Positions 1 through 38,131 of a stretch of DNA of 38,131 bases are shown piece by piece. Within the stretch, counting starts at the first letter, position 1. The number at the start of each line of letters is the position of its first letter. Source of the DNA: Solobacterium sp. (GTDB taxonomy: Bacteria > Bacillota_I > Bacilli_A > Erysipelotrichales > Erysipelotrichaceae); assembly GCA_017536885.1 (NCBI GenBank), contig JAFWCM010000278.1:1-38131 (forward strand), written 5' to 3'. Under the pieces are notes generated by a model. That model saw only the letters and a program-made list of their open reading frames with translations, did no database searches and was not told the origin of the DNA. The position numbers were made by a program, and so were the translations under genes.

Positions 1-155
1 GGGACTTCCGAAGAAGCCTGCACGGCAGCCTCCGCCTGCCTTCCGCAGGAAAACAGAGGACAGAGAAGACATACCGCCGTCAGGTTCACAATGAATTTCA
101 GAATTGCTTTCATCCTTTTTCCGATGCAGAGACTGCATATTTTCCTTTTCCTCAT
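1..155 (-). CDS. N-terminus of a lipoprotein, cut by the window edge
   Basis: An open frame starts at an ATG at 155 and runs off the left edge, giving 51 visible residues. They have a lysine/arginine-rich start, a hydrophobic stretch and a lipobox (Leu-Phe-Ser-Cys), followed by an Ala/Gln/Ser-rich linker. This is a type II signal peptide, so the mature protein should be a lipid-anchored surface protein. A GGAG lies nine bases before the ATG; an internal ATG at 113 is possible but has a purine run too close to it. It lies 64 bases after the ATC-hydrolase-family gene and probably belongs to the same transcript as that gene and the BMP lipoprotein. A transporter binding protein is the natural guess, but the visible part carries no family signature. 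Confidence 0.6.
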   Translation of the reverse strand, partial: MRKRKICSLCIGKRMKAILKFIVNLTAVCLLCPLFSCGRQAEAAVQASSEV

Positions 156-219
156 GATATCCGCTCCGCCTTCCTTCCGCAAGCCGTTCGACGGCAGGGA
201 AATTCATCAGAGACAAAGG

Positions 220-894
220 TCATATCCCTTCGCTTTCCCTGTTCAGGAAGGAAAAATCTTCCTCCCCGGTAATCTTCCGGTATTCCTGTTCTGCGGCGCT
301 GAGGATGAGCTCAGCCTGATCTGAGATCCTCTTTCTGAGAATCTCTTCGGCAGTACAGTATAACTCTCTGCAGTGAAACGAAAACGGCAGGATCATCGAT
401 GCCGTTTCTTTCGCATCTGGTCCGGGGTTCTTTGCCTCATCCGTTTCCGTAAACACAAACCGGCAGTTCTCATCCCCTCTTCCTTTGGATTCCGGAATCG
501 CAAGCATCACCTGCTCCGAGAATCCCCGCACAATCGCCCGGTCGATCCAGCGGCAGTACCAGGTCCCGTATTCCGGAAGTCCGTACTTCTTCCACGTCTC
601 ATACCACCCGCAAACCTCCACCAGGGATTCTGCCCGGTGTTCTCCCTGGATAAGAACCGAGCGGTTTTCATCGGGCAGGCCGCGCCACTCTCCGCAGCGG
701 AAATAGGCAGGGATGCCGTTTCCAAGCCCAAGGCGTTCCGCATTGGCTCTCATCCTTTTGCCGCGCCGGTACCCGTAGGATTCCGTGATCTCTTTCAGAA
801 GGTGTTCCGCATTGTCGGCATGCTGAAAGAGCGCTTTGGCAAGCACTGCGTAAAGAACCGCATGTTCTGTAATTCCGATCTCTTTTCTCCTCAT
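220..894 (-). CDS. L-2-amino-thiazoline-4-carboxylate (ATC) hydrolase family protein
   Basis: This 224-residue soluble protein resembles the ATC_hydrolase family. An N-terminal helical part begins at a His-Ala pair near residue 11 and continues into a Gly-Tyr-Arg-Arg-Gly-Lys-Arg-Met stretch near residue 41. A central part has Cys-Gly-Trp near residue 94, then Tyr-Cys-Arg-Trp-Ile-Asp, then a Gly-Arg-Gly-Asp-Glu-Asn-Cys segment. The namesake opens 2-aminothiazoline-4-carboxylate to carbamoyl-cysteine, but most family members have no tested activity. The start codon overlaps the stop of the upstream BMP lipoprotein gene by four bases (ATGA), so the two are probably translationally coupled. The family call rests on motif memory and is fairly firm. 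The substrate is unknown. Confidence 0.7.
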   Translation of the reverse strand: MRRKEIGITEHAVLYAVLAKALFQHADNAEHLLKEITESYGYRRGKRMRANAERLGLGNGIPAYFRCGEWRGLPDENRSVLIQGEHRAESLVEVCGWYETWKKYGLPEYGTWYCRWIDRAIVRGFSEQVMLAIPESKGRGDENCRFVFTETDEAKNPGPDAKETASMILPFSFHCRELYCTAEEILRKRISDQAELILSAAEQEYRKITGEEDFSFLNRESEGI

Positions 895-1985
895 TGGGCG
901 GACTTCAGATACTCCTGATATTCATTGTGATCTTTGAAATCGTAATACGACTTGACGCTGATCCGCTTGGCGGTGATATTGGCGGCGGATTCCAGCAGGG
1001 CCTTGCGGACCTTTGCGGGAACGTGTTTCTGATAGTTCTCATTGTCCACATAGCCAACGGATTCCTCCGCCAGGCCGAGGATCTTCGTCTTCTTCCAGAT
1101 ATCTTCCTTATTATCGATCGCATAAACGGTATTGATCAGGGAGTTTCCCACTTCCTTGATCATGCTGGTGAGGATCACTTCCGCTTTGCGGGGCTGACCT
1201 GCATCCATGTATGCCTGGTACTGATCGCTGTCGACGCCGATTGCCCAGGAGTCTGTCTGCACGCATGCCTCAAACAGACCGTCCCCCGATCCTCCGGCTG
1301 CCTGGTAGAACACATCCGCATGGCTGTTCTTGGCCTGATCCAGGCAGATCGCTTTCATGGAAGAAGGATCACTCCAGGAACCGACGGTACCGGAAACCAC
1401 TTTGACATCTGTCCCGTTTGCGGCATTCCAGTCTTTAACGCCGTTGACAAACCCGGCGACGAAGTCCCCGATCACCGGAACATCCTTTCCGACATCGATC
1501 GCAACCGTTCCGGTTTCCGTGATTGCGGCAGAGAGCACACCGATGAGATAGGAACCCTCATTCTGGGCGTAGAACACCGCCGCCTGATTATCGAGAAGCT
1601 CTTCGGGTTCCCGCTTGACATCAATCAGTACGAATCTCACTTCGGGATGCTCTCTGGCGATCTCATCCAGGGTTTCGAGAAAGTTGGAATTGCCGAGGAT
1701 CAGATTGCAGTTCTGATCGATCGCTGTCATGATATTTGCCCGGAATCCGGAAGGATCCTCACCGATTTCATAGGTGGTCACATCATATCCCTCTTCCCTG
1801 AGCCGGTTCATCCCGGCTTCCCCGCTGTCACAGTAGGATTTATCTCCGAGATGGGTGACAAGATAGGCGATCTTCATATTGTCCTTATGAAGCTCCGGTT
1901 GTTCGGTGTTCTTTTTGGGTGCTGAGCAGGCTGCCGCAAAGCATGCAAGCAGGCCACAGAGCACACAGCGGATGATTGTCTTCAT
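891..1985 (-). CDS. BMP/PnrA-family substrate-binding lipoprotein
   Basis: This 364-residue protein has a signal peptide with lipobox Ala-Ala-Ala-Cys at C20. Family marks are a GDKSYCDSGEAG segment near residue 47 (usually GDKSFND), a YQAAGGSGDG segment near 227, and IGVDSDQY near 248. BMP/PnrA proteins bind nucleosides or related small ligands on the outer face of the membrane and feed an ABC importer; some act as receptors. No permease or ATPase of this family lies nearby, so this may be an orphan or sensory binding protein. A GGGAGGG ribosome binding site lies four to five bases before the ATG. The gene is separated from hydA by 138 bases containing a terminator, so it probably has its own promoter. 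It is coupled to the downstream ATC-hydrolase-family gene. Confidence 0.85.
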   Translation of the reverse strand: MKTIIRCVLCGLLACFAAACSAPKKNTEQPELHKDNMKIAYLVTHLGDKSYCDSGEAGMNRLREEGYDVTTYEIGEDPSGFRANIMTAIDQNCNLILGNSNFLETLDEIAREHPEVRFVLIDVKREPEELLDNQAAVFYAQNEGSYLIGVLSAAITETGTVAIDVGKDVPVIGDFVAGFVNGVKDWNAANGTDVKVVSGTVGSWSDPSSMKAICLDQAKNSHADVFYQAAGGSGDGLFEACVQTDSWAIGVDSDQYQAYMDAGQPRKAEVILTSMIKEVGNSLINTVYAIDNKEDIWKKTKILGLAEESVGYVDNENYQKHVPAKVRKALLESAANITAKRISVKSYYDFKDHNEYQEYLKSAQ

Positions 1986-2046
1986 AAAACCCTCCCGTCA
2001 TGCAGAGACAACATCAGACATGCCGTACTCTTATCTTCTATGATAA

Positions 2047-2061
2047 TCGAAAGCGCTTCCT
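2047..2061. promoter_or_regulatory. cre-like operator candidate
   Basis: The sequence TCGAAAGCGCTTCCT fits the CcpA consensus WTGNAANCGNWNNCW at every fixed position but one (C for T at the second). It sits between the hydA terminator and the BMP lipoprotein gene, upstream of that gene on the minus strand. It could place the lipoprotein/ATC-hydrolase genes under catabolite control or bind another LacI-family regulator. A single site with one mismatch is weak evidence. Confidence 0.3.
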
Positions 2062-2078
2062 TCCGGTACGAATGCATG

Positions 2079-2107
2079 AAAAAAAGAAGAACACGGTTTC
2101 CCGCATT
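2079..2107 (-). terminator. Intrinsic terminator after hydA
   Basis: On the minus strand a seven-pair stem (AATGCGG with CCGTGTT, two G-U pairs) closes a GAAA tetraloop. It is followed by CTTCTTTTTTT. It lies 17 bases past the hydA stop and should end the hydrogenase transcript before the BMP lipoprotein gene. Confidence 0.65.
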
Positions 2108-2123
2108 CCCCTTTCTCACAACA

Positions 2124-3887
2124 TCAGTCAAAGATATGGAACTTCTCTTTCGGAGAATAGCTGGTATGAAGCAGCTCTTCCGCGATTTCACTTCCGGGTT
2201 TCTCGAGGAAATCCCTGTAAAGCTGCTGGATCTGAACGTTGTCGGAGCTGACGCGCAGATCACATGCCTTATCCTCATCATACAGCGCACTCATACGGAG
2301 TTCCTTGTAGCCGTAGCCGATCTTTCCGTTCTTGACTTTGGACGGGATAATCGACTGGCCGCCGCCGTTGATGCATCCGCCCGGGCAGCCCATAACTTCG
2401 ATAAAGGTGTACTTGGATGTTCCGGCCTTTACTTCTTCGAGCAGCGGTTTTGCGGCACTCATGGAGGAAGTGATCGCAATCCAGATCTTAGTGCCGGCAA
2501 GATCGACTTCGGCTTCCTTGACTCCGGCCATGCCGCGGCATGCGGTGAAGTCAACCTGTTCGAGCTTCTTGCCTTCCAGCTGCTGTTTGACAGCACGGAG
2601 CGCAGCCTCCATGACACCTCCGGTCGCACCGAAGATGACAGCCGCACCGGTGTAGTCACCGAGCAGATCGGAATCGAATTCCTCATCCGGGAGTTCATTG
2701 AACTCAATGCCGTAGAGCTTGATGAGACGTCCGAGCTCTCTTGTGGTCAGAACCGCATCAACATCGACATAGTTTCCGGTCTTGTTCTCCGGACGCTGAA
2801 TCTCGGATTTCTTGGCAATGCACGGCATGATCGAAACGACATAGATGTCCTTCGGATCCACGTTGTGCTTCTTTGCCCAGTAGGTCTTCACAATCGCACC
2901 GAACATCATGTGCGGGCTCTTGGAAGTGGACAGATGCGGCAGAAGCTCCGGATATTCATATTCGATGTAGCGGATCCATCCCGGCGAGCAGCTGGTGAAC
3001 ATCGGCAGAGTGCCGCCGTTCTTAATGCGCTCGAGAAGCTCGTTGCCCTCTTCCATGATGGTGAGGTCGGCACCGAAGTTGGTGTCATAGACACGGTCAA
3101 ACCCGCATCTGTGCAGCGCCGCTACCATCTTGCCGGTGACTCTTGTTCCGATCGGATTTCCGAACTCTTCGCCAAGAGAAGCACGAACCGCGGGAGCGGT
3201 CTGAACGATGACGACCTTGTCCGGGTTGTTCAGCGCAGCCACTACCTCGGTGATGTTTTCCTTTTCGGTCAAAGCACCGACCGGGCAGTTGATGACGCAC
3301 TGTCCGCACTGCATGCAGTTGACATCGGCGAAGCTCTTGTTGTAAACAGGAGCGACGATGGTTTTGAAACCGCGGTTCTCGAGGCCGAGAACACCGAGTC
3401 CCTGTACCTTGCGGCAGGTTTCGACACAGCGCTCGCAGAGAACGCACTTGGAGGTATCGCGGACGATTCCGTAGCTGAAATCATCATAGGAAGCCTCGGT
3501 ATGCTCGCCTTCGAACTTGTTGTCACGGATGCCGTGATCTTCACACAGCTTCTGCAGTTCGCAGTTCTGATTGCGCTTGCAGGAGAGGCAGTTCTTGTTG
3601 TGGTTGGACATGATGAGAGAAAGCGTATTGCGGCGTCCTCTCATCGCTCTTTCACTGTTGGTGAATACTTCCATTCCTTCACTGACCGGTGTGGTGCACG
3701 CGGAGAGCAGCGTACGGCCGTTCTTCACTTCGACCAGGCACACACGGCAGTTGCCGGAACGGTTGATATCTTTGAGATAGCACAATGTCGGAATATTGAT
3801 TCCGGCGGAACGCGCAGCTTCCAGGACGGTCATTCCGGATTCTGCGGTCACATTGACATTATTAATACGAAGATGTACTGCAGTCAT
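2124..3887 (-). CDS. hydA: [FeFe] hydrogenase catalytic subunit HydA (NADH-linked trimeric type)
   Basis: This 587-residue subunit reversibly reduces protons to H2 with electrons relayed from HydB/HydC. Domains in order: a plant-type [2Fe-2S] domain (C36, C47, C50, C64), a His-Cys3 [4Fe-4S] site (H96, C100, C103, C109), a 2[4Fe-4S] ferredoxin domain (C148-C158, C191-C201), the H-cluster domain and a small-subunit-type C-terminus. H-cluster motifs are FTSCSPGW (C300), MPCIAKKSE (C356) and VMGCPGGCINGGGQ (C501, C505). The residue after C300 is Ser where many catalytic enzymes have the proton-relay Cys. The protein lacks the C-terminal extra cluster domain known from longer HydA proteins. It is last in the hydC-hydB-hydA order, 21 bases after hydB. 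Maturases HydEFG are not in the window. Confidence 0.95.
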   Translation of the reverse strand: MTAVHLRINNVNVTAESGMTVLEAARSAGINIPTLCYLKDINRSGNCRVCLVEVKNGRTLLSACTTPVSEGMEVFTNSERAMRGRRNTLSLIMSNHNKNCLSCKRNQNCELQKLCEDHGIRDNKFEGEHTEASYDDFSYGIVRDTSKCVLCERCVETCRKVQGLGVLGLENRGFKTIVAPVYNKSFADVNCMQCGQCVINCPVGALTEKENITEVVAALNNPDKVVIVQTAPAVRASLGEEFGNPIGTRVTGKMVAALHRCGFDRVYDTNFGADLTIMEEGNELLERIKNGGTLPMFTSCSPGWIRYIEYEYPELLPHLSTSKSPHMMFGAIVKTYWAKKHNVDPKDIYVVSIMPCIAKKSEIQRPENKTGNYVDVDAVLTTRELGRLIKLYGIEFNELPDEEFDSDLLGDYTGAAVIFGATGGVMEAALRAVKQQLEGKKLEQVDFTACRGMAGVKEAEVDLAGTKIWIAITSSMSAAKPLLEEVKAGTSKYTFIEVMGCPGGCINGGGQSIIPSKVKNGKIGYGYKELRMSALYDEDKACDLRVSSDNVQIQQLYRDFLEKPGSEIAEELLHTSYSPKEKFHIFD

Positions 3888-3908
3888 CTCTCATTCCCTT
3901 CCTTTCCA

Positions 3909-5795
3909 TTAACGGCGCACAACCGCACCGAAGCGGCAGGCGTTCATACAGCTTCCGCACTTGATGCACTTGCTGGCGTCAATCTTGAATACTTCCTTGC
4001 CGGCAACACCGGAGATCGCGTTCACCGGGCATCCTCTCGAGCAGAGCGAGCACTTGCGGCACTTGTCGGGATCGATCGAGTAAGTCAGAAGATCCTTACA
4101 TACACCGGCCGGACATCTCTTCTCCAGAATGTGAGCCTCGTATTCATCACGGAAATGAGACAGAGTGGAAAGAATCGGGTTCGGAGCCGTCTGGCCCAGT
4201 CCGCAGAGCGCAGTATCCTTGATGTCTTTGCAGAGCTGTTCCATCTCGTCGAGCATCTCCATGGTTCCCTCACCCTTGGTGATCTTGGTGAGCATTTCGA
4301 GAAGACGCTTGGTACCGACACGGCACGGGGTGCACTTTCCGCAGGATTCATCGGCGATGAACTCCATGTAGAACTTGGCGACGTCAACCATGCAGTTGTC
4401 CTCATCGAGGACGATCATTCCGCCCGAGCCCATCATCGAGCCGGCCGCGACCAGGTTGTCGTAGTCGATCGGGGTATCGAGTTCCTTTTCGGTCAGGCAT
4501 CCGCCGCTGGGACCGCCGGTCTGCACGGCCTTGAACGCTTTGCCGTTGGGGCATCCGCCGCCGATCTCATAGATGATTTCGCGCAGGGTGGTACCCATCG
4601 GAATTTCGACAAGACCCGTATTGCGGATCTTTCCGCCGAGGGCGAAGACCTTGGTGCCCTTGGACTTTTCGGTACCCATGGCGGAATACCATGCGGCACC
4701 CTTGTTGATGATCTGGGCAACGTTGGCCAGTGTTTCGACGTTGTTGATGCTGGTGGGCTTGCCCCAGACACCATGCACCGCCGGGAACGGAGGTTTCGGT
4801 CTCGGCATGCCGCGCTCGCCTTCGATGGAGGCGATCAGCGCTGTTTCCTCACCGCAGACAAACGCACCGGCACCGAGTCTGATTTCAATATCGAAGTCAA
4901 ATCCCGTACCGAAAATGTTTTTGCCCAGCAGTCCGAGTTCCCTTGCCTGCTTCAGCGCAATCTTAAGACGGTGAACGGCAATCGGATACTCGGCACGGAT
5001 ATAGATATATCCCTGATGCGCACCGACGGCATAGGCCATGATCGCCATTCCTTCAAGAACCGCATGAGGATCGCCTTCCAGGATGGAACGATCCATGAAT
5101 GCACCGGGATCGCCTTCGTCGGCGTTGCAGATGACATACTTCTCATCGCCGGGCTGATCCTTTTCAAACTGCCATTTCGTACCGGTCGGGAATCCCGCGC
5201 CGCCCCGTCCTCTGAGGCCGCTTGCCTTCATCTCATCGATGACTTCCTGCGGGGTCATGGAGGTCAGCGCCTTGGCAAGTCCCTGATAGCCGTCGACCGC
5301 GATATATTCGTTGATGTCTTCCGGGCCGATCTTGCCGCAGTTGCGCAGAGCGATGCGCTGCTGCTTCTCATAGAACTTGATCTTATCGATGTCAAGGATC
5401 TTCTCATGGGTTTCGGGATCCTCATCCGACATCTGCAGATCTTCGATCACGCGGCCGTTGACCACATGTTCCTCGACGATGCGCTCGGCATCCTCGGGTT
5501 TGACATGGCAGTAATACGTCTTGTCCGGGAACACGGCAACGATGGGTCCCTTCTGGCAAAGACCGAAGCATCCGGTCTTTACGAGATTGACCTCACTGGC
5601 GATGCCGCGCTTGACGAGTTCGGCTCTGAGGTTTTCGATGATCTTCTCGGAACTGCTGGCGCTGCATCCGGTACCGCCGCAGGTCAGAATGTCAAGACGC
5701 ACCGGAGAATCCACCGGCTTCTCTCTTCCTTCACGAAGAGCGACTGAGTTCAGTGCATGTTCGCGAAGCTCATTTAATTCCGCTACACTTTTCAT
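3909..5795 (-). CDS. hydB: HydB, NuoF-like NAD(H)-binding flavoprotein subunit of the hydrogenase
   Basis: This 628-residue subunit binds FMN and NAD(H) and passes electrons between NADH, ferredoxin and HydA. An N-terminal thioredoxin-like [2Fe-2S] domain has C39, C44, C76 and C80. The NuoF core follows: the FMN/NADH glycine-rich loop RGRGGAGFPTG near residue 195, GAGAFVCGEETAL near 308, and NNVETLANV near 351. A [4Fe-4S] site has C485, C488, C491 and C531. The C-terminus carries a 2[4Fe-4S] ferredoxin domain (from C579 and from C610). This layout is that of HydB in trimeric HydABC hydrogenases, several of which are electron-bifurcating. Bifurcation here is inferred from architecture only. 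It lies 24 bases after hydC and 21 before hydA. Confidence 0.95.
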   Translation of the reverse strand: MKSVAELNELREHALNSVALREGREKPVDSPVRLDILTCGGTGCSASSSEKIIENLRAELVKRGIASEVNLVKTGCFGLCQKGPIVAVFPDKTYYCHVKPEDAERIVEEHVVNGRVIEDLQMSDEDPETHEKILDIDKIKFYEKQQRIALRNCGKIGPEDINEYIAVDGYQGLAKALTSMTPQEVIDEMKASGLRGRGGAGFPTGTKWQFEKDQPGDEKYVICNADEGDPGAFMDRSILEGDPHAVLEGMAIMAYAVGAHQGYIYIRAEYPIAVHRLKIALKQARELGLLGKNIFGTGFDFDIEIRLGAGAFVCGEETALIASIEGERGMPRPKPPFPAVHGVWGKPTSINNVETLANVAQIINKGAAWYSAMGTEKSKGTKVFALGGKIRNTGLVEIPMGTTLREIIYEIGGGCPNGKAFKAVQTGGPSGGCLTEKELDTPIDYDNLVAAGSMMGSGGMIVLDEDNCMVDVAKFYMEFIADESCGKCTPCRVGTKRLLEMLTKITKGEGTMEMLDEMEQLCKDIKDTALCGLGQTAPNPILSTLSHFRDEYEAHILEKRCPAGVCKDLLTYSIDPDKCRKCSLCSRGCPVNAISGVAGKEVFKIDASKCIKCGSCMNACRFGAVVRR

Positions 5796-5819
5796 AATGT
5801 TCTCCTGAATACTCCCAAG

Positions 5820-6308
5820 TTATGCCATCTTCTCGGCTGCTCTGATCTTATTGATCTCGGCGACAATCGTCTCCTTGGTGCAGTTTCCGAATACCTTTCC
5901 GTCGATAATGCATACCGGGGCAAGACCGCAGGCACCGAGACACCTTGTCGCATCCAGTGAGAAGATGCCGTCTTCACTGGTTTTGTTGATTTCAGCTCCG
6001 GTCAGGGTGACGGTCTCATCAATCAGCGCCTGAGCACCCTTGACGTAACACGCGGTGCCGAGGCAGATGTTGATGACATGCTTTCCTTTCGGGCTGGTGG
6101 TGAACTGCGCATAAAAACAGACAACGCCATAGACGTCGGCTACGCTGGTGCCGGTTGCGGCGGCGATCTTCTCCATCGCTTCAAACGGCACATACCCTAA
6201 TGAATCCTGCACGTCGTGCAGCATCACAATCACCGGGCCGGGTTCCCCCCGATGACGATCGACAATCGAATCGATTGTCCTCAGAGAATCTAGATTCAGT
6301 CTCTCCAT
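5820..6308 (-). CDS. hydC: HydC, NuoE-like [2Fe-2S] subunit of the hydrogenase
   Basis: This 162-residue protein has the NuoE/24 kDa fold: an N-terminal helical domain, then a thioredoxin-like domain. The [2Fe-2S] ligands, counted from the chosen start, are C82, C87, C123 and C127 (CLGTAC and CLGAC motifs). It partners HydB in electron transfer at the NAD(H) end. An in-frame GTG lies one codon earlier at 6311. The ATG at 6308 is preferred because the AAGGAGG is seven bases away from it but only four from the GTG. The start overlaps the permease stop (TGATG), so the ABC permease and the hydrogenase genes are directly coupled on one transcript. Confidence 0.93.
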   Translation of the reverse strand: MERLNLDSLRTIDSIVDRHRGEPGPVIVMLHDVQDSLGYVPFEAMEKIAAATGTSVADVYGVVCFYAQFTTSPKGKHVINICLGTACYVKGAQALIDETVTLTGAEINKTSEDGIFSLDATRCLGACGLAPVCIIDGKVFGNCTKETIVAEINKIRAAEKMA

Positions 6309-7042
6309 CACTGCTCCTCCTTACTCTTCTCTGTTAATAACCAGTCAAAAATCCCATCTGACAGAACGGAGATCAGAATGATGACCAGCGTCCACGCAAG
6401 TATTCCCGTAGTATCGAGATTCAGTCTTGCAAAATTCATGGACCTGCCGATTCCGGTTCTGACCTGTCCCAGAATTTCCGCCATGATTCCGACCTTGAGT
6501 CCAAGACCCGCGGCCGTTTTGCCGGTTCTCAGTATCTCCGGTACCAGCATGGGAACTATCCTGGTTTTCAAACGCATGCCAAAAGTCTCAGGATACAGAA
6601 GATCCACATCGCGAAGGACGGGGTCCTCGTTCTCAAGACAGCTGGAAAATGCGTTGTAGAATACCGGAAACAGAATCATGAAGCTGACCGCACTGACCGC
6701 TCCTTCCGATCCCAGCCAGATGAGAGCCAGAATCATATAGCTGATATTGGGGATCGTGCGGGTGATGATCTGCACCGGCGCAAACAGATGACGGAAGGTT
6801 TCAGACCTTTCAGCCAGGATACAGGTGATCAATGCCAGACCCAGAGACAGAATAAATCCCCGGAAAACCCGGAGGACGGTGGAACCGACTGCCTCATAGA
6901 AAGACGGGCTGACAAAAAACATTGCAAATCGCTTCATCGTATCCATCGGATATGGAATCAGAATATCGTTTCCGACGGAAGCTGCGGCAATTGCCCACAG
7001 AACCAGAAGGACTGCCACACTGAATATATGTTCCTTTTTCAT
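6308..7042 (-). CDS. ABC transporter permease, SsuC/TauC-like family
   Basis: This 244-residue membrane protein has about six predicted transmembrane segments. A degenerate EAA-type loop near residues 160-185 ends in a proline-containing LVPEI segment, as in permeases of the SsuC/TauC/ThiX group. It would form the channel of an importer with the binding protein encoded upstream. The partner ATPase gene is not in this window, so it must be supplied from elsewhere or the transporter is incomplete. It is preceded by a strong CGGGAGG ribosome binding site, and its stop overlaps the hydC start. Placement between the hydrogenase-linked regulator and hydC suggests a substrate connected to hydrogen metabolism. 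The substrate itself cannot be read from the sequence. Confidence 0.85.
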   Translation of the reverse strand: MKKEHIFSVAVLLVLWAIAAASVGNDILIPYPMDTMKRFAMFFVSPSFYEAVGSTVLRVFRGFILSLGLALITCILAERSETFRHLFAPVQIITRTIPNISYMILALIWLGSEGAVSAVSFMILFPVFYNAFSSCLENEDPVLRDVDLLYPETFGMRLKTRIVPMLVPEILRTGKTAAGLGLKVGIMAEILGQVRTGIGRSMNFARLNLDTTGILAWTLVIILISVLSDGIFDWLLTEKSKEEQ

Positions 7043-7054
7043 CTGCTCCTCCCG

Positions 7055-7085
7055 ATTATAGCACTTCCGAAAGTAAGTATGACAA
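7055..7085 (-). promoter_or_regulatory. Possible internal promoter before the permease gene
   Basis: A TGCTATAAT extended -10 (hexamer 7055-7060) lies 19 bases from TTGTCA (7080-7085). It could start transcription of permease-hydCBA apart from the binding protein. The -10 ends only 12 bases before the ATG, so the start point would fall inside the ribosome binding site, which argues against simple use. A GTGAAA half-site resembling half of a Rex operator lies just upstream. Confidence 0.35.
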
Positions 7086-7158
7086 TAATTTCACGAATTA
7101 AAAAAGGAAAAACAAAGCAGTTCTGCCCTGTCTTTCCCATTGATGTGCAGTCTTTGGA

Positions 7159-8196
7159 TTACTGAAGAACGGCGCCGCTGATATCTTCGATGCCGAAGAG
7201 CGTTCCGTATTCCTTGAGCTGATCGATGTGATCCTTTGCAAAGTCCGGGTTGATGTTCATCTTCTTCCAGGTCTTTGCGGCAATCTCGGCGGAAGGAATT
7301 CCGAATTTTTCGGCTCCGCCCGCTTCGTTGATCAGCGCCGCAAGATCCGCTTCACTCAGAGATACATTGTGCTTTCCATATTCCGCAAGCGCGTTCATCA
7401 GGGCGTCAAACTTCTCTTTGCCCTCTTCATATTTGTCCTTGCGGACAAACAGTGCTGCCTGCGGGAAGCCGCCTTCTCCATAGGCTTCCTGAATGTCGGT
7501 GATGACCTTGAGATCCAGACCGCTCTCCTTCGCCTTGGCGATCGTTGCGGTGGCATTGGGCTCTGCCAGCATCGCGATGTCTGCCTCATTGGAGAGGAGT
7601 GCGGCAGCGGCTTCGGCAGTGCTGTTGTACCAGGTGATCGCATCAGAAGGAATCTTGTCGCCGTAGAGCTTATTGAAGACAAGACCCGTAACCGACTGTT
7701 CGCCGAAGGAAGCGACTTTGGACCAGGTTGCCGGATCGGCGGTGATGCCGTCTTTTCCCACCATGTAGAGATTACCCCAGGTCACGACGCCGAGCATGCG
7801 GTACTGCGTTTTGTCAGCAGAAGCAAGCTTGAGGCCGAGGTTGCTCGGGGCGATGATCACATCATACTCGGGATTGGGATTGACCAGTGCCGCCTGCAGC
7901 GCATCAGCGCCGTCGACAAATGTCACATCCCCGCCAAGGGAGGCAACCGGCATCAGTGACAGTGCCGGAGCACCGTTGGGCGCGAGGTATTTCAGCGTCA
8001 GGGCGTCTTTGAGCTCACTTTCCGCAAGTGCGGTTTCGACCGTGGATTCAAGCTGCTGTACGCCTTCCTTCACCTCTTCCGGAACCTTGATCTCCGGCGC
8101 AGCACTCGGTGCGGCCGGGGTTCCGGCACCGGTATCGGTGCCGCAGCCGGCGAGCATCAGAAGGCCCGCCAGAAGCAATGCAATACGTTTTTTCAT
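7159..8196 (-). CDS. ABC transporter substrate-binding lipoprotein, NMT1/SsuA-like
   Basis: This 345-residue protein has a lipoprotein signal (lipobox Leu-Ala-Gly-Cys, C18), an Ala/Pro/Thr-rich linker to about residue 40, then a periplasmic-binding-protein type 2 fold. The TLKYLAPNGAPALSL stretch (residues 67-81) and later blocks resemble the NMT1/SsuA group, which binds small organic ligands such as sulfonates, nitrate or pyrimidine precursors. The specific ligand cannot be told. It lies 15 bases after the TM1266-type gene, with a GGGGGAAAAG ribosome binding site, and 116 bases before the permease. Together with the permease it forms two thirds of an importer inside the hydrogenase gene cluster. 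Confidence 0.85.
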   Translation of the reverse strand: MKKRIALLLAGLLMLAGCGTDTGAGTPAAPSAAPEIKVPEEVKEGVQQLESTVETALAESELKDALTLKYLAPNGAPALSLMPVASLGGDVTFVDGADALQAALVNPNPEYDVIIAPSNLGLKLASADKTQYRMLGVVTWGNLYMVGKDGITADPATWSKVASFGEQSVTGLVFNKLYGDKIPSDAITWYNSTAEAAAALLSNEADIAMLAEPNATATIAKAKESGLDLKVITDIQEAYGEGGFPQAALFVRKDKYEEGKEKFDALMNALAEYGKHNVSLSEADLAALINEAGGAEKFGIPSAEIAAKTWKKMNINPDFAKDHIDQLKEYGTLFGIEDISGAVLQ

Positions 8197-8211
8197 TTCT
8201 TTTCCCCCATT

Positions 8212-8457
8212 TCAGTTTTTGGAATATGCGGCTTTGACGGAAATCCCTTCAATCTTTCCGAGCTTTCCGGTCAGCGCCGAAATCGTTTCGGTGCTCGCAT
8301 CCACCATGACGCTGATCAGAGAAAGATTGCGTTTGGGATAGGGAATTCCCATCCGGCCGATGATACAGGAGCCGTATTCATGAAGAATGCGGTTCAGTTC
8401 ATCCGTGTTGTCGAGGTTTTCGACGACGATCGCAATGACTGCAAGTCTGTTTTCCAT
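8212..8457 (-). CDS. TM1266-family iron-only hydrogenase system regulator
   Basis: This 81-residue protein starts Met-Glu-Asn-Arg-Leu-Ala-Val-Ile and matches the TM1266 family, small ACT/NikR-C-like ferredoxin-fold proteins found beside [FeFe] hydrogenase structural or maturation genes. They are called putative regulators; the biochemical role is not established. Typical features are the Ile-Val-Val-Glu-Asn start of the domain, a GRMGIPYPKRN segment near residue 34 and a DASTETISALTGKLGKIEG segment near 53. The ATG at 8457 is chosen because AAAGGA lies six bases before it and the family starts there. It is the first gene after a structured leader that can terminate, so it and the genes downstream are probably controlled at the RNA level. 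Confidence 0.85.
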   Translation of the reverse strand: MENRLAVIAIVVENLDNTDELNRILHEYGSCIIGRMGIPYPKRNLSLISVMVDASTETISALTGKLGKIEGISVKAAYSKN

Positions 8458-8473
8458 GTTAAATCCTTTCAAT

Positions 8474-8494
8474 AAAAAACGGCCTTTGCCATCC
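8474..8494 (-). terminator. Leader terminator upstream of the TM1266-type gene
   Basis: On the minus strand ATGGC-AAAG-GCCGT folds as a short GC stem, extendable by G-U pairs, and is followed by TTTTTT (8474-8479). It lies between the promoter and the first gene rather than after a gene, so it looks regulatory. Confidence 0.65.
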
Positions 8495-8568
8495 GACGAA
8501 GACCGATTAAAACAATTCCACGGTTTGTCTTCGTCTCGCTCCGAACAGATCATTGCGGTTGGATGACA
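8474..8568 (-). ncRNA. Candidate riboswitch-like leader of the hydrogenase/ABC operon
   Basis: The inferred transcript begins near 8568. Its first bases GTCATCC (8567-8561) can pair over seven positions with GGATGGC (8494-8488), closing the region. Inside lies a perfect nine-pair helix, GACGAAGAC (8535-8527) with GTCTTCGTC (8503-8495), whose 3' arm abuts the closing helix. A weak CCG/CGG helix may sit in the 5' joining segment. The closing helix uses the same bases as the 5' arm of the terminator at 8474-8494, so the two folds exclude each other. That is the usual logic of a terminator-controlled riboswitch or protein-bound leader. The sequence does not match any riboswitch class I can recall; the ligand is unknown. 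Confidence 0.55.
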
Positions 8569-8574
8569 TGTACT

Positions 8575-8602
8575 ATCATAACAGAATCGCGCAGGCCGTC
8601 AA
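8575..8602 (-). promoter_or_regulatory. Sigma-A promoter of the hydrogenase/ABC operon
   Basis: TTGACG (8597-8602) and TATGAT (8575-8580) on the minus strand are separated by 16 bases. The start point would be near 8568, the first base before the leader helix. The -35 begins just past the end of the yccF-like gene. Confidence 0.75.
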
Positions 8603-8612
8603 ATCCTTTGCC

Positions 8613-8990
8613 TCAGAAGACGTGAACCCTCTCCACCTCGGCGCCGAACGGCTCCATCGCCAGCCGGGCGATCTTGAAGAACTGCTTGCCGAAGGGAATC
8701 CCGATGATCGTAACGCAGAGAATCAGCCCGATGATGAAGTTGCCCAGTGCCATCTCGAGGCCGCCGAAAACAAACCACAGGATATTGAGAAGAAACGATA
8801 ATCCGTCGTTGTCATTATAGACGATCTTCTTGCCGAAGGGATTCAGGGAAATGTTGGCAAGCTTGAAGCACTGCACGCCGATCGGAATTCCGATGATCGT
8901 GATGCACCATAAAAGACCGAAGAAAATCCACATGATCCAACTGAAAAATCCGCCGAAGATAATCCAGAGAATATTAAGCAGTACACGCAT
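8613..8990 (-). CDS. YccF-family small inner membrane protein
   Basis: This 125-residue protein is made of two similar halves (YccF domain, formerly DUF307). Each half holds an ILW-FGG start, a hydrophobic segment, a TIIGIPxGxQxFK motif (near residues 31-43 and 93-105) and an NPFG or EPFG ending. It should span the membrane several times. Function is unknown in the family. It lies 86 bases after the Pr6Pr-type gene. The ribosome binding site is AAGGAG nine bases before the ATG. A seven-pair inverted repeat (ACAGGAA with TTCCTGT) sits just upstream of the ribosome binding site. Confidence 0.88.
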   Translation of the reverse strand: MRVLLNILWIIFGGFFSWIMWIFFGLLWCITIIGIPIGVQCFKLANISLNPFGKKIVYNDNDGLSFLLNILWFVFGGLEMALGNFIIGLILCVTIIGIPFGKQFFKIARLAMEPFGAEVERVHVF

Positions 8991-9075
8991 GATATTCAGC
9001 TCCTTACAGGAAAAGAATTCCTGTCATCTGTTATACGTGTTAATTCCATCCCTGCCATGATTTATCATGGCTGTC

Positions 9076-9774
9076 TTATGCCTGACTCGCTTCAGCCGGG
9101 GCTGGAGTTCTGTTTTTGCGGCGAAGATCGAGAAGAAAGAGATACAGTCTTCCGACCAGCACCAGAAAGAGAAGCAGAAGAAGGATCCACCAGACGCATC
9201 CCAAAAAGGGAAGCGTATCGGTAAAACCGAAGGCACCGGCCGGACTTCCCCAGTTCAGAAAGAAGTACGGATAGTTGACCCCTTCGAGAAATTCCCAGCC
9301 TGCAATATACCCGATGCCCGCATACAATGCATAGGCAAGCGGCGGCAGAGTCACGAGCCATACATTCTTTGGCTGCACATTGCCTTCGATGCCGCTCACG
9401 AAGAAGTCGATCACCGCCGCAAGCGGGACAACCACATGGGTCAGAACATTGCTGAAGCCCCAGGCATAGTTTCCAAGCGTCGGCGCCAGTACAAAGCAGA
9501 AGACCATTCCGGTTAATGTAATGGATACCGTGCCGACGAACTGGATCAGATAGAAGAGATTGGATAGCGGTTTGTTTCTCAGCATGAAAGCCGCCCCGTA
9601 TGCCGCAATCAGCAGGATCGCGATATTCGACTGAATCGTAAAGAACATGAATACATGTGTCCCGCCCATAAAGGAATCCTGGCCAAGGGACGCACTCATA
9701 ATAATACCGATCAAACCGGAAATGACAACAATCATCTTCAGCAGAAGAGAGAGCTTTTTTTCAGAAGTATTCAT
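9076..9774 (-). CDS. Pr6Pr-family membrane protein
   Basis: This 232-residue integral membrane protein has about six transmembrane helices. It resembles the Pr6Pr/FAR-17a-AIG1-like family: an FFTIQSNI block near residue 43, SITLTGMVF near 84, a LTHVVVPLAAVIDF block near 111, and a W-L-PLAY segment near 139. The C-terminus is a short charged tail. Eukaryotic relatives of the wider family hydrolyse fatty-acid esters, but no activity is known for these bacterial proteins. An eight-pair hairpin (GCCATGAT/ATCATGGC) lies right after the stop but lacks a U-tract. Confidence 0.75.
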   Translation of the reverse strand: MNTSEKKLSLLLKMIVVISGLIGIIMSASLGQDSFMGGTHVFMFFTIQSNIAILLIAAYGAAFMLRNKPLSNLFYLIQFVGTVSITLTGMVFCFVLAPTLGNYAWGFSNVLTHVVVPLAAVIDFFVSGIEGNVQPKNVWLVTLPPLAYALYAGIGYIAGWEFLEGVNYPYFFLNWGSPAGAFGFTDTLPFLGCVWWILLLLLFLVLVGRLYLFLLDLRRKNRTPAPAEASQA

Positions 9775-9927
9775 AATGCATGTTTCCTTTTCCGTCCTAT
9801 CTTAGCAGGAGGAACCGCATTCATCCCCTTTTCTGCCCGGGAAAATCAAATGAGAAACAGGGCCAAATCCCGAAGGATATCCATGCCCTGCCATACTTTC
9901 ATTCCCTATGCAGAGAAAGGATTCAGA

Positions 9928-9967
9928 TAAAAACCGGAAGAGCACGGCAGCTTCCTTCTCTTCCGGT
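9928..9967 (-). terminator. Intrinsic terminator after thrS
   Basis: A perfect ten-pair inverted repeat, ACCGGAAGAG (9933-9942) with CTCTTCCGGT (9958-9967), is followed on the minus strand by TTTTTAT. It lies about 60 bases past the thrS stop. Confidence 0.85.
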
Positions 9968-10027
9968 CAAACCTTTTGTTTCTGTCTGATTTTTCCCGAA
10001 TTCTTTCTTCCGAATTCGTCCGGGGGA

Positions 10028-11779
10028 TCAGAGGCGGTTTTCGATCTCACTGATCATGGCATCGAGGAAGGCATCGAGGCTCATCTTCGTCTCCTCCTTC
10101 GATCCATAGCGGCGTACAGTGACCGAATGATCCTTCATCTCACCTTCGCCGACAACGACTTCGACCGGGATCTTGGAAGTCTGTGCTTCTCTGACACGAT
10201 AGCCGAGCTTTTCATTGCGGCTGTCGACAGAAGCGCGCATGCCGATCTTCTTCATCGCAAGCAGAACTTCATTCGCATAGGAACTGTGCGCTTCAGGAGA
10301 GACGGGAATGATCACCGCCTGCTTTGCGGCAAGCCACAGCGGCAGGTTTCCTTTGGTCTCTTCGAGCAGGAAGGCAACGAAGCGGTCGAGGCTTCCGAGA
10401 ATCGCGCGGTGAATGACGACGGGACGCACCTTGGAGCCGGTGTTGTCCACATATTCGAGCTCAAAGCGCTCCGGCAGCTGATAATCGAGCTGGATCGTGG
10501 AAAGCGTGACATCATGACCAAGCGCCGAGCGGACCTGAACATCGATCTTGGGTCCGTAGAACGCCGCCTCACCGATCGCCTCATAGAACGGAACATTCAT
10601 CTCGGTGAGAATCTCGCGAAGCTGTTTTTCACTGGTCTGCCAGAGTTCATCGTTTCCGAAGTACTTCTCCGCATTCTCGGGATCTCTGAGGGAAAGACGG
10701 AAGCTGTAGTTTTCAAAATGGAAATCGTTATACACGTCGAGGATCAGCTTCGTGACATTCTTGATTTCATCGGCGATCTGATCGGGACGGCAGAAGATAT
10801 GGGAATCGTTCTGCACAAATGCACGGCTGCGCTCAATCCCGGTCAGAGCACCGCTGGCTTCAAAGCGGAAGTCATCGGCGATCTCGGCAATGCGCACCGG
10901 CAGATCCCGGTAGCTGTGCAGAGTGCTGCGGTACATGATCATATGTTCCGGGCAGTTCATCGGGCGCAGGCAGAACTGTTCGCCGTCCCGCTCCATGATC
11001 GGAAACATGTCATCCTTGTAGTGGGCAAGATGACCGGAGATCTTGTACAGCTTGGTATTGACGACAACCGGTGTCTTGACATGGACATATCCCTGGGCGA
11101 GCTCCTTGTCCATGATGTAATCGCTGAGAATACGGCGGATCGTAAAGCCGTTGGGCAGCCACATCGGCAGACCCGCACCGATCGTCTCGGAGAACATGAA
11201 GACGGAAAGATCCTTTCCGAGTTTCCGGTGGTCTCTCATCTTTGCGTCTTCGAGATCCTTGAGATGCGCTTCGAGTTCCTCCGGCGTCGGCAGGCAGACG
11301 CCGTAGATTCTCTGCAGGACCTTGTTCTTCTCATCGCCCTTCCAGTAAGCACCGCTGTGCTTGAGGAGCTTGAAGTTCTTCAGAAGCTTTGTGCTTTCCA
11401 CATGCGGCCCGCGGCAGAGATCGGTGAAATCTCCCTGGGTGTACATGGAGATGTTTGTCCCCGGATCCATGCGCTCGATCAGATCCACTTTGTAGGGATC
11501 ATCCTTAAACTGCTCCAGCGCCTCATCGCGGGAGATCTCCTTTCTGACAATGCGCTTGTTGTCCTTTGCGCATTTCTTCATCTCCTTTTCGATTCTGGCA
11601 AGATCCTCATCCCGGATCACATCGTCGCCAAGATCGATGTCATAGTAGAAGCCCTCTTCCACAACCGGCCCTACCCAGAACTTCGCCTGCGGATACAGAT
11701 GCTTGACCGCCTGCGCCATGAGATGCGCACAGCTGTGATTCAGCGTGTTCAGCGATTCCACTTCCTTAAAATTAATCAT
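10028..11779 (-). CDS. thrS: Threonine-tRNA ligase
   Basis: This 583-residue class II synthetase charges tRNA-Thr with threonine. The N-terminal editing domain starts almost at once with HSCAHLMAQAVKHLYP, a HxxxH site near residues 15-19. The catalytic core has the zinc Cys in RPMNCPEHM, the FRFEASGALTGIERSRAF motif 2 region, and motif 3 IHRAILGSLDRF; an anticodon domain follows. The usual N-terminal TGS domain of about 60 residues is absent, so it is shorter than the common 640-residue form. The ATG at 11779 has AAGGGAG nine bases upstream. The gene has its own promoter and T-box leader and ends at a strong terminator, so it is probably monocistronic. Confidence 0.95.
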   Translation of the reverse strand: MINFKEVESLNTLNHSCAHLMAQAVKHLYPQAKFWVGPVVEEGFYYDIDLGDDVIRDEDLARIEKEMKKCAKDNKRIVRKEISRDEALEQFKDDPYKVDLIERMDPGTNISMYTQGDFTDLCRGPHVESTKLLKNFKLLKHSGAYWKGDEKNKVLQRIYGVCLPTPEELEAHLKDLEDAKMRDHRKLGKDLSVFMFSETIGAGLPMWLPNGFTIRRILSDYIMDKELAQGYVHVKTPVVVNTKLYKISGHLAHYKDDMFPIMERDGEQFCLRPMNCPEHMIMYRSTLHSYRDLPVRIAEIADDFRFEASGALTGIERSRAFVQNDSHIFCRPDQIADEIKNVTKLILDVYNDFHFENYSFRLSLRDPENAEKYFGNDELWQTSEKQLREILTEMNVPFYEAIGEAAFYGPKIDVQVRSALGHDVTLSTIQLDYQLPERFELEYVDNTGSKVRPVVIHRAILGSLDRFVAFLLEETKGNLPLWLAAKQAVIIPVSPEAHSSYANEVLLAMKKIGMRASVDSRNEKLGYRVREAQTSKIPVEVVVGEGEMKDHSVTVRRYGSKEETKMSLDAFLDAMISEIENRL

Positions 11780-11800
11780 TGTTCTCTACTCCCTTTCAAC

Positions 11801-11826
11801 AAAAAAACGTCCAGACACGAAGGACG
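11801..11826 (-). terminator. T-box terminator of thrS
   Basis: On the minus strand CGTCC (11822-11826) pairs with GGACG (11808-11812), followed by TTTTTTT. It competes with the antiterminator that contains the T-box sequence. Confidence 0.85.
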
Positions 11827-12017
11827 CCGGATCTGCGCGGTACCACCTTGTTTCCCATGAAAATCATGAGCTCTTTTCTTTCCCTTAACGCAGGAGCTAC
11901 GGTAACCCATTACGGCACTGTTCCCGGGCGGTAATATTCCAATGCGTGCAATGACCTTTCACCGGCCGGTCATCTCTCTGATTCCGCGTATGGAACTCAT
12001 GTCCCGTTCATCACATT
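11801..12017 (-). ncRNA. T-box leader of thrS
   Basis: The conserved T-box sequence AAGGTGGTACCGCG lies at 11836-11849 (minus strand) and is followed by the terminator. Upstream is the long stem I region with an AGAGAGATGACC element. An ACC triplet followed by a purine in the GGAATATTACCG stretch is the likely specifier and codes for threonine. Uncharged tRNA-Thr would stabilise the antiterminator and raise thrS expression. Confidence 0.9.
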
Positions 12018-12023
12018 GATTCT

Positions 12024-12052
12024 TTTATATCTCACTTGCGGAATGCTGTCAA
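12024..12052 (-). promoter_or_regulatory. Promoter of thrS
   Basis: TTGACA (12047-12052) and TATAAA (12024-12029) on the minus strand are 17 bases apart, close to the sigma-A consensus. The start would be near 12017. Confidence 0.85.
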
Positions 12053-12070
12053 TAAGTGCCCAGACGCACT

Positions 12071-12098
12071 TAAAAGGGATCGGAATGACCCGATCCCT
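12071..12098 (-). terminator. Intrinsic terminator downstream of ppdK and the Lys/Ala frame
   Basis: AGGGATCGG and CCGATCCCT (12075-12098) form a nine-pair stem with a six-base loop, followed on the minus strand by TTTTA. It lies 20 bases past the stop of the Lys/Ala-rich frame at 12118, so that frame is inside the ppdK transcript. Confidence 0.8.
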
Positions 12099-12117
12099 GA
12101 AGATTATGGCAATTCGA

Positions 12118-12474
12118 TTACTTCGCCTTTCTGGCCGGAGCCTTTCCGGCGGCAGTTTTCTTAACAGCGGCAGCTTTCTTCGCTGTGGGGTTTTCCGCTT
12201 TGACTTCAGCCTTCTTAGCAGCGGGCTTTTTCAGAGCGGCAGCCTCTTTCTTCTCCGCAGCCTTCTTCACCGTTTTGACCGCCTTCGCGGCCGCTGCAGT
12301 TCTGGCAGCTTTGACTTCAGCCTTCTTAGCGGCGGGCTTCTTCTCGGCAGCGGTCTTTGCGGTTTTGACGGCTTTGGCAGCCGCAGCTGTCTTCACAGCT
12401 TTTTCAGCAACCTTCCTGGCAGCAGGTTTCTTCGCAGCAGCTGTCTTCGCCTCCGGTTTTGCCGGATCGGCTTT
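12118..12474 (-). pseudogene. Lys/Ala-rich reading frame, probable frameshifted remnant of a PPDK-type tail
   Basis: An open frame of 118 codons runs from just after a TAA at 12475-12477 to a TAA at 12118. It encodes almost only Lys, Ala, Val, Thr, Pro and Glu, with the unit KPAAKKAEVKA seen twice, much like the tail of PPDK just upstream. There is no ATG; the first possible start is a GTG at 12396 without a well-placed ribosome binding site. It lies between the ppdK stop and the ppdK terminator in a different frame from ppdK. The simplest reading is an older, longer Lys/Ala tail broken by a frameshift. A separate small histone-H1-like protein starting at GTG 12396 (92 residues) is the alternative. 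Confidence 0.45.
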
Positions 12475-12541
12475 TTACAGCTATGTGAGATTCCTCCGGT
12501 TTTGCCTTCCTCTGCTGCAGCGACAGAATCAGGTTTGGTGT

Positions 12542-15400
12542 TTATTCCTTTTCTGCTTTCTTCTTAGCAGTCTTCTTGGCAGCAACCTTCTTGACGGCAG
12601 TCTTCTTGGCAGCGACCTTCTTGACGGCAACCTTCTTGACGGCAGCCTTCTTGACTTCCTTCTTCACCGCCTTCTTGACTTCTTTCTTCACTGCCTTCTT
12701 GACAGCAGCAGTCTTTACAGCCTTCCTGACGGAAGCCTTCTTCGCCTCTTCCTTGAAAGGGACGCCGGCCTTGATCGCAGCCTGAGCCGCCGCAAGACGG
12801 GCAATCGGCACACGGTAAGGCGAGCAGCTGACATAGTCAAGTCCGACCTTCTGGAAGAACTCGATGGAAGCGGGATCACCGCCGTGTTCGCCGCAGACAC
12901 CGAGGTGGATGTCTTCACGGGTTGCGCGGCCGTTAGCGGCGGCCATCTGAATCAGCTGGCCGACACCTTCCTGATCGACATGAGCGAACGGATCAGACTC
13001 ATAGATATGCTTGCCATAGTAGTCATCCAGGAACTTGCCCGCGTCATCACGCGAGAAGCCGAATGTCATCTGGGTGAGGTCGTTGGTACCGAAGCTGAAG
13101 AACTCGGCAGTCTGTGCCAGTTCACCCGCGAGCAGTGCGGCACGCGGAATTTCAATCATCGTTCCGACCTTGTAGTCAAGCTTTGCCTTGGCGGCCTTGA
13201 TGGTCTCGTCAGCGGTTTCTCTGACAACCTTGGCAACAAACTCCAGCTCCTTGGGTTCGCCTACGAGCGGGATCATGATTTCGGGAACAACCTTCCATCT
13301 CGGATGCGCCTTGTTGACCTTGATCGCAGCCTTGATGATCGCTCGTGCCTGCATGATACCGATTTCCGGATAGGTAACGTCGAGACGGCAGCCTCTGTGA
13401 CCCATCATCGGGTTGAACTCATGGAGAGCAGCGGCCGCAGCGGCAACTGCCGAAACCTTGATGCCCAGTGCATCGGCGACATCCTTGGCTTCCGCCTGCG
13501 TCTTCGGGAGGAACTCATGCAGAGGCGGATCGAGCAGGCGGATGGTAACAGGACGGCCGGCCATCGCAATGAAGATGCCCTCGAAGTCTTCCTGCTGCAT
13601 CGGCTCGAGCAGATCGAGCGCCTGCTGTCTCTGTGCTTCGTCCTGGGCAACGCAGAGCATGCGGATTGCCTTGATGCGCTCAGCGCTGTTGAAGAACATA
13701 TGTTCGGTACGGACAAGTCCGACACCCTCGGCACCGAATTCAACCGCACGGGCGGCGTCAGTCGGTGTATCCGCATTGGTGCGGATCATGAGCGTGCGGC
13801 GTGCATCCGCCCAGTCCATGAATGTCTTGAAGTTGCCGGAGATGGTAGCCGGTTCGGTCTGGACAGCTCCGTCATAGACAAGACCCGTAGAACCGTCAAG
13901 CGAAATCACATCGCCTTCCTTGTAGGTCTTTCCGCCGACTTCGAAGGTCTTCTTCGCTTCGTTGACCTTGATTTCTCCGCATCCGGATACACAGCATGCA
14001 CCCATGCCGCGGGCAACGACTGCCGCATGGCTTGTCATACCGCCGCGGACGGTGAGGATACCTTCGGAAACATGCATGCCTTCGATGTCTTCCGGAGAGG
14101 TTTCAAGACGGACGAGAATGACTTTCTTGCCCTTTTCAACCCAGGCCTTGGCATCTTCTGCGGAGAAGACAACCTGACCGGAGGCAGCGCCCGGAGAAGC
14201 GGCGAGACCCTTGGCGATCACGCGGTCCTTGGCAGCCTTGAGATCGGCGGCGTTGAACTGCGGATGGAGCAGGTCATCGAGCTGTTTCGGCTCAACCATA
14301 AGCAGAGCCTGGTCTTTGGTGACAAGGCCTTCCTTGACCATGTCAACCGCAACCTTGAGAGCAGCGGCAGCGGTGCGCTTGCCGTTTCTTGTCTGCAGCA
14401 TGAAGAGTTTGCCGTGTTCGATCGTGAACTCCATATCCTGCATGTCATGATAGTGCTTCTCGAGTTTGTTGCAGATGTCGACAAAGTCGTTGTAAGCACC
14501 CGGCATGGTCTTCTTCAGCTCGGCGATCGGCTGCGGTGTACGGATACCGGCAACGACGTCTTCGCCCTGTGCGTTCATCAGGAACTCACCGAAGAGTTTC
14601 TTTTCACCGGTTGCCGGGTTGCGGGTAAATGCAACACCGGTTCCGCAGTCATCACCCATGTTTCCGAATACCATGGACTGAACGTTGACCGCTGTGCCCC
14701 AGCTTTCGGGGATGTCATTCATCTTGCGGTAGAAAATCGCACGGTCGTTCATCCAGGAACGGAACACCGCCATGATGGCGCGGTTGAGCTGAATGGTCGG
14801 ATCCTGCGGGAAGTCTTCCTTCAGGTTCTTCTTGTAGAATGCCTTGAAGCGCTTGGTCAGTTCGACCATATCATCCGCATCGAGTTCGATGTCGAGCTTG
14901 ACGCCCTTCTTTTCCTTGATCTCGTCGATGATCTCTTCAAACTTCGCCTTGCTGAGACCCATAACGACATCGGAGAACATCTGAACGAATCTGCGGTAAC
15001 TGTCATATGCGAAGCGCTTGTTTCCGGTGGCGTTGGAAACTACTTCAACGACATCATCATTCATACCGAGGTTGAGGATGGTGTCCATCATACCCGGCAT
15101 GGAAGCACGGGCACCGGAACGGACCGAAACGAGAAGCGGGTTCTTCTTGTCGCCGAGTTTCTTTCCTGTTTCCTTCTGCAGCCATGCTACATGTGTATCG
15201 ATCTGCTTCTGAATATCCTTGGAGATCTTTCTGCCGTCGGCGTAATATGCCGTGCATGCCTCCGTGGTAATTGTGAAGCCCTGAGGTACGGGCATGCCGA
15301 GGTTGCTCATTTCGGCAAGGTTTGCACCTTTGCCGCCGAGCAGCTCACGCATGGAACCGTTTCCTTCTGCAAATTTGTAGACGTACTTTTTTCCAGCCAT
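12542..15400 (-). CDS. ppdK: Pyruvate, phosphate dikinase with a Lys/Ala-rich C-terminal tail
   Basis: This cytosolic enzyme interconverts pyruvate, ATP and phosphate with PEP, AMP and pyrophosphate; in anaerobes it serves PPi-linked glycolysis or PEP formation. It has 952 residues from the ATG at 15400 (AAAGGAAGG upstream). The N-terminal nucleotide-binding domain begins with LLGGKGANLAEM. The phosphohistidine domain has GGMTSHAAVVARGMG, and the C-terminal PEP/pyruvate domain has LGVCGEHGGDP with the catalytic Cys. The family usually ends near residue 875. Here about 70 further residues follow, nearly all Lys, Ala, Val and Thr in short repeats such as KKVAAKKTAV. An in-frame ATG 18 codons upstream is less likely because the family starts at the chosen one. 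It has its own promoter. Confidence 0.95.
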   Translation of the reverse strand: MAGKKYVYKFAEGNGSMRELLGGKGANLAEMSNLGMPVPQGFTITTEACTAYYADGRKISKDIQKQIDTHVAWLQKETGKKLGDKKNPLLVSVRSGARASMPGMMDTILNLGMNDDVVEVVSNATGNKRFAYDSYRRFVQMFSDVVMGLSKAKFEEIIDEIKEKKGVKLDIELDADDMVELTKRFKAFYKKNLKEDFPQDPTIQLNRAIMAVFRSWMNDRAIFYRKMNDIPESWGTAVNVQSMVFGNMGDDCGTGVAFTRNPATGEKKLFGEFLMNAQGEDVVAGIRTPQPIAELKKTMPGAYNDFVDICNKLEKHYHDMQDMEFTIEHGKLFMLQTRNGKRTAAAALKVAVDMVKEGLVTKDQALLMVEPKQLDDLLHPQFNAADLKAAKDRVIAKGLAASPGAASGQVVFSAEDAKAWVEKGKKVILVRLETSPEDIEGMHVSEGILTVRGGMTSHAAVVARGMGACCVSGCGEIKVNEAKKTFEVGGKTYKEGDVISLDGSTGLVYDGAVQTEPATISGNFKTFMDWADARRTLMIRTNADTPTDAARAVEFGAEGVGLVRTEHMFFNSAERIKAIRMLCVAQDEAQRQQALDLLEPMQQEDFEGIFIAMAGRPVTIRLLDPPLHEFLPKTQAEAKDVADALGIKVSAVAAAAAALHEFNPMMGHRGCRLDVTYPEIGIMQARAIIKAAIKVNKAHPRWKVVPEIMIPLVGEPKELEFVAKVVRETADETIKAAKAKLDYKVGTMIEIPRAALLAGELAQTAEFFSFGTNDLTQMTFGFSRDDAGKFLDDYYGKHIYESDPFAHVDQEGVGQLIQMAAANGRATREDIHLGVCGEHGGDPASIEFFQKVGLDYVSCSPYRVPIARLAAAQAAIKAGVPFKEEAKKASVRKAVKTAAVKKAVKKEVKKAVKKEVKKAAVKKVAVKKVAAKKTAVKKVAAKKTAKKKAEKE

Positions 15401-15442
15401 AAGCCTTCCTTTCTCTATTATTCTGTTGCTTCTACTGAGGGA

Positions 15443-15471
15443 ATTATAAAACACGTAATATTAATTAACAA
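15443..15471 (-). promoter_or_regulatory. Promoter of ppdK
   Basis: TTGTTA (15466-15471) and TATAAT (15443-15448) on the minus strand are 17 bases apart. Transcription would start near 15436, leaving a leader of about 35 bases. Confidence 0.8.
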
Positions 15472-15530
15472 GAAGATAAAGCCGTTTTTAAAGCATTTCA
15501 AAACGATTTTTGCATCACTCTTCACGGTTG

Positions 15531-15836
15531 CATGCGTGCATGTTTGCGGTCGATCCTTCCGCTTTGCCTAAGACGGCAGGACACCGCTGCTTCGCTTCTT
15601 ATTTTCAGCACTGCCAATCCCTGACAATACAGCCGTTTATTAGATCAGAGAAGATGTGTATGAGGCCGCGTTCTGGCCTGTATTGCGTACTTCAGCGCGA
15701 TCATGCCTGCATGTTTGACGCCGGACCAGGACAGTTTCCCGCCGGCGGCGAATCCTTCGCAAAACCGTTTCCCGCTGCCGCACTGCACCATGTATGCATG
15801 TCCTATATCAGCCGCCCGTCTGCCATGCCTGCATGT
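15531..15836. repeat. Four copies of CATGNNTGCATGT in a gene-free stretch
   Basis: The region from the ppdK promoter to the next terminator (about 450 bases) has no convincing gene on either strand. It holds four copies of a 13-base motif at 15531-15543, 15702-15714, 15789-15801 and 15824-15836. Two copies are exactly CATGCCTGCATGT; the others differ only at positions 5-6. Copies are spaced 171, 87 and 35 bases apart. A near copy (CATGCATGCAT) occurs in the intergenic region near 21615. An inverted repeat CAATACAG/CTGTATTG (15625-15632, 15678-15685) also lies here. Protein-binding sites or a decayed repeat are possible roles. Confidence 0.6.
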
Positions 15837-15924
15837 TCTTTGTCATATGTCTTCTGCCTGATGCAGTGATGAATTTTCAGCGAAGATTACCGCTTCTTCT
15901 TTCCGCCGTTTTTCTGCCGCACAC

Positions 15925-15948
15925 AAAAACCCCGGAAAAAATCCGGGG
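15925..15948 (-). terminator. Intrinsic terminator after the alpha/beta-hydrolase gene
   Basis: CCCCGGA and TCCGGGG (15930-15948) form a seven-pair stem, followed on the minus strand by TTTTTG. It begins six bases past the stop of the hydrolase-fold gene. Confidence 0.85.
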
Positions 15949-15954
15949 CTTCAA

Positions 15955-16986
15955 TCACTCTACTGTTTCCTTTTCGACTTCAGCTTCCGGTTCCGCAGCT
16001 GCTTTTCCTTCTTCCGCTTTCTCTTCTTTTTTCACTTCCGCCTTTTCTTCTCCGTTGCAGTATTTGTCCGCAAAATCGAAGATCGTATCGGCGTAGTCCT
16101 CATGATAGCGGCAGCCGCCGAATCCGGTGCTCGGGAATATGACGAGACTGCTTTCGGAATGGCAGGCTCTCTCGCAGTCTTCCGCCATGGATTCCGGTAC
16201 CAGCTCATCATCGCTTCCGTGCAGAAGCAGGAGCGGAATCTCACTCTGCGACAGCTGGCGCAGGGTCGAGATGTCATTCATGCTGAAATGGAGGAACTGC
16301 CTGACGAGAACATCGATCATCGGAAGGAACGGACGGGTCGGGATCTCGGTATATTTATCTGTGATAAAGACGAGTTCTTCTCTGATTTCCGAATAACCGC
16401 CCTCTTCCACAGCCGCTTTGACATTGACGGGAAGATAATCTCCCAGAGCGTTCATGACTGCGTTGCCGCCCATATCCGCACCATACAGCGCAATGGATGC
16501 TTCCGGACGCAGAACGACAAGGTAGTTGATCCAGGCGATGAGATCATAGTGCTCCGGCCAGCCCAGTCCCGTAAAACTGCCCTGGGACTGTCCGCTGCCG
16601 CGGGGATCGATTACGAGCATGTTCCAGCCTCTTTCATCCGCCTCCCGCATCACATGAAGCAGATCGAGCGCACAGCGGTGGAATCCCGGAAACATGACCA
16701 TCCACTTTCTGGAATCCGAGTGGTTTTCCACCCGCACTGCATGCATGGTCAGTCCGTCATAGCTCTGCAGATAGTCATCATTCCGATTGCTTGCCTTCAG
16801 CCAGTCAGATCCTGCCGCAAGCGCAAAGCTGTCGGTAACCGGACCGTTGGGATGAAAGCGCGAATGCCGTGAATCAAATGCCTGGCGAAACAGATAATAC
16901 GCATAGCCGCCGTAAGCAGCTGCGCCGGCTGCCGCCAGTTTCGCGGCTGTTTTGAAAATGCTGTTTTTCTTTTTCTTCTTGCCCAT
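15955..16986 (-). CDS. Alpha/beta-hydrolase-fold protein with altered catalytic residues
   Basis: This 343-residue protein has a Lys-rich start, an N-terminal hydrophobic anchor (about residues 12-33), an alpha/beta-hydrolase fold and a Glu/Lys/Ala-rich tail from about 312. The oxyanion-side segment MVMFPGFHR (near 97), the VIDPRGSGQS strand-turn (near 125) and HGSDDELVP (acid residue at 259/260) are conserved. The nucleophile elbow reads GADMG, with Asp171 where the family has Ser. Where the GH motif of the catalytic His is expected, the sequence is STGFGG with Phe289; H295 lies nearby. It may be a non-catalytic member or use an Asp nucleophile. It lies 65 bases after valS, with an extended -10 in the gap. 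Confidence 0.8.
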   Translation of the reverse strand: MGKKKKKNSIFKTAAKLAAAGAAAYGGYAYYLFRQAFDSRHSRFHPNGPVTDSFALAAGSDWLKASNRNDDYLQSYDGLTMHAVRVENHSDSRKWMVMFPGFHRCALDLLHVMREADERGWNMLVIDPRGSGQSQGSFTGLGWPEHYDLIAWINYLVVLRPEASIALYGADMGGNAVMNALGDYLPVNVKAAVEEGGYSEIREELVFITDKYTEIPTRPFLPMIDVLVRQFLHFSMNDISTLRQLSQSEIPLLLLHGSDDELVPESMAEDCERACHSESSLVIFPSTGFGGCRYHEDYADTIFDFADKYCNGEEKAEVKKEEKAEEGKAAAEPEAEVEKETVE

Positions 16987-17039
16987 AAATGACTCCTGTG
17001 ATTGATAAGAATGTCCAATGCAAAATCGTTTCTATCTGA

Positions 17040-17048
17040 ATTATAGCA
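17040..17048 (-). promoter_or_regulatory. Extended -10 promoter candidate for the hydrolase-fold gene
   Basis: TGCTATAAT on the minus strand gives a consensus -10 with the upstream TG. No good -35 is seen, since that position falls in the 3' end of valS. It would allow transcription independent of the valS T-box. Confidence 0.5.
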
Positions 17049-17051
17049 CAA

Positions 17052-19664
17052 TCACTTTCCGAGCTCGTCGGCTCTTGCAATGACGGCTTCCAGCTGACGG
17101 CGGTAATCTTCCATCTTGCGCTGTTCGTTCTCCACCTTTGCCCTGGGAGCCTTGGCGAGGAATCTCGGGTTGGACAGAATCTTTTCGGAACGCTCGACTT
17201 CTTTTTCCAGCCGCTCTCTTTCCGATGCAAGGCGTGCCTTCTCCGCTTCGATATCCATCAGCTGGCTGCTGGGGATGTAGAGGCTTCCGCCGCTGACCGG
17301 ATGAACGGAGAGTTCGCCGGCAAGGGACGGGATATAGGAGACCCTGGCAAGACGCTCCAGCATCGAGGCTTCCGTCGCACTGACATTGACGGGGTTTCCG
17401 TCAAGGTCCTTCACGAGGATGTCGAGATGAGCGGACGGCTTGAGTTCGTTGACGGTCTTGACTTCGCGGATCTTCTGAATCACGGAGATCAGGCGGTCCA
17501 TTCCCTCAAGATCGGAAGACGGAAGGTTTTCGATCTTCTTCGGCCAGGATTCGATGCAGATGCTTTCCATGTCGTGGGGCATCATCTGATAGATCTCTTC
17601 CGTCACAAACGGCATGAACGGATGGAGAAGACGCACGATCGCATTCAACATGACCAGGAGTGTGGACTGGGCGCCCTTCACCACTTTGGGATCAGCGTCG
17701 GAAAGGCTTGCCTTGGAGAGCTCGATATACCAGGAACAGAAATCATTCCAGACAAAGGAATAGAGCTCGTTGCCGACCAGAGCAAACTCATACTTCTCCA
17801 TGTTGTCGCTGACGTGTCCCAGCACAAGATTCAGCTTGTTGAGAATCCAGAGATCACTGGTGGAAAGAACGGAGAGATCGACATCCTTCATCGTCATCTC
17901 ATCCGGCAGATTCAGAAGCACAAACCGGGAGGCATTCCAGATCTTGTTGATGAAATTCCAGGAGGCTTCCACCTTCTCGGGAATATATCTCATATCCTGA
18001 CCCGGCGTGGAGTTGGTGGTCAGGAAGAAGCGCAGCGCATCCACGCCGTACTCATCGATGACCTCCATCGGATCGATGCCGTTGCCCAGGGACTTCGACA
18101 TCTTTCTTCCCTTCGCATCCCGGATGAGACCGTGGATCAGAACATCCTTGAACGGACGGTTCTTTGTGAAGTGCCTTCCCTGGAATGCCATTCTCGCAAC
18201 CCAGAAGAAGATGATGTCATAGCCGGTGACCATGGTCGAGGTCGGATAGTAGCGGCGGTAGTCGTCGGTATCCTCGGGCCAGCCCAGGGTCGCAAACGGC
18301 CAGAGCGCAGAGGAGAACCAGGTATCGAGGACGTCTTCATCCTGAATCCAGTTTTCGATATCCTCCGGCTCTTTCTCTCCGACATAGGTTTCGCCGGTTT
18401 CCTTATGGTACCAGGCGGGAATGCGGTGACCCCACCAGAGCTGACGGGAAATGCACCAGTCCTCGATATTCTCCAGCCACTGGGAGAACACCTTTTCAAA
18501 GCGCTCGGGATAGAAGTGAATCTTCTCGTCATCTCTCTTCTGATGCGCCAAAACATCTTCCGCAAGCGGCTTCATCTTCACGAACCACTGCTGGGAGAGA
18601 TACGGCTCCACCACGCAGTTGGTGCGCTCGGAGTGCGCGACGTTGTGCGTGATTTCTTCGATTTTAATAAGGTTGCCTTCGGATTCGATCCGCTTCACCA
18701 GAGCATCCCGGCAGACATAGCGGTCCATGCCCTCAAATTCCCCAGCCAGGGAATTCATCGTTCCGTCGTCGTTCATGCAGATCGGCTTGGGAAGATTGTG
18801 GCGCTCGGCAATCAGGAAGTCGTTGGGATCGTGCGCCGGCGTGCACTTCATCGCACCGGTTCCGAATTCCATATCGACATATTCATCGCCGATGATCACA
18901 AGTTCCTCGCCATTGGCGGGGTTGACCGTATGCAGTCCGATCACATCCCTGAAGCGCTCATCCTTGGGATTGACCACCACGCAGACGTCACCGAACATCG
19001 TTTCCGGACGGGTTGTCGCAACCGTGAATTCCCTGCCGGTCTCGGCCACCCTGTAACGCATGTAATACATCTTGCCCGGATCATCCTGATAGTTGACTTC
19101 GATGTTGGAGAGCGCCGTGCGGGCTTCCGGATCCCAGTTGATGATCCGCCAGCCGCGGTAGATGAGACCTTCGTTGTAGAGCTGCACGAACACATGGCGC
19201 ACCGCGTCATTGAATCCCTCATCCATCGTAAAACGCTCTCTGGTGTAGTCGAGGCTGTTTCCGAGCTTTGCCCACTGCCTGCGGATGGTAGCGGCATATT
19301 CTTCCTTCCACTGCCATGCCCGCTCGAGGAATTTTTCCCGGCCGATGTCATAGCGGGAGATTCCCTCGGACTTCAGTCTTGCATCAACCCTCGCCTGGGT
19401 GGCGATGCCGGCATGATCCATACCGGGAAGATAGAGCATGTCATATCCCTGCATGCGCTTATAGCGGGAAATGATATCCTGCAGCGTATTGTCCCAGGCA
19501 TGTCCGATATGAAGAATACCGGTGACATTGGGCGGCGGGATCACAATCGTAAACGGATCCTTCGACTTGTCGCCGGCAGTGAAATACCCGGCCCTGACCC
19601 ATTTGTCGTAGCGGCCTTCCTCCACGGTTCGATGGTCATACTTCGTTGCTAGATTCTTTTTCAT
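17052..19664 (-). CDS. valS: Valine-tRNA ligase
   Basis: This 870-residue class I synthetase charges tRNA-Val with valine and edits threonine. It has the HIGH motif in LHIGHAWDN (residues 52-55), an editing domain in the first third with TTRPETMFGD, and the KMSKS motif at 521-525 (GRKMSKSLGNG). An anticodon-binding domain follows, then the C-terminal coiled coil typical of ValRS (about 800-870). Length is normal for the family. It is under a T-box leader, and the next gene downstream lies 65 bases away without a clear terminator between. Confidence 0.96.
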   Translation of the reverse strand: MKKNLATKYDHRTVEEGRYDKWVRAGYFTAGDKSKDPFTIVIPPPNVTGILHIGHAWDNTLQDIISRYKRMQGYDMLYLPGMDHAGIATQARVDARLKSEGISRYDIGREKFLERAWQWKEEYAATIRRQWAKLGNSLDYTRERFTMDEGFNDAVRHVFVQLYNEGLIYRGWRIINWDPEARTALSNIEVNYQDDPGKMYYMRYRVAETGREFTVATTRPETMFGDVCVVVNPKDERFRDVIGLHTVNPANGEELVIIGDEYVDMEFGTGAMKCTPAHDPNDFLIAERHNLPKPICMNDDGTMNSLAGEFEGMDRYVCRDALVKRIESEGNLIKIEEITHNVAHSERTNCVVEPYLSQQWFVKMKPLAEDVLAHQKRDDEKIHFYPERFEKVFSQWLENIEDWCISRQLWWGHRIPAWYHKETGETYVGEKEPEDIENWIQDEDVLDTWFSSALWPFATLGWPEDTDDYRRYYPTSTMVTGYDIIFFWVARMAFQGRHFTKNRPFKDVLIHGLIRDAKGRKMSKSLGNGIDPMEVIDEYGVDALRFFLTTNSTPGQDMRYIPEKVEASWNFINKIWNASRFVLLNLPDEMTMKDVDLSVLSTSDLWILNKLNLVLGHVSDNMEKYEFALVGNELYSFVWNDFCSWYIELSKASLSDADPKVVKGAQSTLLVMLNAIVRLLHPFMPFVTEEIYQMMPHDMESICIESWPKKIENLPSSDLEGMDRLISVIQKIREVKTVNELKPSAHLDILVKDLDGNPVNVSATEASMLERLARVSYIPSLAGELSVHPVSGGSLYIPSSQLMDIEAEKARLASERERLEKEVERSEKILSNPRFLAKAPRAKVENEQRKMEDYRRQLEAVIARADELGK

Positions 19665-19682
19665 ATACAGGTTTCCTTTCCC

Positions 19683-19707
19683 AAAATAAAACGCCCTGCG
19701 AAGGACG
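19683..19707 (-). terminator. T-box terminator of valS
   Basis: On the minus strand CGTCCT (19702-19707) pairs with AGGGCG (19692-19697, one G-U) around a four-base loop, followed by TTTTATTTT. Confidence 0.8.
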
Positions 19708-19850
19708 CCGTAAGCGTGGTACCACCTTGCTTGCTTCTCTCAATGCGTAACGTGCACATGCGTTCATTCTTACTCACTTCGGAATGACGGCTCCGGAATG
19801 ACTTCCTGTTCCATCCGCCGGTTTCCTTTCACCATATGGAAACTCTCTGT
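19683..19850 (-). ncRNA. T-box leader of valS
   Basis: The T-box sequence AAGGTGGTACCACG lies at 19715-19728 (minus strand), followed by the terminator. Upstream is a stem I region with AGAGAG near its start and a GGAAGTCATTCC segment, in which GTC followed by a purine is the likely valine specifier. The leader begins almost directly after the stop of the upstream membrane-protein gene at 19869. Either its promoter lies inside that gene or transcription reads through from it. The exact 5' end is not resolved. Confidence 0.85.
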
Positions 19851-19868
19851 ACGGCCGGTGCTGAAACA

Positions 19869-21497
19869 CTACTTGTTTCCTTCATCGCTGTTAAAGGGAT
19901 TATATCCCCCATCCCTTGCATTTTCAACCGCATTTGAAAGGTTAGCGGTAGGCATTTCATCAAACGGAACAGACCAGGAAGACACCGAAGACTCCTCTTT
20001 GCGGGCCGGCTTCTTTCTCTCCTTTGCCCGCTCGTCTTTTCCCTGCTTCTTCTCCGGTTTTCTTCCCGGTTTTTTCTCCGCTTTCTTTTCCGATTTCTTC
20101 TCTGTTTTCTTCTCCGGTTTCTTATCGTTTTTCTTCCCGGGTTTCTTCTCCGCTTTCCGCTCGGGTGATTTCTCCCGGCGGCCGCGGCGGATCGAGGCAT
20201 CCTTGTTTTCATGTACTTCGATCACGGTTTCTTCCTGACTGCGCGCAAACAGCCGGCCGAGTCTGCCGGCGGGTCCAGCGGTTTCTTCCATCGGCGGCTC
20301 TTCCGTGATCTTTGCATGAATGGCGGTTTCACTCTGTTCAGAAGGCTCAAGGACAGAGGAAAGATCTGCCGTAGGCATTTCGTCAAACGGCACTTTCCAG
20401 GAGGATGAAGGCTTTGCGGGAGTACTGTTTTCCTCCTGCGCTTTCTTCTTTCCTGACGTCTTCTCTTCTCTGTGCTTTTCCGCTTTCTGCTTTTTTCCTT
20501 CCGATTTCACCTCGAGGACGGTCTCTTCTCTCGAGCGCTGAAACAGATTTCTGAGACCGCGCCGCTTTTCTTTTTTCGGCGCTTCTTCCCTCTCCGCTTT
20601 CCTGGAGGATGCGGCGTCTGTTTCCTTCTTCAGATCCCGCTTCAATTCCTTTGCCGGTTCTTCTTCTTTTTCCATGGCAGAAGAAAGCGAGCCGGTCGGA
20701 ATCTCATCAAACGGCACCTGCCAGGAAGCTGCGGGCAGTTCGCTCTTCGCGGAAGCATCGCTCTTCCGTGTTTCCTTTTTCTTCCTGTCCGCCGGTTCCT
20801 CTTCCGGTTTTTCCATCACGGACTCCGCTCTTCTGCGGCGGTATTTCTCGGTTCTCGTACGAAGTCTCTGATCGAGAGACGCCTCGGCAGCCTTTGCCGG
20901 TTCGGCCGGTTTCTCGGCTTCCTCGCTGCTGTTCTGCGTCTTTGCAAGAGCTTCACTGCGGGCTTCAGAAAGATCTCTTACCGCCTGCTCGGCAATATCG
21001 AAACGCATTGTCTCCTGCTCTTCAAACGGCGTCTTCCAGTCGTCTTCGGCCGGTTCGGGTTCCCTGGAAACCGCAGGCACTTCCGCCCTGGCCGGCTGGG
21101 TTGGCACAACGGCCGCAGGCACAGCGGGCTCTTCCGTCTTTCCTCTTCCAAACAGCGGCTTCTTCAGTTTTTCCCGGAGGGTGAGTTTCTTCACCATCTC
21201 ATCATCCATGACATATTCCGGCTCCGGTGCCTCGACGCCGCCGCGGTCAACCGCTTCCTGTCTTGTCCACCGTTCGATCCAGTGATAGTTCACAAGACGA
21301 TTAACGAGAAATGCGCTGAAGAGAAACAGCAGAATCACCACCGCGAGTTTGGCATAGGGCTGCAGTTCGAGAATCATGAAAATAATCTGCGCGGGAATAT
21401 CCAGCACCAGAAAAATCCCGGTGGTCAGACCGATCACCGAAAAAAAGTATCTGAGTTTCATGGACCGCAGCTGACTCCGCGGGTTCACTTCCTTCAT
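19869..21497 (-). CDS. Two-helix membrane protein with a long charged tail and repeated WxVPFDExPT motifs
   Basis: I do not recognise a family. The N-terminus holds two transmembrane segments (about residues 15-35 and 42-64 from the ATG at 21497). About 460 cytoplasmic, mostly disordered residues rich in Lys, Glu, Arg, Ala and Pro follow. Three copies of WxVPFDE(M/I)PTxxLS start at W259, W367 and W508; a degenerate copy starts at W154 (WKTPFEE). Between them RSREETVLEV and RSQEETVIEV form a second pair of repeats. This looks like a membrane-anchored scaffold presenting docking motifs. The start is uncertain: ATGs at 21527 and 21461 are in frame and none has a good ribosome binding site. The gene ends about 20 bases before the valS T-box leader. 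Confidence 0.75.
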   Translation of the reverse strand: MKEVNPRSQLRSMKLRYFFSVIGLTTGIFLVLDIPAQIIFMILELQPYAKLAVVILLFLFSAFLVNRLVNYHWIERWTRQEAVDRGGVEAPEPEYVMDDEMVKKLTLREKLKKPLFGRGKTEEPAVPAAVVPTQPARAEVPAVSREPEPAEDDWKTPFEEQETMRFDIAEQAVRDLSEARSEALAKTQNSSEEAEKPAEPAKAAEASLDQRLRTRTEKYRRRRAESVMEKPEEEPADRKKKETRKSDASAKSELPAASWQVPFDEIPTGSLSSAMEKEEEPAKELKRDLKKETDAASSRKAEREEAPKKEKRRGLRNLFQRSREETVLEVKSEGKKQKAEKHREEKTSGKKKAQEENSTPAKPSSSWKVPFDEMPTADLSSVLEPSEQSETAIHAKITEEPPMEETAGPAGRLGRLFARSQEETVIEVHENKDASIRRGRREKSPERKAEKKPGKKNDKKPEKKTEKKSEKKAEKKPGRKPEKKQGKDERAKERKKPARKEESSVSSWSVPFDEMPTANLSNAVENARDGGYNPFNSDEGNK

Positions 21498-21667
21498 ACC
21501 GCTATATCTTAACGCATTTCCCGCCATATATCACTTTGCCCGGGGATGAAGAGGATGAAGAATGACGGCCGGGGCCGGATTTCAGCCCCCGCCTTCCTGA
21601 AAGCTGCCTTTTCTGCCATGCATGCATCATTCAGAACCGACTCCTTTCCGGCATGAAAAGAAGACCG

Positions 21668-21708
21668 TCACTGTCCGGTCAGTGAAGTACCGGGATCGGT
21701 GATAAAAT
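21668..21708 (+). promoter_or_regulatory. SRAP gene promoter with overlapping palindrome
   Basis: An extended -10 (TGATAAAAT, hexamer 21703-21708) lies six bases before the ATG at 21715. The start point would therefore be the A of the ATG, and no ribosome binding site is visible, which suggests a leaderless transcript. A palindrome TCACTG-N6-CAGTGA (21668-21685) covers the -35 position and may be an operator. Confidence 0.5.
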
Positions 21709-21714
21709 GAAGAC

Positions 21715-22272
21715 ATGTGCGGACGCTATCAGTTTTCCGACGGGGAAAACGCTGAAATCGAATCTCTGATCGCTCGGGTGAAAGAAGCGTTTCCGGAAAA
21801 AGCCTTTCAGTCGATTTCTTTCGGCGAGGTGTTTCCCGGAAGCACCGCCCTTGCCCTGGCCTATGATCCCGGTAGCCAGAAGATGAAGGCCGTTGCCATG
21901 AAATGGGGATTCGGGGGAACCCGGCTGGTGATCAACGCCAGAAGCGAAACCTGTTTTGAGCGTCCTTTTTTCAAAGACTGCAGGCCCTGCGTTCTGCCGG
22001 CCTCCGGGTATTATGAATGGTCGAAGAATCCCCGCGTCAAATACCTATTTACCGCGGCCGAAAAAACCATGTACCTCTCTGGGCTGTACCGCCGGGAAAA
22101 CGAGAAGCTGACGTTTGTGATCCTGACCCAGGATGCGGAAGAACCGCAGAATCTCATCCATACCCGCCAGCCGGTTCTGATCGCAAGAGAGAATGTGCTT
22201 TCCTGGGCCATGAAAAAAGACCGGAGTCTTGTGCTTCAGCACTCCGGTCCACGCTTTATGACAGAAGTTTAG
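21715..22272 (+). CDS. SRAP (YedK/HMCES) family DNA-protein crosslink sensor
   Basis: This 185-residue protein begins MCGRY. SRAP proteins lose the start Met and use Cys2 to form a stable thiazolidine crosslink with abasic sites in single-stranded DNA, shielding them from strand breaks. Matching active-site residues are C2, N74 in INARSET, E101 in SGYYEW and H149 in LIHTRQP. It is shorter than the 220-residue E. coli YedK, mainly at the C-terminus. It is the only plus-strand gene between the membrane-protein gene and ruvB. Its stop overlaps the ruvB stop by four bases, and its last 17 codons or so also encode the ruvB terminator. A role in damage tolerance fits its neighbour ruvAB. Confidence 0.93.
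22213..22249 (-). terminator. ruvB operon terminator inside the SRAP coding sequence
   Basis: A perfect nine-pair inverted repeat, GACCGGAGT (22219-22227) with ACTCCGGTC (22241-22249), is followed on the minus strand by TTTTTT (22213-22218). It lies 20 bases past the ruvB stop and inside the 3' end of the convergent SRAP gene. Confidence 0.85.
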
Positions 22273-23282
22273 AACAGTGTGGTCTGCGCTCCCGGCACCG
22301 TCAGGCCGAGATGGCTGTAGGCCTTGTCCGTCACCACCCGGCCGCGGCTGGTGCGGTTGACAAAACCGATCTGAATCAGATACGGCTCATAGACATCTTC
22401 CAGGGTCGTCGTTTCCTCACTGATCGAATTCGCCAGGGCGTCGAGTCCCACCGGTCCGCCGCGGAAGCGTTCGATAATTCCCTTCAGATAGCGGATATCC
22501 ACTTCATCCAGTCCGAGACTGTCGACATGCAGGCGCTCCAGCGCCTGTTTTGCGACGGCTTCGGTGATGACGCCGTCATTCAATACCTGGGCAAAGTCAC
22601 GGATTCGCCGCAGCAGCCGGTTGGCAATCCGCGGCGTTCCGCGGCTCCTGCGGGCGATTTCATACACCCCGGGCTCTTCGATCGTCACGTTCAGCACCCG
22701 CGAGGTTCTGCGCACAATCGAGGCCAGCTGTTCATTGGTGTAGTATTCGAGCTTTGATACAATGCCGAAGCGATCCCGCAGCGGGGCGGAAAGATCCCCT
22801 GCCCGGGTGGTCGCACCGACCAGAGTAAACGGCGGCAGATCCAGACGGATACTGCGGCTGCCGGCTTCCTTTCCGACAATCACATCGATGCAGAAATCCT
22901 CCATGGCGGGATACAGCACTTCTTCCACAACCTTCGGGATGCGGTGAATCTCATCGATAAACAGCACATCCCCCGGTTCGAGTACGGAGAGTATCGCCGC
23001 AAGATCTCCCGGCCGCTCGATGCTGGGGCCGCTGGCGACCCGGATGCCGGTATGCATCTCATGAGCGAGGATGTAGGACAGCGTTGTCTTGCCAAGACCC
23101 GGAGGCCCGTAGAGCAGAACATGATCGAGACTTTCGTTTCTCTGCAGAGCAGCCTGAATGAAGATGCGGAGATTATCCTTGAGGGCATCCTGGCCGACAT
23201 ATTCATCGAGTGAGGCAGGACGCAGACTCTCCTCTTCTTCACCGGCGGATTCCGCCGAAACAAGACGATTATCATCACTCAT
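22269..23282 (-). CDS. ruvB: Holliday junction branch-migration ATPase RuvB
   Basis: This 337-residue AAA+ motor forms hexamers that pull DNA through the RuvA-bound Holliday junction. It has Walker A GPPGLGKT (residues 59-66), Walker B LFIDEIH (D110, E111), a [19 protein letters not shown] sensor region, and a C-terminal winged-helix domain with the [12 protein letters not shown] segment. Length is normal. It lies six bases after ruvA and is last in the rplU-prp-rpmA-obgE-ruvA-ruvB order. Its terminator lies within the opposing SRAP gene. Confidence 0.97.
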
Positions 23283-23288
23283 AGTTCG

Positions 23289-23882
23289 TTATCCTCCGAG
23301 TTTTTTCTTCATGAGAAACTGCAGGCCAAGCCGCACATAGTCTTCGGTTTTTGCCTTCGGCTTTGTCTTCATGTATTCGGCGGCGGCAGTGATATCCGGC
23401 TGCCGGTACCCGAGATTTCTCAGGGCGTCGCATGCCTCGTCGATCTCGGTGCTGTAGCTCTCCTGCACCGCCTTCTGCTTCACCGCAACCGGGACGAGTT
23501 TGCCCTTGAGATCGAGGACGATCTGGCTGGCGGTCTTGGCACCGATGCCGGGCATCGATTTGAGCACCGCGACATCGCCGTTTTCCACCGCAAGGATGAT
23601 CTTGTCCGCGTTCGCCCTTGCAAGCATGCCCATGGCGGTTTTCGGGCCGAGGCCCTTGACCGAGATCAGACGCAGAAACAGTTCCATCTCCTGCTGGCTT
23701 TCAAATCCGTAAAGAGAAAGCTCGGCTTCCGTGTAGTGAAGATAGGTGTAAACCGTCACTTCCTCCTGCAGGTGAACCTGATCGATATGGGGATAGAACA
23801 CCTTCCATCCCATGCCGCCATGATCAATCACTATCCAGTCGCTTCCGTAGCTGTCCACTATGCCTTTAATAAATGCGATCAT
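23289..23882 (-). CDS. ruvA: Holliday junction DNA-binding protein RuvA
   Basis: This 197-residue protein forms tetramers that hold the four-way junction and load RuvB. An N-terminal OB-fold (MIAFIKGIV to about residue 62) is followed by two helix-hairpin-helix motifs (SVKGLGPKTAMGML near 74 and MPGIGAKTASQIV near 110). A C-terminal three-helix domain that contacts RuvB ends at KKKLGG. It lies eight bases after obgE and six before ruvB. Confidence 0.96.
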   Translation of the reverse strand: MIAFIKGIVDSYGSDWIVIDHGGMGWKVFYPHIDQVHLQEEVTVYTYLHYTEAELSLYGFESQQEMELFLRLISVKGLGPKTAMGMLARANADKIILAVENGDVAVLKSMPGIGAKTASQIVLDLKGKLVPVAVKQKAVQESYSTEIDEACDALRNLGYRQPDITAAAEYMKTKPKAKTEDYVRLGLQFLMKKKLGG

Positions 23883-23890
23883 CTCTTACC

Positions 23891-25162
23891 TCAGTCCGTA
23901 AAATCCATGATATAGGTGCCGACGATCACCTGGTCACCGCTCACGCAGCCCGCCTTGCGCAATGCCGCATCAACGCCCATCTTGGCAAGGGTTCTCGCAA
24001 ATGCGTAGGTGTCGTCATCGTTGTCGAAGTTCACCTGCTCGGCAAGGCGGTCGACCTTTGCGCTCTCCACCTTCCAGCGGTGATTGCCGAGATTGATGAT
24101 TTCAAAGTCGGGACGCTTCGGTTCATAGCGGTAGACGACCACTTCTTCCTTCGGCTCCTCTTCCTTCTCCTTCTCTCTCGCTGCTTCGATTTCGGCCATG
24201 GCGCGGTAGAGCACCGCGTCAATGCCGGTCTTTGTCAGGGTGCTGATTTCAAAGACTTCAAGATCCGGGTAGGCTTCCCGGAATTTCACGATCATCTCTT
24301 CCGATTCGTCGGTATCCATCTTGTTGGCGGCGACGATCTGCGGCCGCGATGCGAGCTCTTCGTCATACTGGCGCAGTTCTTCGTTGATGATGCGGTAATC
24401 CTCTATCGGATCTCTCTCCCATCCGCTCATGTCGATCAGATGGATCAATACCCGGCATCTTCTGATATGGCGGAGAAACTCATGACCGAGTCCTTTTCCG
24501 TCGGCCGCCCCTTCAATGAGCCCCGGCATATCCGCCAGAACAAAGCTGCGCTCATCGGGAAGCGTGACCACGCCGATATTGGGATCGATCGTGGTGAAGG
24601 GATAATCGGCAATCTGAGGCCTTGCCCTGGTGACCACCGAAAGGAAGGTGGATTTGCCGACACTCGGAAAGCCGATCAGTCCGGCATCCGCAAGCAGGCG
24701 CAGTTCAATCTGAAGATCGAAGCTTTCGCCGATCTCGCCCGGCTGGGCATATTCCGGCGCATCGTTTCTTGCGGTCGCAAAATGACAGTTGCCGAGTCCC
24801 CCTTTTCCTCCGCGCGCGATCATGACGATCTGGTGGGGTCTTGTGAGATCAGCGAGAAGATCGCCGTTGGCCGCATTTCTCACCATGGTGCCGAGCGGCA
24901 CCTTGATCGTCACATCTTCGCCGTCCGCTCCGTGCATCTTCTTCGTCTTGCCGGGTTCGCCGTTGCCGGCTTTCACCGTCCGGGTAAAGCGAAGCTTGGT
25001 CAGTGTTGTTTCATTGGTATCCACCTGAATGTAGATATGGCCGCCGCGGCCGCCGTCCCCGCCGAAGGGACCGCCGTTGGCGTAGTATTTCTCGTGTCTC
25101 CAGGCAACGCAGCCTTTTCCGCCGTCGCCTGCTTTCACTTTGATTCTGATGAGATCAATCAT
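23891..25162 (-). CDS. obgE: Obg-family GTPase (CgtA)
   Basis: This 423-residue GTPase takes part in 50S subunit assembly and stress signalling. The glycine-rich Obg domain covers residues 1-158 (repeats such as GGDGGRGG). The G domain has G1 GFPSVGKS (164-171), G3 DMPG (211-214) and G4 NKMD (280-283). The C-terminal OCT domain covers about 340-423 and is present as in other Firmicutes. It lies 53 bases after rpmA, with a hairpin in the gap, and eight bases before ruvA. Confidence 0.96.
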   Translation of the reverse strand: MIDLIRIKVKAGDGGKGCVAWRHEKYYANGGPFGGDGGRGGHIYIQVDTNETTLTKLRFTRTVKAGNGEPGKTKKMHGADGEDVTIKVPLGTMVRNAANGDLLADLTRPHQIVMIARGGKGGLGNCHFATARNDAPEYAQPGEIGESFDLQIELRLLADAGLIGFPSVGKSTFLSVVTRARPQIADYPFTTIDPNIGVVTLPDERSFVLADMPGLIEGAADGKGLGHEFLRHIRRCRVLIHLIDMSGWERDPIEDYRIINEELRQYDEELASRPQIVAANKMDTDESEEMIVKFREAYPDLEVFEISTLTKTGIDAVLYRAMAEIEAAREKEKEEEPKEEVVVYRYEPKRPDFEIINLGNHRWKVESAKVDRLAEQVNFDNDDDTYAFARTLAKMGVDAALRKAGCVSGDQVIVGTYIMDFTD

Positions 25163-25175
25163 AGGAACCTCCCTT

Positions 25176-25205
25176 CACGAAAGAATGCCCCTGAATCAGG
25201 GGCAT
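25176..25205 (-). terminator. Hairpin between rpmA and obgE
   Basis: ATGCCCCTGA and TCAGGGGCAT (25185-25205) form a near-perfect palindrome with a one-base centre. It is followed on the minus strand by TCTTTCG, a poor U-tract. It may be a partial terminator or RNA stability/processing element that separates ribosomal protein output from obgE. Confidence 0.45.
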
Positions 25206-25215
25206 CGTTCTTCTC

Positions 25216-25500
25216 TTAGGCCTGCGGATATACCGAAACCTGTTTCTTCGAGCGTCCGAGCCGTTCGTAGCGAACGACACCGTCGGCTGTCGCAAACAAT
25301 GTATCATCCCCGCCGCGGCTGACATTCTTGCCCGGGAAAATCCGGGTTCCGCGCTGGCGGTAAATGATGGAGCCGGCAGAGCAGTACTGACCGTCAGCGA
25401 CCTTTGCGCCAAGACGTCTTCCTGCGGAGTCACGGCCGTTCTTTGTGGAAGATACACCCTTCTTGGATGCGAACAGCTGGTCATTAAGAATGAATTTCAT
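25216..25500 (-). CDS. rpmA: 50S ribosomal protein L27 with cleavable N-terminal extension
   Basis: This 94-residue protein has its N-terminal extension ending in NDQLF directly before ASKKG. That is the Firmicutes layout in which Prp cuts between F10 and A11, so the mature N-terminus can reach the peptidyl transferase centre. The core ([33 protein letters not shown]) is standard. It lies three bases after prp, the gene of the protease that should process it. Confidence 0.96.
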
Positions 25501-25503
25501 GGT

Positions 25504-25818
25504 TTACACCTCCGTCATATGAATTTTCAGAAAATCAGAATGGACATACTCAATTGTCTTCAACTGAGATATGCCGGTCTTCAGGATGACCTGAAGATCA
25601 TGTGAATCATCGCCATCGGCGCTGATTGAGACATAGCCGGATTTCACCTTTATCGGGATTTCATATCCGGCCTCATCGATTGCGTTGCACAATCCTGTAG
25701 TGACCGCACTAACCTCGGCACAGACGAGATCTTTTCCGTAGTCATCCGAGAGTGCGTGTCCCTGAACCTGAATGCGCAGGATACGGCCCTTATGGGTCGT
25801 AACACCGGCATTGATCAC
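25504..25818 (-). CDS. prp: Ribosomal-processing cysteine protease Prp (YsxB)
   Basis: This 104-residue protein cleaves the N-terminal extension of L27. The catalytic pair is visible as H21 in the QGHA segment and C33 in DLVCAEVSA. The rest (TTGLCNAIDEAG, then a C-terminal LKTIEYVH segment) fits the family. It lies between rplU (four bases) and rpmA (three bases), the usual order in Firmicutes. Confidence 0.93.
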   Translation of the reverse strand: MINAGVTTHKGRILRIQVQGHALSDDYGKDLVCAEVSAVTTGLCNAIDEAGYEIPIKVKSGYVSISADGDDSHDLQVILKTGISQLKTIEYVHSDFLKIHMTEV

Positions 25819-25822
25819 CGAA

Positions 25823-26134
25823 TTAAGCCTCGATGGATTCGACGGTCAGCTTTGTATACGGCTGACGATGTCCCTGACGACGACGGGTGCTTCCCTTCTT
25901 CTGCTTGTACTTGAAGATGCGCACCTTCTTTTCCTTGCCCTGCTTTTCGACCTTGCAGGTAACCTTCGCACCGTCAACATACGGTGTTCCTACTCTGGTT
26001 GCCGCATCGCTTACCAGAACGACCTTGTCAAAGACAACGGTATCGCCCGGCTCAGCTGTGAGCTTTTCGACAAAGATGGCCTGGTCTTTCTCGACCTTGA
26101 CCTGTTTTCCGCCTGTTTCGATTACTGCGTACAT
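25823..26134 (-). CDS. rplU: 50S ribosomal protein L21
   Basis: This 103-residue protein starts [11 protein letters not shown] and has the [20 protein letters not shown] block that contacts 23S rRNA. It is the first gene of the rplU-prp-rpmA-obgE-ruvAB cluster. An AGGAGG ribosome binding site lies seven bases before the ATG. It is preceded by a leader of about 100 bases and a strong promoter. Confidence 0.97.
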
Positions 26135-26239
26135 AACTTACACCTCCTGACTGCTAATCTTAAGACGCGCCATTAAGGGGGCTTTCGCACTTATCCCTGT
26201 TCTGAGCGGTTACAGACCTCCGTTCAAGAGGACTGAAAC
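26135..26239 (-). ncRNA. Probable L21 autoregulatory leader
   Basis: The rplU transcript would carry a leader of about 105 bases between its promoter and ATG. Firmicutes rplU genes often carry the L21 leader, a structured RNA thought to bind L21 and repress its own synthesis. Position and length fit, and a GCGAAAGC-type hairpin near 26184 is visible. I cannot verify the full consensus by eye. Confidence 0.5.
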
Positions 26240-26245
26240 ACAAAG

Positions 26246-26274
26246 ATGATATCAGTTCGGGCGTACTGCGTCAA
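26246..26274 (-). promoter_or_regulatory. Promoter of the rplU operon
   Basis: TTGACG (26269-26274) and TATCAT (26246-26251) on the minus strand are 17 bases apart. Confidence 0.82.
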
Positions 26275-26346
26275 TGAAAATCTTTCATTTTTCAGACCTT
26301 TTCTCCATAAATATCGCATTTGCCCTGCCGCGAGGTTCTTAAGCCG

Positions 26347-26395
26347 AAAAAACAGAGAAGCAGAAACTCACAGTCAGCGCATCAGACGATTTCTG
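26347..26395 (-). terminator. Weak terminator candidate after the PAP2 gene
   Basis: On the minus strand CAGAAA (26395-26390) can pair with TTTCTG (26366-26361). A run of six T (26352-26347) follows eight bases later. The loop is long, so this is weak. It lies about 55 bases past the PAP2 stop. Confidence 0.3.
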
Positions 26396-26448
26396 AACCC
26401 GCTTTTTCAAGATGCATGAGCTGAGAACTGTCCGGTATTTTTGCAGAG

Positions 26449-27378
26449 CTAACGGGAAGGAGTTTCTGTTCCCCTTTCTTCCATTCGCTTCAGAATCCGG
26501 TCATATCCCAGCACGAATGCATATCCTATGATTCCGGCGGCGGATACATCACTGAGAAAATGTGCCCCGAGAATGAGCCTTGTACCCATAACGAATACCG
26601 CAAAAATCATCCCGGCCGCGATCAGCTGTCTGCGTTTTGTTCGGAGCGATTCAAAACAGGAGGAACCGAGAAGAAGAGGTATGGTCACGCAGGAGGCAAG
26701 AACCACGTGGCCGCTGGGAAACGAGCGGAATTCGCCGGAGGGAAGGCCGTATTCTGCCATCATGGCCGCCGCATCCGGAAACCGGGTATACCAGGGGATA
26801 AAATAGATTCCCTCATAGCCGAGCACCAGCGTTCTGTATCTCGGCCGGCAGAAGAAGTGCTTCATCCCCTGCATCAGAAGAAACCCCGCAAACATCATCA
26901 GAAACGCCGCAATCGCCTTCTTCGCAAGATCCCTGTCATCCGATCGCTCCGCCAGTCTGTAACCGAGGAAAAACATCGGATATTCCAGAAAAAGAGCGAT
27001 CAGAGCAATGGCAGTCATATTCCCGTCGAGGGAGGGATACACCCCGCCCATGCAGTCCGCATCGAGAAGCGGTCCCGCTCCGGCAATCCCGGAAGACATC
27101 GCAGCAATCACAGCGATCCCCCCAAGGACAATCTTTTTCAGATCGGAAGAACTGCCGTGAACGATCCGCTGGAAGACAGCCCCGAAAAGCATTACACCCG
27201 AAGCCGCAAAAGGATACTGCCCGATCGTCGTCAGAATCGTCACAAAGACATTCCGCGGAAGATAAACAGAATCCGCAATTCTTTCATCAAAAAAGCTTCC
27301 GAGAATCAGTCCGGCAAACAGGAAAGCATACATAAGAATAAACAGTTTCTTTTCGTCTTCGCTCATTTTCACTTTCAT
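26449..27378 (-). CDS. PAP2-superfamily membrane phosphatase
   Basis: This 309-residue integral membrane protein has the three PAP2 catalytic motifs: K173 to R178-P179 in KHFFCRPR, PSGH at 221-224, and R267 to H273 and D277 in RLILGAHFLSD. Such enzymes remove phosphate from lipid pyrophosphates or phosphatidic acid on the outer membrane face. Undecaprenyl pyrophosphate recycling is one possibility that would fit the cell-wall PBP gene nearby, but the sequence does not prove it. The ATG at 27378 has GGAGG seven bases upstream. It is last in the dnaE-RR-HK-methyltransferase-PAP2 run. The 107-base gap before it contains a 26-codon frame that ends in TATGA overlapping its start. Confidence 0.88.
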   Translation of the reverse strand: MKVKMSEDEKKLFILMYAFLFAGLILGSFFDERIADSVYLPRNVFVTILTTIGQYPFAASGVMLFGAVFQRIVHGSSSDLKKIVLGGIAVIAAMSSGIAGAGPLLDADCMGGVYPSLDGNMTAIALIALFLEYPMFFLGYRLAERSDDRDLAKKAIAAFLMMFAGFLLMQGMKHFFCRPRYRTLVLGYEGIYFIPWYTRFPDAAAMMAEYGLPSGEFRSFPSGHVVLASCVTIPLLLGSSCFESLRTKRRQLIAAGMIFAVFVMGTRLILGAHFLSDVSAAGIIGYAFVLGYDRILKRMEERGTETPSR

Positions 27379-27485
27379 ACGTGATCCTCCAGTTTCTGTT
27401 CTTTTTCCAACAAACCGATCCGCATCGAATCCGTACCGGTCATGATCAGATCCATTGCCCGGATTTTCGTCCGCAGATAATGTGT

Positions 27486-28187
27486 TCAGGCTTCCGAATC
27501 ATCCGTCCCCCTGGGTTCCGGGTAAGATCCATCCTCATGAAGCCGGTCGAGATAGACGCAGGGAAGCACGTGAAGATGTTCCTCATTCCGGCGCACAAAT
27601 TCCATCAATGCCCGCTTTGCCTTGCCGCGGCGATGATCATAAGCGACCTGCAATCGGGAAAGATACAAACCGGCGCTCTCTGCTTCGGAAAGGATCTCAT
27701 CCATCATCTCATGCGGGTAGATCACATCCAGTCTGCCCTCACTGCACAGCAGCCGGCGACTGTGAACGAAGAGCTCCCGGGGAGTCAGCGTATCGGTAAA
27801 GCGGGCAGCCCTGCGGTAGGGATTTCTGCTTTTGAGCGATTCCTTCGTGCTCGTGAAAAACGGCGGATTGCATACGACGAGAGAAAACGGATCGCCTTCA
27901 TACTCCTGCAGAGAACAGACCCGAAGATCCCCGAAAGCGCCGTTTTGTTCGAGGTTTTCCTTCGCAAGTTCAATCACCTCGTCAAACAGATCAATTCCGG
28001 AAAGGCTCTTTGGTCCATGCAGGAATGCATACAGAAGAAGCACGCCGTTGTTGGTTCCGATATCGAGCACCGTATCCTCCGGCCTCGGGGTCAGGAAGCG
28101 GCCGAGCAGTTCGCTGTCACAGCTGAAGTGATACATCTCTTTGCCCTGGCGGATCCGATACGGGGTTTTGTACAGGTAGTCCATCAC
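27486..28187 (-). CDS. TrmN6-like tRNA1(Val) A37 N6-methyltransferase
   Basis: This Rossmann-fold SAM-dependent methyltransferase has 233 residues from GTG 28187, or 232 from ATG 28184. SAM motif I is VLDIGTNNGVLLL (D42, G44), and the catalytic motif is NPPF (107-110), typical of N6-adenine methyltransferases. The overall layout matches the Firmicutes YabB/TrmN6 group, which modifies A37 of tRNA-Val. The start overlaps the histidine kinase stop (GTGA for the GTG, TGATG for the ATG); AGAGG lies seven or ten bases upstream, so either start is possible. The exact tRNA target is inferred from the family. Confidence 0.85.
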   Translation of the reverse strand: MMDYLYKTPYRIRQGKEMYHFSCDSELLGRFLTPRPEDTVLDIGTNNGVLLLYAFLHGPKSLSGIDLFDEVIELAKENLEQNGAFGDLRVCSLQEYEGDPFSLVVCNPPFFTSTKESLKSRNPYRRAARFTDTLTPRELFVHSRRLLCSEGRLDVIYPHEMMDEILSEAESAGLYLSRLQVAYDHRRGKAKRALMEFVRRNEEHLHVLPCVYLDRLHEDGSYPEPRGTDDSEA

Positions 28188-29641
28188 TCTTTTACCTCTT
28201 TGGGACTGCAGATCTCAAACCAGAACAGGCTGCCCTTTTCCGAAGAGGTCACAACGCCGTATTTTGCGTGATGGCTGTCGAGAATCGCCTTGACGATCGA
28301 AAGACCAAGACCGGTCGAGCTCATGGAGCGCGAGAAGGAACGGCTCGATTTCTGATAGCGGTCCCAGATCAGCGGCAGTTCCGCCTCGGGAATCCCCTCT
28401 CCCTCATCCTGCACTTCCACCCGGACGGTCTCCTCATCTTCCTTGAGAAAGGCGCGGATCGTGATGGTCTTGCCGTCGGGGCTGTGCTTGACCGCATTGG
28501 AGAGGAAGTTGTAGATGACTTCCGTGATCTTGGTCTCATCCCCATAGACGGTGAGGCTTTCCGGAATCTCCATGACCACGTTCAGATTTCTCTCATCGAT
28601 CATGACGGTGAACAGGCGGACCACCTTGCGGATCACGGAGGAGAGATCGAAGTTGCTTTCCTTCAGCACATAGGTCCCGCTCTGCAGCTTGGACAGTTCG
28701 CTCATATCCACGACCAGCTTGTCGAGGTAATCCGCTTCCGAGATGATGACATCGAGATGTTCATCCCGCTTGGCGGGATTGTCGCCGGAGATATCGCGGA
28801 TCATCTCCGCATAGGCGCGGATCGAGGTGAGCGGCGTCTTGATGTCATGGCTCACATTGGCGATGAGATCCTTCCGCAGCTCATCGATCTTGGCAAGCTT
28901 GTCGGTCGCGTCATTGAGTGCATGGGCAAGTTCCTTGGTTTCGGTAAAGCTGCCGCCGGAAAAGGATACGCTGTAATCCGCATCCGCCAGGCGGTCTGCC
29001 TCCCGGTTCATCTCCACGATCGGACGCGTCAGCCGGCTGGAGAGATACAGGGAGATCAGCGATGCCGCAAGGATCACGATGATCGTGTAGAAGATATACT
29101 GCTGGCCGAAAAAGCTGACGATGGAATCCACCGGCTCCAGCGGCGAGTTGACATACAGATAGAAATTCACGAGTTCCATGGGAATCTTCCGGCCGTACAC
29201 CACCATATCCTGACCGGTCCGCTCGTTGATGATATTCAGACTGCACTCCCCGCTGCTTTCATCGAGGAGGTTTTTCATCTGCCTGCCGTCGGAGGTATTG
29301 AGGGAGCTGTCGGTGCGGGCATTTGCGTTGAACACGCAGCCGCTGCCGAGGCTGTCGGCGGAATAGACCATGACGCCCCGCGAGTTATAGACAGCGACGC
29401 AGACGTTGTTGTCCACCGCAACCTGAAAAGCGCGGTGAATCGACGCGCTGTTCTGATTATCCTCAATGACATACCGCTGGATCTCGTTGCTGACTTCCTT
29501 GACGGTCTGCAGCTTGTTGTTCCGGTAATACGGCTTGACCAGGGAGAACTGAAGCACCCCGAGCACCAGCACGACAAGGATTGCAAACCCCATGAAGAAC
29601 AGCCACATGGAGAAGCGGATGCCTCTGAAATCAAGCTTCAA
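28184..29641 (-). CDS. Two-component sensor histidine kinase
   Basis: This 485-residue membrane kinase has TM1 at about 13-35, an extracytoplasmic sensor domain to about 182, TM2 at about 183-200 and a HAMP domain to about 255. The HisKA domain has the phospho-accepting H265 in NVSHDIKTPL. The HATPase domain has an N box with N378, a G1 box DEGEGIP (D412) and a G2 box STGLGLSIVKA (G444). It phosphorylates the response regulator whose gene overlaps its start by 11 bases. The sensor domain has no recognisable ligand motif. Placement between dnaE and a tRNA methyltransferase gives no clue to the signal. Confidence 0.94.
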   Translation of the reverse strand: MKLDFRGIRFSMWLFFMGFAILVVLVLGVLQFSLVKPYYRNNKLQTVKEVSNEIQRYVIEDNQNSASIHRAFQVAVDNNVCVAVYNSRGVMVYSADSLGSGCVFNANARTDSSLNTSDGRQMKNLLDESSGECSLNIINERTGQDMVVYGRKIPMELVNFYLYVNSPLEPVDSIVSFFGQQYIFYTIIVILAASLISLYLSSRLTRPIVEMNREADRLADADYSVSFSGGSFTETKELAHALNDATDKLAKIDELRKDLIANVSHDIKTPLTSIRAYAEMIRDISGDNPAKRDEHLDVIISEADYLDKLVVDMSELSKLQSGTYVLKESNFDLSSVIRKVVRLFTVMIDERNLNVVMEIPESLTVYGDETKITEVIYNFLSNAVKHSPDGKTITIRAFLKEDEETVRVEVQDEGEGIPEAELPLIWDRYQKSSRSFSRSMSSTGLGLSIVKAILDSHHAKYGVVTSSEKGSLFWFEICSPKEVKE

Positions 29642-30299
29642 ACTTGTACCCCATTCCTCTTACGGTCACAATATAATCCCGGTACGGGCCGAGATTGTGT
29701 CTCAGCATTTTGATATGCGTATCCACGGTCCGATCATCGCCGAAGTAATCGTAATTCCATACTTCCTCCAGAAGCTTCGTCCGTGACAGCGCGGTGTTTC
29801 TGTGCTCTGTCATATAGAGCAAAAGGTCGATTTCCTTGGGGGTGAGATTTGCCCGCTCCCCGTCCACGAGAACCACCCGGCCTCTGGGATCAATTTCGAG
29901 GCCGCCGAATTTCAGCATGCCGGAAGCGGGTTCCGTCTTGGGGCTGCGTTCGATCACGACCTTCACCCTTGCCATCAGCTCCTTGGGAGAAAACGGCTTG
30001 ATCACGTAGTCATCCACGCCCAGTTCAAATCCGAACAGCTTGTCGTATTCCTCCTGGCGGGCGCTTAGCATGATAATCGGCACCGGCCGGATCCTGCGGA
30101 TTTCCCGGCAGGCGGAAAACCCATCCAGCTTCGGCATCATGATATCCAGTATCACACAGTCATATTCGTTGTTCTTTACGAGCTCGATCGCTTCCAGCCC
30201 GTCTTCCGCTTCATCGGTTTCATATCCGTTCAGCTGTGCGTATTCGCGCACGACTTCGCGGATGTTCTTTTCATCATCTACGATCAGGAGTCTGCTCAT
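29631..30299 (-). CDS. OmpR-family response regulator
   Basis: This 222-residue regulator has a receiver domain with acidic residues D8 and D9, phospho-acceptor D52 (LDIMMPKLDG), and a conserved Lys in YVIKPFSPKEL near residue 102. A winged-helix DNA-binding domain (about 125-222) ends in VRGMGYKFE. The gene begins inside the 3' end of dnaE (26-base overlap), with a GGAGGG ribosome binding site in the dnaE coding sequence. It overlaps the kinase gene at its own 3' end. Confidence 0.95.
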   Translation of the reverse strand: MSRLLIVDDEKNIREVVREYAQLNGYETDEAEDGLEAIELVKNNEYDCVILDIMMPKLDGFSACREIRRIRPVPIIMLSARQEEYDKLFGFELGVDDYVIKPFSPKELMARVKVVIERSPKTEPASGMLKFGGLEIDPRGRVVLVDGERANLTPKEIDLLLYMTEHRNTALSRTKLLEEVWNYDYFGDDRTVDTHIKMLRHNLGPYRDYIVTVRGMGYKFEA

Positions 30300-33200
30300 G
30301 TGTCCCTCCGTTGTCCCCCCATACCGTTATGGCAGAGGCGATGCACTTTCCGTCGTTTCCCATTTTACCATCAAAGGTGATATAGATGCCTTTTCTCAGA
30401 ATGGATTCGTATTTCTGAAACTGTCTCGGCATCACGAGAAGATCAAGATCCGCGGTCTCATCGCTGAGCCTGACAAACGCCATGCGCTCCCCGCGCTTGG
30501 TGATGTGAGGTCTTACAAGACTCACAAAGGCAAACCCGCGCACATCGCCTTCCATGGCCTGAATCTGATTCAGCCTCGGCAGGCGGATATTCCACTGTTT
30601 CCGCAGTTCGATGATCGGATCTTCCCCCAGCGTAAAGCCGAGCGCTTCGATCTCCTTTTCCCGGATCAGAACCGCCTCATCATAGCGCTTCATCAGAACC
30701 GGCCGGGAGACGAGTTCGGGATTGATGCTCATCTGCCCGTTGGCCTCGATCCGGATCAGTTCCGCATAGCTGACCGCTTCATCGAGCCCTTCCTTCATCG
30801 TCGTCCGGGTTTCCCCGAAGCAGTCGAGTGCCCCGCCGTCGATCAGGCTTTCGATATTCGCCCGGCTGATCCGGTGCACCAGTGCCCTTGCGACAAATTC
30901 AAAGTAATCCGCATAAGGACCGTTTTCCCGTTCCTTCGCAATCGTCTCGGCCGCGGCGGTGCCGATCCCGCGGATCAGCGACAGCGGCAGCCGGATCGCT
31001 CCGTCTGTGATCAAAGAGACGGATGAGGATGCATTGACATCGGGGCCGAGCACCGGGATATCCTTCCGCCGGCATTCTTCGATATACTGGCTGATTTTGA
31101 CATGATCGCCAAGCGAGCCGTCAAACAGGCTGGCATAGAAAATCAGCGGGTGGTTGGCCTTGAGCCAGGCGGTCTGCCAGGCGACCAGTCCATAGGCAAC
31201 GGCATGGGATTTATTGAAGCCGTAGCCGCCGAACTTCAGCACCAGGGAGAAGAGCTCTTCCGCCTTCTCTCTGCTGTAGCCGTTCTTCACGCATCCGTGC
31301 ACGAATGCATCCTTCATGTTCAGGAGTTCCTGTTCCTTCTTCTTGGACATCGCCTTGCGCATCGTATCCGCTTCCGCCAGGGTGAACCCGGCCGCGATCT
31401 CGGCGGTGCGCATGGACTGTTCCTGATAGATCATGACCCCATAGGTATCTTCCAGCACCGGTTTCAGTTCTTCGCTCGGGTAGACGATCTTATCGGGATG
31501 GGTCTTGTTTTCAAGATACAGGGGAATACTGTCGACACTGGCCGGCCGGTACAGGGCAAGGGCCGCAACGACATCGGAAAACCCATCCGGAACGATCTTC
31601 CGCAGAAGGCTCTTCATGCCTTCCGATTCAAACTGGAAGACGCCGCTGGTATCCGCCCTCTGAAACAGGGCCAGGGTCGGCCGGTCCTCAAGGGAGATCT
31701 TCATGATGTCAAAGCCCGGATCCTTTTCCTTGATCACCCGGACCATGGAATCGATCATCGTGAGGTTGCGCAGGCCGAGGAAATCCATCTTGATGAGACC
31801 CCTCTCCTCAAGGTAATCCTTCGTGTACTGGGTGGTCAGAGAATCCTGCGATTCCTTCGAAAGCGGCAGGATTTCAATCAGCGGACGGCTGCTCATGACG
31901 ATACCGGCGGCGTTGATCGAGCGGTGTCTCGGCAGGCCTTCCATCTTTGCGGAGGCCCGAAAGAGAGTCTTGTATTTTTCCTGGGAGGTCACGATCTGGC
32001 GCAGGCGGTTATTCTGTACCAGCGCTTCCTTCAGGGTAATGCCGGGGGTATTTGGAATCATCCGGCAGAGCATGTCGATTTCATGCGAGGCAATCCCCAT
32101 CGCCTTGCCGAGATCCCTCAGCACCGCCTTGGCGCCGAGGGTATTGAAGGTAACGATATTGGCGGTATGGTCCATCCCGTATTTCTCCCGCACATAGCGG
32201 ATCACCTCCTGCCTGCGGTTGTCGGGGATATCCGTATCAATATCCGGCATCGTCTGGCGGGAGGGATTCAGAAAGCGTTCAAAGAGAAGATTGTATTGAA
32301 TCGGATCCACCATCGTGATCCCGAGGCAATAGGAAACAAGTGACCCGGCGGCCGAACCCCGGCCGGGGCCGACATAGATGCCCTGCTTTCTGGCGAAGCG
32401 GATGAAATCGTAGACAATCAGAAAGTAATCCGCAAAGTTCATGCGGCCGATGATATCGAGTTCATAGCGAAGCCGCTTCACGTATTCCAATGGTTTCGCA
32501 CCGCCGGTCCGCTTGGAAAGACCGGCAAGGCATAACTGGCTCAGATACTGAATCGAGGTCAGACCCTGAACCGTCGCAAAGGCCGGAAGCCCGGTCTTTT
32601 CTCCGTCCGATACGGCATTGCACATAGCGGCGATCTCATCGGTTCTCTCTAAATCAGCAGGCGGATAAAGAGATGCCATCTCCTCTCTGGAAAGAAGATA
32701 TCTGCCGTTGATCTGCGGCAGAGAGGTGTCGCTGAGATTTCTCTGTAAGCGCACCGCTGTCATCATCCGGTACAGCTTCGCTTCGTTTTCCCGCAGATAG
32801 AAGATTTTGTTTACCGCAGCGCATCTGATGCTTAGAGATGCGGCACACCTTCGCAGCAGCCGGTTCTTGAGCTTCCACATCCCCGATTCCTGATAGGAAA
32901 CCGCAATATCAAAGGCGGGAAGATCTTCTTTGAGCTTTGTGAGCTTTGTGAGAATCTCCTGCTGATTTTCCTGCAGCAGTGCCGAATCGCACCATCCCCC
33001 TTCGCCATAGGCAATGACAAAGATGCCGGAGAGATGGAAAAGAAACTCCTCATAGCTCACCGGTTCTTCCTGACTGCAGGCCAGAGTGGAAAGATACGAA
33101 AGATTTGAAAAGCCGCTGTTGGTCTTGGCTAAAAGCAGAAACGGAACCGTATCCTCTTCCAGCTTCACATCGAGTTCCAGGCCGAAAATCGGCTTGATGC

Positions 33201-33369
33201 CCTCTTTCTGACAGGCATGCTGAAATTCGGCGGCACCGTGCATGACATTGTGATCCGTGAGCGCCACCGCATCATATCCCAGCTGTTTTGCGTAAGAAAC
33301 CAGTTCACTGATCCGGATTGTGGAATCCAGGAGGGAATAACAGCTTCTTACCATCAGATGAACTGCCAT
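30274..33369 (-). CDS. dnaE: DNA polymerase III alpha subunit, DnaE type
   Basis: This 1031-residue replicative or translesion polymerase has an N-terminal PHP domain (1 to about 200), a polymerase core with GPGRGSAAGSLVSYCLG and the catalytic PDIDTD motif (D376, D378), a helix-hairpin-helix region, and a C-terminal OB-fold that ends shortly after it. In Firmicutes with PolC, DnaE usually extends primers or bypasses lesions; PolC is not in this window. The PHP entry motif reads HLMVRS (H4, M6, R8), where metal-binding members have His at all three positions, so the domain is probably structural. No ribosome binding site is visible; an extended -10 ends six bases before the ATG. Confidence 0.95.
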   Translation of the reverse strand: MAVHLMVRSCYSLLDSTIRISELVSYAKQLGYDAVALTDHNVMHGAAEFQHACQKEGIKPIFGLELDVKLEEDTVPFLLLAKTNSGFSNLSYLSTLACSQEEPVSYEEFLFHLSGIFVIAYGEGGWCDSALLQENQQEILTKLTKLKEDLPAFDIAVSYQESGMWKLKNRLLRRCAASLSIRCAAVNKIFYLRENEAKLYRMMTAVRLQRNLSDTSLPQINGRYLLSREEMASLYPPADLERTDEIAAMCNAVSDGEKTGLPAFATVQGLTSIQYLSQLCLAGLSKRTGGAKPLEYVKRLRYELDIIGRMNFADYFLIVYDFIRFARKQGIYVGPGRGSAAGSLVSYCLGITMVDPIQYNLLFERFLNPSRQTMPDIDTDIPDNRRQEVIRYVREKYGMDHTANIVTFNTLGAKAVLRDLGKAMGIASHEIDMLCRMIPNTPGITLKEALVQNNRLRQIVTSQEKYKTLFRASAKMEGLPRHRSINAAGIVMSSRPLIEILPLSKESQDSLTTQYTKDYLEERGLIKMDFLGLRNLTMIDSMVRVIKEKDPGFDIMKISLEDRPTLALFQRADTSGVFQFESEGMKSLLRKIVPDGFSDVVAALALYRPASVDSIPLYLENKTHPDKIVYPSEELKPVLEDTYGVMIYQEQSMRTAEIAAGFTLAEADTMRKAMSKKKEQELLNMKDAFVHGCVKNGYSREKAEELFSLVLKFGGYGFNKSHAVAYGLVAWQTAWLKANHPLIFYASLFDGSLGDHVKISQYIEECRRKDIPVLGPDVNASSSVSLITDGAIRLPLSLIRGIGTAAAETIAKERENGPYADYFEFVARALVHRISRANIESLIDGGALDCFGETRTTMKEGLDEAVSYAELIRIEANGQMSINPELVSRPVLMKRYDEAVLIREKEIEALGFTLGEDPIIELRKQWNIRLPRLNQIQAMEGDVRGFAFVSLVRPHITKRGERMAFVRLSDETADLDLLVMPRQFQKYESILRKGIYITFDGKMGNDGKCIASAITVWGDNGGTHEQTPDRR

Positions 33370-33375
33370 ATGCCT

Positions 33376-33384
33376 ATTCTATCA
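33376..33384 (-). promoter_or_regulatory. Extended -10 of dnaE, leaderless candidate
   Basis: TGATAGAAT on the minus strand ends six bases before the dnaE ATG, so transcription would start at the A of the ATG. The spacing is the same as at the SRAP gene. No convincing -35 is seen. Confidence 0.45.
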
Positions 33385-33493
33385 CCCTTTGATCGGCTTA
33401 CCGAGAAATGCGAATGTCTCTGCAGGCAATGGGAAGCATAAGGGCTGTGATTGGTATATCAATTAACTAAGGTAAGAAAAAAACGGCCGTGCG

Positions 33494-33502
33494 TGGTAAA
33501 AT
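33494..33502 (+). promoter_or_regulatory. Extended -10 of the PBP gene
   Basis: TGGTAAAAT gives an extended -10; no good -35 is seen. The start would be near 33509, followed by a CGGAGG ribosome binding site at 33515-33520. The gap to dnaE holds both divergent promoters. Confidence 0.5.
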
Positions 33503-33525
33503 ATCAATGCATTTCGGAGGTATCT

Positions 33526-36500
33526 ATGTCAGAAGATGTGAATCAGAACAAAAAACAGACGGATGAATCCCCGGCCGTCATCGGCCCGGCAGTGGTGAAT
33601 CCCGACCATAAGAACGCGCATCTGGAAGATACCCTTTCCTTTTTTCTGCCGTCAAACGATACGAAACCCTCTGCGGACAATACACCGCGGAAGGAATCGG
33701 CTCTGCATATTCCTCCGGCTGTTCTGCCCAACGGCGAAACCGTGAATTCCTCAAGGCCTACGGGTACTCTGAGTATTCCTCCCGCCGTACTTCCCCAGAA
33801 TAACGGCGATGATCCGAAGAACGGGTCCGTATCATCCTATCAGCCCGGCAGTCTTTTCACGAGTCCCTTCGGCCCTGCGGGCAAGGAGGGAAGCCGGTCG
33901 CTGCGCGCCGGCAGTGCAAAGAATGAGAATACCGGCAGCGTGCTGAACATTCCGAAAGCGAAAGTCGATCAGACCTCCGTCTTTGAGGCTCTGGGCAGCA
34001 CCGACACGAAAAAGGATGACAGCAGCGGGGATTTTTTCAGTACTCCGGCTGTGAAGAAACCGGAGAACACAGACAGCCTGCTGAATATCCCGGCTGCGAA
34101 GCTGGATCACACCTCGGTCTTCCATTCCTATGGCTATGACGCAGAGAATATTCCCGAAGACCTCGGTGTTCTTCATTCCGCGGACGCGTCTCATATCACC
34201 GCCAGAGAATCACAGCTTCTGGCTGACGAAATCCGCGAAAGCAGCACCAAAACGCTGCGTGATCTTCCCAGTACTTCGATAAAATCGGAATTCTTCAAGG
34301 ATGATGATCCGACCAAAGGAACCAGGGTACAGCCGCAAAGGGAAAAACTGACGCGGCGGAGATCTTCCTCCCCGCGCCACGCCGCTCCATCATCAGAGCC
34401 GGTCAGTGAACCGAAACCGGCTGTGACTGCAGAACCGAAATCGGCAGTGGTTATTGAGCCGAAAACGGAAAGCAAGGAAGAGCTCGGGGAAACCCTGATC
34501 CTTCCGGTGGTAAACGAAACCGTCACAAATGCCAGAACTCCGGAAGCCAAAAGGGCTCCGGCAAAGACAGAGACGCCTGCGCCGAGAAGTACGTCTTCTT
34601 CCCGCAGGAGTGCATCCGATGTTCCCCCGAAGAATCCTACGCCTCCTTCTTCGAAAGGAGGAGCTCCCTCATCCCCGGGAAAACCAGACCCGGCGGAAGA
34701 GAAGAAGCTCAGAAAGCAGACAAAACGCCGGAAGCGTCTGATCTTCTTCACCTGGATTCTCGTATTCTTTGTCATCATCGAAATGGCAGTCGGAGGTGCC
34801 GGGCTCTATGTGATCAACCAGATGGTCAAGGGTGCGCCCAACCTCTCCCTCACGGATTTCGTCGGTGAGGAATCGTCGAAGATCTATGATGACAACGGTC
34901 AGCTGATTACCGAAGTCGGCGTCTACCTGCGTGAGAACATCACTTATGACAAATGTCCGGAAGCGCTTGTCGATGCCTTCCTCTCGGTAGAAGACAGCCG
35001 TTTCTTCTCCCATTTCGGATTCGATGTGCCCCGTTTTACCAAAGCGGCGATCGACAACCTGAAATCCCACTCCTTCGGACAGGGCGGCTCGACGTTTACG
35101 ATGCAGCTGGTGAAAAACACCTACTTCTCGATCGAGTCGATGGATGCGGAGAATACCGGACAGGAGCGGACCAAGTCAATCGAATACAAGGTTCAGCAGA
35201 TCTACCTTGCGATCAAGCTCGAGACCCTGCTCTCCAAAAAGGAAATCTTCCAGCTTTATCTCAACAAGCTGAACTTCGGCGGAAATATCCGCGGCGTCCA
35301 GCGGGCTGCGCAGTACTACTTCGGTAAGAACTGCTATGAACTCAACCTCTCGGAGAGCGCGATGCTTGCCGGCATCGTCAATCTTCCCAATCGTTACAAC
35401 CCCTATGAGTATCTCGATTACGGCACTACCCGCCGCAATGAAGTGCTCAATCTCATGAATTACCACGGCTACCTCACGGAAGATGAGCTGAAGCTTGCCA
35501 AAGCGATCCGGGTGGAGAACACCCTGGCCGGCGAACATCGGAAAGTCGCGGAAGACAGCCAGTATCAATCCTATCTCGATGTCGTGCTCGAAGAAGCGAT
35601 GGCACTCACCGGATGCGATCCCACCGTCAAGGGCATGAAGATTTACACCCATCTCAACCGGGCGATGCAGGAAACGGTGGAAGCGATTCAGAACGAAGAG
35701 ACCAACGTCATCTACCCGGATGAACTCATGCAGGTAGCGATGATCTCGATGGACAACCGCAGCGGTGCAGTCATCGCCATCGGCGGCGGCAGAAACTACG
35801 ACGGTGCCCGCCTTCTCAACCGTGCCACCATGAACTACAAGCAGCCGGGTTCCAGCGTCAAACCCCTGCTCTCCTATGGTCTTGCGTTTGAGTACCTCGG
35901 CTATACGATCGATGAAGTACTGCTCGACAAACCGATTACCTATCCGCAGGAATCGATGGTTCTGGTCAACGCCAACGGCCATTACAACGGCGATGTCACG
36001 ATCAAGGATGCCGTCGGCAATTCCCTGAACATCCCCGCGATCATCACTCTGGAACGGGTGGTCAAAAAGATCGGCAATCAGAAAGTCGTGGATTATCTTC
36101 AGAAGATCGGCTTCAGCCGCGTCAAGCCGGAGTATTTCCATCTCTCCTATGCGATCGGCGGAACCACCTTCGAAACCACCTGTAAGGAACTTGCCGGTGC
36201 ACACAGCATGCTGATCAACGGCGGCGTATACAACCAACCCCACACCATTCAGAAGATCGTGCTCACCGCCGACGGCAGTGAGTTCTATCCGGAGAACCTC
36301 AATGTCCGGGCTCTCTCCAGCGGCAGCGCATACCTTGCATGCGTGCTCGAAGAAAACAACGTCTCGGGCCCCTACTTCAACTGGATGCAGATACTGAAGA
36401 GGGATTATCCGGTCTATGCCAAGACCGGAACCACTGACTGGGGAAATGACGGTGTACAATACGGCATTCCCAAAGGACAGATGAAGGACAAATGGATGGT

Positions 36501-37347
36501 TGCGAGCACCAGCCAGTATACCAACTGCGTCTGGGTCGGGTATGACATGGCCGTGGCCGGTAAAGAAACCTATTATACTTCCTACAAATCCAACCTCAAC
36601 ATTCCCGGCAATATCAACAAGATTCTCCTCGACAAAGAGGAAGAGCTCTACGGTGTGCCGGAAGCGATTCAGCAGCCGAATGATCTCGTAGAAGTCAGCT
36701 ATGTCTACGGATCCTTCCCGCATGTACGGCCGGAATATGCGGCTGACGGCGGCGGTGTGAGAACCAGCTATGCCTCTAAGGCAGGACTTGAAAGCATGCC
36801 TCTGGTATCCACGAAGGAATACCTCGAATACGCCAAGGAAGAAGCCAAGCTGATCGGTACCAGCGGTATGGGAGCCCGTTATGATCAGAACAACGTACTC
36901 ACCGTATCCTGGGGCAATGCCGGCGGTGCATGTGCCGGCGGTCAGAAGGATATCTCTCTGCATGATGCCTGGAACAACATCACGATGTGGGGCGCTTGCC
37001 TTGCGGATCTCTCCTGGCTCGGCGGGGGCGGCGGCTCCTTCTGGGGCACTGTCTACTGCGATGATGTGCCGGTTGGGGAATTCTCTTCCGATAACGGATT
37101 CTTCAACGGATATGTTGCGGATCTCTACGGAACAGTCAAGGTCTGCGGCGGATCTTCCGGCACGGAAGGAAACGGCAGCTCTGCCTGCACGATAGCAACC
37201 TACGTTTATGACGAAAACGCTTCCGGTTATGTCGATGAGTTCGGCAACTGGGTTCCGGTGAACGACTACAGTCAGTACGGCCACTGGGATGATCAGGGCA
37301 ACTGGATCGGCGAAGGCTGGTGGGATGAGAACGGATTCCATCACTGA
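33526..37347 (+). CDS. Class A penicillin-binding protein with long repeat-bearing cytoplasmic N-terminus
   Basis: This bifunctional peptidoglycan synthase has 1273 residues from the ATG at 33526, where CGGAGG lies five bases upstream. Residues 1 to about 400 are disordered and cytoplasmic, with repeats (IPPAVLP near 62 and 84; IPxAKxDxTSVF near 141 and 186). A transmembrane helix covers about 404-428. The GT51 glycosyltransferase has catalytic E489 (VEDSRFF) and GGSTFTMQLVKN. The transpeptidase domain has S776 in SSVK, SLN at 833-835 and KTG from K966. The C-terminus (about 1010-1273) is Gly/Trp/Asp-rich and ends in repeated W-D-x-x-G-x-W units. Typical PBP1a proteins have only a short cytoplasmic tail and 700-900 residues, so both ends are extended. 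Confidence 0.95.
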   Translation: MSEDVNQNKKQTDESPAVIGPAVVNPDHKNAHLEDTLSFFLPSNDTKPSADNTPRKESALHIPPAVLPNGETVNSSRPTGTLSIPPAVLPQNNGDDPKNGSVSSYQPGSLFTSPFGPAGKEGSRSLRAGSAKNENTGSVLNIPKAKVDQTSVFEALGSTDTKKDDSSGDFFSTPAVKKPENTDSLLNIPAAKLDHTSVFHSYGYDAENIPEDLGVLHSADASHITARESQLLADEIRESSTKTLRDLPSTSIKSEFFKDDDPTKGTRVQPQREKLTRRRSSSPRHAAPSSEPVSEPKPAVTAEPKSAVVIEPKTESKEELGETLILPVVNETVTNARTPEAKRAPAKTETPAPRSTSSSRRSASDVPPKNPTPPSSKGGAPSSPGKPDPAEEKKLRKQTKRRKRLIFFTWILVFFVIIEMAVGGAGLYVINQMVKGAPNLSLTDFVGEESSKIYDDNGQLITEVGVYLRENITYDKCPEALVDAFLSVEDSRFFSHFGFDVPRFTKAAIDNLKSHSFGQGGSTFTMQLVKNTYFSIESMDAENTGQERTKSIEYKVQQIYLAIKLETLLSKKEIFQLYLNKLNFGGNIRGVQRAAQYYFGKNCYELNLSESAMLAGIVNLPNRYNPYEYLDYGTTRRNEVLNLMNYHGYLTEDELKLAKAIRVENTLAGEHRKVAEDSQYQSYLDVVLEEAMALTGCDPTVKGMKIYTHLNRAMQETVEAIQNEETNVIYPDELMQVAMISMDNRSGAVIAIGGGRNYDGARLLNRATMNYKQPGSSVKPLLSYGLAFEYLGYTIDEVLLDKPITYPQESMVLVNANGHYNGDVTIKDAVGNSLNIPAIITLERVVKKIGNQKVVDYLQKIGFSRVKPEYFHLSYAIGGTTFETTCKELAGAHSMLINGGVYNQPHTIQKIVLTADGSEFYPENLNVRALSSGSAYLACVLEENNVSGPYFNWMQILKRDYPVYAKTGTTDWGNDGVQYGIPKGQMKDKWMVASTSQYTNCVWVGYDMAVAGKETYYTSYKSNLNIPGNINKILLDKEEELYGVPEAIQQPNDLVEVSYVYGSFPHVRPEYAADGGGVRTSYASKAGLESMPLVSTKEYLEYAKEEAKLIGTSGMGARYDQNNVLTVSWGNAGGACAGGQKDISLHDAWNNITMWGACLADLSWLGGGGGSFWGTVYCDDVPVGEFSSDNGFFNGYVADLYGTVKVCGGSSGTEGNGSSACTIATYVYDENASGYVDEFGNWVPVNDYSQYGHWDDQGNWIGEGWWDENGFHH

Positions 37348-37379
37348 TTACCCGCATCACATCTGATCATGTCATTTGA

Positions 37380-37406
37380 AGCTCAGGTCTTGTCCCTGGG
37401 CTTTTT
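37380..37406 (+). terminator. Intrinsic terminator after the PBP gene
   Basis: AGCTCAGG (37380-37387) pairs with CCTGGGCT (37395-37402, one G-U) around a seven-base loop and is followed by a T-run. It lies 32 bases past the stop. Confidence 0.8.
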
Positions 37407-37472
37407 CTTCGCTTCCTTCCCCTGCGTTATAGTTTTTTACGGAATCCGTTTTTTCGGGGAATCTTCCTCCTG

Positions 37473-37495
37473 CCTGTCTAAAGAAAGACAGGAGG
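37473..37495 (+). promoter_or_regulatory. Hairpin overlapping the ribosome binding site of the Rpn-type gene
   Basis: CCTGTCT (37473-37479) pairs perfectly with AGACAGG (37486-37492). The AGGAGG ribosome binding site (37490-37495) is partly inside the 3' arm, so the fold would hide it. Confidence 0.5.
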
Positions 37496-37504
37496 AAAAG
37501 AATA

Positions 37505-37678
37505 ATGCCAAAATCTGAAATCCAAAAAGATCCTGTCACACGAGACGAGAGAGAACATAAAGACCGTTTCTTTCGCTATCTCTTCGCAAAAGAGGAATTC
37601 AACTATCTCACGCTCGATCTCTACAACGCCCTGAATCATTCCGACTATGACAATCCGGATGAGCTTGAATACTTATAA
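37505..37678 (+). pseudogene. N-terminal fragment of an Rpn/PD-(D/E)XK nuclease family gene
   Basis: This frame of 57 codons starts at an ATG with AGGAGG nine bases upstream and ends in a TAA. The residues KDRFFRYLFAKEEF and TLDLYNALNHSDYDNPDELE match the start of Rpn-family proteins (recombination-promoting nuclease, also annotated as putative transposase). The family continues directly into a catalytic region that here is found only after a 53-base interruption and in another frame. Rpn proteins are PD-(D/E)XK nucleases; many genomes hold several, often decayed. The fragment is probably not functional on its own. Confidence 0.75.
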
Positions 37679-37693
37679 TACGACTTGTAAACA

Positions 37694-37729
37694 GGCATCA
37701 GGACTCCGCCCTTGCGGGCACCTCATGCC
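37694..37729. repeat. 36-base imperfect hairpin element interrupting the Rpn-type gene
   Basis: GGCATCAGG (37694-37702) pairs with CCTCATGCC (37721-37729) with one mismatch. Inside, CCGC (37706-37709) pairs with GCGG (37714-37717) around CCTT. It lies exactly between the two gene fragments. It could be a small palindromic insertion or the cause of the lost frame. Confidence 0.5.
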
Positions 37730-37731
37730 AA

Positions 37732-38131
37732 ATGAAAAACGATTGCTCGTTTGTGATTGACCATGAGATGATCCTCTGGGAACAGCAGAGCACCTTTAAT
37801 CCCAACGTCCCCCTGCGATTACTGCTGTATTTTAATGAACTGATCCAGCATGCGATCCGCACAACGGATCCCAATGCCCTTCACTTCTCTTCTCCCTACA
37901 GGATTCCCATTCCGCGGTTCTATGTCTTCTACAACGGAAACACTCCTCGTCCGGAAGAAGAAATACTTCTCCTCAGCGATGTCTTTGAACGCAGATTAAT
38001 GCCCGGGGAAGAATCGGCATCGGTTGATGTGCGTGTGAAAATGATTAATATTAATTATGTGAGCGGAAATCATTCGCTTCTTGAATCCTGTAAGCCATTG
38101 ATGGAATACTCCCGGCTGATGGATATGATCA
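37732..38131 (+). pseudogene. C-terminal part of the interrupted Rpn-type gene, cut by the window edge
   Basis: From an ATG at 37732 the frame stays open to the window end (133 codons). MKNDCSFVID, ILWEQQSTFNPNVPLR and YRIPIPRFYVFYNG match successive blocks of the Rpn family; the Glu-Gln-Gln after Trp corresponds to the catalytic ExQ part of the PD-(D/E)XK site. It continues the fragment at 37505-37678 but in a different frame (+2). No ribosome binding site precedes the ATG. A second, internal start is possible but unsupported. Confidence 0.75.

Follow-up and report, generated by a model that had tools for sequence, protein, structure and literature searches.

The window analysed here, a stretch of 38,131 nucleotides from a Solobacterium sp. 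assembly (contig JAFWCM010000278.1), carries on its minus strand an operon that starts with a TM1266-family gene and continues through a lipoprotein substrate-binding protein (SBP) and an ABC permease to the hydC, hydB and hydA genes of a group A6 [FeFe]-hydrogenase (Table 1). The encoded HydA has intact H-cluster motifs (TSCSPGW, MPCxxKxxE and CxxxCxxGGG). The predicted structure of the SBP matches 3hn0, SsuA, PqqT and Thi5 in the PDB. After hydA follow, on the same strand, genes for a Bmp/PnrA-type substrate-binding protein (891-1985) and an ATC_hydrolase-like protein (220-894). The TM1266-family gene is preceded by a leader for which a preliminary description, made from the window alone, had proposed a riboswitch-like switch between a long closed fold and a terminator.

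Table 1. Features of the leader and operon in the window, in the order of transcription.
Feature	Position	Strand	Remarks
-35 box TTGACG	8597..8602	-	consensus match only
-10 box TATGAT	8575..8580	-	16 nt spacer to -35 box
Core hairpin, putative aptamer	8526..8568	-	outer helix UGUC-A-UC / GA-A-GACA, P2, two internal loops, P2b
GUCAUCC, 5' strand of the closing helix in the preliminary description	8561..8567	-	partner 8494-8488, or partly 8527-8532 (core outer helix)
P2 5' strand CCGC	8555..8558	-	partner 8539-8536; C.A mismatch at the outermost pair
P2b UGA/UCG with five-base loop	8542..8552	-	compensatory changes at all three pairs
P2 3' strand GCGA	8536..8539	-	P2 columns covary in the 82-sequence alignment
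GACGAAGAC, antiterminator 5' strand, nine-pair helix	8527..8535	-	3' part doubles as core outer helix
GUCUUCGUC, antiterminator 3' strand	8495..8503	-	overlaps 5' arm of terminator
GGAUGGC, 3' strand of the closing helix in the preliminary description	8488..8494	-	terminator loop and inner stem
Intrinsic terminator hairpin CGGUCUU-C-GUC-GGAU-GGC-A-AAGGCCG	8480..8505	-	fold -12.1 kcal/mol, z -2.87
Terminator U-tract, six U	8474..8479	-	read from sequence
Ribosome-binding site AAAGGA	8464..8469	-	read from sequence
TM1266-family gene (TIGR03959), first gene	8212..8457	-	112.5 bits, cutoff 60.8; PF21699; solved relative 2nzc
Lipoprotein SBP, SsuA/TauA/Thi5 fold	7159..8196	-	AlphaFold pLDDT 79
ABC permease, TauC/SsuC/SaoP-like	6308..7042	-	adjoins SBP in relatives too
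hydC, hydB, hydA, group A6 [FeFe]-hydrogenase	2124..6311	-	NF040763 860 bits

Most elements of the proposed leader can be read directly in the sequence. The promoter boxes lie where they had been placed, and the position of the -10 box would set the transcript start directly ahead of the core hairpin. GUCAUCC pairs with GGAUGGC over seven positions, one of them a G-U pair, and GACGAAGAC is perfectly complementary to GUCUUCGUC, which adjoins position 8494. The terminator retained its six-U tract and its use of GGAUGGC, but not its extent: a short hairpin of GGAUGGC with GCCGUUU reaches only -7.2 kcal/mol and was replaced by the longer hairpin at 8505-8480. As this hairpin takes in the 3' arm of the nine-pair helix besides sharing bases with the closing helix, the two folds exclude each other more strictly than had been claimed. 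It ends, as described, before the ATG of the TM1266-family gene (8457-8455). RNAfold returns the three-way fold of the preliminary description, at -30.5 kcal/mol, for 8574-8458. The folding energy of the window leader alone is not significant (z = -1.26), hence the window sequence by itself proves nothing, and single-sequence folding was dropped as evidence for structure.

Comparison across relatives shows that the pairing in the window is more than chance. Upstream regions of TM1266 homologues, drawn from 68 genome loci and, within the family, from 66 genomes, share a core with the consensus YCURA-N4-AAAGR-loop-YCURA-N4-AAAGR. The two N4 stretches pair with each other as P2, AGA pairs with UCU above it as P2b, and YCU pairs with AGR below. 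A near-identical small internal loop lies on either side of P2, which makes the hairpin nearly two-fold symmetric; among the ten equivalent position pairs of the repeat, identity holds in all 96 sequences for one and in 43 to 86 for the rest. RNAfold of the window stretch 8526-8568 alone returns this hairpin. A structural scan of 137 TM1266-upstream regions gave 43 with a score of at least 13, compared to 1 expected from shuffled sequences and 0 among reverse complements. A -10-like hexamer at most 24 nt upstream of the core occurs in 51 of 96 leaders (20.8 +/- 3.6 when shuffled).

Compensatory changes are found at all seven inner pairs among 35 aligned cores and at eight of ten pairs among 82. 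In the larger alignment 89.7% of cells are paired and the covariation score is 0.553, against 68.6 +/- 0.9% and 0.170 in shuffles, which do not remove relatedness; a control with sliding partners, which keeps relatedness, gave at most 46% paired and a score of 0.144. The P2 columns changed on both sides in 9, 44, 29 and 19 of the 82 sequences. P2 occurs with three and with four pairs, and a MAFFT alignment (A1) that misplaced these helices was replaced by another (A2). The outer helix also shows U-A/C-G exchange, with 22 of the 82 sequences unpaired at that position. Compensatory changes and a retained overlap of core and terminator are among the signs that the preliminary description had named as support. 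The leader is almost certainly a conserved structured cis-regulatory RNA. Its riboswitch-like character holds in that it is conserved, structured and predicted to attenuate transcription, but conservation centres on the local hairpin at 8568-8526 and not on the long closed fold. Judged by its sequence, the leader combines three features of riboswitches, namely a covarying secondary structure, a position 5' of a coherent set of genes and a mutually exclusive expression platform.

Intrinsic terminators lie downstream of the core in 67 of the 93 leaders scanned. In many of the leaders without a terminator the core adjoins the ribosome-binding site, as at six loci. In 66 leaders the 3' strand of the core pairs with the arm and loop of its own terminator at a mean of -11.17 kcal/mol, compared to -8.14 for swapped partners (0 of 5000 permutations). 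For the 5' strand the values are -5.64 and -4.46 (0 of 5000 permutations). The swap test leans to the conservative side, as relatives in the set improve the fit of swapped partners. The window values are -15.7 for the 3' strand and -12.8 for the 5' strand. This fit of strand and terminator implies that core and antiterminator compete for the same strand. We infer that genes of H-cluster maturation are controlled here by a conserved switch between terminator and antiterminator.

How such a switch might work follows from the competing strands, if the core acts as the aptamer. With the signal bound, the core would stay closed and withhold GACGAAGAC, and the terminator would form (OFF). Without the signal, GACGAAGAC would pair with the 5' arm of the terminator and GUCAUCC with its loop, so that transcription runs on into the operon (ON). 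As it is through its 3' strand that the core competes for the terminator, an OFF switch is the more natural outcome of the design. OFF switches are also the majority among riboswitches (PMC11477304). The OFF direction is a separate sub-claim that we favour with moderate confidence. For the window, folding energies favour the antiterminated form over core plus terminator (-28.7 vs -20.4 kcal/mol), and the unbound default would thus be ON. This energy argument fits the window and is not general, as the antiterminated fold is predicted to be the more stable one in only 33 of 67 leaders.

The opposite logic, put forward in the preliminary description, in which a bound signal would stabilize the closed three-way fold and block the terminator, is a less likely version of the same sensing switch. 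The three-way fold is the predicted minimum for the window, and the complementarity of the core 5' strand to the terminator loop is real and could mark an ON switch, as in guanidine-IV RNAs, which raise expression by blocking termination (PMC7736828). However, conservation does not extend to the long closed fold as a unit, and in most relatives the 3' strand that the core requires is also the antiterminator strand. Genes for maturation and import are, moreover, usually feedback-repressed.

The association with H-cluster genes extends well beyond the window. A covariance model (R1) built from the 35 cores, with the window among them, gave one strong match in the window's own genome, the window leader itself (34.8 bits, E 4.6e-5; next match 22.3 bits). 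In 343 Clostridia-class genomes, R1 found 48 places in 46 genomes, of which 42 precede TM1266, hydE, hydF, hydG, aspA or importer genes homologous to those of the window, with six otherwise placed or doubtful. The training set was picked upstream of TM1266 genes, and the association with TM1266 is therefore partly built in; the associations with hydG, hydF, hydE, aspA and importers, seen at eleven loci, lie outside this choice. Second copies of the core stand ahead of hydG and hydF within hyd clusters, and at two loci the core lies directly ahead of aspA, encoding aspartate ammonia-lyase. AspA provides nitrogen for the dithiomethylamine bridge of the H-cluster, and aspA has been linked to the hyd operon (PMC11736057). 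Weaker R1 matches at two Coriobacteria-like loci suggest that the RNA ranges past Bacillota and Clostridia. Ten R1 matches were removed by eye, eight as false matches in AT-rich coding DNA and two as chance matches adjoining unrelated genes; two doubtful loci were left out of the count of true cores. A DNA similarity search with the leader in 196 genomes of the family returned short chance matches only.

The regulon extends beyond hydABC. It includes TM1266, hydE, hydF, hydG, aspA, importers and a nitrogenase-like gene set, and the notion that TM1266 is always the first gene behind the RNA was rejected. Overall, the observation is real and larger than first supposed. The RNA family is widespread and, by the placement of its matches, stands almost only ahead of genes whose products build the iron cofactor of [FeFe]-hydrogenases or may bring in parts of it. 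An ordinary terminator or attenuator that lacks a sensor would agree with the non-significant folding of the single leader, but the conservation of loop bases, the compensatory pairs and a regulon that stays narrow over several classes make this explanation highly improbable.

What the core might recognize is a further question. The RNA is likely to bind a small molecule or an ion directly, and we regard a terminator/antiterminator switch that senses a small molecule and serves H-cluster genes as somewhat more probable than not. The signal would most likely be a small molecule connected with the assembly of the H-cluster, for example a diiron intermediate, a precursor or iron. The main rival is that the TM1266 protein, perhaps carrying an H-cluster intermediate, recognizes the quasi-symmetric hairpin and thereby controls termination both for its own operon and for hyd genes. 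TIGR03959 is present in 40 of 46 core-bearing genomes, and several of the six genomes without it are false coding matches of the core. The TIGR03959 family is named as a putative regulator, and the near repeat UCUGA-N4-AAAGA, present twice, would suit a symmetric protein. Yet one genome (G648) lacks a TM1266 match although a good core immediately precedes its hydG, many TM1266 genes are not directly preceded by a core, and in some genomes none was detected. The sole relative with a solved structure, 2nzc, carries only the label of a hypothetical protein, and TM1266 is not known to bind RNA. Binding by TM1266 is thus rather doubtful, and repression by a metabolite linked to the H-cluster is the favoured explanation.

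Importers of three types are linked to the RNA. These are the SBP/permease pair of the window, whose SBP has homologues with the RNA directly upstream at four loci, FecBCD-like genes at four loci, and a small membrane protein resembling vitamin-transporter S-components, which follows TM1266 at one locus (L232, 572-1087 on the reverse strand of the locus; by a look at the sequence only). At eight other Firmicutes loci TM1266 is followed by an SBP and an ABC permease rather than by hydE, hydG or hydF. In a census of HydG and HydF across 70 genomes of the window's genus, HydG exceeded the cutoff in none and HydF in 12, with TM1266 present in 47 and a NifH-like gene in 19. Within the genus, HydABC occurs in genomes where neither HydF nor HydG exceeds the cutoff, among them G000, G213 and the 100%-complete G166, which encodes TM1266, SBP, permease, HydC, HydB and HydA behind the RNA. 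Where HydF is present, the RNA stands at the head of an operon with a NifH-like gene, two nitrogenase-component-like genes, FecBCD-like genes, HydF and TM1266. An example is locus L266 (G220:C36:15900-23900), where, as at L267, a NifH-like protein of 255 aa and two PF00148 proteins share an operon with the FecBCD-like importer, HydF and TM1266.

These arrangements suggest that Firmicutes have chosen more than once between maturases and an importer behind TM1266. The lack of HydG in all 70 genomes makes a ligand produced only by the cell's own HydG unlikely in the window's genus. Retention of TM1266, an RNA-controlled ABC importer and HydABC without HydG and mostly without HydF could possibly reflect import of a cofactor precursor. 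A more specific and speculative proposal, which we consider improbable, is that an H-cluster precursor, for instance a diiron carbonyl-cyanide species or one closely derived from it, is both sensed by the RNA and imported by the window SBP and permease. If true, an active group A6 [FeFe]-hydrogenase might be sustained without HydG and HydF through salvage of precursors from neighbours. With this regulon, maturation of [FeFe]-hydrogenase in some Firmicutes that lack HydG and mostly lack HydF becomes a directly testable question. Should the class hold, the identity of its ligand would show by which intracellular signal the cell reads the cofactor status of one of the most active hydrogen catalysts in biology. 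The regulon furthermore points to unexplored partners, including TM1266, several importer types and the nitrogenase-like gene set.

The impression of the preliminary description that no riboswitch class with this sequence stands ahead of hydrogenase genes agrees with Rfam 15, in which the window leader has no match even at E up to 10, and stronger leaders of relatives gave implausible sub-threshold matches only. Across the whole window, one family exceeded its gathering threshold, a T-box leader (RF00230, 109.1 bits) located away from this leader at 19698-19894 on the minus strand, upstream of an 870-aa open reading frame (17052-19664). The accessible text of surveys links no RNA motif to hydrogenase or hyd genes, and an unnamed listing may exist elsewhere. 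Literature on riboswitches together with hydG or hydrogenase maturation contained nothing on point, and no RNA regulator of H-cluster assembly was found there. The leader is apparently a member of an undescribed class of cis-regulatory RNA for genes of H-cluster maturation and supply. The molybdenum-cofactor (Moco) RNA is likewise a leader before metal-cofactor genes, for another cofactor and larger in size; the window leader matched no Rfam family. The encoding of the putative regulator TM1266 first in the operon recalls protein-dependent antitermination in leaders in general. The HMP-PP (thiS) riboswitch resembles the leader in that terminator and sensing element share bases, but its aptamer is described as embedded in the terminator (PMC6478431), whereas here the aptamer-like hairpin is separate and upstream, and the genes are others.

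A similar plan is found in guanidine-IV and its Gd4v variant, which are small Firmicutes leaders with a short hairpin upstream of a terminator and complementarity between the two (PMC7736828, PMC9788692). That the leader is a divergent member of such a known class is very unlikely, though, given the absence of an Rfam match and the different neighbours. Gd4v stands ahead of PRK07324 transaminase, GNAT and MATE genes and guanidine-IV ahead of sugE (PMC9788692, PMC7736828), and no such gene turned up next to the RNA in this set. The plan of guanidine-IV and Gd4v comprises two hairpins and a pseudoknot that reaches into the terminator; here the core is complementary to the terminator as well, mainly through its 3' strand. 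The core is a single hairpin with two like internal loops, its conserved 3' strand pairs with the 5' arm of the terminator, and the genes are different.
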